This document shows, in pieces, positions 1-64,000 of a stretch of DNA of 64,000 bases. Origin of the DNA: Marinifilaceae bacterium (GTDB lineage: Bacteria; Bacteroidota; Bacteroidia; Bacteroidales; Marinifilaceae); NCBI GenBank assembly GCA_017936285.1, contig JAGBFU010000054.1, forward strand, positions 1 to 64,000, read 5' to 3'. Position numbers and translations under genes: made by a program. The notes beneath the pieces are model-generated. The model worked only from the letters and a program-made list of their open reading frames with translations. It had not been told where the DNA came from and did not search any database. Numbering within the stretch: position 1 is the stretch's first letter; the number at the start of each line of letters is the position of its first letter.

Positions 1-20
1 AATACGTAAATACATAAAAC

Positions 21-43
21 AAAAGGTCAGCTTTGCTGACCTT
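21..43 (-). terminator. Intrinsic terminator of tRNA-Val
   Basis: A perfect 9-bp inverted repeat (arms 23-31 and 35-43, TTT loop) lies just 3' of tRNA-Val when read on the minus strand and runs into TTTTGTTTTA. This is a standard rho-independent terminator. Confidence 0.8.
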
Positions 44-58
44 AATTAAATTTCTTTG

Positions 59-133
59 TGGGCGATGAGGGATTCGAACCCCCGACCCTCTGGGTGTAAA
101 CCAGATGCTCTGAACCAACTGAGCTAATCGCCC
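59..133 (-). tRNA. tRNA-Val (anticodon TAC)
   Basis: Full cloverleaf on the minus strand: acceptor GGGCGAT/ATCGCCC, D arm, anticodon stem TCTGG/CCAGA around loop TTTACAC (anticodon TAC), and a T arm with loop TTCGAAT. The discriminator is A at 59. The genome reads CAA after it, so the CCA tail is not encoded and must be added after transcription. Confidence 0.95.
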
Positions 134-144
134 GATTGCGGATG

Positions 145-175
145 CAAAATTACACCGATTTTTTAAATCTGCAAA
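145..175 (-). promoter_or_regulatory. Bacteroidales-type promoter of tRNA-Val
   Basis: On the minus strand TTTG (172-175) is followed after exactly 19 bp by TAATTTTG (145-152), matching the Bacteroidota primary-sigma consensus TTTG-N19-TAnnTTTG. It sits directly upstream of the tRNA 5' end. Confidence 0.8.
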
Positions 176-259
176 ATTTTGAGACGTTTTTTTTAAGAAA
201 AATGTGTTTTTTATAAAAAATGTCTCGTTTAAGCAGGTAAATAAGGAAATTTTGCCCCG

Positions 260-664
260 TTATTTAAGGTATTTGGCAAAAACCTCGTCAAATAATTCGC
301 CACGTGTCAATTTTCCGTGGTCAACCAAAATGCTCTCAATCTTGCCTCGAGTGCATAGTTTGTTGTCGCCAACACGGTAAATATCCTGGTTGAATACAAG
401 CTTAGCACCGTCTCGTTCAATATTGATACCTACAATGTATCTATCTCCGCTACGTAGAGACTCTTTATATTGTATGGTGACCTTGGCTACCATTGCGTCA
501 ATACCGTCATCATGAAGCTTTCCAAAGTTTACCCCCACGGACTCTAAAAATTCGTGACGTGCGTGCTCCATGTAGTGCTGGTAGTTTGCATTATTAACAA
601 CTCCTTGCAGATCGCATTCGTAGTCGCGAACTTTCATTTCAATGGAAAACATATATTGTTTCAT
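260..664 (-). CDS. Hotdog-fold acyl-CoA thioesterase
   Basis: A 134-aa single-domain protein of the YbgC/4-hydroxybenzoyl-CoA thioesterase family, which hydrolyses acyl-CoA thioesters in the cytoplasm. The family signature is visible near residues 14-36 as YECDLQGVVNNANYQHYMEH: the Asp at the start of DxxGVV is the usual catalytic residue and NxNYxxYME lines the active site. Length is typical for the family. It is transcribed alone, divergent from yebC, with a TAACTTTG box at 709-716. The substrate cannot be deduced; short or medium acyl-CoA is the family norm. Confidence 0.88.
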   Translation of the reverse strand: MKQYMFSIEMKVRDYECDLQGVVNNANYQHYMEHARHEFLESVGVNFGKLHDDGIDAMVAKVTIQYKESLRSGDRYIVGINIERDGAKLVFNQDIYRVGDNKLCTRGKIESILVDHGKLTRGELFDEVFAKYLK

Positions 665-708
665 AGTCTAAGAATTAATTTAAAACAGCTCCTTAAATTT
701 TCTGAGCG

Positions 709-745
709 CAAAGTTAAGAAAAATTACCAATTTGAATTAACTTTG
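709..745. promoter_or_regulatory. Divergent promoter pair (thioesterase / yebC)
   Basis: Two perfect TAACTTTG -7 boxes lie back to back: 709-716 on the minus strand for the thioesterase and 738-745 on the plus strand for yebC. Neither has a clean TTTG at the -33 spacing, so the assignment rests on the -7 boxes and their placement. Confidence 0.5.
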
Positions 746-828
746 CACCTTTGAGAAAATATATCCAGGAAACTATTTGTAACGATGGTAAACTGGTTCA
801 ATAAAGGGATTATTTAAAATTTGATAAT

Positions 829-1554
829 ATGGGAAGAGCGTTTGAGTTCCGTAAAGCAAGAAAGTTGAAGAGATGGGGTAATATGGCCCGTACATTTACC
901 AGAATTGGTAAGGAGATTGATATTGCAGTTAAAGCAGGTGGTCCAAATCCTGATAATAATAACCGTTTGCGAATTCTTATTCAGAATGCGAAGGCTGCTA
1001 ATATGCCTAAGGAGAATATTGAGCGTGCGATTAAGAGAGCTGTATCGAAGGATACTACCGACTACAAAATGGTTGTTTATGAGGGATATGCTCCATTTGG
1101 CGTAGCTGTGGTGGTCGAGACTGCAACTGATAATACAACAAGAACCGTTGCCGATGTTCGTCATGCTTTCACTAAGTATGGTGGTTCTTTGGGAACTTCA
1201 GGTTGTTTGGACTTTATGTTTAATCACCAGTGTGTCTTTAAAGTTACCAAGCCGGAGGAGTTCGATGCTGATGAGTTCGAGTTGGAGATGATCGACTATG
1301 GAACTGAGGAGATCTTTGAGGATGAGGATGGTGCAATCAATATTTATGCTCCATTTGAATCATATGGTGCAATTCAGAAGCATCTGGAGGAGATGAGCCT
1401 TGAGATTATAAGTGGAGAGTTTACTCGTACCCCGACCGATTATAAGGAGCTTACTCCTGAGCAGAGAACTGAGGTTGATAAAGTTCTTGATAAATTGGAT
1501 GAGTGTGATGATGTAACTAACGTATTCCACAACATAAAAGAGGACGAGGAGTAA
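829..1554 (+). CDS. yebC: YebC/PmpR/TACO1 family regulatory protein
   Basis: A 241-aa member of the YebC/TACO1 family. The diagnostic N-terminus is present (start MGRAFEFRKARKLKRW, then FTRIGKEIDIAVKAGGPNPD at about 24-43 and MPKENIERAIKRA at about 59-71). Members were described as DNA-binding regulators, and more recently as factors that help ribosomes at hard-to-translate stretches; the sequence does not decide between these. Length is typical. The acidic C-terminus (IKEDEE) is a small peculiarity. It is monocistronic, between the divergent thioesterase and tRNA-Lys. Confidence 0.93.
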   Translation: MGRAFEFRKARKLKRWGNMARTFTRIGKEIDIAVKAGGPNPDNNNRLRILIQNAKAANMPKENIERAIKRAVSKDTTDYKMVVYEGYAPFGVAVVVETATDNTTRTVADVRHAFTKYGGSLGTSGCLDFMFNHQCVFKVTKPEEFDADEFELEMIDYGTEEIFEDEDGAINIYAPFESYGAIQKHLEEMSLEIISGEFTRTPTDYKELTPEQRTEVDKVLDKLDECDDVTNVFHNIKEDEE

Positions 1555-1590
1555 AAAAATGGGGGTGCTGAAGATTTTTTTTAGATTTTT

Positions 1591-1622
1591 CTTGCATGGT
1601 ATTAAAAAAGTCTATATCTTTG
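1591..1622 (+). promoter_or_regulatory. Promoter of tRNA-Lys
   Basis: TATCTTTG (1615-1622) matches TAnnTTTG, and CTTG (1591-1594) lies 20 bp upstream as a near -33 element. The tRNA begins 27 nt downstream. Confidence 0.65.
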
Positions 1623-1648
1623 CACCCGCAATTGAGAGTTAAACTGAT

Positions 1649-1724
1649 GACTCCGTAGCTCAGTTGGTAGAGCAATTGACTCTTAATCAATGGGCCGTGG
1701 GTTCGAGTCCCACCGGGGTCACCA
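1649..1724 (+). tRNA. tRNA-Lys (anticodon CTT)
   Basis: Cloverleaf with acceptor GACTCCG/CGGGGTC, anticodon stem ATTGA/TCAAT around loop CTCTTAA (anticodon CTT), and a T arm with loop TTCGAGT. The CCA end is encoded at 1722-1724, unlike tRNA-Val nearby. A terminator follows directly. Confidence 0.96.
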
Positions 1725-1730
1725 AAATTG

Positions 1731-1760
1731 AGGCAGTTACGAAAGTGACTGCCTTTTTTT
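1731..1760 (+). terminator. Intrinsic terminator of tRNA-Lys
   Basis: A 9-bp stem (GGCAGTTAC with GTGACTGCC, one G-U pair) closed by a GAAA tetraloop is followed by seven T residues (1754-1760). Confidence 0.9.
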
Positions 1761-1835
1761 GTGCAGTTTATTAAGCCACTTAGAGTGGGTAATGCAAATA
1801 CTCTTATGTATGGTAGTGATTAGGGCGTTGTGCGG

Positions 1836-2564
1836 TTAGCCCATGTGGTTTTGGATTTCGGAGTCGGTAAGCTCTTTTACGTTGGTAATAATCACCTTCT
1901 CGTTAAGAAAATCTCCATAGGTATTACACTCTGCCACAATCTCGCCAAAAATCTCCTTGATATCTGAGCGTAGTGGTAGAAGAATTGTTGCGGTAATGTA
2001 GTATGGCTTTATAGTAAAGCGTTCAACCTCGCCCTCCGCCCGCTTGATAGAGTAGGTTAATTCATTGTATAAAAGCTCCTCCTGATATTGTTCCAGAATT
2101 TTTGTCTTGTTGTATGGAAATACGCAGAAGTATCGAAGTTTTGATTTGGCGCCTCCCAGGCCTGAGGATATGAAAACTCCGGCATTGTTGTTCATTAGTG
2201 ATGTTGATATCAACATACGGGATTGTTGTGCCGCAATGACTGCCCATGGTTTTAAAGGAGTGTCAAGCTCTGCATAGCGTTGAAGTGTGCGATAAATGGG
2301 AATACTGTCTATAGCAGCTAGTAGCACTAAAAGGCGTTTGATGGTTTTAGCGGGTGTTTGAGGGTCGAAAAGCAGTGATACATTCTGCTTGGCCTCTTTA
2401 CATAGAGTAATGAAGTTCTCTTTGTCCTTTAGCAGGTTGCTTCGCAGGGAGAAGAAGTCATGTTGGCTACGCACGTCAATGCCCTCTTCAAGAATAAGGT
2501 AATCTACATTCTCCTTGAAGAGTGTTGCGGGATTGTCGGATTTTAGTTTTGCGTGTTTTGCCAT
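1836..2564 (-). CDS. Conserved protein of unknown function downstream of rpmH
   Basis: A 242-aa soluble protein with no signal peptide and no membrane segment; I do not recognise a domain. The frame is open to an ATG at 2594, but that ATG lies inside the stem-loop that terminates rpmH (2577-2608). The ATG at 2564 (MAKHAKLKSD) is preceded by AAGGAG and is therefore preferred. Many bacteria carry rnpA after rpmH. This protein is about twice the length of RnpA and lacks its arginine-rich RNR motif, so it is not RNase P protein. Function unknown. Confidence 0.7.
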   Translation of the reverse strand: MAKHAKLKSDNPATLFKENVDYLILEEGIDVRSQHDFFSLRSNLLKDKENFITLCKEAKQNVSLLFDPQTPAKTIKRLLVLLAAIDSIPIYRTLQRYAELDTPLKPWAVIAAQQSRMLISTSLMNNNAGVFISSGLGGAKSKLRYFCVFPYNKTKILEQYQEELLYNELTYSIKRAEGEVERFTIKPYYITATILLPLRSDIKEIFGEIVAECNTYGDFLNEKVIITNVKELTDSEIQNHMG

Positions 2565-2576
2565 CTTCTCCTTACC

Positions 2577-2608
2577 AAAAAACCTGTTCAACATACGCTG
2601 AACAGGTT
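2577..2608 (-). terminator. Intrinsic terminator of rpmH
   Basis: A perfect 10-bp inverted repeat (2581-2590 with 2599-2608, 8-nt loop) runs into TTTTTT on the minus strand. It separates rpmH from the downstream gene and excludes the longer start of that gene. Confidence 0.85.
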
Positions 2609-2636
2609 GCCTTTTAATATCTACAGAATGCCAAGC

Positions 2637-2795
2637 TTACGCTTTGTGTCTGTACTCGTCAGAAACTGTCAATTTCTTTCTACCTTTAGCTCTTCTTGCA
2701 GCCAATACAGCGCGTCCGCCTACTGTTGACATTCTCTCTCTGAATCCGTGTTTGTTTCTTCTTTTTGTGTTAGAAGGTTGAAAAGTTCTTTTCAT
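2637..2795 (-). CDS. rpmH: 50S ribosomal protein L34
   Basis: A 52-aa basic protein starting [20 protein letters not shown], the L34 signature, with [20 protein letters not shown] in the middle. L34 is a small rRNA-binding protein of the large subunit. It has a perfect promoter (2840-2870) and its own terminator (2577-2608), so it is a monocistronic unit here, without the usual rnpA partner. Confidence 0.96.
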
Positions 2796-2839
2796 CTCTT
2801 TTATTTTTTACTTATTATTATTTTCGCAATTTCGGACTG

Positions 2840-2870
2840 CAAAGTTAGCTATTTTTTTAATTTTCACAAA
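2840..2870 (-). promoter_or_regulatory. Promoter of rpmH
   Basis: On the minus strand TTTG (2867-2870), 19 bp, TAACTTTG (2840-2847): an exact match to the Bacteroidota consensus, about 45 bp upstream of the rpmH ATG. Confidence 0.8.
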
Positions 2871-2967
2871 CAACCATGCTTTTTTTTGTTCATAACAATA
2901 AAAAAGAGAGTTTTTTCTGTAACCTTTGACTCTTTTTTAGCGTATTTGGCAGAAAAATGTGCTAGCT

Positions 2968-3852
2968 ATGAGACAATTTAAGGTATCCAAACAGATAACA
3001 GAACGCGACAGCTATGCAATGGAGCGTTATTTAATGGAGATAAGTAAAATTAGTGCGTTGCGTCCGGACGAAGAGGCAGCGTTGGCTATTGCTATAAGAA
3101 ATGGAGATAAGAGAGCAGAAGAGCGTCTAGTGGTTGCAAATCTGCGTTTTGTGGTATCGGTAGCGAAACAGTATCAGCATTACGGACTTCGTTTGGAGGA
3201 TTTAATCAACGAGGGTAATATGGGTTTGCTTAAGGCGGCCCGTATATTTGATGAGACGAAGGGTTTTAAGTTTATCTCTTATGCTGTTTGGTGGATACGT
3301 CAGTCGATTTTGCAGGCGATAGCCGATAATTCAAGAATGATCCGGTTGCCCCTTAATAAGATAACGGCATTAAATAAAATGGTTCAGTCGAATCAGCGTT
3401 TGGAACAAAAGTTGGGCCGTGAGCCCTCGCCCGAAGAGATTGCCGAGGATTTGAATCTTAACAGGGGCGATGTTATGGAGAATATATCAATATCCGGAAC
3501 TCCCTTTTCGATAGAGATGCCTGTTAATGAGGCAGAGTCTGCGCTTTTCAGAGAGGTGTATGCGGCAACCGACAATCTGGCAAGGCAGACCGAGAAGATG
3601 ATTCTGCATGATTCGTTTAAAATAGAGATGGAGCGATTTTTTGCAGGGTTAAGCGATCGCGAGGTATTAATCCTGAAGATGCACTATGGTCTTGATGGCG
3701 AGACGGAAAGGAGTCTGGAAGAGATTGCTTATCTGATGAAAGTTTCGGCAGAAAGGATTCGTCAAATCAAAAACAGAGCGTTGAAGAAATTGAAACAGAT
3801 GCGGAATAACGGCCGTTTGGAGAGTTATATGTTTGAGCTGGCGGCAAGCTGA
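2968..3852 (+). CDS. RpoD-family sigma-70 factor (group 1/2)
   Basis: A 294-aa sigma factor with regions 1.2 to 4.2 and no region 1.1, as in Bacteroidota primary sigmas. Visible parts: start MRQFKVSKQITERDS, region 2 (NLRFVVSVAKQYQHYGLRLE, then FISYAVWWIRQSIL near 102-115), region 3 (REPSPEEIAEDLNL) and region 4 (SDREVLILKMHYGLDG, then SLEEIAYLMKVSAERIRQIK near 249-268). The ATG at 2968 is chosen because it gives the standard MRQ start; a GTG at 2959 is in frame. Region 4.2 reads VSAERIRQ where usual primary sigmas read (L/V)TRERVRQ, so this may be a paralogue of the housekeeping sigma factor. Confidence 0.88.
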   Translation: MRQFKVSKQITERDSYAMERYLMEISKISALRPDEEAALAIAIRNGDKRAEERLVVANLRFVVSVAKQYQHYGLRLEDLINEGNMGLLKAARIFDETKGFKFISYAVWWIRQSILQAIADNSRMIRLPLNKITALNKMVQSNQRLEQKLGREPSPEEIAEDLNLNRGDVMENISISGTPFSIEMPVNEAESALFREVYAATDNLARQTEKMILHDSFKIEMERFFAGLSDREVLILKMHYGLDGETERSLEEIAYLMKVSAERIRQIKNRALKKLKQMRNNGRLESYMFELAAS

Positions 3853-3880
3853 TTGTGAATACTGATTTTTTTGTTAATTG

Positions 3881-3912
3881 TTTGCAAATTAATTCCATTA
3901 ACTTTAACTTTA
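3881..3912 (+). promoter_or_regulatory. Promoter of the galM operon
   Basis: TTTG (3881-3884), 20 bp, TAACTTTA (3905-3912) matches the consensus in all but the last base. The expected transcription start, a few bases downstream, lies inside the palindrome 3911-3936. Confidence 0.6.
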
Positions 3913-3936
3913 CGCTACACAAAAATATGTAGCGTA
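3911..3936. promoter_or_regulatory. Palindrome over the galM transcription start
   Basis: Perfect 8-bp arms TACGCTAC (3911-3918) and GTAGCGTA (3929-3936) flank a 10-bp A/T-rich spacer. The left arm touches the -7 box and the right arm ends on the A of the galM ATG. This fits a repressor operator or a 5'-leader hairpin; no regulator gene is adjacent to choose between them. Confidence 0.45.
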
Positions 3937-5027
3937 TGGCAGAAAATTCTTATAAAAGTGTTAGCGGTTTAAGCTGCGATAACTTTAAGCGCATAATCGA
4001 CGGCAAGGCTGTTGATTTGTATTTCCTTAGAAACTCTCTTGGAATGGAGGTTGCAATCACCAACTATGGTGCGTTTGTTGTATCAATAATGGTTCCGGAT
4101 AAAAACGGAGTTATGGGCGATGTTGTCCTAGGACATGAAACTCTGGATGAGTATCTTAATGCACCTGAGCCGACATTGGGTTGTGTGATTGGCCGTTACG
4201 GTAACAGAATCGGTGGTGCTAAGTTTACATTGAATGGTAAGGAGTATAAGTTGGCCGTTAATAATGGCCCGAACTGTCTTCACGGCGGTGAAAAGGGATT
4301 CAATAAGAAGGTGTGGACTGTAATCAGCTCTTCCGAGAATCGCTTGCATCTTCACTATGTATCTCCGTACGGTGAGGAGGGATTCCCTGGAATGTTGACA
4401 ACCGATTTGTTGTTTACTGTGACAGAAGAGAATGAGTTGGTTTTGGATTATCGTGCAGTAACCGACAGAACCACACTGGTAAACTTGACTCACCACTCAT
4501 ACTTCAATTTAAGCGGACAGAAGGGTGGAGAGATGGGTAGCGTTTGTGGCCACGAGTTGCTAATGAATGCCGATCATTATACCCCAATGGATAGTGTTTC
4601 AATTCCTTATGGCAGAATTGACAGTGTAAAGGGAACTCCAATGGACTTTACCGATGCTCATGCTATTGGCGATCATATCAATGATGATTTCGAGCAGTTG
4701 AAATTTGGTAAGGGATATGACCACTGCTACGTATTGAATAAGCACGAGGAGGGCGAGTTGTCTTTTGCTGCCCGCGTGGTTGAGCCTCAGAGTGGTCGTT
4801 ATATGGATCTATATACTACCGAGCCGGGAGTACAGCTATATACAGCAAACTGGTTGAGCGGATTTACAGGTAAGTATGGTACTAAGTATCCTGAGCGTTG
4901 CTCTTTGTGTCTGGAGGCACAACACTTCCCTGATTCTCCAAACAAACCTTGGTTCCCATCGGTTATTCTTACTCCACGTGACGAGTACAGACAGAAAACC
5001 GTTCACAAATTTGGTGTGATAAAATGA
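3936..5027 (+). CDS. galM: Aldose 1-epimerase (mutarotase)
   Basis: A 363-aa GalM that interconverts the alpha and beta anomers of galactose or glucose. Substrate-binding Arg in GRYGNRIGG (about 87-94), His in NCLHGGEKGF (H116), the catalytic His in NLTHHSYFNLSG (186-187), and the C-terminal Glu in CLEAQHFPDSPN (about 327) are all present. There is no signal peptide, so it is cytoplasmic, unlike some secreted Bacteroides mutarotases. Its stop overlaps the start of the MFS porter by 4 bp, and galK follows, making a compact galactose-uptake unit. Confidence 0.95.
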   Translation: MAENSYKSVSGLSCDNFKRIIDGKAVDLYFLRNSLGMEVAITNYGAFVVSIMVPDKNGVMGDVVLGHETLDEYLNAPEPTLGCVIGRYGNRIGGAKFTLNGKEYKLAVNNGPNCLHGGEKGFNKKVWTVISSSENRLHLHYVSPYGEEGFPGMLTTDLLFTVTEENELVLDYRAVTDRTTLVNLTHHSYFNLSGQKGGEMGSVCGHELLMNADHYTPMDSVSIPYGRIDSVKGTPMDFTDAHAIGDHINDDFEQLKFGKGYDHCYVLNKHEEGELSFAARVVEPQSGRYMDLYTTEPGVQLYTANWLSGFTGKYGTKYPERCSLCLEAQHFPDSPNKPWFPSVILTPRDEYRQKTVHKFGVIK

Positions 5028-6304
5028 TTAAGATAGAGGAGAGCGGAGCAAGAAAGGATTTTCTTGCTCCATTTCTAACAATGGTGGCGCTCTTCTTCTT
5101 TCAGGGCTTTCTGACTTCGGCCAATGGTCAGTTTCAGGAGCCAATCAAGAGCGCTTTATTGGCAAATGCCGAGGGTATAAAGAATACCCTTATGACCCTT
5201 ATTACCTTTTCGTGGTTTATTCCATACTTTATCTTTGGAAAAACCGGAGCAAAGATGGTGTCGAAATATGGTTACAAAGGAACTTTGCTAAGGGCATTGG
5301 GCATAATGACTTGCGGTCTGTTGATATTTGCCGTTTCATCGATAATTCCAATTTCAGGTAGTTGGCTGGTAACATCGGCAATGATTCCTGTCGGCTATTT
5401 TGTATTTCTTTTGGGTTCATTTGTTGTAGGGTCGGGAGTAACAATTCTTCAGGTTGTAACCAATCCGTATGTGATTTCATGTGAGGTGCGCGGAACTCAG
5501 GATATTCAACGTTTGAATATAGCAGGAACCGCAAGTTCAATAGGAAATACACTTGCCCCATACTTGGTTACGGGAGTAATTTTTGCAGGAGTGGCTCTCC
5601 AGGATGTAAATATCTCCGATGTATTTTGGCCCTTTATCGGAGTTGCAGTGCTCTTTGTCGTAATGATTTCCTTGCTTTCAAAGGCGACATTACCTGAAAT
5701 GGCAAATACACATGTGGCTGCAGGAGAGAAACTTGAACGTTCGGTGTGGAGCTTTAAACATCTTGCTTTAGGCGTACTGGGAATCTTCTTCTATGTGGGC
5801 GAGGAGGTTGCTATTGGTAACAATGTGAAATCATATGCCATTTCATTGGGAATGGGCGAGGCCTCGTCAACACTAATGCCGACCCTCTATTGGGGTGCAC
5901 TGCTTATAGGGCGACTAATCAGTAGCTTTATGAGTAAAATACCTGCACGTACTCAGTTGACGGTAACAACGATGAGTGCCGTGGTATTGGTACTTTTTGC
6001 GGCATGTTGCAACTCTCCATGGTTATTGGTGGCTGTAGGTTTATGTCACTCGGTAATGTGGAGTGCAATATTTACTTTGGCGTTGAAGGGACTAGGCAAA
6101 TATAAATCGGTGGCAACAGGTGCTTTGATGATGGGAGTGCTTGGTGGTGCTCTTATCCCATTGTTACAGGGTATGCTTGCGGATTTGTTGCACGATGATT
6201 GGCAGTGGACATGGCTCTTTGTAGCTGTTGGTGAGCTATATATGCTTTACTATTCACTGTTTGGTTCTCGAATCCGTCCGAAGGATATGGTTGAGAAGGT
6301 TTGA
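5024..6304 (+). CDS. MFS sugar porter (FucP/GluP-type)
   Basis: A 426-aa inner-membrane protein with about 12 hydrophobic segments. The start (LAPFLTMVALFFFQGFLTSA, then NGQFQEPIKSAL) and the motif QVVTNPYVI near residue 145 are typical of the fucose/glucose/galactose:H+ symporter family. It overlaps galM by ATGA and precedes galK, so galactose and/or glucose is the likely substrate. This is inference from context; the family also carries fucose and other hexoses. Confidence 0.88.
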   Translation: MIKIEESGARKDFLAPFLTMVALFFFQGFLTSANGQFQEPIKSALLANAEGIKNTLMTLITFSWFIPYFIFGKTGAKMVSKYGYKGTLLRALGIMTCGLLIFAVSSIIPISGSWLVTSAMIPVGYFVFLLGSFVVGSGVTILQVVTNPYVISCEVRGTQDIQRLNIAGTASSIGNTLAPYLVTGVIFAGVALQDVNISDVFWPFIGVAVLFVVMISLLSKATLPEMANTHVAAGEKLERSVWSFKHLALGVLGIFFYVGEEVAIGNNVKSYAISLGMGEASSTLMPTLYWGALLIGRLISSFMSKIPARTQLTVTTMSAVVLVLFAACCNSPWLLVAVGLCHSVMWSAIFTLALKGLGKYKSVATGALMMGVLGGALIPLLQGMLADLLHDDWQWTWLFVAVGELYMLYYSLFGSRIRPKDMVEKV

Positions 6305-6523
6305 TTGGCAATTATAAAAATACAATAAGAAACTGTTTAAAATTTATTTCGCGCTTATTTGAGATAGATTCTGAGGATAGATTTTGCTTCGTATTGAAGG
6401 TAATATAGCATATTGCCAAGATAGGAAGTAAAATATATACCAAAAAGATTCTCAAAGAAGCCGAAACAATTGCAAGCAGTGTAAGAAATACATAAATAAT
6501 AAAATTTAAACAGATTCTAAGAT

Positions 6524-7672
6524 ATGAAACAGAGAGTTGAGGCTAAATTTAAGGAGATTTTCGGAACTGACGAGGGTGCAGTTTACGCATCTCCGGGAAG
6601 AGTGAATTTGATTGGCGAGCATACTGACTACAATGGTGGTTTTGTTTTGCCTGGAGCAATTGATAAGGGGGTAGTTCTTAAGATTCGTCCTAATGGAACC
6701 GATAAAGCAAATATCTATGCGATAGATATGGATCAAATGGTAACCTATCCGGTTATCGAGAGCGAGAAGCCGGCCCCCGGATGGAGTCACTATGTTTATG
6801 GCGTAAATTGCGAGATGCAGAAGGCGGGAGCAGAACTTAAGGGATACGATGCAGTCTTTGCAGGTGATGTTCCACTTGGAGCAGGTTTGTCATCATCGGC
6901 AGCTCTTGAGAGTGCATTTGCCTTTGCCTTGAATGATATGTTCAATTGTGGATTGGATAAGAAGGTGTTGGTAAAAGTTGGTCAGATGACCGAGCATAAC
7001 TATTGTGGAACCAAGTGCGGAATTATGGATCAGTTCGCATCGGTATTCGGTAAAGAGGGTTGTCTTATCAAACTTGATTGTAGCACAATGGATTATGAGT
7101 ATATACCATTCCATCCAAAGGGCTACAGAGTGGTTTTGATTGACTCTAAGGTAAAGCATGAGTTGGTCGATTCTCCATATAATCGTCGTCGTGAGTCATG
7201 TGAAAGAGTGGTTGCCGAGATTGCTAAGAATCATCCTCAGGTAAAATTGTTGGCCGATGCCGATTTTGCTATGCTAGAAGAGGTTAAAGGTGATGTAAGC
7301 CAGGAGGATTATATGAGAGCTACATACGTTATTGGCGAGAATTCACGTCTTGCAACAACATGTAAGGCACTTCAGGAGGATGATTATGATACCGTTGGTA
7401 AGATGGTGTTTGAAACCCATAACGGATTAAGTAAGCTATATGAGGTTAGTACTCCTGAACTGGATTTCTTGAATGAGTTGGCAAAGAGCGTAGGTGTAAC
7501 TGGCTCAAGAATCATGGGTGGTGGTTTTGGAGGTTGTACCATCAATATTGTTAAGGATGAGCTTTATGATACCTTTATCAATGAGGTTTACAAGCAGTAT
7601 GAGGCAAAATTTGCAGTTAAACCTGCCGTTTATGATGTAAAAATCAGCGATGGTGCACGTAAGTTAAATTAA
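6524..7672 (+). CDS. galK: Galactokinase
   Basis: A 382-aa GHMP-family kinase that phosphorylates galactose at C1 with ATP (first step of the Leloir pathway). All three motifs are seen: galactose-binding GRVNLIGEHTDYNGG (25-39), ATP-binding GDVPLGAGLSSSAALE (114-129), and GGGFGGCTINIV near 335. A 219-bp gap (6305-6523) separates it from the porter. The gap has no ORF, only a weak inverted repeat at 6399-6417 (GGTAATAT / ATATTGCC), so galK may have its own promoter that I cannot place. galT and galE are not in the window. Confidence 0.96.
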   Translation: MKQRVEAKFKEIFGTDEGAVYASPGRVNLIGEHTDYNGGFVLPGAIDKGVVLKIRPNGTDKANIYAIDMDQMVTYPVIESEKPAPGWSHYVYGVNCEMQKAGAELKGYDAVFAGDVPLGAGLSSSAALESAFAFALNDMFNCGLDKKVLVKVGQMTEHNYCGTKCGIMDQFASVFGKEGCLIKLDCSTMDYEYIPFHPKGYRVVLIDSKVKHELVDSPYNRRRESCERVVAEIAKNHPQVKLLADADFAMLEEVKGDVSQEDYMRATYVIGENSRLATTCKALQEDDYDTVGKMVFETHNGLSKLYEVSTPELDFLNELAKSVGVTGSRIMGGGFGGCTINIVKDELYDTFINEVYKQYEAKFAVKPAVYDVKISDGARKLN

Positions 7673-7678
7673 TTTATT

Positions 7679-7686
7679 TAACTTTG
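7679..7686 (+). promoter_or_regulatory. -7 promoter box for pdxST
   Basis: TAACTTTG lies 7 bp after the galK stop and 65 bp before the pdxS ATG. No good -33 TTTG is seen. It suggests that pdxST is started separately from galK. Confidence 0.45.
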
Positions 7687-7750
7687 CGCTCTGTTTTGCA
7701 AACCTCTAATTTTGAGGTGAGTTCTAATTGAATTAAAGTATTGAAAGAGA

Positions 7751-8620
7751 ATGGGAAAGTATGAATTGAACAAGAATTTGGCCCAGATGCTAAAGGGCGG
7801 AGTTATTATGGATGTTACCAATGCTGAGCAGGCTAAGTTGGCCGAGGCTGCAGGAGCTTGTGCTGTAATGGCGTTGGAGCGCGTTCCATCGGATATTCGT
7901 CGCGACGGAGGAATTGCCAGAATGTCTGATCCCAAGATGATTAAAGAGATTCAAGAGGCCGTTTCAATTCCGGTCATGGCAAAGGTTCGTATTGGTCACT
8001 TTGTTGAGGCTCAAATTCTTCAAGCAATTGGAATCGATTATATTGATGAGAGCGAGGTATTGACACCTGCTGATAATGTATATCACTGTGATAAGACTCA
8101 GTTCGATGTTCCATTTGTATGTGGTGCAAGAAACTTGGGTGAGGCTCTTCGTAGAATTGGCGAGGGTGCATCAATGATCCGTACCAAGGGAGAGGCCGGT
8201 ACAGGCGATGTTGTTGAGGCTGTAACTCACATGCGTCAAATGAACGAGGATATCCGTCGAGTTGTAAGTGCAGGAAAAGAGGAGCTTATGACAATCGCTA
8301 AGGAGTTTGGTGCTCCATACGATTTGGTTCTTTATGTACACGAGAACGGAAAGTTGCCTGTTGTAAACTTTGCTGCTGGTGGAATTGCAACTCCTGCCGA
8401 TGCTGCTCTTATGATGCAGTTGGGCTCTGAAGGAGTATTCGTTGGTTCCGGAATCTTCAAATCCGGCGATCCTGAGCGCAGAGCAAAAGCAATTGTACAG
8501 GCTGTAACATATTACAACGATCCTGTAAAACTTGCTGAGCTTTCAGAGGATTTGGGAGAGCCTATGTCAGGACAGCCTGCAAGTGCAGTTGCAGACAAAT
8601 ACGCACAGCGCGGTTGGTAA
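7751..8620 (+). CDS. pdxS: Pyridoxal 5'-phosphate synthase, lyase subunit
   Basis: A 289-aa TIM-barrel subunit that makes PLP from ribose 5-phosphate, glyceraldehyde 3-phosphate and ammonia supplied by PdxT (DXP-independent pathway). Hallmarks: [19 protein letters not shown] (about 10-28), [20 protein letters not shown], the catalytic-Lys segment [12 protein letters not shown] (about 75-86), and [12 protein letters not shown]. The stop and the pdxT start share a base (TAATG), implying translational coupling and 1:1 expression of the complex. Confidence 0.97.
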
Positions 8621-9189
8621 TGAAGATAGGAGTATTAGGGTTTCAAGGAGCATTCCTTGAACATGAACGTCATATTCAACAGCTTGGTCACCAGGCTGTT
8701 GATGTTCGTTATATAGAGCAGCTTGATCAAATCGATGCAATTATTCTTCCCGGAGGTGAAAGCACCACGATGGGAAAATTGTTAGATAGAACAGGCATGA
8801 AGGAGCCTCTTATAGCGAAAATCAAGGCAGGAATGCCTGCATGGGGAACTTGTGCAGGAATGATTCTTTTGGCAGAGCGTATCGAGAATGATAGCGTGAA
8901 GCATTTGGGATTGATGGATATTACTGTTCGTCGAAATGCCTATGGCCGTCAAATAGATAGCTTTGATACCGAGTGTATGATTCCTGAGGTGAGCAGTGAG
9001 CCAATACCATTGGTATTTATTCGCGCTCCGTTCGTAACAGAGGTTGGTAGTGGAGTTAAGGTGCTTTGCGAGGTGAATGGTAATATTGTTGCAGTACGCC
9101 AGGGCCACCTTCTTGGAACCTCGTTCCACCCTGAGCTTACAAACAATTTGTCGTTCCTGCGCTATTTTATCTCAATGATAGAGAAGTAG
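8620..9189 (+). CDS. pdxT: Pyridoxal 5'-phosphate synthase, glutaminase subunit
   Basis: A 189-aa class-I glutamine amidotransferase that releases ammonia from glutamine for PdxS. The triad is intact: nucleophile C78 in WGTCAGM, and H170 and E172 in [11 protein letters not shown]. The glutamine-binding loop [11 protein letters not shown] is near 45-55. The ATG at 8620 gives the normal [10 protein letters not shown] start; a TTG two codons upstream is not needed. A bidirectional terminator follows. Confidence 0.97.
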
Positions 9190-9211
9190 AAGCAGGATGA
9201 ATCTTATAAAT

Positions 9212-9247
9212 AAAAGAGAGCCGCAATTTTTGGTTGCGGCTCTCTTG
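9212..9247. terminator. Bidirectional terminator between pdxT and PepSY genes
   Basis: A 13-bp stem (9214-9226 with 9234-9246, 7-nt loop) lies between converging genes. On the minus strand it runs into TTTTATTTATAA. The plus-strand tail is weaker. Confidence 0.75.
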
Positions 9248-9255
9248 CTATAAAG

Positions 9256-9771
9256 TTACTTAGGATACTCCTGGGTGATGAATGCTCTGTAGTCAGGGTC
9301 ACGATCTCCGGTGGTTTTGTATAGCTCTCCATCGGCCTTGTAGTATAGAACACGCTCTCTCTCAGAATTTCTTTGTTCAACATCCACAATATAGATTGTT
9401 GCATATACCGGACGGGTAATTACGTCAACATCGTCGGCATACCAATCTTTGTACTCTCCGCTCTCAAACGAATTTTGGATCTCCTCGGGAAGTTGATTGT
9501 ATGCAATGTCGCTTACTGTTAGTTTCCAGTCGCCATCATTGTCAATCCATACCTCTTTCTCGCTTCTATCCTCGGCATTGTAAAAGTCTGCCACATAGTA
9601 GCCGTGAACCAACTCCCACTCTACAAAGTTAGCGTCAGGGAATAACTCTGTTAATGTATTCTTTACAGGTGTAGGAACTTTACTTGTCTTTACATCTTTG
9701 TCGTCATCCGAACAAGCAACTAAACTTGCTAACGGTAACAACAGTGCCAATAGTCTTAAATAGTTTTTCAT
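9256..9771 (-). CDS. PepSY-like (DUF2874) lipoprotein
   Basis: A 171-aa exported lipoprotein: signal peptide and lipobox LVAC (Cys about 20), then an acidic linker and PepSY-like repeats (PTPVKNTLTELFPDANFVEW... and LPEEIQNSFES...). Proteins of this family sit in the Bacteroidota periplasm or at the outer membrane and often neighbour two-component systems; their molecular role is not established. It follows a second PepSY-like gene by 47 bp, downstream of a histidine kinase/response regulator pair on the same strand. Ligand or target unknown. Confidence 0.82.
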   Translation of the reverse strand: MKNYLRLLALLLPLASLVACSDDDKDVKTSKVPTPVKNTLTELFPDANFVEWELVHGYYVADFYNAEDRSEKEVWIDNDGDWKLTVSDIAYNQLPEEIQNSFESGEYKDWYADDVDVITRPVYATIYIVDVEQRNSERERVLYYKADGELYKTTGDRDPDYRAFITQEYPK

Positions 9772-9818
9772 GGTTGCTTTGTTTAAAGGGTGAATACTTA
9801 TTTTAGTCGATAATTTTA

Positions 9819-10250
9819 TCAGTCGTCTATGTCGATTAATCTGTACTTCTTGTCAAATGTTAACTCCAATCTGTTTGACAACTCAATGTCGTAATTGTCC
9901 TCGCGATCAATCTTCAGGATTTTTGTGTCAGGATATCTCTTAGCCACATACTCGGTAATCTGTTTTGGAACAATAGCCGCCGGTACCGCTCCCTTTCTGC
10001 ACTCAACATCTTTCCACTCTCCATCGCCCGAGAATTCAAGTTTTGTACCATCAACCAACATTACCTCGTACTCTGAGTAGAAGAAATCAACATCTTTTTT
10101 TGCGTACGATAACTCGTAGTTTGGAAAGTGTGTCTGAATGAATTTCTGAGCCTTCTCTGGTAACTCATTGAAGTCAATAGCTCTGTCGTTGTCTGCAAAA
10201 GCAACTCCTGCAAATAGGGTTACTAACAATAGTGTGAATAGTTTTTTCAT
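9819..10250 (-). CDS. PepSY-like (DUF2874) periplasmic protein
   Basis: A 143-aa protein with a cleavable signal peptide (MKKLFTLLLVTLFAGVAFA, no lipobox Cys) and two PepSY-like units: LPEKAQKFIQTHFPNYELSY followed by a strand-rich segment with GDGEWKDVEC, and VPKQITEYVAKRYPDTKILK. It is probably co-transcribed with the lipoprotein at 9256-9771. A near-consensus box CAACTTTG (10296-10303, minus strand) could be its own promoter, separate from the kinase gene 114 bp upstream. Confidence 0.82.
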   Translation of the reverse strand: MKKLFTLLLVTLFAGVAFADNDRAIDFNELPEKAQKFIQTHFPNYELSYAKKDVDFFYSEYEVMLVDGTKLEFSGDGEWKDVECRKGAVPAAIVPKQITEYVAKRYPDTKILKIDREDNYDIELSNRLELTFDKKYRLIDIDD

Positions 10251-10364
10251 CTTTTCAGTTTTTTAATTGTTTATACTCTTTCTATCTTTCGAAAGCAAAG
10301 TTGAAGAGCAATTCTGAAAAGAATTTGAAATATTCGGCTATTTTTGAAAAAAAACCACTTTTTT

Positions 10365-11633
10365 TTAAAAATCTACCCTAAAATGGTGCATTCCATCAAA
10401 AAAACGGTATGTAAGTTTGAAATTATAGTACCTGCATATAGCTTTACTCAATGCTAATCCCAATCCCAGTGAACCCGCGTTCTTATTGCCTTGATAGAAT
10501 CGGTCAAAGATATGTTCTGCGTCTAAAGGTTCCAAACCTTGGTTAGAAACAATAAAAGAGTTGTTTCTTAGTTCAATATTAATAGAGCCTCCTTCAAGTG
10601 AATGTATAAAGCTATTCTTTATAAGGTTAGAAATTAGGGTTGTGGCTAACGATTCGTTCATATTGACAGCAAAATACTCCACTATATTCTCAGAACACTC
10701 TATATTGCGCACTTCGTATATCTCTTTATATTGTTCTAAGCTTTCGTGAACAATCTGTGAGATATTAACTGTAACGCTCTCGGGGAATTGTCCGTTGTCA
10801 ATTTTTGTCAGCAGAAGCAGGGTGCTGTTTAAACGAGCAGCCCTCTTTGCTGTTCGCTGAATCTTAAACAGTTCGCTCATCTGCTCCTCAGAAAGGTTGA
10901 CATTGTCAATAAGCCACTCTGTTCTATTTCCAATAATGGCAAGCGGAGTCTGCAACTCGTGCGATGCATTGCCAATAAACTGCTTCTGCTGTTCAAAAAT
11001 CTTTTCAGAACGTTCAATTGCACTTTGCGCAGCTATATTCAATTTACGAAACTCTTGAACAGATGTTTCAGAAAGTTCCATAGAGAAGTTTGTGCCGGGT
11101 TTATATCTATCCAAACAGTTTAGCAGTACATATAATGGACGCATTGTAATTACAAAGAGCCACATGGCAACTCCAATAATGGAGATAAATAGCAAGACAA
11201 ACAAAAAGATTATCCACCAAAAGATAGCTCCCATTAGGTCCGCTCTTTCAAATGTTGGAGTAAGAACCTCTAATTCATAAAAGGTACCCGTAGCATCTTG
11301 AAAAATGATATTGAGTACTCGTGCAGGCTCGTTTTCGTTTTTTGCGTCAATATATACTTTGCGGTCTGAATAGCGCAGGCGGGGGGTGTTGTTTACATAG
11401 TTGGAGTCAACAACTTTGATAGAGTAACTGTTATTTGTGCCATCGCTCATATCAGGCATCTCAACTCCTGCAAGTTTACGGCTTATAATTGTAGAGGCAT
11501 AATCTTCAAGAGAGTCATCGGCCTCGTCGTTTATCTCATCGACCATTCTGTAGTAGAAAAGAACCGCCCATATTGACATCAATATCAATAGGAGTAATGA
11601 GAGTCGTATGGCTATCTTGTACTTTAGTTTCAT
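10365..11633 (-). CDS. Sensor histidine kinase
   Basis: A 422-aa membrane kinase: TM1 near 11-29, a periplasmic sensor of roughly 110 residues, TM2 near 138-163, then the DHp domain with phospho-acceptor His in NASHELQTPLAI and a HATPase domain with N box NLIKNSFIHS and G box SLGLGLALSK. The sensor shows no recognised domain. It begins 3 bp after the stop of the response regulator, so the two are one operon and a cognate pair. The adjacent PepSY genes are candidate targets or sensing partners (inference). Confidence 0.92.
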   Translation of the reverse strand: MKLKYKIAIRLSLLLLILMSIWAVLFYYRMVDEINDEADDSLEDYASTIISRKLAGVEMPDMSDGTNNSYSIKVVDSNYVNNTPRLRYSDRKVYIDAKNENEPARVLNIIFQDATGTFYELEVLTPTFERADLMGAIFWWIIFLFVLLFISIIGVAMWLFVITMRPLYVLLNCLDRYKPGTNFSMELSETSVQEFRKLNIAAQSAIERSEKIFEQQKQFIGNASHELQTPLAIIGNRTEWLIDNVNLSEEQMSELFKIQRTAKRAARLNSTLLLLTKIDNGQFPESVTVNISQIVHESLEQYKEIYEVRNIECSENIVEYFAVNMNESLATTLISNLIKNSFIHSLEGGSINIELRNNSFIVSNQGLEPLDAEHIFDRFYQGNKNAGSLGLGLALSKAICRYYNFKLTYRFFDGMHHFRVDF

Positions 11634-11636
11634 ACT

Positions 11637-12314
11637 CTATTTTATTATCAATTTATATCCAAATCCATATACTGCGCTAATCTCGATGGTTGCACCTGCC
11701 CCCTCTAATTTTCTTCTAAGATTCTTTATCTGAGCATAGACAAATTGAAAGTTGTCGGAGTCATCGGCATAGTCACCCCAGACCGATTCCGCCAGTACCC
11801 CTTTATCTATTACGTGCGAGGGCCTCTGCATGAAGTATAGAAGAATATCGAACTCTTTTTTTACCAGCTTAATCTCTGTTCCCTCGATCTCTACCCTGCG
11901 ACTATCGGGGTGCAGGGTAACATTGCCCAATTCAATAGTAAACTCTCCGTGCGAGCGACCTCGCCTAAGAACGCTTTTGACGCGGGCAATCAACTCGGAT
12001 ATATGAAATGGTTTTGCAAGATAGTCATCGGCACCCAAATCCAAACCGGTAACTTTGTCTTCAATGGAGTTACGGGCAGATATAATGATTACATTCTCAC
12101 GCTTTTTAAGGTTGCGGATGTGTTCAAGTAGTTTCAGGCCGCTTCCGTCGGGTAGCATTATATCGAGTAAGATGCAATCGTAAGTGTAGCCGGCGATTTT
12201 TGAGTCGGCTTGCATATAGGTGGAGGCACTTTCGACAATGTAACGCTCCCCTTCTAGTGCGCGACATATAATCTCGCGCAATGAGTTGTCGTCTTCTATT
12301 ACTAAAATTTTCAT
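11637..12314 (-). CDS. OmpR/PhoB-family response regulator
   Basis: A 225-aa protein: receiver domain with acidic pocket IEDD (7-9), phospho-acceptor D51 in ILLDIMLPDGSG and Lys in LAKPFH, followed by a winged-helix domain (about 125-225) ending VYGFGYKLI. The ATG at 12314 gives the canonical MKILVIEDD start; an upstream TTG is in frame but not needed. It is the first gene of the operon with the kinase. Regulated genes are unknown; the PepSY genes downstream are the natural candidates. Confidence 0.93.
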   Translation of the reverse strand: MKILVIEDDNSLREIICRALEGERYIVESASTYMQADSKIAGYTYDCILLDIMLPDGSGLKLLEHIRNLKKRENVIIISARNSIEDKVTGLDLGADDYLAKPFHISELIARVKSVLRRGRSHGEFTIELGNVTLHPDSRRVEIEGTEIKLVKKEFDILLYFMQRPSHVIDKGVLAESVWGDYADDSDNFQFVYAQIKNLRRKLEGAGATIEISAVYGFGYKLIIK

Positions 12315-12362
12315 GGTCAAAAATACAATTTTTTTATTTCAGCGCAAATAGAGCGGGTAGAA

Positions 12363-12394
12363 ATTGAGAATCTGAATTTTTAATTTTAAATTTG
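12363..12394 (+). promoter_or_regulatory. Promoter of pyrE
   Basis: TAAATTTG (12387-12394) matches the -7 consensus. ATTG (12363-12366) is a partial -33 element 20 bp upstream. The pyrE ATG is 47 bp downstream. Confidence 0.5.
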
Positions 12395-12440
12395 CGAAAC
12401 GATGTAATATGTATTGATATTAATTCTAAAACAAAATATT

Positions 12441-13070
12441 ATGAGTACAGTAGCAGAGAGCGTAGCCCAGCACTTGTTGGACATTAAGGCTATCAAATTA
12501 AGCCCATCAGAACCATTTACATGGGCATCAGGGTGGAAATCTCCTATCTATTGTGATAATCGTAAGACATTATCATATCCAAAGGTACGTGACTATATCA
12601 AAGAGCAGTTTGCTGCAGCTATTAAGGAGAAGTATCCAGAGGTAGAGGTTATTGCAGGAGTTGCCACAGGAGCTATTGCTCAGGGAGTATTGGTTGCTCA
12701 GGAGTTGGATTTGCCATTTATCTATATCCGCTCTTCAGCAAAGAATCATGGATTGGAGAATCTTATTGAGGGTGCTTATACCCCTGGTCAGAAGGTGGTG
12801 GTAATCGAGGACTTGATCTCAACCGGAGGTTCAAGTTTGCAGGCAGTTGAGGCTCTTCGCAATGCAGGTTGCGAGGTGTTGGGAATGTTGGCAATTTTTA
12901 CATACGGATTCCAGAAGGCTGTTGATAACTTTACCGCAGCTAATTGTCAGGTAGATACTTTGAGTAACTACAATGCAATGATTGATCTTGCAGTTAAGGA
13001 GGGTTATGTAAAACCTGAGGAGGTTGAGAAGTTGAAAGCATGGCGTGTAAGTCCTGAAACATATAAGTAA
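12441..13070 (+). CDS. pyrE: Orotate phosphoribosyltransferase
   Basis: A 209-aa enzyme that joins orotate to PRPP to give OMP in pyrimidine synthesis. The start ATG at 12441 (MSTVAESVAQHLL) is chosen over an in-frame start 27 bp upstream, which would add a non-conserved tail. Motifs: FTWASGWKSPIYCDNR near the N-terminus, GVATGAIAQGVLVAQ, and the PRPP-binding loop VVVIEDLISTGGSSLQA (about 115-131). It is followed 13 bp later by an SRPBCC gene, an arrangement common in Bacteroides-type genomes. Confidence 0.96.
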   Translation: MSTVAESVAQHLLDIKAIKLSPSEPFTWASGWKSPIYCDNRKTLSYPKVRDYIKEQFAAAIKEKYPEVEVIAGVATGAIAQGVLVAQELDLPFIYIRSSAKNHGLENLIEGAYTPGQKVVVIEDLISTGGSSLQAVEALRNAGCEVLGMLAIFTYGFQKAVDNFTAANCQVDTLSNYNAMIDLAVKEGYVKPEEVEKLKAWRVSPETYK

Positions 13071-13083
13071 ACTTTTCTGTACT

Positions 13084-13575
13084 ATGGCAAAAGTTGAGGT
13101 AGTTAGCAATGTTGTAAAAATCAATCAGGCTATTGGCGACATTTACGGTTTCCTTTCTGATTTTAATAGAATCGGTGCGCTTGTCAATATGGTAAGACAG
13201 ATGGGCAATATGGATAATATGGCTCAGATGGCCGGTGCGAAGGCCGATGATATGAAGAAGGCGAAGGAGATGATTGAGAATGTTCGCTTTACCGACGATG
13301 TTTGCTACATTCAAATTAAGAATATGGGCGAGATTGCTCTTCAGATTTTAGAGCGCGAAGAGCCAAAATTGATAAAGTTGGGTGGGGTGGTGCCATTTGA
13401 GTACTACTTATGGATTCAACTTATTTCCGATGCCCCATACGAGACTCGTTTACGTGTAACTTTCCGTGGCGAGATGAATATGATTTATAAGATGATGCTT
13501 AAGGGAAAGTTGGAGCAGGGCATCAATGGCTTTGCAGATGCTCTGAGCAAAATTCCTTACTCAATGTTCCGATAA
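13084..13575 (+). CDS. SRPBCC-superfamily protein
   Basis: A 163-aa protein with the helix-grip START/Bet v1 layout. The N-terminal strand and helix (VVKINQAIGDIYGFLSDFNR) are followed by a Met-rich helix with repeated MG/MA (about 38-60) and a C-terminal long helix ending DALSKIPYSMF. Such proteins bind hydrophobic ligands, but no ligand can be named. It is probably co-transcribed with pyrE and ends before a strong terminator. Function unassigned. Confidence 0.75.
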   Translation: MAKVEVVSNVVKINQAIGDIYGFLSDFNRIGALVNMVRQMGNMDNMAQMAGAKADDMKKAKEMIENVRFTDDVCYIQIKNMGEIALQILEREEPKLIKLGGVVPFEYYLWIQLISDAPYETRLRVTFRGEMNMIYKMMLKGKLEQGINGFADALSKIPYSMFR

Positions 13576-13601
13576 AGCAAGAAGTTCGGTACAAAAAATT
13601 G

Positions 13602-13634
13602 GGGGTGGTAGCAGTTGCTATCACCCCTATTTTC
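13602..13634 (+). terminator. Intrinsic terminator of the pyrE operon
   Basis: A 12-bp stem (13602-13613 with 13616-13627, one G-T pair) is followed by TATTTTCTC. It also lies just beyond the stop of the minus-strand remnant at 13636. Confidence 0.8.
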
Positions 13635-13635
13635 T

Positions 13636-13999
13636 CTATAAAGGAGAATTTTTTAATCCAATGTTGGATATAAATTTTAATATGCCATTGACAACCTCTA
13701 TTTTATGCAATGTTCTGGACATTGATATCCCTTCATTTGTTGATCCCCATTCATCACCTAAAATAATTTCAAGCGAGGATTCAGAGTGCTTTGTAAATGA
13801 TTCAACGTCGAACCTTTGATTAAAGACAATATTGATGGATGATTCACTAACCAATACAATAGTGAGCAATCCCATGGTACCATCGCCATATCCTTGTGTT
13901 CTAAAGAATAATAATTTTGAGCTATTTGATAGTTCCACTTCTAAGAAGTTGTATGAAATTTTGTATTTATCGCGCCAGGGAAGCCATGGGTCTTGATTG
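13636..13999 (-). pseudogene. C-terminal remnant of a second Sel1-type family protein
   Basis: About 120 codons are open after the stop of the 14006-14743 gene but have no ATG (only a GTG at 13938). The translation resembles the C-terminus of the 682-aa protein at 15917-17965: SSKLLFFRTQ, LTIVLV, INIVFNQRFD and EVVNGILKFI here align in order with DSRLIFLRSR, CTIILL, ATIVFNQLID and ESKDGILYHF there. The N-terminal four fifths, including the Sel1 repeats, are missing. I read it as a decayed copy left after duplication and deletion; a short expressed protein from GTG is less likely. Confidence 0.6.
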
Positions 14000-14005
14000 T
14001 TATTC

Positions 14006-14743
14006 TCAGTATGTGATGGAGCCTATCTTTGTTTCTGTGCCATTCCAGATGTCAGTACCATTAGTTCCCCAATATGATATGGGATAGTCTTGTGGATAGT
14101 ATTCTGTTTGTGACGATTTTACAAATTTTCCAGTTGTTGCATCAATCGTGTAAACAATATCTTTGCGTTGTGCATTTATAACGTCAGTTGATTTTATCAT
14201 AGGATATACCCATGGCGCAGTGCGAGTAGGAGTTAATTGATAAATAGTCAACTTTCCATATTCCAGACAATATTGTTTTGGAATGACAAATATTTGTTCT
14301 GATTCAATAAATTCACACTCTGCAATCTCAAGGAAATCAAGAATATCTCCATTATCATTGCATGATACTAATATTCTGCGAAAATCGTCTGCACAACGGA
14401 CGGTGAAGATAAGGAGATTGCGACTACTATTTGTTGGGGCTGCTTTGAATTTAATGGATGTAAGGATTTCCATTTGATTATAATCCATTGTTCTTGCTTG
14501 TAAATGTTGCATATCACTATACAAATCTGCGCCAATTATTTGTCCTTCTTGATGGCTAATCTGATATTTTCCTGCAAATGTATAATTGTTTGTATTATTG
14601 GATGGACTTTTGTATAATTTGTATGGATAATTTTCAGATATAGGAAGTTGCTCTATAATCTCTTTTATTGAGTGAGTCCATGCTTGAGAATATACTTGGA
14701 TAGAGCTAAGCACCATAATGCTTGTTATAATAATTCGTTTCAT
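14006..14743 (-). CDS. Secreted protein, paralogue of the 15169-15900 gene
   Basis: A 245-aa protein with a cleavable signal peptide (about 1-19, ending QVYSQA). No known domain is recognised. It aligns over its length with the 243-aa protein at 15169-15900: HSIKEIIEQLPISENYP near the N-terminus, and a C-terminal block of about 50 residues from NAQRKD to ITY that is nearly identical. In that block the motif PQDYPISYWGTNGT and then WNGTETKIG stand out. The middle is much more diverged. Probably periplasmic or surface; role unknown. It is transcribed after a shortened lipoprotein gene. Confidence 0.75.
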   Translation of the reverse strand: MKRIIITSIMVLSSIQVYSQAWTHSIKEIIEQLPISENYPYKLYKSPSNNTNNYTFAGKYQISHQEGQIIGADLYSDMQHLQARTMDYNQMEILTSIKFKAAPTNSSRNLLIFTVRCADDFRRILVSCNDNGDILDFLEIAECEFIESEQIFVIPKQYCLEYGKLTIYQLTPTRTAPWVYPMIKSTDVINAQRKDIVYTIDATTGKFVKSSQTEYYPQDYPISYWGTNGTDIWNGTETKIGSITY

Positions 14744-14811
14744 ATTTATAATTGATTTTTAGTTAATACTTACATGTTTGAGCAGATGTTGTACCATTGA
14801 AATTCCCATAG

Positions 14812-15066
14812 TTAGGGCGTACTTGTGTAATCGTCTCCGCTCTCTTCTGTGATGTTGGGGACATTAAGTGCTGTTGCAAATGTCTCAAAGTACTCCCGAG
14901 CTTCATCAATCGTGAATACCTCTTCTTTGCTTGAGAAGAAGCTATCATTGATAAAGTCACTTGTACATGAGACAATTGAAAACAATAGCACAAATAATCC
15001 GCACAGAATAAAATGCAGTCCCTTTCTACTTTTGATTATTTTTAAAAATGTAGATTTTGACCTCAT
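14812..15066 (-). CDS. Short lipoprotein, probably a truncated N-terminal stub
   Basis: About 84 aa from the ATG at 15066 (another ATG lies at 15075). A strong signal peptide ends in SIVSC, then come an acidic stretch and IDEAREYFETFATAL, a helix often seen just after the lipid anchor of larger Bacteroidota lipoproteins. The frame stops at TAA after GDDYTSTP; after it the same frame is open for only 13 codons. This suggests the N-terminus of a longer, lost lipoprotein, although a small intact lipoprotein cannot be excluded. It has its own promoter (15096-15125). Confidence 0.5.
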   Translation of the reverse strand: MRSKSTFLKIIKSRKGLHFILCGLFVLLFSIVSCTSDFINDSFFSSKEEVFTIDEAREYFETFATALNVPNITEESGDDYTSTP

Positions 15067-15095
15067 ATTGTGCATTTTATACTGTTTATGGTTGT

Positions 15096-15125
15096 CAAAG
15101 TTAGAAAAAAACATTTTAATGCAAA
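15096..15125 (-). promoter_or_regulatory. Promoter of the lipoprotein stub / 14006-14743 gene
   Basis: On the minus strand TTTG (15122-15125), 18 bp, TAACTTTG (15096-15103). It shows that the second copy of the family still has a plausible start of transcription, and it favours the start codons at 15075 or 15066 over the ATG at 15114. Confidence 0.6.
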
Positions 15126-15168
15126 TGTTTTCTCTATTTTTGTTTGTGTATTAGGTACAAATATAATA

Positions 15169-15900
15169 TCAGTATGTGATGGTTCCTATTTTTGTCTCTG
15201 TACCATTCCAAATCTCAGTACCATTAGTTCCCCAATATGATATGGGATAGTCTTGTGGATGGTATGTTGTTTCTGATGTTTTTACAAATTTTCCAGATTC
15301 AACATTTAACTGATATGTAACATCTTTTCGTTGTGCGGTGATTTTGTCCGTTTTTGTCAGTGATTCAAAGATTATTGGGTCTGGAGTTGTTGGACATAGT
15401 TCGTATATGGCAAGTATGCCTTTTCTGTATAATACGTATTGCTTTGTTATAATATTATCTTTCACATTTTTTGAGTATCCACAAACAAAAACTTCAATGG
15501 TGTCGCATAACTGGTTGTCTTTGTATACAGCGAAAATTTCTCTGCACATATCATAACCAATAGAGATTTGAACAGAAAATATATCAGGACATTGATATTG
15601 TGGATTAAATATTGGTCTATACCTGCGTCCTGCAATCACCCAGCACTTAGTATTTTTGTCCTCTATTTTGCCTTGTATATCCAAGAATCGTACAGCTCTA
15701 AGTTTTTCTATATCGTTATTGCTCATCCATCCCCACCTCCAATTGTTATCTTTATTGTTGTTTGCTTTATTTTTAAATTCACAAATGGGATATGATTCTG
15801 TAAGTGGTAACATTTCCCGCAACTCAGAGATTGAGTGTTGTCCTGCAGCATAGTTCCATGTGCATAAACAAATTACTAATATTACTAAGGCCCTTTTCAT
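15169..15900 (-). CDS. Secreted protein, partner of the Sel1-repeat protein
   Basis: A 243-aa protein with signal peptide (MKRALVILVICLCTWNYAAG). The ATG at 15900 is chosen because it begins the signal peptide and matches the length of its paralogue; the frame extends to 15957 inside the upstream gene. There is no recognised domain. The conserved features shared with the 14006-14743 protein are ISELREMLPLTESYP at the N-terminus and the long C-terminal block from TAQRKDV to ITY. It starts 16 bp after the 682-aa Sel1 protein, so the two are likely co-expressed and may act together in the envelope. Confidence 0.75.
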   Translation of the reverse strand: MKRALVILVICLCTWNYAAGQHSISELREMLPLTESYPICEFKNKANNNKDNNWRWGWMSNNDIEKLRAVRFLDIQGKIEDKNTKCWVIAGRRYRPIFNPQYQCPDIFSVQISIGYDMCREIFAVYKDNQLCDTIEVFVCGYSKNVKDNIITKQYVLYRKGILAIYELCPTTPDPIIFESLTKTDKITAQRKDVTYQLNVESGKFVKTSETTYHPQDYPISYWGTNGTEIWNGTETKIGTITY

Positions 15901-15916
15901 AATATCTGCAGTTAGT

Positions 15917-17965
15917 TTATTTTCTAAAATGGTACAATATACCATCTTTTGATTCAATCATGTATTTTCTTCTATTGCTATTGTAGTGAATTTCGAATAC
16001 GCTTCCGGCTCTCTTAGCAGAAACAAAATCAATTAATTGATTAAAAACAATGGTTGCTTTACCATCTTTTAGTAAAATTATGGTACAGGTTTCTAAATTA
16101 TCACGAGAGGGGATTCTACTTCTTAAAAATATTAGGCGAGAATCCTTTGATGGTTGTCCTTGAAAGAACATATAATCACTTGCCAAAGTAGTCGTTTTAA
16201 CTCCATGGATATGGGTCGGCGATGTAATTGTAGTTAAAACGTTATTCTTGTCATCCAGAATATCGACTTTCTGCACAATATTAAGTGAATCCTTTGTCAG
16301 AGTACACCCCATTATTACATATGAATGATTATCAAAATTGATGGTGTCAATATAGACTAATAATGGATTTTTATACAGAGTTTCCTGGGCCGGACTCCAT
16401 GAGAATGAATCTATAAATTTTGAGTTTGTGTGTAGTGAATTCTTGTCAAATATATAGATGGGTTCTACATAATCTCTTCTGCCTGCTCCAATATCGGTCA
16501 ATACCTCTTTTGCTTTCTGGTGGTTTAGTTTTGCAGCCTCCTTCAATAGGGTAACAGCCATCTCTTTGTCGTGTTGTACCCCCTTTGCATAGTAGTAGCA
16601 GTGTCCTAACAGGTACATAGCATCGGGATTGTTTTTGTGCGATGCTAACTGTAAATATCTGACAGCCTTTTTGTAGTCTTGCTCTACACCATATCCTTTG
16701 AGATATGCAAATCCTGCATTATATTGAGCTTCAGTATTACCCTGGTCTGCAGCTTTAATCCACCACTTGATAGCCTGGACTGTGTCCTTTGTAATCTGTG
16801 CCATTTTTACTTGAGAATCAATGTTGCCGCTCTCAGCAATCTTCTTTGTTGCCCAGTTTACAAGTTCATCTCTATTTGAGCAATTCTCCCATAACTCATT
16901 TTTATATCTGTCATCGTATGGTTGATAATACTTGTAATTCAGAGTTCTTCCTGAATTACTATATATGTTCAAGTAGTTAAAGTTATAGCCATAAGTGATA
17001 TTGGCATATAGCTCATTATCAATGATAAAGGCCCCATCTGTATCTCTGTATTGGCATATATGCATTATAAAGTGCTCTTGTCTTGGGCTTGGAAGTCTAT
17101 CATAAAATAGAACCAAGCTTTCAATCTTTGCTAAGCAGAGTAACACTACATTGTCGCAATATTTAATATCGCTAATCATATAAATAGCAGGTTCCTCAAT
17201 AAATTTACGACTAATAAACGCATTTTCGAATTTCAATCCGAATCTATTCATATCCGAGCCATCGATTATGGGGCGATTGTACAATAAATCGGTTTTTATC
17301 AGGGCCCCATTAAAGAGGGTGGGGAATATGCAACGTAATGAGTCCATTAGAATTTGCGATCTTTTGTACTCCTCAGGAAAGTACCTCTTGGCAATGGAAT
17401 CGCATCTTAGAGAGTCAATAACACTATTATTGTATGAAGAGGTATAGTTTAATGTTTTGTATAAATCAGTGGTTCCTGCCTTGTATATCTCTTCATAGTA
17501 TATGTCGTCAATCATCTCTCCGTCATTTTCATAGGCATCTTCCTTATAGTAGTAACTAAGGGGTCTATATCCTTTACATTTGCTCTTCAGATACGTCAAC
17601 TCCTCCTCAAAATATTCAGGATACGCATAGGTTATCGGTTTTACATCGACACGTCTTAGTTCCCAAAACTTCGGAGATAACTTTTTGGTTTTATAATAAT
17701 TTGTGAATGCAGAGGAGTCTATTGGAATATATATCTTTCGGGTTTTCCAATTCTCTTCACACCACTTATCACCGGTGTCATTGTATTTTATAACTGTTAT
17801 ATAACCGGGTAATTCATTTTTAAATTCAGGGCGAGATTCCCTGTCAACAATATATTTGGTTTTAATGTTGTTTGTAGAGGAGGATTTTTCTGTTTGTGCA
17901 TGCAGACTAAAATTGCCTATCAGCAATCCTAAAAATATCAAAATTGTTATTGCCGGTTGTCTCAT
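15917..17965 (-). CDS. Exported Sel1-repeat protein
   Basis: A 682-aa protein with a signal peptide (about 1-23, ending SLHA). The N-terminal about 370 residues are unrecognised. Then come at least two clear Sel1-like repeats: AIKWWIKAADQGNTEAQYNA, then LKGYGVEQDYKKAVRYLQLA and AKGVQHDKEMAVTLLKEAAK (about 395-490). A C-terminal domain of about 150 residues also survives as a remnant at 13636-13999. Sel1 repeats are alpha-solenoid protein-protein scaffolds. First gene of an operon with the 15169-15900 gene; a TAACTTTG box lies upstream (17994-18001). Role unknown. Confidence 0.75.
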   Translation of the reverse strand: MRQPAITILIFLGLLIGNFSLHAQTEKSSSTNNIKTKYIVDRESRPEFKNELPGYITVIKYNDTGDKWCEENWKTRKIYIPIDSSAFTNYYKTKKLSPKFWELRRVDVKPITYAYPEYFEEELTYLKSKCKGYRPLSYYYKEDAYENDGEMIDDIYYEEIYKAGTTDLYKTLNYTSSYNNSVIDSLRCDSIAKRYFPEEYKRSQILMDSLRCIFPTLFNGALIKTDLLYNRPIIDGSDMNRFGLKFENAFISRKFIEEPAIYMISDIKYCDNVVLLCLAKIESLVLFYDRLPSPRQEHFIMHICQYRDTDGAFIIDNELYANITYGYNFNYLNIYSNSGRTLNYKYYQPYDDRYKNELWENCSNRDELVNWATKKIAESGNIDSQVKMAQITKDTVQAIKWWIKAADQGNTEAQYNAGFAYLKGYGVEQDYKKAVRYLQLASHKNNPDAMYLLGHCYYYAKGVQHDKEMAVTLLKEAAKLNHQKAKEVLTDIGAGRRDYVEPIYIFDKNSLHTNSKFIDSFSWSPAQETLYKNPLLVYIDTINFDNHSYVIMGCTLTKDSLNIVQKVDILDDKNNVLTTITSPTHIHGVKTTTLASDYMFFQGQPSKDSRLIFLRSRIPSRDNLETCTIILLKDGKATIVFNQLIDFVSAKRAGSVFEIHYNSNRRKYMIESKDGILYHFRK

Positions 17966-17993
17966 ATTGTTGTGTATTTGTAAGTGATTTTCG

Positions 17994-18001
17994 CAAAGTT
18001 A
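17994..18001 (-). promoter_or_regulatory. -7 box upstream of the Sel1-repeat gene
   Basis: TAACTTTG on the minus strand, 29 bp upstream of the ATG. No matching TTTG at -33 is seen, so it is a partial promoter match. Confidence 0.45.
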
Positions 18002-18023
18002 AAAAAAACAGACATTTAGCACT

Positions 18024-19004
18024 TTACTTAACAAAAATTTTTTCCAACTCGGGGTATTCGCCGGGGAGGTGGGTGGTTAGAAGTTTGGCAATAGATGCTG
18101 AGCCGGGTTTGATTGAGTTAATGAAGTGCTGCTTCTTTTCATGTAAGCCTCGTAAACCGAATGCTCCCATTGCCTGCAGTAATCTCACAAGTGCTATGTG
18201 GTGGTAACTTTTTACAAAGTCATCAACCATTTTGGGGTGTATGGCTTGCAGCTCGCTTATGTAGTGATTAAGTAACTCTTGGTGTTGAGTTTCGGGGATT
18301 TCGGCAATGGCATCGTAGAGAAGCGAGGCTACATCGTAGCCCAATGGGCCTTTGCGGCCACCCTGATAATCAATAAAAATTACCTCCTCGTCCTTAACCA
18401 TAATGTTTCTGCTTTGGAAATCGCGGAACATAAAGGTGTTGGCCGGTTGCGATTCTATAATCGAGCATAGTTTTTCCAAATCGTTCTCTAACAAATCTTC
18501 GTCAGTGGGAATGGCTGCTAATCTAAGATAGCAGTATTTAAAGTAGTTTAAATCCCACATTATGCAACGTTTGTCAAATGATGGGCGAGGAAGCGCATTG
18601 CTATAGTCCAGTTCGTCTCCTGCAAACTGCATTTTCAACAGCTCGCTAAGTGCCTTTTTGTATAGTGAAATTGTGTGTTCTGACAATTCACGCTTATGGC
18701 GCTCTGCGGTCAATATATCTAATAGCATATAACTGCCTAAATCCTCTTGGATGTATGCGCTGTTGTCTGCAGCACAACACAAGATTTCAGGAACTGCAAC
18801 TCCTCTTGCTTTGAAGTATTTTGAATATTCAATGAAGAGTTTGTTTTCGCGCAGATCAGCATTGATGGTTCCAATGTAGCTCTTCTCTTCGTTGAAAATG
18901 CGCCAATATTCACGAGCCGAGCCCGATGCCGGCAACTTCTCCATTTTGGTTGGCTCTGCTCCGAAGAATTCTCTATATAGTTGTGTTAAGATTGTGCTGT
19001 TCAT
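18024..19004 (-). CDS. APH-fold phosphotransferase, AmgK-like sugar kinase
   Basis: A 326-aa aminoglycoside-phosphotransferase-fold kinase. The phosphate-loop region SGSAREYWRI (about 27-36) and the active-site segment FMFRDFQSRNIMV followed by VIFIDYQGG (about 197-220) resemble AmgK, the anomeric kinase for N-acetylmuramate and N-acetylglucosamine in peptidoglycan recycling. The catalytic Asp and Asn are present; the His that starts the classical HxDxxxxN motif is replaced. The nucleotidyltransferase (MurU) that usually completes the pathway is not adjacent. Cell-wall sugar recycling is the likely role; antibiotic resistance is not indicated. Confidence 0.72.
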   Translation of the reverse strand: MNSTILTQLYREFFGAEPTKMEKLPASGSAREYWRIFNEEKSYIGTINADLRENKLFIEYSKYFKARGVAVPEILCCAADNSAYIQEDLGSYMLLDILTAERHKRELSEHTISLYKKALSELLKMQFAGDELDYSNALPRPSFDKRCIMWDLNYFKYCYLRLAAIPTDEDLLENDLEKLCSIIESQPANTFMFRDFQSRNIMVKDEEVIFIDYQGGRKGPLGYDVASLLYDAIAEIPETQHQELLNHYISELQAIHPKMVDDFVKSYHHIALVRLLQAMGAFGLRGLHEKKQHFINSIKPGSASIAKLLTTHLPGEYPELEKIFVK

Positions 19005-19034
19005 TATACATTATTTAATTTATCTTCATTATGT

Positions 19035-19087
19035 GCTCAATGCAGAAAGCATTTTAGAGCTAAATCTGCTCAATGCAGAAAGCATTT
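19035..19087. repeat. Tandem 20-bp repeats with hairpins in the kinase leader
   Basis: An identical 20-mer (GCTCAATGCAGAAAGCATTT) occurs at 19035-19054 and 19068-19087 with a 33-bp period. Each contains the hairpin AATGC-AGAAA-GCATT. Both lie between the predicted promoter (19095-19126) and the ATG of the AmgK-like gene, that is, in its 5' leader. Confidence 0.8.
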
Positions 19088-19094
19088 GCGTGTT

Positions 19095-19126
19095 CAAAGT
19101 TAAATAGTAACCATTGTTTTTACAAG
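19095..19126 (-). promoter_or_regulatory. Promoter of the AmgK-like kinase gene
   Basis: CTTG (19123-19126), 20 bp, TAACTTTG (19095-19102) on the minus strand. It overlaps the last codons of the upstream histidine-kinase gene, so the kinase gene can be started independently of the two-component operon. Confidence 0.6.
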
Positions 19127-20373
19127 GTTATGGTGAATTTTGTGCCGTGAGTCTCTTCATCGGTTGACGAGGTTACCCCTATCTGACCGTTGTGTAACAG
19201 GATAATCTGCTTGCATAGGCTCAATCCAATTCCGCTGCCACTCTCTTTTGTTGTGAAGAATGGGACAAATATTCTATCCTGAACCTCGGGCAGAATGCCG
19301 GGGCCATTATCGCTGATAGAGATTCGTGTATGCGAGTTTGGTATTTTGTGTATCTTCACTTTAATCTTTGGATTCTCGGTTTCGCTACATGCCTCAATGG
19401 CATTTTTAATCAGATTGATTAGTACCTGTTCAATCAATGTGCGATCAATGTGTAGTTTATGCTCTTCCGGGTGAACGTCATACTCAATGTAGGGCAGATT
19501 GAAGAGGTGGTTGATATCTGAGATAAGTTCTGCAGCTGAAACCTCGCCTAAAACAGGGGTAGGAATCTTGGTTAGCTTTCTGTAGTTTTCAACAAAGTTT
19601 AGCAATCCCTGCCCGCGACGGTTGATTGTGGAGATAGCCTGTTTGGTCATATCTGCATCCACCTCGCCGGTAAGAAGGGTGTCCGAGATAGAGATAATCG
19701 GGGTTAGCGAGTTCATGATTTCGTGTGTCAGTACACGGGTAAGTTTCTGCCACGATTCGAACTCGTTCATGTCAAGCAGGCTGCCAATCTCTTTAAGACT
19801 GATCATGGTGATTGCACTATTGCCCGAATTGAATTGTGTTTTTGAGACATTCAGACGGCGTATCTGGCCATGTCTGTTTATGGTGATTATTGGCGAGTTG
19901 ATCTGCTCAATAATCTCTTGTTGCAGGGTTGCTCTGCTGCCAAGAAGTTTTGTTGCAGCCTGATTGCACCACTCTATCTGCCACTCGTTGTTGCAAACTA
20001 ATACCGCAATATCTGCCTTGTCTAAAAGTTGGGCATAATAGCTCTGTAGGATTGCATCGGAGCGGTGTTGCTCGTTGATGTTTTTTATACACTCTTGCAA
20101 CTCTTTGTTGAGCATTTCAAGGGTAGTATCGCTGTATTTCGATGATATATGGAGCGAGGTTTCACGATTCTTGAGAGCCAGAATTACCGAGTGCATAGCC
20201 TCCCATTGTTGGCGTTGAACTCTGTATAGATTCATTGCGAACAGAATGTCTGCCAATATGATTATAGCCATGGTAAACCATAGTTCGCTAATAGTGCACA
20301 GGGCTGCCATTGCTGAGCAGATTACTATGGCAAGAACGTGCAGGGCGACGATTAATTGATATTTTATCTTCAT
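19120..20373 (-). CDS. NtrB-type sensor histidine kinase
   Basis: A 417-aa kinase. The ATG at 20373 overlaps the response-regulator stop by 4 bp (ATGA); the open frame extends upstream but lies inside the regulator gene. Two hydrophobic segments near 7-25 and 27-48 anchor it with almost no periplasmic loop. Next come a coiled stretch, a PAS-like domain (IAVLVCNNEWQIEWCNQAAT), the DHp domain with His in RVLTHEIMNSLTPI, and the ATPase domain with NLIKNAIEACS and SGIGLSLCKQI. The missing loop suggests that it senses within the membrane or cytoplasm. Cognate partner of the sigma-54 activator encoded upstream. Confidence 0.92.
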   Translation of the reverse strand: MKIKYQLIVALHVLAIVICSAMAALCTISELWFTMAIIILADILFAMNLYRVQRQQWEAMHSVILALKNRETSLHISSKYSDTTLEMLNKELQECIKNINEQHRSDAILQSYYAQLLDKADIAVLVCNNEWQIEWCNQAATKLLGSRATLQQEIIEQINSPIITINRHGQIRRLNVSKTQFNSGNSAITMISLKEIGSLLDMNEFESWQKLTRVLTHEIMNSLTPIISISDTLLTGEVDADMTKQAISTINRRGQGLLNFVENYRKLTKIPTPVLGEVSAAELISDINHLFNLPYIEYDVHPEEHKLHIDRTLIEQVLINLIKNAIEACSETENPKIKVKIHKIPNSHTRISISDNGPGILPEVQDRIFVPFFTTKESGSGIGLSLCKQIILLHNGQIGVTSSTDEETHGTKFTITL

Positions 20374-21743
20374 AGCTCGTATTTCTCCATTTTTCTGTAC
20401 AGGGCAAATCGGGTAATTCCTAACTCTGTGGCTGCTTTTGAGACGTTGCCCGAACAACGAATCAGCGCTTCGCTTATTGCCTGCTTCTCAATCTCAGCCA
20501 GGGTTTTAGGCTGACTTTGTGTATGCTTTTTAGGGGCGCTTTGTACGGTATTTAAGCTGAAGTGCTCCGGTTTCAGGGTGCCTGAGTCGCACAGAATAAT
20601 AGCTCGCTCAATTGCGTGTTGCAACTCTCGTACGTTTCCCGGCCAGCCGTACTGCATAAGTCTGTTGCCGGCCTCGCTGTTAATGTTGGCAATCTTTTTG
20701 TTGTACTTCTTGGCATATCGCTCCATAAAGTGATTTGCCAGAAGTAAAATGTCTTCGCCTCGTTCACGCAGGGGCGGCAGATGAATCTCTATGGTGTTGA
20801 TTCTGTATAGCAAATCCTGTCTGAATTTCTCCTCGTTCACCATATTGAATATGTCTGCATTTGTTGCACATATCAACCTTATATCGATGGGGATGGATTG
20901 GGTGCTGCCCAATCGGTTGATTACCCGCTTCTCAAGGGCAGTGAGCAGTTTTGCCTGCATTGGGAGAGTCAGGTTGCCAATCTCGTCCAAAAACAGAGTT
21001 CCTTTGTTGGCAATCTCCATTCTTCCTGCCTTTGCTTTTCGTGCATCGGTAAATGCTCCCTTCTCATATCCGAATAGTTCGCTCTCGAAGAGCTGTTCGG
21101 GAATTGCTCCCAAGTCGATGGGGATAAATGGATTTTCTGCTCTGGGCGAGGTTTCATATATCATTCTTGCTACCAGATCTTTGCCGGTGCCATTCTCACC
21201 CAAAATCAGAATGTTTGCATCGGTTTGACTTACCTTCCCGATAGTGGAGAATACCTGTTGCATGACAGGGGAGTTGCCTATTATCAAGGTTGAGGCAGGG
21301 GTAGGCGAGCTTATGGCTTGTACCTGCTCTTTTAAGCGTGCATTCTCGGATTTTGTCCTTTTCAGCTCATTTGCCGAGTGCAGGGTGGCAAGAAGTTTCT
21401 CTCTGTCCCAGGGTTTTGCAATGAAGTCGGTGGCTCCATGTCTGATGGCATTGACCGCTTTGTCGGTGTCGGCATACGCAGTCATACAGATAACAACGGC
21501 ATTTTTGTCAATCTCTAATATTCTCTCTAATGTGTCGAAACCCTCTTGACCGCTGATTGCATCCTTGCTGAAGTTCATATCGAGCATAATAATGTCGGGT
21601 TTGAATTCGTGCATGAATTGCTCAATTTTCTGGGGCGAGGTTGCAAATTTGATACTCTCGGACATGGGCTTTAGCAACATGTTCAGTGCAAAGAGAATAT
21701 CTTTGTTGTCATCGATTATTAATATTGTGCCGAAGTTCTTCAT
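20370..21743 (-). CDS. NtrC-family sigma-54-dependent response regulator
   Basis: A 457-aa activator with three domains: receiver (phospho-acceptor D55 in DIIMLDMNFS), AAA+ ATPase (Walker A GENGTGKD 182-189, sigma-54 contact loop GAFTDA 229-234, then FLDEIG and the arginine-finger segment LPPLRERGEDI), and a Fis-type HTH at about 425-457 (CSGNVSKAATELGITRFALY). GAFTDA in place of GAFTGA is a common variant. It is divergent from the exporter operon at 22220, which has a sigma-54 promoter and tandem palindromes. A TAACTTTG box at 22028 may drive the regulator itself. Confidence 0.94.
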   Translation of the reverse strand: MKNFGTILIIDDNKDILFALNMLLKPMSESIKFATSPQKIEQFMHEFKPDIIMLDMNFSKDAISGQEGFDTLERILEIDKNAVVICMTAYADTDKAVNAIRHGATDFIAKPWDREKLLATLHSANELKRTKSENARLKEQVQAISSPTPASTLIIGNSPVMQQVFSTIGKVSQTDANILILGENGTGKDLVARMIYETSPRAENPFIPIDLGAIPEQLFESELFGYEKGAFTDARKAKAGRMEIANKGTLFLDEIGNLTLPMQAKLLTALEKRVINRLGSTQSIPIDIRLICATNADIFNMVNEEKFRQDLLYRINTIEIHLPPLRERGEDILLLANHFMERYAKKYNKKIANINSEAGNRLMQYGWPGNVRELQHAIERAIILCDSGTLKPEHFSLNTVQSAPKKHTQSQPKTLAEIEKQAISEALIRCSGNVSKAATELGITRFALYRKMEKYEL

Positions 21744-21769
21744 AGTATCTATTCCATTGTATGTTTTTT

Positions 21770-22019
21770 GTCATTGGTTCGTAGAGCTATTCGCCTCGTC
21801 TCATTCGCTACCCCGCTAACTCCTCCTTTTTAGTCGCTTTGCGCCTAACAGTCGTCAAACACACGCGGGCGCTTTACGCTCATTCGTAACTTGCTCATTT
21901 AACGCTCTACTCCAAAAATGACATAAAAACATACAATTCCATTGAGTTAAAATGTTTTGTCATTGGTTCGTAGAGCTATTCGCTTCGTCTCATTCGCTAC
22001 CCCGCTAACTCCTCCTTTT
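21770..22019. repeat. MITE-like intergenic repeat, one full and one partial copy
   Basis: A 61-bp sequence at 21770-21830 recurs at 21959-22019 with one mismatch. The first copy belongs to a 153-bp unit (21770-21922) with imperfect terminal inverted repeats: GTCATT, then GTAGAGC at the left end, and GCTCTAC, then AATGAC at the right end. The second copy is only the left part. There is no ORF. The unit lies between the activator gene and its likely -7 box (22028-22035), so it would be transcribed in that gene's 5' leader. Confidence 0.7.
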
Positions 22020-22027
22020 CAGGTTTT

Positions 22028-22035
22028 CAAAGTTA
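22028..22035 (-). promoter_or_regulatory. -7 box for the sigma-54 activator gene
   Basis: TAACTTTG on the minus strand, 285 bp from the activator ATG. No -33 TTTG is found. If used, the leader would contain the whole repeat element at 21770-22019. Confidence 0.4.
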
Positions 22036-22067
22036 AGTATTAATTTTGAGAAATACTATAGAAAACT

Positions 22068-22103
22068 GTGCGGTTTCGCACTAAATATTGTGCGGTTTCG
22101 CAC
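22068..22103. promoter_or_regulatory. Tandem palindromes, probable activator binding sites (UAS)
   Basis: The same 14-bp palindrome GTGCGGTTTCGCAC occurs at 22068-22081 and 22090-22103. The centres are 22 bp apart, about two helical turns, which puts both sites on one face of the DNA. They end about 57 bp upstream of the sigma-54 promoter. This is the classical layout of an NtrC-type enhancer, and the activator gene is adjacent. Confidence 0.75.
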
Positions 22104-22159
22104 GAGTTTTGTTAGTCTGTGAACGTGGTAAATATCGAGCAATCAATGAGTTGTATGAG

Positions 22160-22175
22160 TGGCACGCTTTTTGAA
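22160..22175 (+). promoter_or_regulatory. Sigma-54 (-24/-12) promoter of the exporter operon
   Basis: TGGCACG-N4-TTGAA matches the sigma-54 consensus TGGCACG-N4-TTGCW in all positions but the C of the -12 element. It lies 45 bp before the ATG at 22220 and downstream of two palindromic sites. rpoN is not in the window. Confidence 0.8.
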
Positions 22176-22219
22176 ATAGTGATTAGTGAATAGATGTGTA
22201 ACAGCTAAAAAATTTGAAA

Positions 22220-24526
22220 ATGATACTTCTACACTATTTTAAAGTTGCAATAAGAAACTTGCAAAAGAGTTGGGGGCATGTCCTGATTACTGCGTTGGGA
22301 CTTGCAGCTGGTTTGTTGCTATTTGCATGGGCCGCATATTTGTGGCATGATGATTTTATGCGATATAGAACCTATCCCACATTTGACCGATTGGTATATC
22401 CCACTGTTTATGAACCCGGTGGCGAATTGGATAATAACTATCAATCATATTTGAGAGACGACGTTATGAAAGGAGTGATTGCTCAATTGCCACAGGTAGA
22501 GGAGATAATGTTTGGTTATGGAAAAAGGCCGATTAATGTAGATGTAAATGGTAAGGAGTTGGTTTTGAATGCATTCTTCACATCTTCTAATTTTAATAAT
22601 CTGATGCCGGTGGAGTTTGTCGATGGGTCTATAGTGGATTTCCAGAGCAATTCCGATGCAATTCTTATAACCGAGAGTTGTGCCGAAAAACTTTTTGGTG
22701 GAGAAAGGGCAGTAGGTAAGTCGCTCTATGTGGCAAATATAGGTGGTTCACTTAAGGTAGATAAATATTTTAGCGTTGCCGGAGTTGTTTGTGATAAACA
22801 TTTGCCCAATACCGATGGAATGCCCCAAAGCTATGATATAATATTCGGGGATGGTCTTGAGGGTTCAGTATTTAAAGCGTATGCAGTAACCAGTATATTG
22901 TTGCTAAAATCGGCAGATATGCTTGAAACGGTAAATGATATATTGGCCAATACCGCTTTCGATGGCGTTAATGAAAGTGTGCGTTTGCGCCTTATTCCAA
23001 TAAAATATTTGACAAGTGCCGGAATCTCGCCCATAATGGTTACAATATATTGTGCTTTTAGTTTGGTATTTCTTATATCGCTTATCTATGCTTTAAGCTA
23101 TTTTATAGGAAACTTCATGTTGCGCAGTAAGGAGTTGCAACTTCGTAAGGTGCTGGGAGCCGGCAGAGAATCAAATGTAATGCTATGTTTTGTAGAGATG
23201 TTCATATACCTGCTTTTTGTAGCTCTCTTATCGATAGTTATGTGTGAATTACTGTTTAGCATAGATTTGGTTGAGGAGTTTATGCTTACAGATGGTATAA
23301 ATATTCGCGTTGATGATATTGTAAGAATGTTGGTAACCTTTGTGCCAATGCTTCTGATTTTGTTCTTTGTGGTTGCTTGTGTTGCTTCTGCGGTAACGAA
23401 ATTGAGAAGCCCTAAACATAGAGTTAAAAGTGTAATGTTGGCTTTCCATTTTACAATAACCTTGGCATTTTTGTTGCTATCGGGGTATATGTATATGGAT
23501 ATCCGTAACACTAAAAAGGGTTATTATCCATACATTTCCGATAAGGAGCTAAGCTCGATATGGTGCTATGCCCATGATAGAAACTATCTCACATTGGCAC
23601 AATTTGAGAAAATGATACATGATATTGAGGCCTCGCCTAAATATGAAACAGCATACGCACATAGCGATCATATATTCAACGAGAGTCTTGGGGCTTATTC
23701 ACTTGCACGCCATTATGTGTCAGTATCATATTTGAAAATGATGAAGATTCCGGGAGCGGAGAATCTGAACGATGGCGATGATTTCTGTTTTATTTCACAT
23801 AGTTTGCAAAATAGTATTGACTCGCTTGGATACTTGGATGTATCGGAGTTTCGGGGAGTGAGTCTGGGAACGTTGACCGATGTGCCTGTAAGCAGAGAGT
23901 TTTTCGAAAAGAGACACAGGGTGACAGGCTTGGTTGATAACAGAGACGCTTTTACTGGAAATATAGTCCTGCTACCATTGGGTGAAGTTGATAAAAATAT
24001 TTGTATATACTACATAAAGGTAAAAGATGGCTATAATGTGGATGATGAGTTTTACTATTTGGAGTCAGATTATAATAAGAAATTACCGGGAGTGCAGGGT
24101 AGAAATATGACGGCCTATAATTTGGTAGTGAGCGATAGCAATATTGTGTTGTTCAGTATGGCGATCATCTGTTTTGTGGTAATGTTAATGATTTCGGTTT
24201 CGGGAATAGTCAGCACAATTAGTGTCGATGTAAATCGCAGAGAGAAAGAGGTGGCAATTCGAAAGATAAATGGAGCCGGATTCAAACAGGTCTATTGGCT
24301 ATTTGGCCGATTATATTGCAGAATTTATGTAATAGCGGTGGTTGTAGTGCTGATAGCGTGGTTCTTTGTTACAAACACCATGCTTGCCGGCGAGGAGTTA
24401 AGTAGGAATCCTTTGCTATGGCTTGGAGTTGTGTTGCTTGCAGCTGTGGTTATTTTGATCTCAATTGTACCTCAGATATACAGAGTTGCACGAATTAACC
24501 CATCAGAAATGTTAAGGAGTGAATAA
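22220..24526 (+). CDS. MacB/FtsX-type ABC transporter permease (first copy)
   Basis: A 768-aa inner-membrane protein starting MILLHYFKVAIRNLQKSWGH, as FtsX/MacB permeases of Bacteroidota do. One N-terminal TM segment (about 18-38), a large periplasmic MacB-type core domain, three TM segments in the middle (about 275-400), another TM, a second periplasmic domain, and a C-terminal FtsX domain with RREKEVAIRKINGAGFKQVY and ARINPSEMLR. It has no ATPase domain; that is supplied by the 28052 gene. The stop and the next start share a base (TAATGG). Homologous to the permease at 25789-28023. Exported substrate unknown. Confidence 0.9.
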   Translation: MILLHYFKVAIRNLQKSWGHVLITALGLAAGLLLFAWAAYLWHDDFMRYRTYPTFDRLVYPTVYEPGGELDNNYQSYLRDDVMKGVIAQLPQVEEIMFGYGKRPINVDVNGKELVLNAFFTSSNFNNLMPVEFVDGSIVDFQSNSDAILITESCAEKLFGGERAVGKSLYVANIGGSLKVDKYFSVAGVVCDKHLPNTDGMPQSYDIIFGDGLEGSVFKAYAVTSILLLKSADMLETVNDILANTAFDGVNESVRLRLIPIKYLTSAGISPIMVTIYCAFSLVFLISLIYALSYFIGNFMLRSKELQLRKVLGAGRESNVMLCFVEMFIYLLFVALLSIVMCELLFSIDLVEEFMLTDGINIRVDDIVRMLVTFVPMLLILFFVVACVASAVTKLRSPKHRVKSVMLAFHFTITLAFLLLSGYMYMDIRNTKKGYYPYISDKELSSIWCYAHDRNYLTLAQFEKMIHDIEASPKYETAYAHSDHIFNESLGAYSLARHYVSVSYLKMMKIPGAENLNDGDDFCFISHSLQNSIDSLGYLDVSEFRGVSLGTLTDVPVSREFFEKRHRVTGLVDNRDAFTGNIVLLPLGEVDKNICIYYIKVKDGYNVDDEFYYLESDYNKKLPGVQGRNMTAYNLVVSDSNIVLFSMAIICFVVMLMISVSGIVSTISVDVNRREKEVAIRKINGAGFKQVYWLFGRLYCRIYVIAVVVVLIAWFFVTNTMLAGEELSRNPLLWLGVVLLAAVVILISIVPQIYRVARINPSEMLRSE

Positions 24527-25779
24527 TGGATATAAAGTTAGATAAGAAACCGTGGTATATCAGGCGCAGGTCGATGTTATTGTGGGCCGTGCCGTTGGCA
24601 GTGCTGTTAATATACCTGTTAGTGGGGGCATTCGGACCATCGAAAAGGGGGGTGTCAATGCGCGATATAAAAATTTCGACAGTAGAGTTTGCCGACTTTG
24701 CCGATTATATCGACGTTGAGGGAGTTGTGTTGCCTATTATGACAATCAAGGTGAATAGTAAAGAGGCCGGCACGGTTGCACGAATTGTTAAGGATGATGG
24801 TGCAATGCTTAATGCCGGTGATACAATTTTGGTTTTGGAGAATTCGGCTCTTGAACGTGAAATTCAGGATATGCAGGATGAGTGGGAGAAGTTAAAGATA
24901 AGCAATCGCGAAAAACTGGTCCAAATGGAGAAGAGTTCATTGAATTTACAGATTGAGGCTCTTAATAATACGTATGAGTTACAGAGGATGGAGAAACAGA
25001 TTGCTCAAGAGCGTCAGGAGTATGAGATAGGTGCGAAGAGTGCTGCACAGCTGCAACTTACCGAAGATGAGTACCAATATAAAGCAGAGAAGGTGCGATT
25101 GCAGCGTGAAACTTTAAAGCATGATTCAATTGTAACAGAGTTGCAAAAGGAGTTGCTTATTAACGATTTGGAGCGTGAACGAAGACGCGTTGAAAACTCG
25201 AACAGCCGTTTGGATAACTTGGTGGTTCGTGCTCCAATTGCCGGGCAGTTAAGCTCTGTGGGAGTTGTGATAGGTCAGCAGCTTTCCGAAGGGTATGGAG
25301 TTGCGGAGATGAAGGTCTTGACCCAATATAAAATCTCAACCTCGATAAGCGAGTACTACATTGACAGGGTCTCATTGGGGTTGCCTGCTACCATAAATTA
25401 TCAGAATATGAACTATCCTTTGAAGGTGTCGAAGGTGGTTCCTGAAATTAAAGATAGAACCTTTAAAGCTGACTTGATATTTACCGATACCATGCCCGAT
25501 AATTTGAGAGTGGGAAAGAGTTACCGACTCCAGATTGAGTTGGGACAACCCGAGAAGATGTTGACGGTGGATCGTGGCGACTTTATTCAAGAGACAGGAG
25601 GTTTATGGATATATAAACTTAATGAGAGTGGCACAAAAGCAACAAAGGTAAAGATTCATATTGATCGCCAGAATCCGTCGAAGGTCTCGATAGCCGATGG
25701 TTTGCGTGAAGGAGACAGAGTGGTGGTTGCAGGATATGCAGATTTTAAAGGAGTTGATGAGTTAATAATAAAAAATTAG
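24526..25779 (+). CDS. HlyD/MacA-type periplasmic adaptor
   Basis: A 417-aa membrane-fusion protein: N-terminal TM anchor (about 17-33), barrel-sandwich (lipoyl) halves near 62-105 and 220-245 (LVVRAPIAGQLSSVGVVIGQ), a long coiled-coil hairpin rich in Glu, Lys and Gln between them (about 110-215), then beta-barrel and membrane-proximal domains. It links the inner-membrane permeases to an outer-membrane channel. No TolC-type gene is in the operon, so an outer-membrane partner must be encoded elsewhere. Second gene of the sigma-54 operon. Confidence 0.9.
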   Translation: MDIKLDKKPWYIRRRSMLLWAVPLAVLLIYLLVGAFGPSKRGVSMRDIKISTVEFADFADYIDVEGVVLPIMTIKVNSKEAGTVARIVKDDGAMLNAGDTILVLENSALEREIQDMQDEWEKLKISNREKLVQMEKSSLNLQIEALNNTYELQRMEKQIAQERQEYEIGAKSAAQLQLTEDEYQYKAEKVRLQRETLKHDSIVTELQKELLINDLERERRRVENSNSRLDNLVVRAPIAGQLSSVGVVIGQQLSEGYGVAEMKVLTQYKISTSISEYYIDRVSLGLPATINYQNMNYPLKVSKVVPEIKDRTFKADLIFTDTMPDNLRVGKSYRLQIELGQPEKMLTVDRGDFIQETGGLWIYKLNESGTKATKVKIHIDRQNPSKVSIADGLREGDRVVVAGYADFKGVDELIIKN

Positions 25780-25788
25780 ATTACAGAT

Positions 25789-28023
25789 ATGATTTTACAC
25801 TATTTTAAAATGGCATTACGCCAACTCTACAGGGTTAAATGGCAAGCCTTGGTGAGCGTCTTGGGAATGGGAGCAGGCTTGATTCTGTTTGCAGTATGTA
25901 ACTCTTTTCTTAGGAGTGAATTAGCGGCAAATCGTGAGTTTGCCACATACGATAGATTGGTGTGCCCTACCTATTACAGAGATGGGAAGCCTCTTGGTAA
26001 TCAAATCATTTTCAAGGGCGAGGGAGTTGGGGATAAACTTGTCGAATCGCCTATGGTCGATGGAGTGGTATTTTCTCGAGGTTGGGCAGCGTGCCTTGTT
26101 TCGGCCTCTGATGGAGTAGAGTTAAATGCCCGTTTTGTGTGTTACGAGGGGGAGTTCAGTAAGGTGTTCCCCATGGAGTTGGTTGAGGGTACTATGGCTC
26201 CATTCGATGACGATAACAAATGTATAATAATCTCAAAGGCATTTGCCGAAAGGATTTTTGGAACTTCCACAAATGTTATTGGAAAGGAGATAAATGTTGT
26301 ACGTGTTGAAGGAACCGACATAGGCGAACCATTAAGGGTGGTGGCGGTAGTTAAGGATTACCGCAAAAGCACCGGAAGTGCATTGGGAGAGTTTGATTTT
26401 ATCCTTAATGCAAAATCGAGTAGTGCCAAACCCTTGATTAATACTAATCCCTACTACCGTATCTATCTTACAATGCGTTCAATGGATGAACTGGAGGCAT
26501 TAAACAATATTTCGGAAAAGGAGAGATGGTCGGAATACGATATGTCGAAATCTATGCGAAGGGTACAAGATAGCCCACTCTGTTTTAACCATATTTCAGA
26601 TTTCAATAGAACCGAGATAAAGGTCTTTTTAGTTGTTTCAATAGCGGGATTTGCAATCCTTTTGGTCTCGATAGTCTATATATTGAATCTCTTTATCGGA
26701 CTCTTTATGTTGCGAGCAAAGGAGCTGAAACTGCGTAATTTTCTGGGAGCCGGATACATCTCTAACTCGTTACTGCTCTTTGCGGAGTTGCTTATTGTAA
26801 CGCTCTGTTCGTTAATTGTGTCGATAATCTTTTGCGATATACTCTATAAGGTGGTCGATGTCGATGCCTATTTGGTGCTATCCAAAGTGCAGATTATACA
26901 ACATTTGTTGCACTATTCGCTTTTGTTGTTAGCTTTGTTTATGGTGGTTTCGGTTATATCTGTGTTTATGGTAAACAAGGTTAGGAATTCCAAACACCGA
27001 GTGAAGAATGTAACCTTGGCGGTGCAATTCTTTATAACACTGCTCTTTCTGGCAACCTCCTTAATCTTTAATTCAGTTCGAGCAGACAGAATTAACTCGG
27101 TTGCCCCCTATATATCTGAAACTCAAATGAAACAAATCTTAGTGATGCGAGCCCCGGCTCCATACGAAAAATTCAGTATGTTCAAGAGCGATATTGAATC
27201 CATGCCGCAGTATAGTGTAGCATGGCGTGACACCAGATATGGAATGTTCGAAGAGAGGTTACTTTCAAAATATCTTGTAAATGTAGATTATTTGAAGATG
27301 CTTAATCTACCCGGATCGGAAAATTTGAATGAGGGAGACAAATTCTGCTACATTACCAAAGATATGGAGAGTGCTGTTGATGAGAATGGCAATATAATGC
27401 TTGACAATGAGGTTTTCACAGTTACCCATGTAATTGGTGGTAATTCTCCGAGAGAGAGTGTTGTTTATCTTCCCTCGAATGGATGGGAACCCAATCGTTG
27501 TGAACTGTTTATAAAGATAAATGATGAATACTCATTTAAGGATGGGTATGAAAGAGTCTGTGAGCAGATTAATAAATACTATGTAATGAATAATTCAATG
27601 ATTGCGACTTTTTATTTGCAGACGGTAGGTGGCGATGTCTCAATCTTTATGACAATAGCCTTTTGTGCAATGGTAATCTCGCTTCTGATAACCGTTTCCG
27701 GAATAGTAGGAACTATAACCCTTGATACCGACCGTAGAAAGAAGGAGGTGGCTATCCGCAAAATTAATGGTGCCGGATTCAAGCAGATCTATTGGCTCTT
27801 TGCCAAACTCTATTTCAAGATATATGTAATAGTTGCTCTATTGGTTACGTTGATAATATTTTATGTAAACAATTTGCAACTGCTTGGCCAATTCATTACA
27901 GTCTCTTTATTAGAGTGGATTGCTGTTTATCTGTTTGCTGCACTCGTGATATTTATATCAATATGTTCTAAAATATACCAAGTGGCACGAATAAATCCAT
28001 CTGCTCTGCTTAGAGCAGAGTAA
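25789..28023 (+). CDS. MacB/FtsX-type ABC transporter permease (second copy)
   Basis: A 744-aa paralogue of the 22220-24526 permease with the same architecture. Start MILHYFKMALRQLYRVKW; the middle has LRNFLGAGYISNSLL; the end has RRKKEVAIRKINGAGFKQIY and ARINPSALLR. Two different permeases plus one ATPase suggest a heterodimeric channel, in contrast to the MacB homodimer. It is 9 bp after the adaptor gene, in the same operon. Confidence 0.9.
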   Translation: MILHYFKMALRQLYRVKWQALVSVLGMGAGLILFAVCNSFLRSELAANREFATYDRLVCPTYYRDGKPLGNQIIFKGEGVGDKLVESPMVDGVVFSRGWAACLVSASDGVELNARFVCYEGEFSKVFPMELVEGTMAPFDDDNKCIIISKAFAERIFGTSTNVIGKEINVVRVEGTDIGEPLRVVAVVKDYRKSTGSALGEFDFILNAKSSSAKPLINTNPYYRIYLTMRSMDELEALNNISEKERWSEYDMSKSMRRVQDSPLCFNHISDFNRTEIKVFLVVSIAGFAILLVSIVYILNLFIGLFMLRAKELKLRNFLGAGYISNSLLLFAELLIVTLCSLIVSIIFCDILYKVVDVDAYLVLSKVQIIQHLLHYSLLLLALFMVVSVISVFMVNKVRNSKHRVKNVTLAVQFFITLLFLATSLIFNSVRADRINSVAPYISETQMKQILVMRAPAPYEKFSMFKSDIESMPQYSVAWRDTRYGMFEERLLSKYLVNVDYLKMLNLPGSENLNEGDKFCYITKDMESAVDENGNIMLDNEVFTVTHVIGGNSPRESVVYLPSNGWEPNRCELFIKINDEYSFKDGYERVCEQINKYYVMNNSMIATFYLQTVGGDVSIFMTIAFCAMVISLLITVSGIVGTITLDTDRRKKEVAIRKINGAGFKQIYWLFAKLYFKIYVIVALLVTLIIFYVNNLQLLGQFITVSLLEWIAVYLFAALVIFISICSKIYQVARINPSALLRAE

Positions 28024-28051
28024 AAATGTATAAACAATAAAAAATATAGAT

Positions 28052-28726
28052 ATGATTAAGGTTGAGAAATTAAGAAAAATCTTCAAGACTGAAGAGGTTG
28101 AGACTTGGGCACTAAACAATGTGTCAATTCAAATTAAACAAGGAGAATTTGTTGCAATCATGGGACCGTCGGGTTGTGGAAAGTCAACGCTGTTGAGCAT
28201 ATTGGGCCTATTGGATAACCCCACCGAGGGAAACTACTTTCTTGATGGAGTCAATGTTGCTTCATTTAATGAGTCGCAGAGAAATTCATTGAGAAAGGGA
28301 AAGATAGGCTTTGTATTCCAGAGCTTCAATCTTATTGATGAGTTGAATGTTTATGAAAACATAGAGTTGCCTTTGCTCTATATGGGAATAGGCTCGTCAG
28401 AGCGTAAACGTAAAGTGAACGAGGCTATGGAGCGTATGGGAATCTCGCATAGAAGCAAGCATTTCCCTAATCAGCTTTCAGGAGGTCAGCAGCAGCGTGT
28501 TGCAATTGCTCGTGCAATTGTGGTGAACCCTAAGTTGATTCTTGCCGATGAGCCGACAGGAAATCTGGACTCAAAAAATGGAAAAGAGGTTATGACTCTT
28601 CTCGGCGAGTTGCATAAGAGCGGAACAACAATCGTTATGGTTACCCACTCTCAGCACGATGCAAGCTATGCTGACCGTGTAATTAACCTGTTTGATGGAG
28701 AGGTTGTCACCGAGGTAACAATGTAA
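28052..28726 (+). CDS. ABC transporter ATP-binding protein (MacB/LolD type)
   Basis: A 224-aa stand-alone ATPase with Walker A GPSGCGKST (about 38-46), Q loop VFQSFNLIDELNVYEN, signature LSGGQQQRVAIARA, Walker B LILADEPTGNLDS and H loop MVTHSQHDA. Every catalytic element is present. The sequence type is that of LolD and the MacB nucleotide-binding domain, matching the two FtsX permeases before it. Last gene of the operon; a strong terminator follows. Confidence 0.95.
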   Translation: MIKVEKLRKIFKTEEVETWALNNVSIQIKQGEFVAIMGPSGCGKSTLLSILGLLDNPTEGNYFLDGVNVASFNESQRNSLRKGKIGFVFQSFNLIDELNVYENIELPLLYMGIGSSERKRKVNEAMERMGISHRSKHFPNQLSGGQQQRVAIARAIVVNPKLILADEPTGNLDSKNGKEVMTLLGELHKSGTTIVMVTHSQHDASYADRVINLFDGEVVTEVTM

Positions 28727-28746
28727 CAAAAATTACTTGATAGCAA

Positions 28747-28792
28747 AAATCCCTTGTAGCTGTCAAAAACTTCAGTTACAAGGGATTTTTTG
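28747..28792. terminator. Bidirectional terminator, exporter operon / tRNA cluster
   Basis: A 16-bp stem (28747-28762 with 28773-28788, one G-T pair, 10-nt loop) has T runs on both sides when read on either strand. On the minus strand it begins almost directly after the CCA end of tRNA-Leu(GAG). Confidence 0.9.
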
Positions 28793-28877
28793 GTGCCCAG
28801 AACAGGACTCGAACCTGCACAGCCGTAAGGCCACTACCACCTCAAAGTAGCGTGTATACCAATTTCACCACCTGGGC
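28791..28877 (-). tRNA. tRNA-Leu (anticodon GAG)
   Basis: Class-II tRNA with a long variable arm: acceptor GCCCAGG/TCTGGGC, anticodon stem CTACT/GGTAG around loop TTGAGGT (anticodon GAG). CCA is encoded (28791-28793). Last gene of a minus-strand tRNA cluster. Confidence 0.94.
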
Positions 28878-28895
28878 ATTATCAGATAAAAAATG

Positions 28896-28979
28896 TACCC
28901 GAAATAGGACTCGAACCTACACAGCCGTAAAGCCACTAGAACCTGAAACTAGCGTGTCTACCAATTCCACCACTCGGGC
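28896..28979 (-). tRNA. tRNA-Leu (anticodon CAG)
   Basis: Class-II tRNA with a long variable arm: acceptor GCCCGAG/TTCGGGT, anticodon stem CTAGT/TCTAG around loop TTCAGGT (anticodon CAG). CCA is not encoded (the genome reads CAT after discriminator A). It lies 18 bp upstream of tRNA-Leu(GAG). Confidence 0.93.
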
Positions 28980-28986
28980 ATTATTC

Positions 28987-29021
28987 AAAAAATAGTTTTG
29001 AATGTTATAATTCAAAACTAT
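28987..29021 (-). terminator. Terminator-like hairpin between tRNA-Gln and tRNA-Leu(CAG)
   Basis: A perfect 12-bp inverted repeat (28992-29003 with 29010-29021, 6-nt loop) is followed on the minus strand by TTTTT. It lies in the 51-bp spacer after tRNA-Gln. It could stop part of the transcripts, or act as a processing signal if transcription reads through to the leucine tRNAs. Confidence 0.6.
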
Positions 29022-29030
29022 CCAACTCAG

Positions 29031-29101
29031 TTGTCCCACCAGGACTCGAACCTGGACAAACAGAACCAAAACCTGTTGTGCTGCCATTACACCATAGGAC
29101 A
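29031..29101 (-). tRNA. tRNA-Gln (anticodon TTG)
   Basis: Cloverleaf with acceptor TGTCCTA/TGGGACA, anticodon stem ACAGG/TCTGT around loop TTTTGGT (anticodon TTG), and T loop TTCGAGT. CCA is not encoded. First gene of the cluster, 28 bp from a perfect promoter. Confidence 0.94.
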
Positions 29102-29128
29102 AAGCCATCTTTTCCTTAAAAGACGGTG

Positions 29129-29159
29129 CAAAGGTATATAAAAAATGTTATATTGCAAA
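29129..29159 (-). promoter_or_regulatory. Promoter of the tRNA cluster
   Basis: On the minus strand TTTG (29156-29159), exactly 19 bp, TACCTTTG (29129-29136): a perfect Bacteroidota promoter just upstream of tRNA-Gln. Confidence 0.8.
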
Positions 29160-29242
29160 TTATATTCGGAAATTTCGCATAAAATATGTACTTTCGTGGC
29201 TTGAAATAAAACAGAACTTATTTGCTCTGAAATATATAGAAT

Positions 29243-32200
29243 ATGAATTATAAGATAGCAAACAGATTAACCGGAGCAGTGGCATTTTTGATAGCTGCTG
29301 TAACCTACATTTTGACCGCAGAGCCTACGACAAGTTTGTGGGATTGTGGTGAGTTTATAACTACCTCAGTGGGATTACAGGTGGGACACCCCCCCGGAGC
29401 TCCGCTCTTTATGATTATCTCGCGTCTGTTTGCAATCTTTGCGCCCTCGCCCGATAAGCAAGCTTTGATGATTAACTACATGTCGGGAATGTGTTCGGCT
29501 GCTACCGTTCTGTTTCTGTGCTGGACAATTACATTCTTTGCGAAGCGTTTGTTGGTTAAGCGTGGAGAGGAGCCTGCAGGAGCCAAGAAGTGGGCAATAT
29601 TGTTGTCCGGTTTTGTTGGTTCTGTAGCGTATGCCTTTACTGATACGTTCTGGTTTTCGGCTGTTGAGGGTGAGGTGTATGCAATGTCATCGCTCTTTAC
29701 CGCAGTTGTCTTCTGGGCAATTCTGAAGTGGGATGAGTGTGCCGATGAGCCACATTCAAACCGCTGGTTGGTGTTTATCATGTTCCTGATGGGCTTGTCT
29801 GTAGGAGTTCACCTTTTGAACTTGTTGGCAATCCCTGCAATTGTATTCCTGTACTACTTCAGAAAATATTCTGTAAGTCGTAAGGGAATTATCTGGGCCT
29901 CAATAGCAGCAGTTGTGATATTGGGATTTGTGAACTTTATCCTTATTCCATACGTTATCAAGATTGCATGTTGGTTTGAGTTGGCCTTTGTAAATGGAAT
30001 GGGCTTGCCATTTAACACCGGAGTTGTGATATATGTCCTTGCAATTGCTGCGGGATTGTTCTATGGAATTCGTTATTCTGTGCAGAAGTGTAAACCAATG
30101 CTTAATCTGGCTTTGACCTGTTTGATGGTATTCTTTATTGGTTACTCTTCATATGCAATGGTGGTTATCCGTTCTGTTAGTAACCCTCCAATTGACGAGA
30201 ATAGTCCCGACAATGTCTTCGATTTGTTGGCATATATCAACCGAGAGCAGTACGGCGACTCGCCGCTTATTTATGGCCAGTACTATAATGCTCCGTTGGT
30301 TGAGACAAAACAGGGTGATCCAATCTATTTCCAGGATAAGGAGAAGGGTATGTATGTGTTGGTGGATCACAAGCAGAAGTATGTTTATGACAAACGTTTC
30401 TGTACACTCTTCCCAAGAATGCACAGCAGCACTCGTTCATATTTCCCATCGCTTTACGAGAGTTGGGGAGGAAAACCAAGTGGAAGAACATATAATGTTG
30501 ATGGACGCAGAGTAACAGCTCCAAGCATGAAGAATAATCTGCAATACTTCTTCAGCTATCAGTTGAACCACATGTATTGGCGTTACTTTATGTGGAACTT
30601 TGCAGGTCGTCAGAACGATGAACAGGGTTATGGTGATGTTGCCGATGGAAACTGGATTTCAGGTATAAAATTCCTTGATGAGATTCGTTTGGGAGATCAG
30701 GATTATCTTCCGGACAGAACCAAGGAGTCTCCGGCTCACAACAAATACTATCTGTTGCCATTCCTATTGGGATTGGTAGGTTTGGCATATCAATGTAGTA
30801 AAGGAAAGCAGGGGAAGCAAGATTTCTCTATTGTTATGATTCTGTTCTTCATGACAGGAATAGCAATTATTCTGTTCCTGAATCAATCGCCGTTGGAGCC
30901 TCGCGAGCGTGACTATGCATACGCAGGTTCATTCTACGCTTTTGCAATATGGATAGGATTGGGAGTTACTGCGCTATATGATTGGATAGGCCAAAAACTT
31001 AAGGCTTCCGATAAGGTTTGGGTTCCGGTTGCTGTTGGAACATTGTGTTTTGTTGCAGTTCCATTGAATCTGGCTGCCGAAAACTGGGATGACCACGATA
31101 GAAGCGGACGCTACGCAACATTGGCATATGCAACCAACTATCTTGAGTCATGTGCTCCTAATGCAATTCTCTTTACATACGGAGATAATGATACCTTCCC
31201 ATTGTGGTATGCACAAGAGGTCGAGGGAATTCGCCGTGATGTAAGAATTGTCAATTTGAGCCTGCTTTCGGGAGATTGGTACATTGACCAAATGAAGCGT
31301 AAGGCATACGAGACCCCGGGAGTTCCAATCTCATTTGCTGATAATCAGTACCATGGAGGAAAACGTGATATTGTATTGGTTGCTCCGGGTCAGAATCAAA
31401 ATAATGGAACTGTATCATTGGCAAATGCCCTTCTTTGTGTAAAGGATGATCGCAATAAGGTTGGCGATTATAACTACATTCCAAGTAAGAAGCTATCGTT
31501 GCCTGTAAACAAGCAAGCTGTTATGGCAAATGGATTGGTAAATCCAGATATGGCAGACAGTTTGGTAGATAACCTTGAGTTTACATTGGGAGGCAACTAC
31601 TTGACCAAGTCGCAACTTATGGTATTGGATATTTTGAATACCAACAATTGGGAGCGTCCAATCTACTTCGGAATAGGAATGGGCGAGGACAACTACATGG
31701 GTCTTCAGAAATACTTCCAGCTTGACGGTGCTGCATATCGTTTGGTTCCAATAGAGACAGAGGTTGAGTCGGGAACTTTAGGCCGCATTGAAACCGAGGT
31801 ACTTTATGATAACTTGATGAACAAGTACAAGTGGGGCAATATCAATAATCCTGAGGTCTATATAGATCACTTCCATCGTTCAACAATTTCGGTAATGGAT
31901 TTCCGTAATACCTTTATGCGCCTGGCATTGGAGTTGTATAATCAGGGAGATACAGAGCGAGCAATTAAGGTTCTTGACAAGGCGATGGAGGAGTTGCCAC
32001 TATCACAGGTTCCATTTGAGGCATACAGCCCGCTACTTAACTATGTGGCAATGTACTATGAGTTCGGTGAGCAGGAGAAGGCAGATAAGTTGGCTCTTGA
32101 TATCCTTGATGATCAATTGCAACAGTTCCGTTATACAACAATCTTGAGCGAGTCGGGACGAGCTGATGCTACAATTAACAGAAACTCTCGCCTGGCTACC

Positions 32201-32290
32201 GAGAATGTCAAGTATATCATTGAGATGATGAAGATGTTTGGCCGTGAGGAGATGGCTAATCAGAAACTAATGGAGTATAGTAATTTCTAA
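29243..32290 (+). CDS. DUF2723 multi-pass membrane protein (GT-C-like)
   Basis: A 1015-aa inner-membrane protein of the DUF2723 family, found in nearly all Bacteroidota. The family N-terminus AEPTTSLWDCGEFITTSVGLQVGHPPGAPL (residues about 26-56) carries the conserved Asp and Glu expected of a GT-C glycosyltransferase active site. About 11-13 TM segments fill residues 8-600; the C-terminal about 380 residues are soluble with a TPR-like helical end. It is thought to be a lipid-linked-sugar-dependent glycosyltransferase, possibly in protein O-glycosylation, but the reaction is inferred. It sits 4 bp before prfB. Confidence 0.85.
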   Translation: MNYKIANRLTGAVAFLIAAVTYILTAEPTTSLWDCGEFITTSVGLQVGHPPGAPLFMIISRLFAIFAPSPDKQALMINYMSGMCSAATVLFLCWTITFFAKRLLVKRGEEPAGAKKWAILLSGFVGSVAYAFTDTFWFSAVEGEVYAMSSLFTAVVFWAILKWDECADEPHSNRWLVFIMFLMGLSVGVHLLNLLAIPAIVFLYYFRKYSVSRKGIIWASIAAVVILGFVNFILIPYVIKIACWFELAFVNGMGLPFNTGVVIYVLAIAAGLFYGIRYSVQKCKPMLNLALTCLMVFFIGYSSYAMVVIRSVSNPPIDENSPDNVFDLLAYINREQYGDSPLIYGQYYNAPLVETKQGDPIYFQDKEKGMYVLVDHKQKYVYDKRFCTLFPRMHSSTRSYFPSLYESWGGKPSGRTYNVDGRRVTAPSMKNNLQYFFSYQLNHMYWRYFMWNFAGRQNDEQGYGDVADGNWISGIKFLDEIRLGDQDYLPDRTKESPAHNKYYLLPFLLGLVGLAYQCSKGKQGKQDFSIVMILFFMTGIAIILFLNQSPLEPRERDYAYAGSFYAFAIWIGLGVTALYDWIGQKLKASDKVWVPVAVGTLCFVAVPLNLAAENWDDHDRSGRYATLAYATNYLESCAPNAILFTYGDNDTFPLWYAQEVEGIRRDVRIVNLSLLSGDWYIDQMKRKAYETPGVPISFADNQYHGGKRDIVLVAPGQNQNNGTVSLANALLCVKDDRNKVGDYNYIPSKKLSLPVNKQAVMANGLVNPDMADSLVDNLEFTLGGNYLTKSQLMVLDILNTNNWERPIYFGIGMGEDNYMGLQKYFQLDGAAYRLVPIETEVESGTLGRIETEVLYDNLMNKYKWGNINNPEVYIDHFHRSTISVMDFRNTFMRLALELYNQGDTERAIKVLDKAMEELPLSQVPFEAYSPLLNYVAMYYEFGEQEKADKLALDILDDQLQQFRYTTILSESGRADATINRNSRLATENVKYIIEMMKMFGREEMANQKLMEYSNF

Positions 32291-32294
32291 GAAT

Positions 32295-33410
32295 ATGATT
32301 ACTATTGAGCAGTTAAAGGATTTACAAAATCGTGCAGATGCGCTGAACAGATATCTGGATATCGAGAATAAGCAGATTGAGCTTCACGAGGTGGAGTTGC
32401 GTACACAGGATCCCGCCTTTTGGGAGAATCAGAAAGAGGCTGAAAAGGTAATGAAACAACTCCGTGAGATTCGCTCATGGGTAGAGGGGTATAAGTCTGT
32501 ACGCTCGTCTCTTGAAGATTTGGAGGTGCTTTTTGATTTTGCCAAGATGGGCGAGGCCTCTGAGGATGAGGTCGATGCCTCATACTCTGTACTATTAGAG
32601 GAGTTCGAGAAGATAGAGTTAAAGAATATGCTTCGTCAAGAGGCAGATTCTATGGATTGTGTTTTGAAAATCAATTCTGGAGCGGGAGGAACAGAGAGTC
32701 AGGACTGGGCGTCAATGCTTATGCGTATGTATATGCGTTGGGCTGAGAAGAGTGGATACAAAATGACTATCAGTAACCTTCAAGAGGGCGATGAGGCAGG
32801 AATCAAGACAGTAACAATGCAGATTGAGGGCGATAGCGCATACGGATACCTGAAGAGTGAGAATGGAGTTCATCGCTTGGTGCGTGTATCTCCATATAAC
32901 GCTCAGGGTAAGCGAATGACCTCGTTCGCATCAGTATTCGTAACACCTCTTGTCGATGACTCGATAGAGGTGGTTGTAAATCCTTCATTGATAACATGGG
33001 ATTTGTTCCGTTCTGGAGGAGCCGGAGGTCAGAATGTAAATAAGGTTGAGACCGGAGTGCGTTTGCGCTATCAATACACCGACCCATATACTGGAGAGCA
33101 GGAGGAGATTCTTATCGAAAACACCGAGACTCGTTCTCAGCAAGATAACCGTGAGAATGCTTTGCGTTTGTTGCGTTCACAACTTTACGACCGTGAGCTT
33201 CAACATCGTATGGAGGCGCAGGCAAAGCTTGAGGCAGGTAAGAAAAAAATTGAGTGGGGTTCACAGATACGCAGTTACGTGTTCGATGACCGTCGTGTAA
33301 AGGATCATAGAACTAACTACCAAACCTCAGATGTCAACGGAGTAATGGATGGCGATTTGGATGGTTTCATCAAGGCTTACTTAATGGAGTTCGGCGGCGC
33401 TGAAAGTTAA
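32295..33410 (+). CDS. prfB: Peptide chain release factor 2
   Basis: A 371-aa class-I release factor that reads UGA and UAA. The peptidyl-tRNA hydrolysis motif GGQ is at 244-246 (SGGAGGQNVNKVETG). The stop-codon-reading tripeptide, normally SPF in RF2, is SPY here (199-201, in VRVSPYNAQGKR). The reading frame is continuous: the programmed +1 frameshift site known from many bacteria, an early in-frame TGA, is absent, so RF2 level is not autoregulated that way here. It follows the DUF2723 gene by 4 bp and precedes a terminator. Confidence 0.95.
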   Translation: MITIEQLKDLQNRADALNRYLDIENKQIELHEVELRTQDPAFWENQKEAEKVMKQLREIRSWVEGYKSVRSSLEDLEVLFDFAKMGEASEDEVDASYSVLLEEFEKIELKNMLRQEADSMDCVLKINSGAGGTESQDWASMLMRMYMRWAEKSGYKMTISNLQEGDEAGIKTVTMQIEGDSAYGYLKSENGVHRLVRVSPYNAQGKRMTSFASVFVTPLVDDSIEVVVNPSLITWDLFRSGGAGGQNVNKVETGVRLRYQYTDPYTGEQEEILIENTETRSQQDNRENALRLLRSQLYDRELQHRMEAQAKLEAGKKKIEWGSQIRSYVFDDRRVKDHRTNYQTSDVNGVMDGDLDGFIKAYLMEFGGAES

Positions 33411-33446
33411 GATAAAGTAGTTATAATTATCAATAAGCAACTATAC

Positions 33447-33499
33447 TAATCCCTCCCGATGATCTTCATTGAAAAGAGAGTCGGGAGGGATTATTATTT
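33447..33499. terminator. Bidirectional terminator between prfB and clpX
   Basis: A perfect 13-bp stem (33447-33459 with 33481-33493) with a 21-nt loop between converging genes. The tails are A/T-rich on both sides. Confidence 0.75.
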
Positions 33500-33522
33500 A
33501 TAGGGTGTTGGGCTGACAGCTG

Positions 33523-34743
33523 TTAGCTTCTTAGCTTGCCGACAGAGTAGTGGGCAAGGCGAGCCTCGGCATATTGTTTTGTAATGTTGTATTTTTTCTT
33601 CTTTGTAGATGGCAACTCGAACATCAAGTCATTCATAATTACTTCGCAAATAGAGCGCAAACCACGAGCTCCAAGGTTATACTCGACAGCCTTGTCAACA
33701 ATAAAATCGAATACCTCGGGTTCGAATGTAAGCTCAATGCCATCCATCTCAAAGAGCTTTATGAACTGGCGAATAATGGCATTCTTTGGTTCGGTAAGAA
33801 TGTTTCTCAGGGTATCGCGACTAAGTGGCTCCAGATATGTGAGCACCGGCAAACGACCAATAATTTCGGGAATCAAACCGAAACTCTTTAAGTCTTGTGG
33901 TGCAATATATTGTAGCAGATTATTGCGGTCAATCTTCTCTACTTCACGAATTGCAGTAAAACCTACAACCTGTGAATTCATGCGTGCTGCAATCTTCTTC
34001 TCAATGCCATCGAAAGCTCCTCCGCAGATGAACAGAATGTTTTTGGTGTCAACAGCAATCATCTTTTGGTCTGGGTGCTTTCTACCTCCCTGAGGTGGAA
34101 CATTTACAATCGAGCCCTCCAAAAGTTTCAACAAGCCCTGTTGTACGCCCTCGCCACTAACATCGCGAGTGATAGATGGGTTGTCGCCTTTACGGGCAAT
34201 CTTGTCAATCTCGTCAATAAAGACAATTCCTCGCTCGGCAGCCTTGACGTCGTAGTCAGAGGCCTGAAGCAGGCGTGTAAGGATTGACTCAATGTCCTCG
34301 CCCACATATCCTGCCTCGGTAAGAACTGTCGCATCGACAATGGCGAATGGAACGTTAAGCATTTTGGCAATAGTCTTCGCCAAAAGTGTCTTTCCTGTTC
34401 CGGTGCGACCAACCATGATGATATTCGATTTTTCAATCTCAACATCGTTGTCGCCCTTCTCCTGTTTGATACGTTTGTAGTGGTTATATACAGCCACGGC
34501 AAGGTGCTTTTTGGCCTCGTCCTGACCAACTGCATATTGGTCCAGAAACTCCTTTATCTCAATAGGTTTCTTAATCTGAAGCTCCTTTGTTGCCTTTTGC
34601 TCCTCCTGCGCGAAAGCCTCTTTGGTTATAGAGTGGGCCTGCTCTGCACACTGGTCGCAAATAAAGCCGTTTATGCCTCCAATTAATAGCGCTACATCTT
34701 TGCGAGAGCGTCCGCAAAACGAGCATTTATCTGTCATCTTCAT
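33523..34743 (-). CDS. clpX: ClpX, ATPase subunit of the Clp protease
   Basis: A 406-aa AAA+ unfoldase that feeds substrates to ClpP. The N-terminal zinc-binding domain has the four Cys (CSFCGRSR and FICDQC). Walker A GRTGTGKT (about 113-120), pore loop GYVGED, Walker [15 protein letters not shown] and sensor-2 NLGARGLRS are present. The IGF-type loop for ClpP docking is replaced by AVGFTA-like sequence at VVGFTAIRE, as is common outside Proteobacteria. ATG codons at 34743 and 34737 are both plausible starts. Directly downstream of clpP (11-bp gap), in one operon. Confidence 0.95.
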
Positions 34744-34754
34744 AGTTGCCTGTT

Positions 34755-35477
34755 TTATAAAATAATTCCGCTCTCGGTTGTGTCGCTTTCTGCCTTTTTG
34801 TTTTCGCGAGTCAGAATGTTGTCAATCATTCCGTATGCTTTTGCCTCTGCCGATGTCATCCAGTAGTCGCGGTCAGAGTCCTTTTCAATCTGTTTGTAGC
34901 TCTTGCCTGTGTGTTCGGAGAGGATTGTGTATAGCTCCTTTTTCAATTTGCCAATCTCGCGGGCTGTTATCTCAATGTCCGAGGCTTGTCCTTGTGCACC
35001 TCCAAGAGGCTGGTGAATCATTGTGCGAGAGTGCTTTAATGCATAGCGCTTATCTTTTGCGCCGGCTGCCAAAAGTACGGCTCCCATCGATGCTGCCATT
35101 CCGGTGCAGATGGTTGATACATCGCAACTTATATATTGCATTGTGTCGTAAATACCCAAGCCTGCATATACAGAACCTCCGGGAGTGTTCAAATATATTT
35201 GAATATCTCTTCCAGGATCTGCTGTCTGAAGGAAGAGTAATTGGGCCATCATGATGTTTGCAACAGTATCATCGATAGGGACTCCCAAAAATATGATTCT
35301 ATCCATCATCAAGCGTGAGAATACATCCATGCTTGCTACATTCAAATTGCGCTCCTCAATAATAGTCGGCGAAATGTAATTATCGGTTATAGATTGGTAT
35401 CTGTGTAGATTTAAACTGCTTATGCCCATCTGTTTTTGAGCAAAGAGTTTGAACTCATCATTCATCTTCATACTCAT
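34755..35477 (-). CDS. clpP: ClpP, proteolytic subunit of the Clp protease
   Basis: A 240-aa serine protease from the ATG at 35477 (ATGs at 35471 and 35465 are close alternatives). The frame stays open to 35648, but the promoter box at 35498-35505 lies within that extension and family members start near MNDEF, so the extension is not coding. Triad: S130 in [10 protein letters not shown]155 in MIHQPLGG, and Asp about 204 in SDRDYWMT. The N-terminus is longer than in E. coli, as usual in Bacteroides. Confidence 0.93.
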
Positions 35478-35497
35478 TTTATTTAAATTTCCGCTTA

Positions 35498-35505
35498 CAA
35501 AGGTA
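35498..35505 (-). promoter_or_regulatory. -7 box of the clpPX operon
   Basis: TACCTTTG on the minus strand, 21 bp before the chosen clpP start. No TTTG at -33. Its position supports the shorter ClpP. Confidence 0.5.
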
Positions 35506-35802
35506 CGAAAAATGGCATATCTACGATACTGATTAATTTTTTTTATTATTTTTGTGCTTTCAAATGGAATTGCGACTATGAATTTGTTAATGAATAACAA
35601 TAATATTATCTCAACTTCGGTCATGTCTGGCCGAACTATGTGTCGCACTATGATGACCCTTCGGGGGTAGGAGTAGTTTAGGCGAGTCTATGTGATTTGC
35701 GCTTGTGGATGCAAGCATTTTTCGAGAGTTAAAATCAAAGAGTTTATTTAAAATCGAATATAAACCATAGGTGTGGTTTGCGATTACAATATATAGAAAA
35801 TT
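35506..35802. other. Intergenic region between clpP and thrA
   Basis: About 300 bp without a convincing gene. The clpP frame is open across half of it, but the codons look non-coding. Two small hairpins occur: ACCC-TTCG-GGGT at about 35656-35666 and GCTTG/CAAGC at about 35700-35714. I see no leader peptide rich in Thr or Ile codons, so no classical thr attenuator, and no clear -33/-7 pair for thrA. Confidence 0.5.
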
Positions 35803-38238
35803 ATGAAGGTATTAAAGTTTGGAGGAACCTCGGTTGGTTCTATAGATAGCATACTTAAAGTAAAACAGATTGTTGAGAGTGAGAAGGAGCCGGTTATTGT
35901 GGTGGTCTCTGCATTGGGAGGTATAACCGATCAATTGATTAAGGTCTCTAATATGGCCGTTGCAGGTGGCGATGACTATTTGACACTCCTTGGTGATATT
36001 ATCTGTCGTCATGAGACAATGGTTAAGGCTGTTATCCCTGCCGGTGAGCAGCAGACCAGAGTGTGGAAGCAGGTTAAGTCATTACTTGATGAGCTGTCAA
36101 ATATCTTGCGCGGTGTATCGTTGTTGCAGGATTTGTCTCCAAAGACTACCGACATTATTTTGAGCTATGGCGAGAGAATCTCCTCAATAATAGTTGCCGA
36201 GTTGATAAATGCAAAGCATTACGATGCACGCAACTTTATCAAGACCGAGGTTAAGCATAATAAGCGAGGCCTCGCCAAAAAGCTTACAGAGCAACTTGTT
36301 TGCGAGACGTTCCGAGGTGCTCCTGAGCGCTGTTTGGTTCCCGGATTTATCTCAACCGATAAGGAGAGCGGAGTGATTACCAACCTTGGTCGTGGTGGTT
36401 CCGACTACACTGCATCGGTGATTGCTGCAGCTCTTGAGGCATCGGCTTTGGAGATTTGGACCGACGTTGACGGATTTATGACAGCCGATCCGAAGGTTAT
36501 TCAGGATGCCTATACGATTGACCAGTTGAGCTATGCCGAGGCTACAGAGTTGTGTAATTTTGGAGCTAAGGTTATCTACCCTCCGACTATCTACCCAGTG
36601 TGTTTGAAAAATATCCCTATCTGGGTAAAGAATACATTTAATCCTGAGGCACGTGGAACTGTTATCAACAAGGAGAGCCACGGTGAGTCAACTCAGTTGA
36701 TTAAGGGAATTTCATCGATTAATGATACCAGTCTTATTACCGTTCAGGGATTGGGAATGGTTGGCGTTGTAGGTGTGAACTATCGAATTTTCAAGGCGTT
36801 GACTGAACAGGGAATCAGTGTGTTTATGGTGTCGCAGGCATCGTCGGAGAACAGTACAAGTATCGGTGTGAAGAATTCTGATGCAGAGGCAGCTTGTGAG
36901 GTGCTTGCCAATGAGTTCCATAAAGAGATTGAGCGAGGCGAGATTACTACAATTGCAGCCGAGAATAATCTGGCTACTATTGCTATTGTGGGCGAGCGCA
37001 TGAAACACTCTCCCGGATTGGCCGGAAAGTTGTTCGGAGCTTTGGGAAGAAATGGTATCAGTATTATTGCTGTGGCTCAGGGAGCATCTGAGACCAATAT
37101 CTCGTTTGTTGTTGAGTTGGCAGATTTGCGTAAATCATTGAATGTAATTCATGATGCATTCTTTCTCTCTGAGTATCAGGAGATGAATCTCTTCATTTGT
37201 GGAATTGGCACTGTAGGAGGAAGTTTGATTAAGCAGATTGCTCATCAGCAGGAGGTGTTGAAGAAGCAGTTCCGTTTGAAGCTGAATGTTGTGGGAATCA
37301 TGAATGGTCACTACGTGATGTTCGACAGAAACGGTTTGGAGCTGGAGGGTTACAAGGAGCGACTAATCACTCAGGGTAAGCCAAGCTCTTTGCAGTTGAT
37401 TCACGATGAGATTATCGGAATGAATATTTTCAACTCGGTATTTGTTGATTGTACTGCAAATGAGCATGTCTCAATGTTGTATAAGGATTTCTTGAGCAAT
37501 AATATTTCGGTTGTTACCGCCAATAAGATTGCAGCTTCGGGCAACTATGATAAGTATATGGAGTTGAAGTCTATTGCACGTCAGCGTGGTGTTAAGTTCC
37601 TATTCGAGACCAATGTGGGTGCAGGACTTCCAATCATCAATACTATCAACTCGTTGAAGTCGAGTGGCGATAAGATTCTTAAGTTGGAGGCGGTTTTGTC
37701 TGGAACGTTGAACTTTATATTCAATACAATCAGTGAAACAATTCCATTCAGCCAGACAGTGAAGATGGCTAAGGAGCAGGGTTATGCCGAGCCGGATCCA
37801 CGTATTGATTTGTGTGGAAAGGATGTGATGCGTAAGCTTGTTATTTTGAGCCGTGAGGCAGGCTATACAATGGATATCGATGATATTGAGAAGCATCTGT
37901 TCCTGCCTGACTCATTCTTCGAGGGAACTCTTGATGAGTTCTGGCAGAATCTGCCATCGCTCGATGCAGATTTTGAGGCAAAGCGCAAGGTGTTGGCAGA
38001 GAAGGGAATGTGCTGGCGTTTTGTGGCTAAACTAGAGGATGGAAAGGGTAGCGTAAGCCTTCAGGAGATTCCTGAGCACCACCCATTCTATGATTTGGAG
38101 GGAAGTAACAATATCATCTTGATAACTACCGAACGTTATAAGGAGTACCCAATGTTGATTCAGGGTTATGGTGCAGGAGCCGAAGTTACTGCTGCCGGAG
38201 TATTTGCTGATATTATCAGTATTGCCAACGTTCGATAG
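35803..38238 (+). CDS. thrA: Bifunctional aspartate kinase / homoserine dehydrogenase
   Basis: An 811-aa fusion that catalyses the first and third steps from aspartate to homoserine. The N-terminal kinase begins MKVLKFGGTSVGSIDSI (nucleotide site) and has GRGGSDYTASVIAAAL near 197. Two ACT domains in the middle (about 305-455, VQGLGMVGVVGV and VGERMKHSPGLAGKLFGALG) bind threonine for feedback control. The dehydrogenase starts near 460 with the NAD(P) motif FICGIGTVGGSL and includes TANKIAASG and VLSGTLNFIFN. First gene of the thr cluster. Confidence 0.96.
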   Translation: MKVLKFGGTSVGSIDSILKVKQIVESEKEPVIVVVSALGGITDQLIKVSNMAVAGGDDYLTLLGDIICRHETMVKAVIPAGEQQTRVWKQVKSLLDELSNILRGVSLLQDLSPKTTDIILSYGERISSIIVAELINAKHYDARNFIKTEVKHNKRGLAKKLTEQLVCETFRGAPERCLVPGFISTDKESGVITNLGRGGSDYTASVIAAALEASALEIWTDVDGFMTADPKVIQDAYTIDQLSYAEATELCNFGAKVIYPPTIYPVCLKNIPIWVKNTFNPEARGTVINKESHGESTQLIKGISSINDTSLITVQGLGMVGVVGVNYRIFKALTEQGISVFMVSQASSENSTSIGVKNSDAEAACEVLANEFHKEIERGEITTIAAENNLATIAIVGERMKHSPGLAGKLFGALGRNGISIIAVAQGASETNISFVVELADLRKSLNVIHDAFFLSEYQEMNLFICGIGTVGGSLIKQIAHQQEVLKKQFRLKLNVVGIMNGHYVMFDRNGLELEGYKERLITQGKPSSLQLIHDEIIGMNIFNSVFVDCTANEHVSMLYKDFLSNNISVVTANKIAASGNYDKYMELKSIARQRGVKFLFETNVGAGLPIINTINSLKSSGDKILKLEAVLSGTLNFIFNTISETIPFSQTVKMAKEQGYAEPDPRIDLCGKDVMRKLVILSREAGYTMDIDDIEKHLFLPDSFFEGTLDEFWQNLPSLDADFEAKRKVLAEKGMCWRFVAKLEDGKGSVSLQEIPEHHPFYDLEGSNNIILITTERYKEYPMLIQGYGAGAEVTAAGVFADIISIANVR

Positions 38239-38242
38239 TGTT

Positions 38243-39451
38243 ATGAAAACCATAGTAATTTTGGGCGATGGCATGGCCGATAGGTCATGCCCGTCCCTGC
38301 ATAATAAAACTTTGCTTCAATATGCCAATACTCCCAATATGGATAGGTTGGCGGAGTTGGGCAGAAGCGGTGAGCTGATAACCGTAGAGGAGGGCTTTCA
38401 CCCCGGAAGCGAGGTTGCGAATATGTCTGTTCTTGGATATGATTTACCTATGGTCTATGAGGGGCGAGGAGTGCTTGAAGCTGCAAGTATCGGTGTAGAT
38501 TTAAAACCCGGTCAGATGGCAATGCGCTGCAATCTGGTCTCGATTGATGGCGAGATTCTGAAAAACCACTCTGCGGGCCATATTACAACTGCCGATGCCG
38601 ACATATTGATAAAATATCTGGAGGAGAAGTTAGGGGGTAATGGAGTTCATCTCTATACAGGGGTCTCATATCGCCACCTATTGGTAGTTGATAATGCAGA
38701 TAAACGTATTGAGTGCGTTCCTCCTCACGATGTTCCTTTGCAACCGTGGAGACCGCTTTTGGTTAAGGCATTGGTTCCTGAGGCTCAGCCTACTGCTGAT
38801 TTGCTCAATGGATTGATATTCAAATCACAGGAGTTGTTAAGTGAGCATCCTTTGAATATTGCGAGAGCTGCAGCAGGAGGAGATATGGCCAACTCGATAT
38901 GGCCTTGGTCGCCCGGTTATAGACCAAAGATGGAGCCTCTTTCGGCCAGATTTCCGCAAATTAAGAGTGGAGCGGTAATCACCGCAGTAGATTTGATACG
39001 TGGGATTGGCAAATATGCGGGCTTGCAGGTGATTGATGTTGAGGGTGCAACCGGATTGTATGATACCAATTACGAGAATAAAGTAAAGGCTGCGCTTGAA
39101 GCGTTGAGGTGTAACGATTTTGTCTATCTCCACATTGAGGCGAGCGACGAGGCGGGACACGAGGGCGATATTGATTTGAAGCTAAGAACAATAGAGGATT
39201 TGGATTCCAGGGTAGTGGGGCCGATTATGAATCAGGTTATGAGTTGGGACGAGCCTGTGGCAATAGCGGTATTGCCTGACCATCCAACACCATGCGATAT
39301 CAGAACCCATACTGCCGATGCAGTCCCATTTGTGATATATAAACCGGGTGTTGACCCCGATACCGTAACCCAATACAACGAGATTGCTGCTAAGCAGGGA
39401 GCATACGGAGTGTTACGTAAGGATCAATTTATTAATGAGTTAATGTTATGA
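38243..39451 (+). CDS. ApgM-like phosphoglycerate mutase, presumed homoserine kinase
   Basis: A 402-aa alkaline-phosphatase-superfamily protein of the archaeal-type cofactor-independent phosphoglycerate mutase group. It starts KTIVILGDGMADRS with the metal-binding Asp, has HPGSEVANMSVLGYD (about 53-67, Ser nucleophile), and ends with DEAGHEGD and VLPDHPTPCDIRTHT metal ligands. It lies exactly where thrB is expected: 4 bp after thrA and overlapping thrC by 4 bp. No classical GHMP homoserine kinase is nearby. I infer that it makes O-phosphohomoserine; a true mutase role is the alternative. The ATG at 38243 is chosen over in-frame starts inside thrA. Confidence 0.8.
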   Translation: MKTIVILGDGMADRSCPSLHNKTLLQYANTPNMDRLAELGRSGELITVEEGFHPGSEVANMSVLGYDLPMVYEGRGVLEAASIGVDLKPGQMAMRCNLVSIDGEILKNHSAGHITTADADILIKYLEEKLGGNGVHLYTGVSYRHLLVVDNADKRIECVPPHDVPLQPWRPLLVKALVPEAQPTADLLNGLIFKSQELLSEHPLNIARAAAGGDMANSIWPWSPGYRPKMEPLSARFPQIKSGAVITAVDLIRGIGKYAGLQVIDVEGATGLYDTNYENKVKAALEALRCNDFVYLHIEASDEAGHEGDIDLKLRTIEDLDSRVVGPIMNQVMSWDEPVAIAVLPDHPTPCDIRTHTADAVPFVIYKPGVDPDTVTQYNEIAAKQGAYGVLRKDQFINELML

Positions 39452-40746
39452 ACTACTATAGTACAAACCATAATGCTGCGATAGCCACTCTTGAGGAGGC
39501 TGTTGTTCGAGGCCTCGCTCCCGATAGGGGATTGTATATGCCTGAGCAGATTAAGCAGTTACCAAAAGAGTTTTTCGATGAGTTACCTGAACTCTCATTT
39601 CAGGAGCTTTCATATAGAGTTGCCGATGCCTTTTTTGGCGAGGATATTCCTGCCGAGACCTTGAAGCAGATTGTTTACGATACTCTGAGTTTTGATGCTC
39701 CGGTAGTTAATGTAAATGGGGCAATCAACACTCTTGAGCTTTTCCATGGCCCTACACTTGCATTCAAGGATGTTGGAGCTCGCTTTATGGCGCGAATGTT
39801 GGGCTACTTCATTAAGCGCGAGGGTAAAGAGCAGGTGAATGTATTGGTAGCAACATCGGGTGATACCGGAAGTGCTGTGGCAAATGGCTTTTTGGGAGTT
39901 GATGGAATCCATGTATATGTCTTGTATCCAAAGGGTAAGGTGAGCGAGATTCAGGAGAAGCAGTTTACAACTCTTGGTAAGAATATCACTGCAATCGAGG
40001 TTGATGGAGTGTTTGATGATTGTCAGGCATTGGTCAAGAGTGCATTCATGGATAAGGAGTTGAACGAGAAGCATGTGCTTACATCGGCAAACTCGATTAA
40101 TGTGGCCCGTTTTATGCCTCAGGCCTTCTACTACTTCTATGCCTACGGACAGTTGCGTAAGGCCGGTTGCACCAATGATATTGTGGCTTGTGTTCCAAGC
40201 GGAAACTTCGGAAATATTACAGCAGGTTTGATAGCTAAACGTATGGGCTTGCCTATCAAACGTTTTGTTGCTGCAAACAATAGAAACGATGTCTTCTATA
40301 ACTACATAAAGAGCGGAGTATATACACCAATGGCATCAATTCAGACCATTGCCAATGCTATGGATGTGGGTGCTCCAAGTAACTTTGCCCGAATATTGGA
40401 TATGTATGGAGAGTCGCACTCGGAGATTTGCAAAGAGATGAGTGCATATACATATAGTGATGATGAGATTCGTTCTGCAATAAAAAGGGTAAACTCAGAG
40501 TGTGGTTATCTGCTTGATCCTCATGGAGCTTGTGGCTATATGGCTTTGGAGCAGGATTTGAAGGAGGGCGAGACTGGTTTCTTCCTCGAGACAGCCCATC
40601 CGGCAAAGTTTAAAGATGTTGTAGAGGGGGTAATCGGAACAAATATTGAGATTCCTGCAAAGTTGGCTGCCTTTATGGCCGGTGAGAAGCAGAGTATTCC
40701 AATGAGCAGAGAGTTTGCAGATTTTAAGGCATTTCTTATGAAGTAG
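39448..40746 (+). CDS. thrC: Threonine synthase
   Basis: A 432-aa PLP enzyme that converts O-phosphohomoserine to threonine. The PLP-binding Lys is in HGPTLAFKDVGARF (about 104-117), the phosphate-binding loop in ATSGDTGSAVANGF, and the N-terminal YYSTNHNAAIATLEEAVVRG is typical of the yeast/E. coli-type family. ATGA overlap with the upstream gene shows tight coupling of the pathway. With thrA and the ApgM-like protein it completes aspartyl phosphate branch steps to threonine, except asd, which is not here. Confidence 0.96.
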   Translation: MNYYSTNHNAAIATLEEAVVRGLAPDRGLYMPEQIKQLPKEFFDELPELSFQELSYRVADAFFGEDIPAETLKQIVYDTLSFDAPVVNVNGAINTLELFHGPTLAFKDVGARFMARMLGYFIKREGKEQVNVLVATSGDTGSAVANGFLGVDGIHVYVLYPKGKVSEIQEKQFTTLGKNITAIEVDGVFDDCQALVKSAFMDKELNEKHVLTSANSINVARFMPQAFYYFYAYGQLRKAGCTNDIVACVPSGNFGNITAGLIAKRMGLPIKRFVAANNRNDVFYNYIKSGVYTPMASIQTIANAMDVGAPSNFARILDMYGESHSEICKEMSAYTYSDDEIRSAIKRVNSECGYLLDPHGACGYMALEQDLKEGETGFFLETAHPAKFKDVVEGVIGTNIEIPAKLAAFMAGEKQSIPMSREFADFKAFLMK

Positions 40747-40766
40747 AAACAATAACAACAAATGAT

Positions 40767-43079
40767 ATGAGAAGAGTTTTGACAATCTTGGTTGCAATTT
40801 TTGCTACTGTTCAGGTGGCAGTTGCGCAGTACCCCATTGAGAGTAATCAGGCGGTGGTTCCTTTGAAGGCTTTGTCTTTCGATTATGATGAGGTGCGTCT
40901 GTTGGATGGCCCATTCAAGAGTGCAATGGAGGTGAATCAGCAGTGGTTGAAAAATGCCGATGAGAAACGTTTTTTGCACAACTTCCGTGTAACTGCAGGT
41001 TTAAAGACCGATGCAACTGCATTCGAGGGGTGGGAGGCTTTGGATATTGAGTTGCGAGGCCACACTTTGGGACACCTTCTCTCTGCATACGCACTTATGT
41101 ATGCCACAACCGGCGATGAGTTCTATAAGGAGAAGAGTGCACGTTTTGTAGCAGGATTGGCTGAGTGTCAGGAGGCTCTTGGTACATCTGGCTATTTGAG
41201 CGCATTCCCCGAGAAACTTATCGACAGAGCTATCGAGGGTAAACAGGTTTGGGCACCATGGTACACTCTTCACAAGATATATCAGGGTATGCTGGATCAA
41301 TATCTTATCTGTGGCAATGAGCAGGCTTTTGAGGTGTTGAAAAAGATGTGCGATTGGGCATACGCCAAGTTGAGCCCCCTTACCAAAGAGGAGTTGAACA
41401 GAATGTTGTTGAACGAGTTTGGCGGAATGGAGGAGACTATGTACAACGTATATGCAGTTACAGGTGATACCCGCCACAAAGATTTGGCATATATGTTCCG
41501 TGATTATAAGATTTTCGACCCTCTTACACGTCGCGAGGATAAGTTGGGAGGAAACCATGCCAATACTCAGATTCCAAAGGCAATCGGTGAGGCACGCGGT
41601 TATGAGGTTACCGGAGATACAAGCGAGCAGGGAGTGGCAAAATTCTTCTGGGAGACTGTTTTGAAAAACCACACCTATGTTACCGGTGGTAATAGTGATA
41701 GTGAGTATTTTGGCGAGGCAGGAAAGTTAAGTACCCGTCTTGGTCAGAACACTACCGAAACCTGTAATACGTACAATATGTTGAAATTGACCCGCCACAT
41801 GTTTTTGTGGGAGGCCTCGCCCAAATATGCTGAGTATTATGAGCGAGCACTGTTTAACCATATCTTGTCATCGCAAGATCCGGTAACGGGTGGTGTTACC
41901 TATTTCCATACACTGCATCCGGGTAGTGCAAAGGATTTTAACCGTCCTTTCCACGATTTTACCTGTTGTTGCGGAACTGCATACGAGAGCCATTCAAAGT
42001 ATGGCGAGGCTATCTACTATAAGAGTGCAGATGAGAAGGGTATCTATGTGAATCTCTTTATCGCTTCGGAGTTGAATTGGGAGGCGAAGGGCTTTGGATT
42101 GAAACAGGAGACAAATTTCCCGGATATCTCATCGACAAAGTTGACAGTGAAAGCGGAGCGACCAACAAACCTGACAATCTATATGCGTTATCCAAAGTGG
42201 GCAGTAGATGGAATTACAGTTAAGGTTAATGGTAAAAAGGTGGCTGTCAAGGGTAAGCCGGGAAGCTATGTTGCAATCAACAGAACCTGGAAGAGCGGTG
42301 ATGTGATTGAGTCTATAATGCCAATGTCGCTTCATGCTGAGTATATGCCTGATAATAAGCAGATAGGTGCAATTCTATATGGCCCGATTGTTTTGGCTGC
42401 CGAGCTTGGTAAGGAGCAGATTGACGAGACTTTTGGAGTGCCTGTCTTTGTAAATGTACCTAAAAAACTTACCGATTGGGTTAAGCCTGTCGAGGGCAAA
42501 TCAATGACCTTTAAGACCGTTGGTGTCGGTCGTCCGAACGAGGCTTTGTTGAGCCCGCTATTCAGAATTAACGATCAGCGTTATGCTGTATATTTTGACT
42601 TCTTCACCGAGAAGGATTGGACAAACAAGCAGGAGGAGTATAAACGTAAATTGGCTGAAGAGAAGGCAATTGCAGATAGAACTATCGATTGGATTGGAGT
42701 AGGAGAGTCGCAATCCGAGCGAGACCACAATGTTGAGAGTATGGTTAGTTATATCTATCAACAGGGTGGAAAGATGGGACGCGATGTTCGTATCGATGGT
42801 TATATCCGTTACGATGTTAAGGTTAACCCAAATGGTAAAAATGAGTTGATGTTGACCTATTGGGGAGGTGATACCGATGTTGATTACAGAATCTACATTG
42901 ATGGTAAGGAGGCTCTTTATGTGAAGATGGTGGAGCTTGCTCCTGCTGGTCAGTTTGCGAACCACTTCTTTGAGTTGCCCGAGGAGTTGACTAAAGGTAA
43001 GGAGCGCGTTGAGTTACGTTTCGTTCCAATTACCCGCTCAGCACCAACTTATGGGATTAGAATTTTAAATAGGAAATAG
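40767..43079 (+). CDS. GH127/GH146-type beta-L-arabinofuranosidase
   Basis: A 770-aa secreted glycoside hydrolase (DUF1680). Signal peptide about 1-20 (ending VAVAQ), an alpha/alpha barrel with RVTAGLKTDATAFEGWEALD and GHTLGHLLSAYALMY, the catalytic-region Glu in TTETCNTYNMLK, and the Cys-rich zinc site DFTCCCGTAYESHSKYGEAI (about 396-415). A C-terminal beta-rich region with WIGVGESQSERDHN follows. It removes beta-linked L-arabinofuranose from plant glycans; the family also contains other specificities. It starts 20 bp after thrC, an odd neighbour, and no arabinan-degrading cluster surrounds it. Confidence 0.88.
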   Translation: MRRVLTILVAIFATVQVAVAQYPIESNQAVVPLKALSFDYDEVRLLDGPFKSAMEVNQQWLKNADEKRFLHNFRVTAGLKTDATAFEGWEALDIELRGHTLGHLLSAYALMYATTGDEFYKEKSARFVAGLAECQEALGTSGYLSAFPEKLIDRAIEGKQVWAPWYTLHKIYQGMLDQYLICGNEQAFEVLKKMCDWAYAKLSPLTKEELNRMLLNEFGGMEETMYNVYAVTGDTRHKDLAYMFRDYKIFDPLTRREDKLGGNHANTQIPKAIGEARGYEVTGDTSEQGVAKFFWETVLKNHTYVTGGNSDSEYFGEAGKLSTRLGQNTTETCNTYNMLKLTRHMFLWEASPKYAEYYERALFNHILSSQDPVTGGVTYFHTLHPGSAKDFNRPFHDFTCCCGTAYESHSKYGEAIYYKSADEKGIYVNLFIASELNWEAKGFGLKQETNFPDISSTKLTVKAERPTNLTIYMRYPKWAVDGITVKVNGKKVAVKGKPGSYVAINRTWKSGDVIESIMPMSLHAEYMPDNKQIGAILYGPIVLAAELGKEQIDETFGVPVFVNVPKKLTDWVKPVEGKSMTFKTVGVGRPNEALLSPLFRINDQRYAVYFDFFTEKDWTNKQEEYKRKLAEEKAIADRTIDWIGVGESQSERDHNVESMVSYIYQQGGKMGRDVRIDGYIRYDVKVNPNGKNELMLTYWGGDTDVDYRIYIDGKEALYVKMVELAPAGQFANHFFELPEELTKGKERVELRFVPITRSAPTYGIRILNRK

Positions 43080-43099
43080 GAATTCCTTATGATATAACT

Positions 43100-43603
43100 A
43101 TGAAGTATCAGGAGAGAGTTGATAAGGCTGTAGCTCTTTTTAAGGAGGGTTACAACTGTTCGCAGGCGGTGTGTGCCGCTTTTGCAGATATTTATGGATT
43201 GACTTTTGAGCAGGCTTTGAAGGTCTCTGCATCGTTTGGAGGTGGAATTGGCCGAATGAGAATGGTTTGCGGAGCAGCAAGCGGAATGTTCCTTTTGGCA
43301 GGTTTGGAGTGTGGATCTGCAGATCCTAAGGATGCTGAAGCCAAAGGTGCAAATTACAAGGTAGTGCAACAGCTTGCAGCCGAGTTTGCCAAGCGCAATG
43401 GTTCATTGATTTGCGGAGAGTTGCTTGGTTTGGTAAAAAGAGGTGAGGGTTCAGACAATATAGCTGCGTGTGCAAATGCAACCAATGCGGTTTTGAATCC
43501 CAATCCCGAGGCAAGAACCGAGGAGTATTATAAGAAACGCCCCTGTTCGAAGATGGTTGAAGAGGGAGCAAGAATTTTTGCCGAGTATCTTGAAAGAGGA
43601 TAG
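43100..43603 (+). CDS. C_GCAxxG_C_C family protein
   Basis: A 167-aa cytoplasmic protein with the family's conserved cysteines: NCSQAVCAAF (about 19-28), VCGAASGMFLLAGLECG (about 56-72), ICGELLG (about 104-110) and the late C in KRPCSKMVE. Members are small, probably redox-active or metal-binding proteins; the function is not known. It lies 20 bp after the GH127 gene and 8 bp before the ECF sigma gene, so it may be co-transcribed with either. Confidence 0.85.
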   Translation: MKYQERVDKAVALFKEGYNCSQAVCAAFADIYGLTFEQALKVSASFGGGIGRMRMVCGAASGMFLLAGLECGSADPKDAEAKGANYKVVQQLAAEFAKRNGSLICGELLGLVKRGEGSDNIAACANATNAVLNPNPEARTEEYYKKRPCSKMVEEGARIFAEYLERG

Positions 43604-43611
43604 AGTTGTGT

Positions 43612-44211
43612 ATGAGTAACTATTCTGACAAAGCGAAACAACTTGCCTCCGATATCCGTGGAGGTGATGTCAAGGCTTTTGAACTCTTTTACAGGATGGA
43701 GTTCAATAACCTTGTACACTTTGTCAATAGTTTTGTGCATAGTGTTGAGTTGGCTGAGGATTTGGCGCAAGAGACACTTTGTGCAGTCTGGGAGTGTCGC
43801 GACAGAATAGATAGCAATGGAAATTTACGAGCCTACACATACAGGATAGCGCGGAACAAAACATTGAATGTATTGAACTCTAAGGCTCTTTTTGCCGATT
43901 ATTCACGTCGTTCAGAGTTGAATGACGATATTATGGCTCTCGAGGATACCTCGCTCAATAATTTAATAGAGTCACTTGAACTGGCCAAACTGATTGAGAA
44001 TATATGGAGTAGTATTCCGGAGAGTGCGCGTGAGAGTTTTACATTAAGTCGTAATGAGGGGAAGAGCAACAAAGAGATTGCTAGAATACGAGGGTTGAGT
44101 ACGAAGGCAATAGAGTACCATATTCATATTTCACTGAATCTTTTCAGGAAAATGCTTAAAGATTTCTTTATCCTTTTAGGGGTAATAGGCAATCTGTTGT
44201 ATTATATATGA
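43612..44211 (+). CDS. ECF sigma factor of a SusCD locus
   Basis: A 199-aa extracytoplasmic-function sigma factor of the Bacteroidota Sus-associated type. Region 2: VKAFELFYRMEFNNLVHFVN, ELAEDLAQETLCAVWECRDR and LRAYTYRIARNKTLNVL. Region 4.2: SNKEIARIRGLSTKAIEYHI. The ATG at 43612 gives the normal start; an upstream TTG is in frame. The stop overlaps the FecR-type anti-sigma start. It should direct polymerase to the SusCD genes when the anti-sigma is released. Confidence 0.93.
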   Translation: MSNYSDKAKQLASDIRGGDVKAFELFYRMEFNNLVHFVNSFVHSVELAEDLAQETLCAVWECRDRIDSNGNLRAYTYRIARNKTLNVLNSKALFADYSRRSELNDDIMALEDTSLNNLIESLELAKLIENIWSSIPESARESFTLSRNEGKSNKEIARIRGLSTKAIEYHIHISLNLFRKMLKDFFILLGVIGNLLYYI

Positions 44212-45062
44212 TGGATAACTTGAATTTTGAAGAGCGAAATAGACGGGTCTTCGACTCTATGCCCAATACCCCCTATTTGGGAGAACTGCCACATCTCTCT
44301 AAAGGAGGTAGTGCGGTGTGGGGTGTTATTACCAAGGTAGCTGCTGTTTTGTCAATACCTTTGGCGCTCTATTTTTTCATCTCTTTGTTCACAGAGAGAG
44401 GAGAGGTTGTTACTGAAACGTCGCCTGAAATTTCAAATAGGATATATACGGTAGAGAATGGGGTAAAGGGTAAAGTTACTCTGCCCGATAGTACCGTTGT
44501 GTGGTTGAACTGTGGTACAACTTTGGCACTGAGTGATGATTTTCACATTCAACGCCAGGTAACTCTTTCAGGTGAGGCCTACTTCGATGTGACGGCAGAC
44601 AAGAATAATCCATTCTATATAAATACTGGTCAGGGGATTACGGTAAAGGTAACCGGAACAGAGTTTAACTTATGCTGTTATGATTATCAGACAGACGTAA
44701 AACTTTGCCTATTGGAAGGCTCTGTTGAATTGCTTAGCGGTGATGAGACTATCTACCGAATGAGGGAGCATGAGGAGGTGTCGATTCTCAATCGCAACGT
44801 TGCGCCTACGAAGGCCGAGACTGAGTTTAGGACTGCATGGATGAAGGGCAGACTCATTTTTGATAACACACCGATGGATGAGGTGATTAAGCGTCTGGAA
44901 AGATGGTATGGGCTTAAGATTTTTGTAGAGAACAATAATGTATATAAATCATCGTTTACCGGTGATTTTCAATCCGAATCGATTATTCAGGTCATGGAAC
45001 TGATGAAGATAACCTCGGCAGTCAATTACACAATTGACGGTAATGAGCTCCATATCTATTAA
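44208..45062 (+). CDS. FecR-type anti-sigma factor
   Basis: A 284-aa single-pass membrane protein: a short cytoplasmic part (1-38), TM about 39-62 (VWGVITKVAAVLSIPLALYF), then the periplasmic FecR domain (VKGKVTLPDSTVVWLNCGTT, then LSGEAYFDVTADKNNPFYI) and a C-terminal DUF4974-like part with MDEVIKRLERWYGLKIFVEN. It holds the ECF sigma factor and is expected to receive a signal from the STN domain of the SusC encoded next. It overlaps the sigma gene (two ATGs at 44208 and 44211). Confidence 0.93.
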   Translation: MMDNLNFEERNRRVFDSMPNTPYLGELPHLSKGGSAVWGVITKVAAVLSIPLALYFFISLFTERGEVVTETSPEISNRIYTVENGVKGKVTLPDSTVVWLNCGTTLALSDDFHIQRQVTLSGEAYFDVTADKNNPFYINTGQGITVKVTGTEFNLCCYDYQTDVKLCLLEGSVELLSGDETIYRMREHEEVSILNRNVAPTKAETEFRTAWMKGRLIFDNTPMDEVIKRLERWYGLKIFVENNNVYKSSFTGDFQSESIIQVMELMKITSAVNYTIDGNELHIY

Positions 45063-45123
45063 TTATTCACTTTTCTCTTTAGGGTAAAAGCCATTTTTCT
45101 TGTATTATAGAAAAATGGTGCTA

Positions 45124-48100
45124 ATGAAATATTTCCAGAAATTTAGATTAATACTCATAGCTCTTGCAATTCTGTGTTGCGGAGAGCTCTCTGCGCAGAG
45201 CAGAGGTATTTCGATCAATGCTCATAATATTGTATTGAGCGAGGTACTGAAGAGTATATCATCGCAGAGCGATTACAAGTTTGTCTATAACAACAATGTT
45301 GTTGATGTTAGTAAAAGAATTACTGCACAGATCGGTGATGCAGATATTGACTCTGTATTGAAGGCAGTTCTGTCGGGAACTGGTATCACCTATACCATCA
45401 TTGATAAGCAGATTGCCCTCTCTATAGAGCCAGTGAGCGTAGGGGATAGGGCAGACACGCTTGAAGTTGGATCGCGAAGTGTTCATGGTCGGGTTTTTGA
45501 TGGCAACGGGGAGGCATTGCCGGGAGTCACAATATTGATAAATGGAGCTGCAATAGGTGCAATTACCGATATTGATGGAACGTATGCGATTATTGTTCCT
45601 GATGACCCGGCGACTACACTACACTTTAACTATATGGGAATGAAACCTCAAATAAAGGCAATTGGCGATAGTGAGGAGTGTAATGTTGTACTTGAGATGG
45701 ATGAAAAACATCTTGCTCAGGTTGTAGTTACCGGATATCAAACCATATCTCGTGAAAGGTCGGCAGGCTCTTTCTCAAAAGTAGATGGTGCCGATATTCA
45801 GGACAGAGGTAATGCGCACGGAGATATTCTAAAGGCATTGGAGGGTGCAGTACCCGGTTTAAGTGTGAATACAACAGCCGAGGGAACCTCATATTTGATT
45901 CGAGGAGTAACATCAATCAACTCTTCACAGGAACCTTTGTATATAGTTGATGGAGTAAAGATGTCGCGCAGCCAGGTGAGCCGGATGGTAAATCCCAACG
46001 ATGTTGAGAATGTTACATTTCTGAAGGATGCAACGGCAGCTTCAATATGGGGAGCGCAGGCAGCTAACGGAGTTATTGTATTGACTACAAAGTCAGGCTC
46101 TTCACGTGGAGATCTGCACATTGAGTATAATGGCTCTTTCACCTTTAAGGGAATGCCCGATTATGGCTATATGGATATGATGTCGAGTGCCGATTTTATA
46201 AAGGTAGCACAAGAGGTATTTGATCCAGATACATATAGATGGAAAGATATAAATAATACAACATTCGGAAGTTCGACGAGTTTTCCTGTAATCTATCCTC
46301 ACGAGGATGCAATGTACCGTTTCTATAACGGCGAGATTTCGGCAACTGAGTGTAACGACATTCTGGACAGATTGAGCAGAAGTAATGGCAGGGAACAGTA
46401 TGAGAAGTACTTTATGAGTAACTCCTACCTTACAAACCACTCCTTGTCATTCTCTGGAGGAAGTGATAACAATAACTACTACTTGTCACTGGAGTATCAG
46501 CGAGAACAAGGCTCTTCGCAGAATATAGCCGATGAGTATAAGGTATATATGCGTGATATTCTTAATGTTACCAAGTGGCTGAAACTTGATTTGTCGCTTA
46601 ATGCCTTTTATGCAAAGCAGACAAGTCATTTATCATCAAGTGATGAGTATGGAGGAAACCATTTAACTTCACTGCCATATGCCACTTTCTTTGATGAGAA
46701 TGGGAACGAACTTTCGCACACCGGATATTTGATGAATTGTGATTTACAACGTGAAGTTGAGGCGGTTACGGGTTTCAGTCTGAATTATATGCCGGTATCT
46801 GATTGGCGTAAATCAATGGATAAGAGAAATACATATAGTGTCAGAGCAAATGCGGGTTTGACAATAGATATTTTCGATGGTCTTTCGTATGAAGGAAGAT
46901 TTCAATATATGATTGATAATTCTAAAAGTGAGCAGTTCTATCCCGGCGAAACATATAAGGTCAGACTCGACCGAGCATTTGCGACAGATAAAAACGGAGT
47001 GCAATATCTGCCATCATCGGGAGGTTACTTCACTATGGGGAATAGTTATGGTACAGCCTATACTGTGCGTAATCAACTGAGTTTTGACAAGGGTATAGAG
47101 AAGAATCAGACCCATCATGTTACAGCTCTTGCCGGTTTTGAGTTGAATAGCAATAAGAACTCTTCAAATGCATCTTTCCTGCGAGGTTATGATATGCAGA
47201 CTATGCAACATATCTCGTACGATGACTATAACTTATCCCAAACAGGAGTAAGGGATCCATTGCTGCCTATGATTGCTGCTGCGACAACCAATCAGTTTGA
47301 ACCTAATGATTATGAGCAGGGCGAGAGCGAGTATCGCTTTGTTTCGCTGTATGCCAATGGAGCCTATACATTAAATGACAAATATTCAGTAAATGCCAGT
47401 ATAAGAGTAGATCAGTCAAATCTTTTCGGTAGTGATCCAAGCGTGCAGTTTAAGCCGATCTGGTCGGTTGGAGCAATCTGGAATATGGCTCGTGAGAAGT
47501 TTATGGTATCGAAAGAGAAGATTGATCGTCTCAATCTGCGTTTGAGCTATGGTTTTGCAGGAAACTCTCCAAGACCGGGAGAGGGAGGCCCGTACGATAT
47601 TCTGACGTCACTCTCTGATCCACGGTACAATGAGTTTGGATTGGGATATGTGGTAACAACTCCAGCTAATGATAAACTTACCTGGGAGAAGACTCGCACT
47701 TGGAATTTGGGAGTTGATTTTTCTCTCTTTGGGAACAGATTCGGAGGTTCGTTAGACCTTTATGACAAACATACTACCAATCTTCTGGCGCAAACTCCGG
47801 TTGATCCAACAACTGGATTTACAACAGTATTGTCAAACGTAGGAACATTGAATAACCGTGGTATTGAGTTATCACTGAATAGTTTGAATATTGTGACTGA
47901 TTCATTTACCTGGAATACTCTGTTCAATATTACATATAACCATAATAAACTGGTAAGTATGTATGTCTCACCTCCCGACACCCCGTCAAGTATGGTTGGA
48001 TATGAGTATTGGGAGGATTATCCTTACGGAACTATTTTCGGATATCGATGGGCAGGTCTTGATCCCGCAGATGGAATGCCCCGTGTTTATGATTCTCAGA

Positions 48101-48678
48101 TGAATGCGGTCAGAAGTATCACGGATATAGATAATACTTCTGCAGTACCATATTTGGGAACAACAGTCCCTCCTCTTTTTGGTTCGTTTAGCAATATATT
48201 GAAATATAAAGGGTTGGAGTTGTCGTTTATGTTTATCTTTAATGCAGGTCATAAGCTTAGAAACGACATTAATACCCAATACACATATCGTTTGACAGGG
48301 GAGTTGCATAACGACTTTGCAAAACGTTGGAAGCGCCCGGGCGATGAACTGAAGACCGATGTCCCTGCATACTTTAAGCTGGATAATACCTCAATAAATG
48401 AATCGGACGTACTTAGTCTGTATAAGTATGCGGATATAAATGTGTTGAATGCCTCGTATATTAAGTTGCGCGACATCGCCCTCACTTATCATTTCCCTGA
48501 GAGTATTACCTCTGCGATACGGGCCGAGAACATGAGCGTACGAGTTCAAGCATCGAATCTTTGTATGATTGCATTGAATGGCGAGGGTATCGATCCGGAA
48601 GCTTTCTATCTCTCAGGTGGTAGCCGCGGAGAGCGTTACAACCCCTATTTTACATTTGGTTTAAATATTGGATTCTAA
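45124..48678 (+). CDS. SusC/RagA TonB-dependent transporter with STN domain
   Basis: About 1184 aa from the ATG at 45124 (45115 also possible). Signal peptide ending ELSAQS, STN signalling domain (about 25-105, with SEVLKSISSQSDYKFVYNNN), CarboxypepD-regulatory-like domain (VHGRVFDGNGEALPGVTILI), a plug domain (ALEGAVPGLSVN, then PLYIVDGVKM), and a 22-strand barrel ending NPYFTFGLNIGF. The STN domain is what couples substrate binding to FecR/ECF. It forms the outer-membrane channel with the SusD lipoprotein encoded 4 bp downstream. Substrate unknown: no glycosidase or polysaccharide lyase follows. Confidence 0.95.
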   Translation: MKYFQKFRLILIALAILCCGELSAQSRGISINAHNIVLSEVLKSISSQSDYKFVYNNNVVDVSKRITAQIGDADIDSVLKAVLSGTGITYTIIDKQIALSIEPVSVGDRADTLEVGSRSVHGRVFDGNGEALPGVTILINGAAIGAITDIDGTYAIIVPDDPATTLHFNYMGMKPQIKAIGDSEECNVVLEMDEKHLAQVVVTGYQTISRERSAGSFSKVDGADIQDRGNAHGDILKALEGAVPGLSVNTTAEGTSYLIRGVTSINSSQEPLYIVDGVKMSRSQVSRMVNPNDVENVTFLKDATAASIWGAQAANGVIVLTTKSGSSRGDLHIEYNGSFTFKGMPDYGYMDMMSSADFIKVAQEVFDPDTYRWKDINNTTFGSSTSFPVIYPHEDAMYRFYNGEISATECNDILDRLSRSNGREQYEKYFMSNSYLTNHSLSFSGGSDNNNYYLSLEYQREQGSSQNIADEYKVYMRDILNVTKWLKLDLSLNAFYAKQTSHLSSSDEYGGNHLTSLPYATFFDENGNELSHTGYLMNCDLQREVEAVTGFSLNYMPVSDWRKSMDKRNTYSVRANAGLTIDIFDGLSYEGRFQYMIDNSKSEQFYPGETYKVRLDRAFATDKNGVQYLPSSGGYFTMGNSYGTAYTVRNQLSFDKGIEKNQTHHVTALAGFELNSNKNSSNASFLRGYDMQTMQHISYDDYNLSQTGVRDPLLPMIAAATTNQFEPNDYEQGESEYRFVSLYANGAYTLNDKYSVNASIRVDQSNLFGSDPSVQFKPIWSVGAIWNMAREKFMVSKEKIDRLNLRLSYGFAGNSPRPGEGGPYDILTSLSDPRYNEFGLGYVVTTPANDKLTWEKTRTWNLGVDFSLFGNRFGGSLDLYDKHTTNLLAQTPVDPTTGFTTVLSNVGTLNNRGIELSLNSLNIVTDSFTWNTLFNITYNHNKLVSMYVSPPDTPSSMVGYEYWEDYPYGTIFGYRWAGLDPADGMPRVYDSQMNAVRSITDIDNTSAVPYLGTTVPPLFGSFSNILKYKGLELSFMFIFNAGHKLRNDINTQYTYRLTGELHNDFAKRWKRPGDELKTDVPAYFKLDNTSINESDVLSLYKYADINVLNASYIKLRDIALTYHFPESITSAIRAENMSVRVQASNLCMIALNGEGIDPEAFYLSGGSRGERYNPYFTFGLNIGF

Positions 48679-48682
48679 GAGT

Positions 48683-50095
48683 ATGAAGAGTATATTACAT
48701 ATCACACTTATAGCAGGAATATTGCTACTCGCCGGGTGCGAGGATTATCTTGATGTAAAGCCTCGTGGTTACGATGTGGCTGAAAAGGTTGCTCATTACG
48801 AAGGTTTGCTATATGGAACCGAGACTATTATGTTGAACGAAGTCTTTCCGTATATGTGTTTTGAGTGGGAAACCAATAGTGAAGCGTATGAGAATATCTA
48901 TTCGTTGATGGGTGCTGACGTTACCAATGCCTACAAGTGGGAGGAGCATATTTTCCGTCCCGATGAGAATTGCGGAGAGTGGAATCACTTTGCAGGACTA
49001 CTATATCCGATAAATGTTGTAGCAAATGGAGTGATGGATGCTATTGATGGAACTCCCGAGCAGAAGAGGGCGTTATATGCCGAGGCAAGAGTATTGCGAG
49101 CATATATGACATTTATGATGGCGCAGTTCTTTGGAGAGCCTTATAATGCTGCAAAGGCCGAGACCTCGCTCAGTGTTCCTATAATTACAAAAGCTGCAAC
49201 AGTGGGTAATGACTTCACTCGTCGCACGATGAAGGAAGTGTATAATTTCGTTATTACTGAAATGACCCAGGCTATCCCGGATATTCCAATAAGAAAAGAG
49301 CACCATCTGAGAGCATTTTCTGTAACGGCGAATGCAATGTTGGGAAGAGTGTACTGGACTATGGGCGATTATGAGAATGCTGTTAAATCTCTTGGTACAG
49401 CAATGGAGCAGTTGTCATTGGCAGGGTGTGGATTGCTTGATTACAATGCAATGGAGGTAGAGGGTGAAATTGCCTATCCGGTTGATGATTTGTTGAATCC
49501 CGAGTTGGTTTACAATGTTGAGTCGATGTCAAATATATGGTCATCAATGTATCCTTCGTATTATGGATCGGTACTACTCTATTTAAAACGGGATCTATTG
49601 AAGAGTCATTACACAAAATCGGATCTACGTTTATGTTTTATCTCGGGGTTGGAATCGGGGGTAACTGCCTATAAGAAGTTTAACAATACCGATACCTACT
49701 ACATAAATCTCTCAAAGTTTGTAGGGAATATTGGTATAACCGTTCCTGATTTATACCTAATGTATTGTGAGTCACTTGCACGAACCGGGGAGTATGATAC
49801 AGCCCGTGCTCTATTGGAGGAGTTACGAAGAACCAGAATCTCGGGCGATGATTATACTGTTGATGCGGCAGATGGCGATGAACTTATCAAATTTATTGTT
49901 GCCGAAAGAGTGCGTGAGTTTGTAGGGTATGGTAATCTGTGGTTTGATATGCGTCGTTTATGGAGTGATCCTCTATTTGAGTTTATGAAAGAGTTTTATA
50001 CCCATACCGACGGAGAGCAGATATACACTCTTTCCGAGGAGCGTCTAACTATGAATATACCGCCACAAATAACATCGTGGCATCCGGAATATTGA
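48683..50095 (+). CDS. SusD/RagB-family outer-membrane lipoprotein
   Basis: A 470-aa surface lipoprotein with signal peptide and lipobox ILLLAGCEDYLDVKP (Cys about 19), the usual SusD start. The helical TPR part carries RALYAEARVLRAYMTFMMAQ and the C-terminus VAERVREFVGYGNLWFDMRR, both typical. It forms the lid of the SusC channel and gives ligand capture. The ATG at 48683 is used; an in-frame TTG upstream overlaps susC. Confidence 0.94.
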   Translation: MKSILHITLIAGILLLAGCEDYLDVKPRGYDVAEKVAHYEGLLYGTETIMLNEVFPYMCFEWETNSEAYENIYSLMGADVTNAYKWEEHIFRPDENCGEWNHFAGLLYPINVVANGVMDAIDGTPEQKRALYAEARVLRAYMTFMMAQFFGEPYNAAKAETSLSVPIITKAATVGNDFTRRTMKEVYNFVITEMTQAIPDIPIRKEHHLRAFSVTANAMLGRVYWTMGDYENAVKSLGTAMEQLSLAGCGLLDYNAMEVEGEIAYPVDDLLNPELVYNVESMSNIWSSMYPSYYGSVLLYLKRDLLKSHYTKSDLRLCFISGLESGVTAYKKFNNTDTYYINLSKFVGNIGITVPDLYLMYCESLARTGEYDTARALLEELRRTRISGDDYTVDAADGDELIKFIVAERVREFVGYGNLWFDMRRLWSDPLFEFMKEFYTHTDGEQIYTLSEERLTMNIPPQITSWHPEY

Positions 50096-50125
50096 TTGAT
50101 AAAACCAAATTTAAATTAATGAGTT

Positions 50126-51448
50126 ATGAGAAAATTTATCTCTTTGATGTGTTGTGCATTGGCAATGACCTTTGCCTTCACTGCGTGTAGCGATGATGAC
50201 ACCAAAGTTACACCTGAAATTTCTGCAAGACCGACAGCAGTTACATTCTCTGCCGATGGCGAGACGAAGAGCATTGCTGTTACAAGTAATGTAGCCTGGA
50301 CCTATGTAAATGATGCAGAGTGGTTGACTATTACCAAGGGCGAGGGAGAGTTGACAATTGTTGCAGAGGCTAACACTGCACTTGAGCCACGTACTACAAC
50401 AATCACTTTGAATGCTGACGAGGCAACCTGTACAATAGAGGTGACTCAGGAGAAGGGTTCTAAGTATCCTGGTTATACAGAGCTTCCAACACTCTATGCA
50501 CTCTATTCAGGTACAATGTATCAGATGTTTATGCCTGATTGTGAGGGAGGTTCAGGAATTATCGAATTGACATCAGAGGATGAGAGAACATCTATCTCTA
50601 TAGAGTACTTTACAACTCCATTTGGAACCGAGGAGGAGTTGGTAGTTGAAGAGGGAACTTACACTAAGGGTGATGCATACGAGGCATTCCCTGAGATGGC
50701 TCTACAGGGAACACCAATGACATATGTTTCAGGAGGTAGCTATGTATTGAGCGACGAAGAGGGTGATGAGGAGTTTGCAGGCGGAACAACTATTTCATTC
50801 ACTACCGGCGATGTTACCGAGGATGTATATTGCGTTGACGGAACATTCTCAATCACAGCAAATGAGGATGGAACATACTTGATTAAGACCGACTTCAAGG
50901 ATGCCGAAGGTAACGAGTACAAATACTACTACGAGGGAGAGTTTGTGTATGACACAGAGGGTGCTGTGTTCCCAAATGCTGAGGTTCAGGATCCTTCTGT
51001 TGTAGAGAGTGCAATGATAACTTACAATGGAGATAGCGGATTCGGAACAACCTCTATGACTCTGATGTTGACCTCTACTTCTGGTGCAACAACAAATATT
51101 ACCTATTATATTCCGACTACAACTTTTGAGGCAATTACCGACTATACAGCGACAATGGTATCTCCGGAGGGTGACAATACCGGTGCTGTCAATACATTGG
51201 ATAAAGGTTCTATGCTAGAGATGGAGGGATTTAGTTTCCCGATGGGTACATATATTATGTTCGGTTTTGGCGACTACTTTGTAGCAGATGGAGCTTCAAC
51301 TGCTCTTATAGCAAAAGAAGAGGGTGCTGAAACCTATACCGTAATTGCTAACTTAAGCAATATAGATGAGGAGAATTATATCCTTATGGGTACAGGTTTG
51401 ACTATAGAGATTATTGATGGAACTGCATACGATGATGAGGAGTGGTAA
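50126..51448 (+). CDS. BACON-domain lipoprotein
   Basis: A 440-aa lipoprotein with lipobox TFAFTACSDDD (Cys about 21) followed by one BACON domain (about 37-113: VTFSADGETKSIAVTSNVAW, then EWLTITKGEGE, then ATCTIEVTQEKG). The remaining about 320 residues are acidic, beta-rich and unrecognised. BACON modules occur in surface proteins of gut Bacteroidota and are thought to bind glycans or act as spacers. In this operon it is probably the surface-exposed accessory binding protein. Its last codons overlap the next gene. Confidence 0.85.
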   Translation: MRKFISLMCCALAMTFAFTACSDDDTKVTPEISARPTAVTFSADGETKSIAVTSNVAWTYVNDAEWLTITKGEGELTIVAEANTALEPRTTTITLNADEATCTIEVTQEKGSKYPGYTELPTLYALYSGTMYQMFMPDCEGGSGIIELTSEDERTSISIEYFTTPFGTEEELVVEEGTYTKGDAYEAFPEMALQGTPMTYVSGGSYVLSDEEGDEEFAGGTTISFTTGDVTEDVYCVDGTFSITANEDGTYLIKTDFKDAEGNEYKYYYEGEFVYDTEGAVFPNAEVQDPSVVESAMITYNGDSGFGTTSMTLMLTSTSGATTNITYYIPTTTFEAITDYTATMVSPEGDNTGAVNTLDKGSMLEMEGFSFPMGTYIMFGFGDYFVADGASTALIAKEEGAETYTVIANLSNIDEENYILMGTGLTIEIIDGTAYDDEEW

Positions 51449-52787
51449 TTTCATTCTTGTACTCTTCCTGTCGCTGCTATTCGCGTGCAGTGACGGGAAG
51501 ACCCATTTTGAGGGAAAAATTTTAGGATACAATGGTGAGATTTGTGGATTCTTTTTTATGAATCCCGGAGGTGAGCCGTTTGAGATTCAATTCCCTGTAA
51601 ATGAAGATGGAACTTTTGATGCAGAGTTGGACTTTGCCCAATCGGAGTACGATGCCCGCCTCTTTATCGACAAATTCATGTTCTGTACAAGTATTGAGAA
51701 GGGTACAAAACATGTTGCAGAGTTTGATATTCGTGAAGAGGGTGTAGAGACCAATTTCAAGTTTACCGGAAATATGGCTGAAGAGAATGCCTTTACTTGT
51801 GATTTCTGGAACAATTTCGGATTCCCATACTCATTCTTCGAGAAGGCAAACAATGTAGGCTCATTCGAGACATATAGTGGCTATATCAAGGGGTTGGCCG
51901 ATGGTTATCGTAAAACTATGAGTGCAACCGGGAACAAGCCATTTATCAATTTCTATGAGGCAAAATTGGTTGAAAGGGAGTTGATATATAACTATTTGTA
52001 TCCTTACCTCTATTTAAGGGATAATGGAGTTGTTCCGACCGATGCAGCTTATGATCAATTTATTGCCGAGAATAAGTTGGCAGAATATAGCGATGAGGAG
52101 TTTACCGCTATTATGAGTATGCTTATCTCTTGCGTTGCGACAATGGATGTAGATATGCTTCAAATGATGAAGATTGCCGAGAAGACAACAGCCAATGTTG
52201 ATTGGAACAGTTATCTTATGACTTCATTGTTGATGAATAGATTAAAACTTATGGGGCCAAACGGTCTTGACGAGGCTTATAAGTACTACCGTTCTGTTGT
52301 AACCAATGAGAACTACTACAATCAGATTGCTGCCGATTACGAGGCTGCAAGCAAGTTGGCTATAGGTGCTCCAGCTCCGGAGATTGAGTTTGTTGATGCA
52401 AACGGCAAAAAGTTCTCTCTTGCAGATTTGAAGGGCAGAGCATTGTATATCGATTTCTGGGCTTCATGGTGTGGGCCTTGTCGTGAGGAGATTCCTCACC
52501 TTGCAAAACTTGTAGAGGAGGTTGGAAACAACGATCCTGATATTCTTTGCGTAAGTATCTCTATCGATGATAGCGAGGTTCCATGGAAGAAACTTATCGA
52601 AAAAGATAAGCCGGCTTGGCCGCAATATCTGGCTACCGAGGCTGGTCAGAAGAGTATTTCCGAGGATTACCAAATCAGCGGTATTCCACGTTTCATTCTT
52701 ATCGATAAGAGTGGTAAGATTATTACTGTAAATGCTCCACGTCCATCACAGTTGGATAAAGCATCGCTCAAAGCCTTGCTTAAATAG
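51435..52787 (+). CDS. TlpA/ResA-like thioredoxin-fold lipoprotein
   Basis: A 450-aa lipoprotein: signal peptide with lipobox LSLLFACSDG (Cys about 18), an N-terminal beta-rich DUF4369-like domain, a helical linker (about 170-310), and a C-terminal AhpC/TlpA redoxin domain (about 315-450) with active site WASWCGPCREEIPHL and cis-Pro in SGIPRFILID. Probably a periplasmic-side thiol-disulfide protein. The start (51435; 51432 also possible) overlaps the BACON gene, so it is translationally coupled and the last gene of the locus. Confidence 0.87.
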   Translation: MRSGNFILVLFLSLLFACSDGKTHFEGKILGYNGEICGFFFMNPGGEPFEIQFPVNEDGTFDAELDFAQSEYDARLFIDKFMFCTSIEKGTKHVAEFDIREEGVETNFKFTGNMAEENAFTCDFWNNFGFPYSFFEKANNVGSFETYSGYIKGLADGYRKTMSATGNKPFINFYEAKLVERELIYNYLYPYLYLRDNGVVPTDAAYDQFIAENKLAEYSDEEFTAIMSMLISCVATMDVDMLQMMKIAEKTTANVDWNSYLMTSLLMNRLKLMGPNGLDEAYKYYRSVVTNENYYNQIAADYEAASKLAIGAPAPEIEFVDANGKKFSLADLKGRALYIDFWASWCGPCREEIPHLAKLVEEVGNNDPDILCVSISIDDSEVPWKKLIEKDKPAWPQYLATEAGQKSISEDYQISGIPRFILIDKSGKIITVNAPRPSQLDKASLKALLK

Positions 52788-52873
52788 GATTTAAGTTAAC
52801 TATATGCGACAAAAAAAAGAAGCTCTCTAACAAGGCCTAAAAACAGCACTTGTTATACAACTTCTCAAATCAA

Positions 52874-52902
52874 GGGGTGTCTGACGTTGCGTTAGACACC
52901 CC
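52874..52902. terminator. Terminator after the SusCD operon
   Basis: A 9-bp GC-rich stem (GGGGTGTCT 52874-52882 with AGACACCCC 52894-52902), extendable with ACG/CGT inside, followed by TGGTTTTATTTT. It lies between converging genes and can serve both. Confidence 0.8.
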
Positions 52903-52925
52903 TGGTTTTATTTTGTGACTTGTTG

Positions 52926-53549
52926 CTATTCTACGCCGAAAATAACCAATCCTACCCCAAAGGTAAATTGTGATATTTCAGGAATGCGACCATCGGCTGC
53001 CTGAGTTGCGTAAACATATTTGGCTCCAACATTCACTCCAATCACACTGCTGGCATTTATTGTAACTCCTACTTCAGGGCTCATCGCAAATTGCCATCGA
53101 GAGATGTCTGAACGAAGCTGGCCTACCTCTGTGCGCTTCTCGCACCAGCTTGTTCCAACTCCCATCCCAACGTATGGACGGAACAGGGCCATATTGTTAC
53201 AGAAAGAGTATCTTGCCTGAGCAAGCATAGGAACGAAGTTGACATATCTGTACTGATTGCCGGTGATTGTGTAGATGTTATTATCGTTTTTGAATTTAAA
53301 CTTTCCGGTAATATCATTGAAGTCATTGTAGTATGTATTCCAGGATACGTCAATACCTAATGATAGATGCTCCTCCTGATCAACAAAGTAGTGGTAGTTG
53401 ATTCCGAATCCACGGAAACTGGCTTTGTCAATAAAGTTTTTGACGCTTCCGGTTGGAATGCTCATCTGATAATTCATGCTAAGGTTTTGTGCCTTGCTTA
53501 TGCCAACTGCGCCAATAAGGCAGAGTAGCATGATAAATATCTTTTTCAT
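52926..53549 (-). CDS. Outer-membrane beta-barrel protein
   Basis: A 207-aa protein with a signal peptide (about 1-20, ending GISKA) and alternating hydrophobic strands through the rest (MNYQMSIPTGSVKNFIDKAS; FRPYVGMGVGTSW; FAMSPEVGVTINASSVIGVN), ending FTFGVGLVIFG. This is the pattern of small 8-stranded PorT/OmpA-like barrels. A role beyond a structural or adhesion-related envelope protein cannot be assigned. Downstream of the DUF4136 gene on the same strand (28-bp gap), probably one operon. Confidence 0.78.
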   Translation of the reverse strand: MKKIFIMLLCLIGAVGISKAQNLSMNYQMSIPTGSVKNFIDKASFRGFGINYHYFVDQEEHLSLGIDVSWNTYYNDFNDITGKFKFKNDNNIYTITGNQYRYVNFVPMLAQARYSFCNNMALFRPYVGMGVGTSWCEKRTEVGQLRSDISRWQFAMSPEVGVTINASSVIGVNVGAKYVYATQAADGRIPEISQFTFGVGLVIFGVE

Positions 53550-53577
53550 GTTATAATCTGTTGGTTAGAGTTTTGGG

Positions 53578-54237
53578 TTATTTGTTAATGTCAAGGTAAG
53601 GTGATTGATTGAAACACTGTTCAACCTCGTTCGAGATTCGGTTCATAAGCTGATTTGAATTTCCGCTGATAATACCATTTACAATACCTTTCCACAGGAT
53701 GTTGAGGGTGCGAGAATTTGAGCCCTCGCCCTTGTAGAACTTTGTGTTGTCAATCATATCAATAATGATTGCACCATCCTCATATACGTAATAATCATAT
53801 CCGTATGGATCCCAGCCATAGAATGGACTGAATGTGTAGCCGGGCCACAATGAACCCCAATACCATCCCCAATAGTCATACCAATTGTTGGTGTAGTAGC
53901 CATAGTTGTCTTGTGAGTAGGCAGAGATTGTAACAATGGCTGCAGGTTGTGTTACGTCGGAAGGAGTTACTTTTGTGTACCCAAGAGCGTTAAACTGCTC
54001 CTCGACAAGATTTAAAATTAGTGAATCGAATTTTGCTCCCAGAACTGCTTTGCTGTTGTTGTCAAAGTAGATAACTGTGTCGGGTAGTGAGTAGGTGCTG
54101 TATTTTGAGAAATCAGCACTGGTGTCGTAAGTTGTCATCGCAATATCCATATCAGAGACATACTCGGGCCCTTCCGGATAGCATGACTGCATTGATGCCG
54201 CCAACAATAGAGTGGCTAAAATCAGATAGTTTTTCAT
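53578..54237 (-). CDS. DUF4136-family lipoprotein
   Basis: A 219-aa lipoprotein: signal peptide and lipobox AASMQSCYPEG (Cys about 19), then the DUF4136 fold (YDTSADFSKYSTYSLPDTVI at the start, LVEEQFNALGYTKV, and LWKGIVNGIISGN near the end). A striking Tyr/Trp/Gly-rich loop at about 111-147 (NNWYDYWGWYWGSLWPGY) is usual for the family. The function is unknown; it is associated with outer-membrane lipoproteins. Confidence 0.85.
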   Translation of the reverse strand: MKNYLILATLLLAASMQSCYPEGPEYVSDMDIAMTTYDTSADFSKYSTYSLPDTVIYFDNNSKAVLGAKFDSLILNLVEEQFNALGYTKVTPSDVTQPAAIVTISAYSQDNYGYYTNNWYDYWGWYWGSLWPGYTFSPFYGWDPYGYDYYVYEDGAIIIDMIDNTKFYKGEGSNSRTLNILWKGIVNGIISGNSNQLMNRISNEVEQCFNQSPYLDINK

Positions 54238-54376
54238 TACACGTTGTTTTAGGTTTCACAAGTGTTTGCGTATACGGAAAAACTACTGACGAGGTTATAA
54301 TTACTGATTCGAAAACACTGAGCAGTGCCGCAAAATCGGCGGCGGTTAACCACACTCCGTGTGCTTCTACTCCTCG

Positions 54377-54467
54377 CGGCTCAGCATAACCCAAGTAAAC
54401 TTGGTTTCTGCATTCGCTCCGCAGCGTCGGTTCAGCATAGTGCAAATAACTTTGCCCTCTGCATTCG
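54377..54467. repeat. Pair of imperfect 40-bp repeats with covarying hairpins
   Basis: Two 40-bp units, 54377-54416 and 54428-54467, share 30 positions. The ends are constant (CAGCATA and TCTGCATTCG). Each has a 5-bp central stem: CCAAG/CTTGG in unit 1, GCAAA/TTTGC in unit 2. The two stem pairs that differ changed on both sides and still pair. It lies in the 266-bp gap between the DUF4136 and ExbD genes; no ORF there is convincing. A run of CCTAATT heptamers (54483-54501) follows. Confidence 0.65.
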
Positions 54468-54503
54468 GCTTGCACGATTTTTCCTAATTCCTAATTCCTA
54501 ACT

Positions 54504-54896
54504 TTATTCCGGTTGTGTGGCTAAGATTGAGCGGAAGTTGTTGTTTTTGGCAATATTCATAACCCTCACTACCTGTTCGATGGCAACGCTCTTCTCTGCC
54601 TCGATAGAGATACATGGGTCATCGGTATCTTTAAGAATATCAATAATTTGTCGCTCTAATTGTGAAAACGATGTAGCCTTTGCATTAAGATAAAATACAT
54701 TGTTCTTGTCTATAGAGACTGTTACGTTGGGGCGGTTCGCTGTTTGATTGGTGCTTTTGGGCAGAATCAGTTTAAGTGCATTGGGGTTTACCAATGTTGA
54801 TGTTACCATAAAGAATATGAGTAACAGAAATACAACATCGGTCATCGATGACATATTGAAAGTCGCCTGAGGACGTTTACATTTTCTGATAGCCAT
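54504..54896 (-). CDS. exbD: ExbD/TolR-family energy-transducing protein
   Basis: A 130-aa protein: a basic N-terminus (MAIRKCKRPQATFNMSSMTD), a single TM helix (VVFLLLIFFMVTSTLVNP, about 21-38) preceded by the conserved Asp that carries protons, and a small periplasmic domain. With the ExbB-type protein encoded 3 bp upstream it uses the proton gradient to drive TonB or Tol. No tonB or third ExbD follows, so the partner is elsewhere. Confidence 0.9.
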   Translation of the reverse strand: MAIRKCKRPQATFNMSSMTDVVFLLLIFFMVTSTLVNPNALKLILPKSTNQTANRPNVTVSIDKNNVFYLNAKATSFSQLERQIIDILKDTDDPCISIEAEKSVAIEQVVRVMNIAKNNNFRSILATQPE

Positions 54897-54899
54897 GAT

Positions 54900-55517
54900 T
54901 TATCGCTTATATTGATTCTCGATAAATGCGTTACATATCTGCTCCATGCGCCCCACAACATTGTCAATAGCAGTGGCAAGAAGGTTGGCAAGCAGGCTTG
55001 CAATGATTCCCACAATCAATCCGGCTACAGTTGTAACCATTGCAGTATAGATTCCTCGTGATAGTACCTCAATATTGACATTGTTTCCGGCTTGTGCCAT
55101 GTCATAGAATGCCTGAATCATTCCTACAACTGTTCCTAAGAATCCAATCATTGGAGCCAGTGTGCCGCAAAGATTTATTTTGGGTAAGGATCTCTCCATC
55201 TTTACAGTCTCTTCATTCGCAGCACTCTCAATGATTGTTCTTAGCTCCTGTGCAGGAAGTTCTTTAAAACTCAATCCTCGCTTAATGATATTGTTGACAG
55301 GGGTGCTGTTTGTGGCCTCGCCCGTAATAATCTGCTTGCTAACTTCTTCGAGCTCTTCCGAAATGGTGAGGTTTGAACGGTTGAATTTCTTGATTTTAAT
55401 GTATTGGTCGCAAAATATAAATACAGCCCATACAGACAATGCAAAGATGGGTAGCATGAGCCATCCTCCCTTGAATATCATACTGAAAAGACCTATGCCC
55501 TCCGCTAGTATTATCAT
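54900..55517 (-). CDS. exbB: MotA/TolQ/ExbB proton-channel protein
   Basis: A 205-aa membrane protein with three TM segments (about 10-35, 115-140, 150-178). The family signature is clear: LCGTLAPMIGFLGTVVGMIQ near 111-130 and IYTAMVTTVAGLIVGIIASL near 152-171. Pairs with ExbD to energise outer-membrane transport, such as the SusC encoded at 45-48 kb (inference: other SusCs exist in such genomes). First gene of a two-gene minus-strand operon, divergent from the V-ATPase operon. Confidence 0.92.
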   Translation of the reverse strand: MIILAEGIGLFSMIFKGGWLMLPIFALSVWAVFIFCDQYIKIKKFNRSNLTISEELEEVSKQIITGEATNSTPVNNIIKRGLSFKELPAQELRTIIESAANEETVKMERSLPKINLCGTLAPMIGFLGTVVGMIQAFYDMAQAGNNVNIEVLSRGIYTAMVTTVAGLIVGIIASLLANLLATAIDNVVGRMEQICNAFIENQYKR

Positions 55518-55716
55518 AATTATTGCAATGTTTTATTGTAATTAATCTTTTTTATCTCAGTTTTCGAACTGCGAAGATAGTGAATCTCTTTAAATAATTG
55601 GGCGTTGGATTGAAATAAAATAATTGGGACGAAAACGATTGCTAATTCATAAAAATGTTGTAACTTGCAACTTTAAATTTTGTTTGAAAAAAATTAAATC
55701 TATTTTACATAATAAT

Positions 55717-56325
55717 ATGAGTACAAGTCTTGATCAGCTTACCAAAAAGCTTTATGATGAGGGAGTAGGTAAGGCAAATGCCGAGGCAGAGGTTATCATC
55801 GCCGAGGCTCGGAAAAAGGCGGAGCAGCTTGTAGCTGATGCGGAAGCAGAGGCTAAAAAAATCTCAGAGAAGAGTATTGCAGACGCCGAGAGTCTAAAAA
55901 AGAAATCAGAGTCAGAGATTGCAATGGCGGTTAAGAGTGCCGAGACAACATTGAAGCAGGCTATTACCAATATGTTGGCAGATAGCGTTGCAGCAAAAAT
56001 GTCGGCAGAGGCTCTTAGCGACAAAAAGTATGTGCAGGAACTTATCATTGCGATGGTGAACAAGTGGAATGTCGCCGATGGCTCATTGGATCTGGCTGTT
56101 GCTCTTTCAGAGGGACAGAAGGCAGAGTTTGCTAATTATGTTGCAGCTAACTACAAGGAGCTACTTGATAAGGGACTTGAGGTTAAGGTAGGCAATATGA
56201 GTGCAGGTTTCTCTGTGGGTCCTAAGGATGGCAGTTATCAGATTGCTTTTACCGAGGAGTTGTTCAACGCATTCTTCGCACAATATTTACGTGGTATAAC
56301 AAAAGAGTTGCTTTATAGCAAGTAA
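55717..56325 (+). CDS. ntpE: V-type ATP synthase subunit E
   Basis: A 202-aa peripheral-stalk subunit: a long N-terminal coiled coil rich in Ala, Glu and Lys (about 15-95: GKANAEAEVIIAEARKKAEQ), then a globular C-terminal domain ending ITKELLYSK. The ATG at 55717 (MSTSLDQLTKKLYDEGVGKA) is used; the frame is open upstream but the additional 31 codons look non-coding. First gene of the V-ATPase operon. Subunits G and F, found in archaea, are absent, as in chlamydial-type operons. Confidence 0.9.
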   Translation: MSTSLDQLTKKLYDEGVGKANAEAEVIIAEARKKAEQLVADAEAEAKKISEKSIADAESLKKKSESEIAMAVKSAETTLKQAITNMLADSVAAKMSAEALSDKKYVQELIIAMVNKWNVADGSLDLAVALSEGQKAEFANYVAANYKELLDKGLEVKVGNMSAGFSVGPKDGSYQIAFTEELFNAFFAQYLRGITKELLYSK

Positions 56326-56328
56326 TAT

Positions 56329-57147
56329 ATGAGTTATATTGCATTTATAGCAGGTCTGCCCGATATCTCGGTTGATGACAGAAAGTTGAGTATTACTCTG
56401 AAGAGTTTTAATGAGGCTGCTGCCGATTATTTAAGCTTGAAGGATAGAAAAATGCTTGATCTGTTACTTATGACCGATGATAACAAGCAGGTTGTGCGTC
56501 TGTTGGAGAAACAGAGTCCGGACGAGACTCTTGATACAATCTACCCTTTATCGGTTTTACAGAACGAAGTTGATGGCGTAGAGGTATCTGTTTTACCAAA
56601 GTATTTGCAACACTTCATAGCAGATTATAAAAGCGGTAAGATAAAAGAGGATCAGGTTGCAGAGAACCTTTTGGCTGAGGCATATTACAATGCTTTGAAA
56701 GGGTGCGGTAATAAGTTTATTGCTGATTATGCTAACTTTTCAATGAATCTTAAGAATCTTGTAGCCGCTCTCAATTGTAGAAAGTTTGGTAAAAATATTG
56801 CTGATGAGATAATTGGCAGTAATTCTTTTGCAGCAGAACTTAAAACCTCGCAGTTGAAGGATTTTGGACTTGCAGATGGAAATGAGTGGGTTGCGCAGGT
56901 AGTTGCCCTTATGGCCTCGCCCAATCTGGTTGAGCGCGAAAAGGGTCTCGATAGCGTAGTGTGGAACTATTTGGATGAGGCTTTGACATTTAAGTATTTC
57001 TCTGTAGAGATTCTTATTGCATATGTTTTGAAGTTGAAGTCTTTGGAGCGCTGGAGTAAGATGGATACCGATTCAGGTCGCAAGGTATTTAGCGAACTTG
57101 TTGATAAGTTCCGCAAGAGCTTGAAGTTCGGTGATCAGTTTGAGTAA
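56329..57147 (+). CDS. DUF2764 protein of the V-ATPase operon (C-like subunit)
   Basis: A 272-aa soluble, mostly helical protein starting MSYIAFIAGLPDISVDDRKL. It belongs to the DUF2764 family, which occurs only in V-type ATPase operons of Bacteroidota, chlamydiae and spirochaetes, between subunits E and A. The position suggests that it replaces subunit C, the funnel that joins the central shaft to the rotor ring. 3 bp after subunit E. Confidence 0.85.
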   Translation: MSYIAFIAGLPDISVDDRKLSITLKSFNEAAADYLSLKDRKMLDLLLMTDDNKQVVRLLEKQSPDETLDTIYPLSVLQNEVDGVEVSVLPKYLQHFIADYKSGKIKEDQVAENLLAEAYYNALKGCGNKFIADYANFSMNLKNLVAALNCRKFGKNIADEIIGSNSFAAELKTSQLKDFGLADGNEWVAQVVALMASPNLVEREKGLDSVVWNYLDEALTFKYFSVEILIAYVLKLKSLERWSKMDTDSGRKVFSELVDKFRKSLKFGDQFE

Positions 57148-57167
57148 ATAAGAAAATTAACTAAGAT

Positions 57168-58928
57168 ATGGTAAAGACATTAGGAAAAGTTCATAGCATC
57201 ATATCAAACCTGGTTATCGTTAAGACCGAGGGGCCGGTTTCGCAGAACGAAATCTGTTTCATTGAGTTGGGTAACGAGAAGTTGATGGCTGAGGTGATCA
57301 AGGTGAACGGCGACTTTGCATCTGTGCAGGTGTTCGAGAGTACCCGTGGATTGAAGCCCGGTATGAATGTGGTGTTTGAACAGCACATGCTGGAGGTAAG
57401 TCTGGGCCCCGGACTTCTTTCAAAGAACTTTGATGGTCTGCAAAATGACCTTGATAAGATGGAGGGAGTATTCCTTAAACGTGGAGAGTACACCAATCCA
57501 TTGGAGGATGATAAGAAGTGGGCATTTGAGCCAATGGCTAAAGCCGGAGATAAAGTAAAGGCTGCAGATTGGTTGGGAAATGTAAAGGAGAACTGGTTGG
57601 ATCATAAGATTATGGTTCCATTCAAGTTCAAAGGCGAGTATACAGTTGTATCTGTGGCTAAGGCCGGCGAGTATACAATCAATGATACAATTGCAGTATT
57701 GAAGGATGCAAGCGGTAAGGAGGTTAATGTAACTATGGTTCAGAAGTGGCCGGTTAAGTTGCCTATCCGTGCATACGTTGATAAACCACGTCCATTCCGC
57801 CCAATGGAGACAGGTATCCGTGTTATTGATACTATGAACCCAATGCTTGAGGGTGGAACAGGATTCATTCCTGGACCTTTCGGAACAGGAAAGACAGTGC
57901 TTCAGCACGCTTTGGCAAAATATGCCGATGCCGATGTTATCATTATGGCGGCCTGCGGTGAGCGTGCGAACGAGGTTGTGGAGATTTTCACTGAGTTCCC
58001 AGAGTTGGTTGACCCACGTTCTGGACGTTCTTTGTATGAGCGTACAACCATTATTGCTAACACCTCAAACATGCCGGTTGCTGCTCGTGAGGCCTCTGTT
58101 TATACAGCGATGACTCTTGGAGAGTATTATCGTGCAATGGGATTGAAGGTGTTGTTGCTTGCCGACTCAACTTCACGTTGGGCACAGGCTCTTCGTGAGA
58201 TGTCAAACCGTATGGAGGAGCTTCCTGGTCAGGATGCGTTCCCTATGGACTTGTCTGCAATTATCTCTAACTTCTATGCTCGTGCAGGAATCGTATATTT
58301 GAACAATGGTAAGACCGGTTCTGTTACATTCATTGGAACTGTATCACCTGCGGGAGGTAACCTGAAGGAGCCTGTAACCGAGTCAACAAAGAAGGTTGCT
58401 CGATGTTTCTACGCTTTGTCTCAGAACCGTGCAGACTCGAAGAGATATCCGGCTATCGATACTTTGGATTCATACTCTAAATATTTGGAGTATCCTGAGT
58501 TCGTTGATTATGCAGCTAAGAATATCTCAGAGAGCTGGATCGATGATGTAAATGAGGCGCGCAACATGTTGGTTCGCGGACGTGAGACTGCTGAGCAGAT
58601 TGATATTCTTGGAGACGATAGTGTTCCTGTAGATTATCACATTACACTTTGGAAGGCAGAGTTGATTGACTTTGTTATTTTGCAGCAGGATGCGTTCGAT
58701 AATATCGATGGTAATACCTCTATGGAGCGTCAGCAGTTGATGTTGAACTTGGTATTGGGAGTTGTTCGTGCCGATTTCGAGTTTGAGTCATTCGAGGAGG
58801 TAAACCCATACTTTAAGCGTATTATCAATGCCTTCAAGCAGATGAACTACTCTGAGTACAAGTCAGATAAGTTCTATCAATATAAGGCTGAGGCAGAGGC
58901 AATCATAGCTGAAAGAATAAAGAAATAA
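57168..58928 (+). CDS. ntpA: V-type ATP synthase catalytic subunit A
   Basis: A 586-aa catalytic subunit. Walker A is GPFGTGKT (about 236-243), the catalytic Glu region is AACGERANEVVEIF, and DSTSRWAQALREMSNRMEEL is the Walker B/arginine-rich segment. The non-homologous insertion (about 110-200) that distinguishes A from F-type beta is present. It hydrolyses or makes ATP with subunit B in the A3B3 head. Confidence 0.97.
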   Translation: MVKTLGKVHSIISNLVIVKTEGPVSQNEICFIELGNEKLMAEVIKVNGDFASVQVFESTRGLKPGMNVVFEQHMLEVSLGPGLLSKNFDGLQNDLDKMEGVFLKRGEYTNPLEDDKKWAFEPMAKAGDKVKAADWLGNVKENWLDHKIMVPFKFKGEYTVVSVAKAGEYTINDTIAVLKDASGKEVNVTMVQKWPVKLPIRAYVDKPRPFRPMETGIRVIDTMNPMLEGGTGFIPGPFGTGKTVLQHALAKYADADVIIMAACGERANEVVEIFTEFPELVDPRSGRSLYERTTIIANTSNMPVAAREASVYTAMTLGEYYRAMGLKVLLLADSTSRWAQALREMSNRMEELPGQDAFPMDLSAIISNFYARAGIVYLNNGKTGSVTFIGTVSPAGGNLKEPVTESTKKVARCFYALSQNRADSKRYPAIDTLDSYSKYLEYPEFVDYAAKNISESWIDDVNEARNMLVRGRETAEQIDILGDDSVPVDYHITLWKAELIDFVILQQDAFDNIDGNTSMERQQLMLNLVLGVVRADFEFESFEEVNPYFKRIINAFKQMNYSEYKSDKFYQYKAEAEAIIAERIKK

Positions 58929-58941
58929 ATATTGAGAAGTT

Positions 58942-60267
58942 ATGGCAGCAGTATTTCAGAAAATATATACAAAAATCACCCAGATTACAAAAGCAACCTG
59001 CTCATTGAAGGCCGAGGGCGTTGGTAACGATGAGTTGGCTTTGGTAGATGGTCGTTTGGCTCAGGTTGTAAAGATCTGGGGAGATACAATCACCTTGCAG
59101 GTCTTCTCGGGAACTGAGGGTATCCCTACCGATGCCGAGGTAACATTCCTGGGTAAGGCTCCATCATTGAAGGTGAGTGATGATTTGTGCGGACGTTTCT
59201 TCAACGCATTCGGAGATCCAATCGATGGCGGTCCTGCTATCGAGGGTGAGGAGCGTGAGATTGGAGGTCCATCAGTGAACCCTGTAAGAAGAAAGCAACC
59301 TTCACACCTTATTGCAACAGGTATTGCAGGTATCGACTTGAACAATACCTTGGTGTCAGGACAGAAGATTCCATTTTTCGCTGATCCTGATCAGCCATAT
59401 AACCAGGTGATGGCTAACGTAGCTTTGCGTGCAGAGGCTGACAGAATCATACTTGGAGGTATGGGATTGACAAACGATGACTACCTGTATTTCAAGAATC
59501 TGTTTGATAATGCAGGAGTTTTGGATCGTATTGTAAGTTTCGTTAACACAACCGAGGCTCCTCCGGTAGAGCGTCTGCTTGTTCCTGATATGGCGTTGAC
59601 AGCGGCAGAGTATTTCGCTGTTGATAAGAATGAGAACGTGTTGGTTCTTTTGACAGATATGACCCTTTATGCCGATGCGTTGGCTATCGTTTCTAACCGT
59701 ATGGATCAGATTCCTTCTAAGGACTCTATGCCGGGTTCTTTGTACTCAGACCTGGCAAAGATTTACGAGAAGGCGGTACAGTTCCCATCAGGAGGTTCTA
59801 TAACAATTATTGCGGTAACAACCCTTTCAGGAGGTGATATTACTCACGCTATTCCTGATAATACCGGATATATCACTGAGGGACAGTTGTTCTTGCGTAA
59901 GGATACCGAGATTGGTAAGGTAATTGTTGATCCATTCCGAAGCTTGTCTCGTTTGAAACAGCTTGTTATCGGTAAGCAGACAAGAAAGGATCATCCTCAG
60001 GTGATGAATGCTGCAGTACGTCTGTATGCAGATGCTTCTAATGCTAGAACAAAACTTGAGAATGGATTCGATTTGACTGATTACGATAAGAGAACATTGG
60101 ATTTCGCTCGCGAGTACTCTAATGACTTGTTGGCAATCGATGTTAATATCTCAACAACAGAGATGCTTGATACAGCCTGGGGCTTGTTCCGTAAATATTT
60201 CGACAAGGCTGAGTTGGGAATCAAGCAGGAGATTGTAGACGAATTCGGAGGATATCAAGATAAGTAA
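58942..60267 (+). CDS. ntpB: V-type ATP synthase subunit B
   Basis: A 441-aa non-catalytic nucleotide-binding subunit. It lacks a proper Walker A, as expected (QKIPFFADPDQPYNQ in that place). It has LTDMTLYADALAIVSNRMDQ, the regulatory arginine region SLSRLKQLVIGKQTRKDHPQ, and the family start with YTKITQITKATCSLKAEGVG. Forms the head with A; 13 bp after it. Confidence 0.97.
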   Translation: MAAVFQKIYTKITQITKATCSLKAEGVGNDELALVDGRLAQVVKIWGDTITLQVFSGTEGIPTDAEVTFLGKAPSLKVSDDLCGRFFNAFGDPIDGGPAIEGEEREIGGPSVNPVRRKQPSHLIATGIAGIDLNNTLVSGQKIPFFADPDQPYNQVMANVALRAEADRIILGGMGLTNDDYLYFKNLFDNAGVLDRIVSFVNTTEAPPVERLLVPDMALTAAEYFAVDKNENVLVLLTDMTLYADALAIVSNRMDQIPSKDSMPGSLYSDLAKIYEKAVQFPSGGSITIIAVTTLSGGDITHAIPDNTGYITEGQLFLRKDTEIGKVIVDPFRSLSRLKQLVIGKQTRKDHPQVMNAAVRLYADASNARTKLENGFDLTDYDKRTLDFAREYSNDLLAIDVNISTTEMLDTAWGLFRKYFDKAELGIKQEIVDEFGGYQDK

Positions 60268-60281
60268 GAAGCCGTTTAAAG

Positions 60282-60866
60282 ATGATAAAGTTTCAATATA
60301 ATAAAACGTCTCTTCAAAACCTTGACAAGCAGCTTAAAATGCGTGTCAGAGCTTTGCCGACCATTAAGAATAAGGAGTCGGCTCTACGCTCTGAGGTGAA
60401 ACGTGCCAAAGAGGTTGCAGAGGAGTTTGATCAGAAACTTTCCGATACTCTTGACGGGTTAAAAGATATGCTTATGCTCTTTGATGAATATCAGACCGAT
60501 ATTCTGACTATCAAGGAGGTTCATATGACGGTAAAGAAGATTGCCGGAGTAAGAACACCAATCCTTGAGGGAGTTGATTATGAGATTAAGCCTATCAGTA
60601 TGTTCAATGCTCCGGCATGGTTGCCCGAGGGTATTGAGACAGTTAAGCAGGTTGTTGAGATTGCGTTGGAGCGAGAGTTCTATATGCGTAAGATGATGTT
60701 GCTTGACAAAGCCCGTAAAAAGACTACGCAGAAGGTTAACCTTTATGAAAAGGTACAGATTCCGGGTTTCCAAGAGGCTATTCGCAAAATTAAGAGATTC
60801 TTGGAGGATGAGGAGAACCTCTCTAAATCTTCACAGAAGATCGTTAAAACAAGACAGGCATTATGA
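60282..60866 (+). CDS. ntpD: V-type ATP synthase subunit D
   Basis: A 194-aa central-shaft subunit. It is almost entirely helical, with N- and C-terminal long helices that form the antiparallel coiled coil (start FQYNKTSLQNLDKQLKMRVR; end LYEKVQIPGFQEAIRKIKRF). It transmits rotation from the rotor ring to A3B3. It overlaps subunit I by 4 bp. Confidence 0.92.
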   Translation: MIKFQYNKTSLQNLDKQLKMRVRALPTIKNKESALRSEVKRAKEVAEEFDQKLSDTLDGLKDMLMLFDEYQTDILTIKEVHMTVKKIAGVRTPILEGVDYEIKPISMFNAPAWLPEGIETVKQVVEIALEREFYMRKMMLLDKARKKTTQKVNLYEKVQIPGFQEAIRKIKRFLEDEENLSKSSQKIVKTRQAL

Positions 60867-62713
60867 TAGTACCAATGTTAAAATTGTCCCTATTGGTATT
60901 CCACGAGGATTACCAACAATTCCTGGAGAAGCTTCGGGATATGGGAGTTGTGCATATTAATGCCAATGTTGAGCGCTCGGCAACCGATGAGCTTCTTCAA
61001 GAGAAGTTGCGCTTGGCAAAACGTATAGATGAGTTGATTCGTGCCATTGATGCATATCCCGTTAAGAACGAGAATGTTGAGCCTGCACAGGTTTCTCTTG
61101 GTGGCGAGGAGTTGATGAATCAGGTTGAGGCTAACTTTAAGAGCCTGGAGTTGTCGGATGGTGAGAGACAATCAATACAAAAAGATCTTTCACTCTATGC
61201 TCCATGGGGTGAGATACCTGTTGAGCGTATAGCAAAGCTGAAAGATTCAGGTTGGGATATGCAGTTCTATTCAATCCCTGAGCGAATGTTCAATGAGGAG
61301 TGGGTAGAGCAGTATAATGCGGTAAAGGTTTCAACCGACAGGGGAAATTTGTATTTTGTAACAATTCAACCGGTAGGCTCCAATCCTACACCGGGAATTG
61401 AGCAATATCTGTTCCCTGAAAAGTCGGAGGCTGAGTTGAAAGCTGAGTTGAAGGCAATCGACAAAGTGTGCAACGATGTTGACCTTTACTTTGCAGCAGG
61501 AAAGGCAAGTATAAAGGCAGGCTTGAAAGAGTATCAGCAGCAGATATATGGAGTTACCGATATGTGCAAGGTGCAGGATGCAACCGAGGCTATCCTTGAT
61601 GGCAAGGTTAAGTATGTAGTTGGCTGGATACCCGAAGAGAAGCGCGAATCAATCTCCGCAGAGTTGGATAAGAGCAGTGTAAGCTACGAGTTTGCACAGC
61701 CTACTCCTGATGATGATGTGCCTGTTCAGTTGCGCAATAACAAGTTTGCACGTCTCTTTGAACCAATCACAGAGATGTTTGCTTTGCCGAAGTACGATGA
61801 GATTGATTCAACACCGCTCTTCGCCCCATTCTTTATGCTATTTTTTGGTTTGTGTTTGGGCGATGGAGGATATGGTTTGATTATCTGTCTTCTTGGAGCA
61901 ATCTTTATGAAGAAGGTGCCCGAGAAGATGCGCGGTATGGTTAAGTTGATTATGCTTCTTGGAGCCTCTACGGTGGTTGTGGGAATATTGACCGGAGCAT
62001 TCTTCGGAATGGCTTTGGATTCTGTAACATGGCCATGGCTAAAGGGCGTAAAGGAGTATTTCATTACTGCCAATAACTATAAGGACGATTTAGGTGGTTA
62101 TGACCCGATGATGGTCTTTGCCGTGATTATCGGTCTTATACAGATATTCTTTGGAATGTTTGTCAGCGCAGCTAAGGCAATTAAGCAGTTTGGTATTAAG
62201 TATGCCTGGAGTACTTTGGGCTGGGCTATCGGTTTGATGACCGGTGCGGCTATCGGAGTGCTTTCGGCATTGAATGTAGAGATTCCTGCTTTGCAATATA
62301 CATTATACTCTATTTTGGGAGTTTGTGTATTTGCAATAATGTTCTTGAATTCACCGGGTAAAAATATATTCGTGAATGTAGGCTCCTCTTTGTGGAGTGC
62401 CTATAACATGGCAACCGGTCTATTGGGAGATACATTGTCTTACATTCGACTCTTTGCTTTGGGATTGACAGGAAGTATTCTTGGAAGTGTGTTCAACTCA
62501 TTGGCTTTGGATTTGACTGCAGATATGACATGGGCAGTTCGCTGGTTGCCAATGTTGTTGATTCTGCTATTCGGACACACAATCAATTTCGGAATTAATA
62601 TGATTGGCGCGTTTGTACACCCACTTCGTTTGACCTTTGTTGAGTTCTATAAGAATTCTAATTTCGAGGGTGGCGGTAAGGCATACGCTCCACTTAAAAA
62701 CAGAACAAAATAA
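60863..62713 (+). CDS. ntpI: V-type ATP synthase subunit I
   Basis: A 616-aa two-part subunit: a cytoplasmic N-terminal half (about 1-320) with long helices and stator contacts, and a C-terminal membrane half with about 7-8 TM helices. The helix with the essential Arg is in GDTLSYIRLFALGLTGSI (about 521-538). Family motif FFMLFFGLCLGDGGYGLI near 318-335. It forms the half-channels for ion entry and exit next to the K ring. Confidence 0.95.
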   Translation: MIVPMLKLSLLVFHEDYQQFLEKLRDMGVVHINANVERSATDELLQEKLRLAKRIDELIRAIDAYPVKNENVEPAQVSLGGEELMNQVEANFKSLELSDGERQSIQKDLSLYAPWGEIPVERIAKLKDSGWDMQFYSIPERMFNEEWVEQYNAVKVSTDRGNLYFVTIQPVGSNPTPGIEQYLFPEKSEAELKAELKAIDKVCNDVDLYFAAGKASIKAGLKEYQQQIYGVTDMCKVQDATEAILDGKVKYVVGWIPEEKRESISAELDKSSVSYEFAQPTPDDDVPVQLRNNKFARLFEPITEMFALPKYDEIDSTPLFAPFFMLFFGLCLGDGGYGLIICLLGAIFMKKVPEKMRGMVKLIMLLGASTVVVGILTGAFFGMALDSVTWPWLKGVKEYFITANNYKDDLGGYDPMMVFAVIIGLIQIFFGMFVSAAKAIKQFGIKYAWSTLGWAIGLMTGAAIGVLSALNVEIPALQYTLYSILGVCVFAIMFLNSPGKNIFVNVGSSLWSAYNMATGLLGDTLSYIRLFALGLTGSILGSVFNSLALDLTADMTWAVRWLPMLLILLFGHTINFGINMIGAFVHPLRLTFVEFYKNSNFEGGGKAYAPLKNRTK

Positions 62714-62737
62714 AAAGAAATAAACAAATAAAATTAA

Positions 62738-63196
<459 letters not shown>

Positions 63197-63220
63197 TTTC
63201 GAACTGAAATTAATATTGCA

Positions 63221-63256
63221 AAAAATAATCGAGGCGCCCTGCCTCGATTATTTTTT
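63221..63256. terminator. Terminator of the V-ATPase operon
   Basis: A stem of at least 12 bp (TAATCGAGGC paired with GCCTCGATTA, plus flanking A/T pairs) with a 5-nt loop, followed by a run of T. It lies between converging operons and can serve murA on the minus strand too. Confidence 0.88.
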
Positions 63257-63313
63257 ACTCCTCACTTTTAATTCGCCATAGCTACGCATTCCACAACATT
63301 GCTAATTCCTAAT

Positions 63314-64000
63314 TTATTCCACTCTCTCGATTTGTGCGCCAATGGCGTTGAGTTTTTTCTCGATTTCAAGGTAGCCTCGATCAATCTGTTCAATGTTCTC
63401 AATAACACTCTTGCCTTGTGCCGATAGGGCTGCAATTAACAGTGCAATTCCTGCACGAATATCGGGCGAGGACATATTTGTTCCTCTTAGTTGTGCTGAG
63501 TGGTCCAGACCAATGACGGTTGCGCGGTGTGGGTCACAAAGAATAATCTGTGCTCCCATATCAATCAATTTATCCACGAAGAAGAGGCGGCTTTCAAACA
63601 TCTTTTGGTGAATCAAAACGCTTCCCTTAGCCTGAGTTGCAACTACAAGGAATACACTTAAAAGGTCAGGAGTTAATCCCGGCCATGGGGCATCGGCAAT
63701 AGTCAGGATAGAGCCATCAATAAAGTTGCCGATACGGTAGTGTTCTTGAGCGGGAATATGCAGGTCATCGCCAATCTCTTCGACAATGATTCCCATTTTT
63801 CTGAATGAGGCAGGAATTATTCCCAAATCCTTAATACCGGCATTCTTAATGGTGATATCTGAACCGGTCATAGCAGCCAAACCGATATAACTGCCAATTT
63901 CAATCATATCTGGCAGGCAGCGGTGTTCGCATCCGTGTAGTTTTTCAACTCCTTCAATAGTGAGCAGATTTGAGCCGATACCGGATATTTTTGCACCCAT
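63314..64000 (-). CDS. murA: UDP-GlcNAc 1-carboxyvinyltransferase (partial)
   Basis: The C-terminal 228 residues of MurA; the N-terminus lies beyond the window edge. The enzyme transfers enolpyruvate from PEP to UDP-GlcNAc, the first committed step of peptidoglycan synthesis. Family marks: GIGSNLLTIEGVEKLHG, PDMIEIGSYIGLAAMTGSD, PWPGLTPDLLSVFLVVATQA, and DIRAGIALLIAALSAQGKS near the end. The catalytic-Cys loop is outside the window or in the missing part, so completeness cannot be checked. Confidence 0.93.
   Translation of the reverse strand: MGAKISGIGSNLLTIEGVEKLHGCEHRCLPDMIEIGSYIGLAAMTGSDITIKNAGIKDLGIIPASFRKMGIIVEEIGDDLHIPAQEHYRIGNFIDGSILTIADAPWPGLTPDLLSVFLVVATQAKGSVLIHQKMFESRLFFVDKLIDMGAQIILCDPHRATVIGLDHSAQLRGTNMSSPDIRAGIALLIAALSAQGKSVIENIEQIDRGYLEIEKKLNAIGAQIERVE

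What the first reader, a model, noticed from the sequence alone, without database searches (positions are those of the whole stretch)
13636..17965. Undescribed secreted protein family with a Sel1 partner, partly decayed in tandem
On the minus strand the order is Sel1-repeat protein (A1), 243-aa secreted protein (B1), lipoprotein stub, 245-aa secreted protein (B2), C-terminal remnant of an A-type protein (A2). B1 and B2 align along their length with a nearly invariant C-terminal block. I recognise no known family for B. The pairing A-B, then B-A remnant suggests a two-gene functional unit that was duplicated and is being reshuffled.
Basis: partly seen in the sequence, partly recalled or inferred. 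Interest (0 to 1): 0.65.

Follow-up and report, generated by a model that had tools for sequence, protein, structure and literature searches.

The report
Orphan immunity cluster beside dead toxin
These paired genes of a gut-type Bacteroidales bacterium look like a stack of protective 'antidote' genes left behind after the toxin gene next to them lost its active part, and tracing them exposes a little-known family of lipid-anchored bacterial toxins with swappable killing domains.

Summary
In detail: A1, B1, a lipoprotein stub, B2 and an A2 remnant lie as described, and B matches no Pfam or NCBIfam model. The reading as a duplicated A-B unit is not supported. In other Bacteroidota a B homologue sits directly downstream of effectors carrying a C39/papain-like domain (14 of 16 assessable loci, 10 of 12 excluding query seeds). 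The nearest solved structure to that domain is the Bacteroides fragilis T6SS effector domain BtaeB. These effectors carry lipoprotein, double-glycine-leader or RHS N-termini, as polymorphic toxins do. The window's stub is the N-terminus of such a lipoprotein (E=8e-8, only hit in six frames). The effector's C-terminal tail follows in another frame (1.6e-5, only hit). So the effector lost its catalytic core and B2 is its orphan immunity gene. Compared with a sister species, this 1.13-kb module replaced the first ~95 codons of A2. B1 and B2 share their C-terminal block at synonymous sites too, which points to gene conversion. The A-type domain recurs behind lipoprotein effectors with another putative amidase domain, so the cluster is probably an orphan poly-immunity array. 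B, the A-type domain and the lipoprotein module have no curated family model. No experiment tested function.

The parts
15917..17965 (-). A1: secreted 682-aa protein with a conserved N-terminus, a hypervariable middle (about 17450-16803), 3 Sel1 repeats and a C-terminal A-type immunity-like domain (aa 501-682, 15920-16465)
   Evidence: mosaic identity to sister species; dN/dS 0.24
15169..15900 (-). B1: secreted 243-aa B-family protein, predicted periplasmic immunity protein
   Evidence: dN/dS 0.17 vs sister species
15172..15300 (-). C-terminal block of B1 that has become B2-like, a probable gene conversion tract (alignment codons about 211-240; limits approximate)
   Evidence: B1/B2 DNA 91% (third position 90%) against 46% elsewhere; B1/sister drops from about 87% to 71%
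14812..15114 (-). Effector remnant, N-terminal part: lipoprotein signal plus conserved N-terminal module of the lipoprotein effectors
   Evidence: profile of 7 lipoprotein effectors: E=8e-8, only significant hit in six frames of 64 kb; one search finds the same site in the whole genome (E=1.1e-5)
14763..14840 (-). Effector remnant, C-terminal tail (ETITQVRPNYGNFNGTTSAQTCKY-stop), out of frame with the stub; the catalytic core between them is missing
   Evidence: tail profile of 12 effectors: E=1.6e-5, only significant hit in six frames; no C39-like domain in the assembly
14006..14743 (-). B2: secreted 245-aa B-family protein starting about 20 nt after the effector tail; predicted orphan immunity protein
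   Evidence: AlphaFold model pLDDT 85, pTM 0.82
13636..14004 (-). A2 remnant: last ~122 codons of a secreted A-type immunity-like protein, intact (227 aa) in the sister species
   Evidence: (93% identity over residues 105-227)
14035..15164 (-). 1.13-kb stretch (effector remnant plus most of B2) present here and absent in the sister species, standing in place of the first ~95 codons of A2
   Evidence: blastn against sister locus L023

Best explanation
The cluster is an orphan immunity array. B1 and B2 are exported proteins that most likely bind and block a C39/papain-like toxin domain in the periplasm. That domain is related to the B. fragilis T6SS effector domain BtaeB and may be a peptidoglycan amidase. 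In other Bacteroidota the domain is the C-terminal part of polymorphic toxins, often lipoproteins, and the B gene follows directly. In this lineage a lipoprotein effector-plus-B2 module was recombined between B1 and A2, removing the front of A2. The effector then lost its catalytic core by an internal deletion, and B2 stayed as an orphan. B1 and B2 also exchanged their C-terminal block. A1's C-terminal domain and A2 probably serve as immunity against a second, CHAP-like effector type. Shown by sequence: B-effector adjacency, the remnant's two ends, the replacement relative to the sister species, the conversion tract and purifying selection on A1 and B1. Inferred: toxicity, peptidoglycan as target, neutralisation by binding, and the A-type role.
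For: A genome scan with the toxin domain alone found B directly downstream in 14 of 16 assessable Bacteroidota loci and in none of 16 non-Bacteroidota loci. The effector N-termini vary: lipoprotein, GG leader, RHS core. L027 holds a full lipoprotein-zincin effector with three tandem immunity-like genes plus a separate C39 cassette that repeats the linker sequence, followed by B. The toxin model matches 9jdd, BtaeB CTD-BtaiB (Foldseek E=4e-13; Z 17.5 over 166 residues). The stub and tail matches are unique in the window. G006 carries the same kind of tail remnant before B. G000 and G001 have no C39-like domain. Replacement relative to the sister species. Conversion. dN/dS. A-type domain behind CHAP-like lipoproteins.
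Against: No toxicity, binding or protection was tested. B shows no detectable sequence relation to BtaiB (no PDB chain at E<=1). Several B loci have no effector within several kb (L028, L076-L079, L081, L082); these could be orphans or could have another role. The A-type role rests on two loci, L080 and G004:C17 (the latter cut by the contig end), and on weak similarity. The genome is 82% complete, so an effector elsewhere cannot be excluded.
Confidence: 0.85

Rival explanations
1. B is a dedicated inhibitor or folding partner of a self-acting surface cysteine protease, like staphostatin for staphopain, and the protease serves nutrition or processing rather than antagonism.
For: The predicted domain has a papain fold and also matches staphopain and staphopain-staphostatin entries (Z about 8); the candidate inhibitor lies directly downstream and is exported.
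Against: The best match by far is a T6SS effector domain (Z 17.5). The domain sits on RHS, GG-leader and lipoprotein carriers, and the lipoprotein carrier also bears other killing-type domains, such as a GH108 muramidase (Pfam 3.7e-23) and zincins. B is kept without the protease and in tandem arrays.
Confidence: 0.08
2. One reading: A and B form a two-gene functional unit (secreted Sel1 protein plus partner) that was duplicated and is being reshuffled.
For: A1 and B are adjacent both here and in the sister species.
Against: A1 outside the genus matches only through Sel1 repeats. B elsewhere pairs with effectors. A2 is a separate single-domain protein in the sister species, not a copy of A1.
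Confidence: 0.04
3. B is an accessory protein for export or surface display of the lipoprotein effectors rather than an immunity protein.
For: Mostly encoded next to the effector and exported.
Against: Different effector C-termini on the same lipoprotein N-terminus have different downstream proteins (ZI-type, A-type and others), so the partner follows the toxin domain, not the carrier. B also follows GG-leader effectors.
Confidence: 0.03

Closest known systems
BtaeB CTD-BtaiB, T6SS effector-immunity complex of Bacteroides fragilis (PDB 9jdd; also 9jg8, 9jg9)
   Same: C39/papain-like toxin domain (profile E=1.9e-20, structure Z 17.5) with a dedicated immunity protein
   Different: Most effectors found here have lipoprotein or GG-leader N-termini rather than T6SS parts; B has no detectable sequence relation to any PDB chain, BtaiB included. 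Only the PDB title was available, not the paper.
Tox-PLC39 of the polymorphic toxin survey (Zhang et al. 2012, PMC3482391)
   Same: C39-related papain-like toxin domain with C, H, D residues, reported in Bacteroidetes
   Different: The survey's table lists no immunity family beside Tox-PLC39 (one SuFu association is noted elsewhere); B would be one for this branch. I did not compare sequences with the survey's members.
Recombinase-associated and other acquired interbacterial defence clusters of Bacteroidales (PMC12247911)
   Same: Array of short co-oriented genes acting as orphan immunity without the effector
   Different: No recombinase gene seen beside the cluster; only about five elements, one of them a deleted effector; exported rather than SUKH-type immunity
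SitA/SitI lipoprotein polymorphic toxins of myxobacteria (PMC5562445)
   Same: Polymorphic toxins of the cell envelope, lipoproteins to my knowledge, with cognate immunity
   Different: Delivered by TraA-dependent outer membrane exchange in myxobacteria; homology to the Bacteroidales lipoprotein module was not tested
TANFOR polymorphic toxins of Bacteroidetes (PMC7073777)
   Same: Bacteroidetes-specific polymorphic toxins with swappable C-termini and downstream immunity genes
   Different: Different N-terminal domain; that paper's text does not mention lipoproteins or C39

Membership tests
Polymorphic toxin-immunity systems | Conserved N-terminal carrier with unrelated C-terminal toxin domains | tested here: met
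   Lipoprotein module in 15 of 59 family genomes, on ORFs with C39-like, zincin-like, GH108, CHAP-like or JAB-like C-termini
Polymorphic toxin-immunity systems | The same toxin domain on different carriers | tested here: met
   C39-like domain on lipoprotein, GG-leader and RHS proteins
Polymorphic toxin-immunity systems | Specific immunity gene directly downstream of the toxin | tested here: met
   B in 14 of 16 assessable Bacteroidota loci found with the toxin domain alone
Polymorphic toxin-immunity systems | Orphan toxin cassettes and immunity genes near the full-length toxin | tested here: met
   L027, L101, L102; window remnant
Polymorphic toxin-immunity systems | The immunity protein neutralises the toxin | not testable with these tools
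   Needs an experiment
Tox-PLC39 / BtaeB-type toxin domain | Papain-like fold with Cys-His-Asp | tested here: met
   Relatives' domain: invariant Cys23 and His103 in alignment A6 and a mostly conserved D/E in the 'YTYMD' segment; fold match Z 17.5 to BtaeB CTD
Tox-PLC39 / BtaeB-type toxin domain | Domain present in the window's own effector gene | tested here: not met
   Only the last ~25 residues remain; no C39-like match in the genome
BtaiB immunity family | Sequence similarity of B to BtaiB | tested here: not met
   Profile of 15 B proteins: no PDB chain at E<=1
BtaiB immunity family | Shared fold of B and BtaiB | tested here: inconclusive
   9jdd is not among the 50 listed Foldseek or VIA matches of the B2 model
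[quoted passage not shown]
   A1, B1, B2 and A2 remnant co-oriented, no C39-like effector domain in the assembly
[quoted passage not shown]
   Flanking ORFs are a phosphotransferase-like gene, a 163-aa gene, a pyrE-like gene and two-component genes, read from the ORF list; no recombinase seen
SitA lipoprotein toxins | Delivery by TraA-dependent outer membrane exchange | not tested
   No search for TraA made

The most novel reading that the evidence does not exclude
Bacteroidales carry an undescribed, widespread class of lipoprotein-anchored polymorphic toxins, working outside the T6SS, with several periplasmic immunity families (B, A-type, ZI-type) that accumulate as orphan arrays; the window preserves one such array with the effector caught half-deleted.
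Probability: 0.55. Interest if true: 0.75.

Novelty: new variant of a known kind. Interest (0 to 1): 0.6.

Why it matters
It gives a testable function to an anonymous secreted family in Bacteroidales and adds an immunity family for a toxin domain related to a known B. fragilis T6SS effector domain. It also points to a set of lipid-anchored toxins with exchangeable killing domains that none of the curated libraries used here describes. If lipoprotein toxins act between gut Bacteroidales without the T6SS, part of the antagonism and of the orphan-immunity content in gut metagenomes is currently unread. The window documents how an orphan immunity gene arises: module insertion, loss of the effector core, retention of immunity and gene conversion between copies.

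Tried and rejected
Pfam and NCBIfam on B, the stub and A2: nothing meaningful. The search for related loci with the B alignment failed, as no stretch was conserved enough; I scanned with the toxin domain instead. Fold comparison of B2 with PDB: no Foldseek match at E<=0.001; best VIA Z 5.3, a background level with beta-propeller pieces, so no fold assignment for B. The 143-aa protein after a BtaeB-like gene (L132) matched no PDB chain, and neither did the B-like protein after the RHS-C39 gene in L133. Literature: no held paper on 9jdd/9jg8 or on BtaeB, and none found on lipoprotein polymorphic toxins of Bacteroidales; the library lacks most subscription papers. Idea that B1 and B2 share a C-terminal block because of functional constraint alone: rejected, since synonymous sites are shared too and the sister orthologue differs there. 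Idea that A2 is a decayed copy of A1: rejected by the intact 227-aa A2 in the sister species.
Full report
WHAT IS THERE. On the minus strand, in order of transcription, lie A1 (15917-17965), B1 (15169-15900), a lipoprotein stub (14812-15114), B2 (14006-14743) and an A2 remnant (13636 to about 14004). B1 and B2 align end to end at 37% identity (E=6e-45). Neither has a Pfam or NCBIfam match. A1 has three Sel1 repeats. The window belongs to a 1.98-Mb, 82%-complete Bacteroidales assembly.

THE SISTER SPECIES. The one congener, G001, carries A1-B-A2 with a single B, an intact 227-aa A2 and no stub. DNA comparison shows collinearity from 18100 to 15165. The window then has 1.13 kb (15164-14035: stub plus most of B2) where the sister has 290 bp, which are the intergenic bases and the first ~95 codons of A2; homology resumes inside A2 at 91%. 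So the A2 remnant is the rest of a gene whose front was replaced by the stub-B2 module. The direction (insertion here or loss there) is inferred from A2 being intact in the sister.

WHAT B ACCOMPANIES ELSEWHERE. A first search found B-like matches in 12 of 147 relatives, the weakest doubtful; a profile then found them in 11 of 59 family genomes and 14 of 393 order genomes. Several sit directly downstream of a protein ending in a C39/papain-like domain, with motifs DC..C, TDHWIVVTGRGYD, YTYMD and VTQVRPNDG. I then scanned one genome each of 84,980 species with that domain alone. Of 17 Bacteroidota loci, one (L095) is cut by a contig end. In 14 of the other 16 a B-family ORF lies directly downstream (gaps of up to about 0.5 kb in L091 and L094; one weak, E=5.5e-6; one broken); the exceptions are L117 and L119. 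Leaving out the four loci whose toxin domains were query seeds, it is 10 of 12. None of the 16 non-Bacteroidota loci, mostly Myxococcota LysM proteins, has B. Muribaculaceae loci L101 and L102 have four to six B copies around a full effector and a second effector C-terminal remnant.

WHAT THE EFFECTORS ARE. They have the anatomy of polymorphic toxins. The same C39-like domain sits on a lipoprotein module, on a double-glycine leader (L089, L090) and on an RHS core (L133). The lipoprotein module in turn carries other C-termini: a GH108 muramidase (Pfam 3.7e-23), zincin-like, JAB-like and CHAP-like domains, most of them followed by a small exported protein. In L027 a lipoprotein-zincin gene with three tandem immunity-like genes is followed by a separate C39 cassette that repeats part of the lipoprotein's linker almost identically, and then by B. 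The AlphaFold model of the C39-like domain (pLDDT 88) matches one solved structure far above all others: 9jdd, titled as the T6SS effector-immunity complex BtaeB CTD-BtaiB of B. fragilis (Foldseek E=4.4e-13; VIA Z 17.5, 166 residues, rmsd 3.3). The sequence profile gives E=1.9e-20. Zhang et al. 2012 list a Tox-PLC39 domain in Bacteroidetes with no immunity family in that table row (PMC3482391).

THE STUB IS A DELETED EFFECTOR. A profile of the lipoprotein N-terminus from seven effectors, built without window sequence, was run against all six frames of the 64-kb window. It hits only the stub (E=8e-8; next best 1.1). A profile of the effector C-terminal tails hits only 14766-15035 (E=1.6e-5; next best 6), where 'ETITQVRPNYGNFNGTTSAQTCKY-stop' follows the stub in another frame. 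I had seen the tail by eye before testing it. The two ends of an effector gene therefore lie in the right order and orientation, 20 nt before B2, with the catalytic core missing. Neither this genome nor the sister holds a C39-like domain (both assemblies incomplete). G006 shows the same kind of event independently: a 66-codon ORF ending in the effector tail, then an otherwise orphan B.

RECOMBINATION AND SELECTION. B1 and B2 are about 46% identical in DNA over alignment codons 1-210 and 91% over codons 211-240, third positions included (27 of 30). There B1's identity to its sister orthologue falls from about 87% to 71%. This is the pattern of gene conversion, so the near-invariant block is not evidence of constraint by itself. 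A1 is a mosaic against its sister orthologue: 99% at the start, 55-63% at 17402-16803, 99% over the Sel1 repeats and 75-87% in the C-terminal domain. Synonymous divergence of A1 and B1 (0.60, 0.57) is about four times that of the flanking genes (0.11-0.16), yet dN/dS is 0.24 and 0.17. A1 and B1 therefore look both exchanged and kept functional.

THE A-TYPE DOMAIN. The C-terminal domain of A1 and the whole of A2 belong to a wider exported family. One member, L080:6029-6703, directly follows a lipoprotein effector with a CHAP-like C-terminus. Another, at the end of contig G004:C17, follows a lipoprotein with the same kind of C-terminus. A third (L138) is an apparent orphan next to a weakly ZI-like exported protein. 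The CHAP-like label is my reading of the motifs; Pfam gave no match. This supports, moderately, that A-type domains are immunity proteins for a second effector type. Other A-type homologues stand alone (L197-L200).

MECHANISM. Best reading: the effectors are exported lipoproteins that reach neighbouring cells by an unknown route and act in the periplasm, the C39-like domain perhaps as a peptidoglycan amidase. B, exported to the same compartment, binds and blocks that domain. Cells that lose the effector keep B as protection against neighbours. Shown here: adjacency, domain exchange, remnant, replacement, conversion and purifying selection. Inferred: toxicity, target, binding and delivery route. 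The B2 model (pLDDT 85) is mostly beta and has no confident PDB match.

NOVELTY. Orphan immunity arrays in Bacteroidales are known (PMC12247911, PMC10470768), as are polymorphic toxins of outer membrane exchange in myxobacteria (PMC5562445) and TANFOR polymorphic toxins in Bacteroidetes (PMC7073777). New here, as far as the held libraries show: the B family, the A-type domain as an immunity candidate and the Bacteroidales lipoprotein carrier. The literature library is partial, so prior description in a subscription paper is possible.

Noticed in passing
L025:5774-7591, L187:2098-3837, L188:2991-4484, L189:3013-4479, L195:3001-4479, L201:2701-4188: A membrane protein resembling an O-antigen-ligase-type protein with a C-terminal repeat region is encoded next to many lipoprotein effectors on the same strand; it could belong to their maturation or delivery.
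   Followed up: no
L027:13798-15657, L030:158-2005, L092:3981-6158, L202:25-1095: A lipoprotein ending in a motif like 'LYWLxNxTxGxEERxFTxxxGxxxFW' recurs beside effector and B loci in several genomes.
   Followed up: no
L133:923-2439: An RHS-core protein with a C39-like C-terminus is followed by a 190-aa exported protein that is B-like in pattern (B profile E=0.011): possibly a distant branch of the B family.
   Followed up: partly
L090:3392-4714: An HlyD-like adaptor gene lies downstream of a GG-leader C39 effector and two B genes, suggesting type I export of that variant.
   Followed up: no
window 17450-16803: The middle of A1 (about 220 codons) is only 55-63% identical in DNA to the sister orthologue, between stretches at 99%: a hypervariable domain of unknown role.
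   Followed up: partly
L099, L103-L105, L107-L116: Myxococcota carry C39-like domains, several fused to LysM-type N-termini, without B; these may have a housekeeping or other role.
   Followed up: no
L024:97-4063: Four tandem B genes at the start of a contig, interrupted by a 295-aa ORF; stretches of masked sequence lie inside.
   Followed up: no
window 9256-9771: 171-aa lipoprotein resembling PepSY-like putative beta-lactamase-inhibitor-like proteins; unrelated to the cluster.
   Followed up: no
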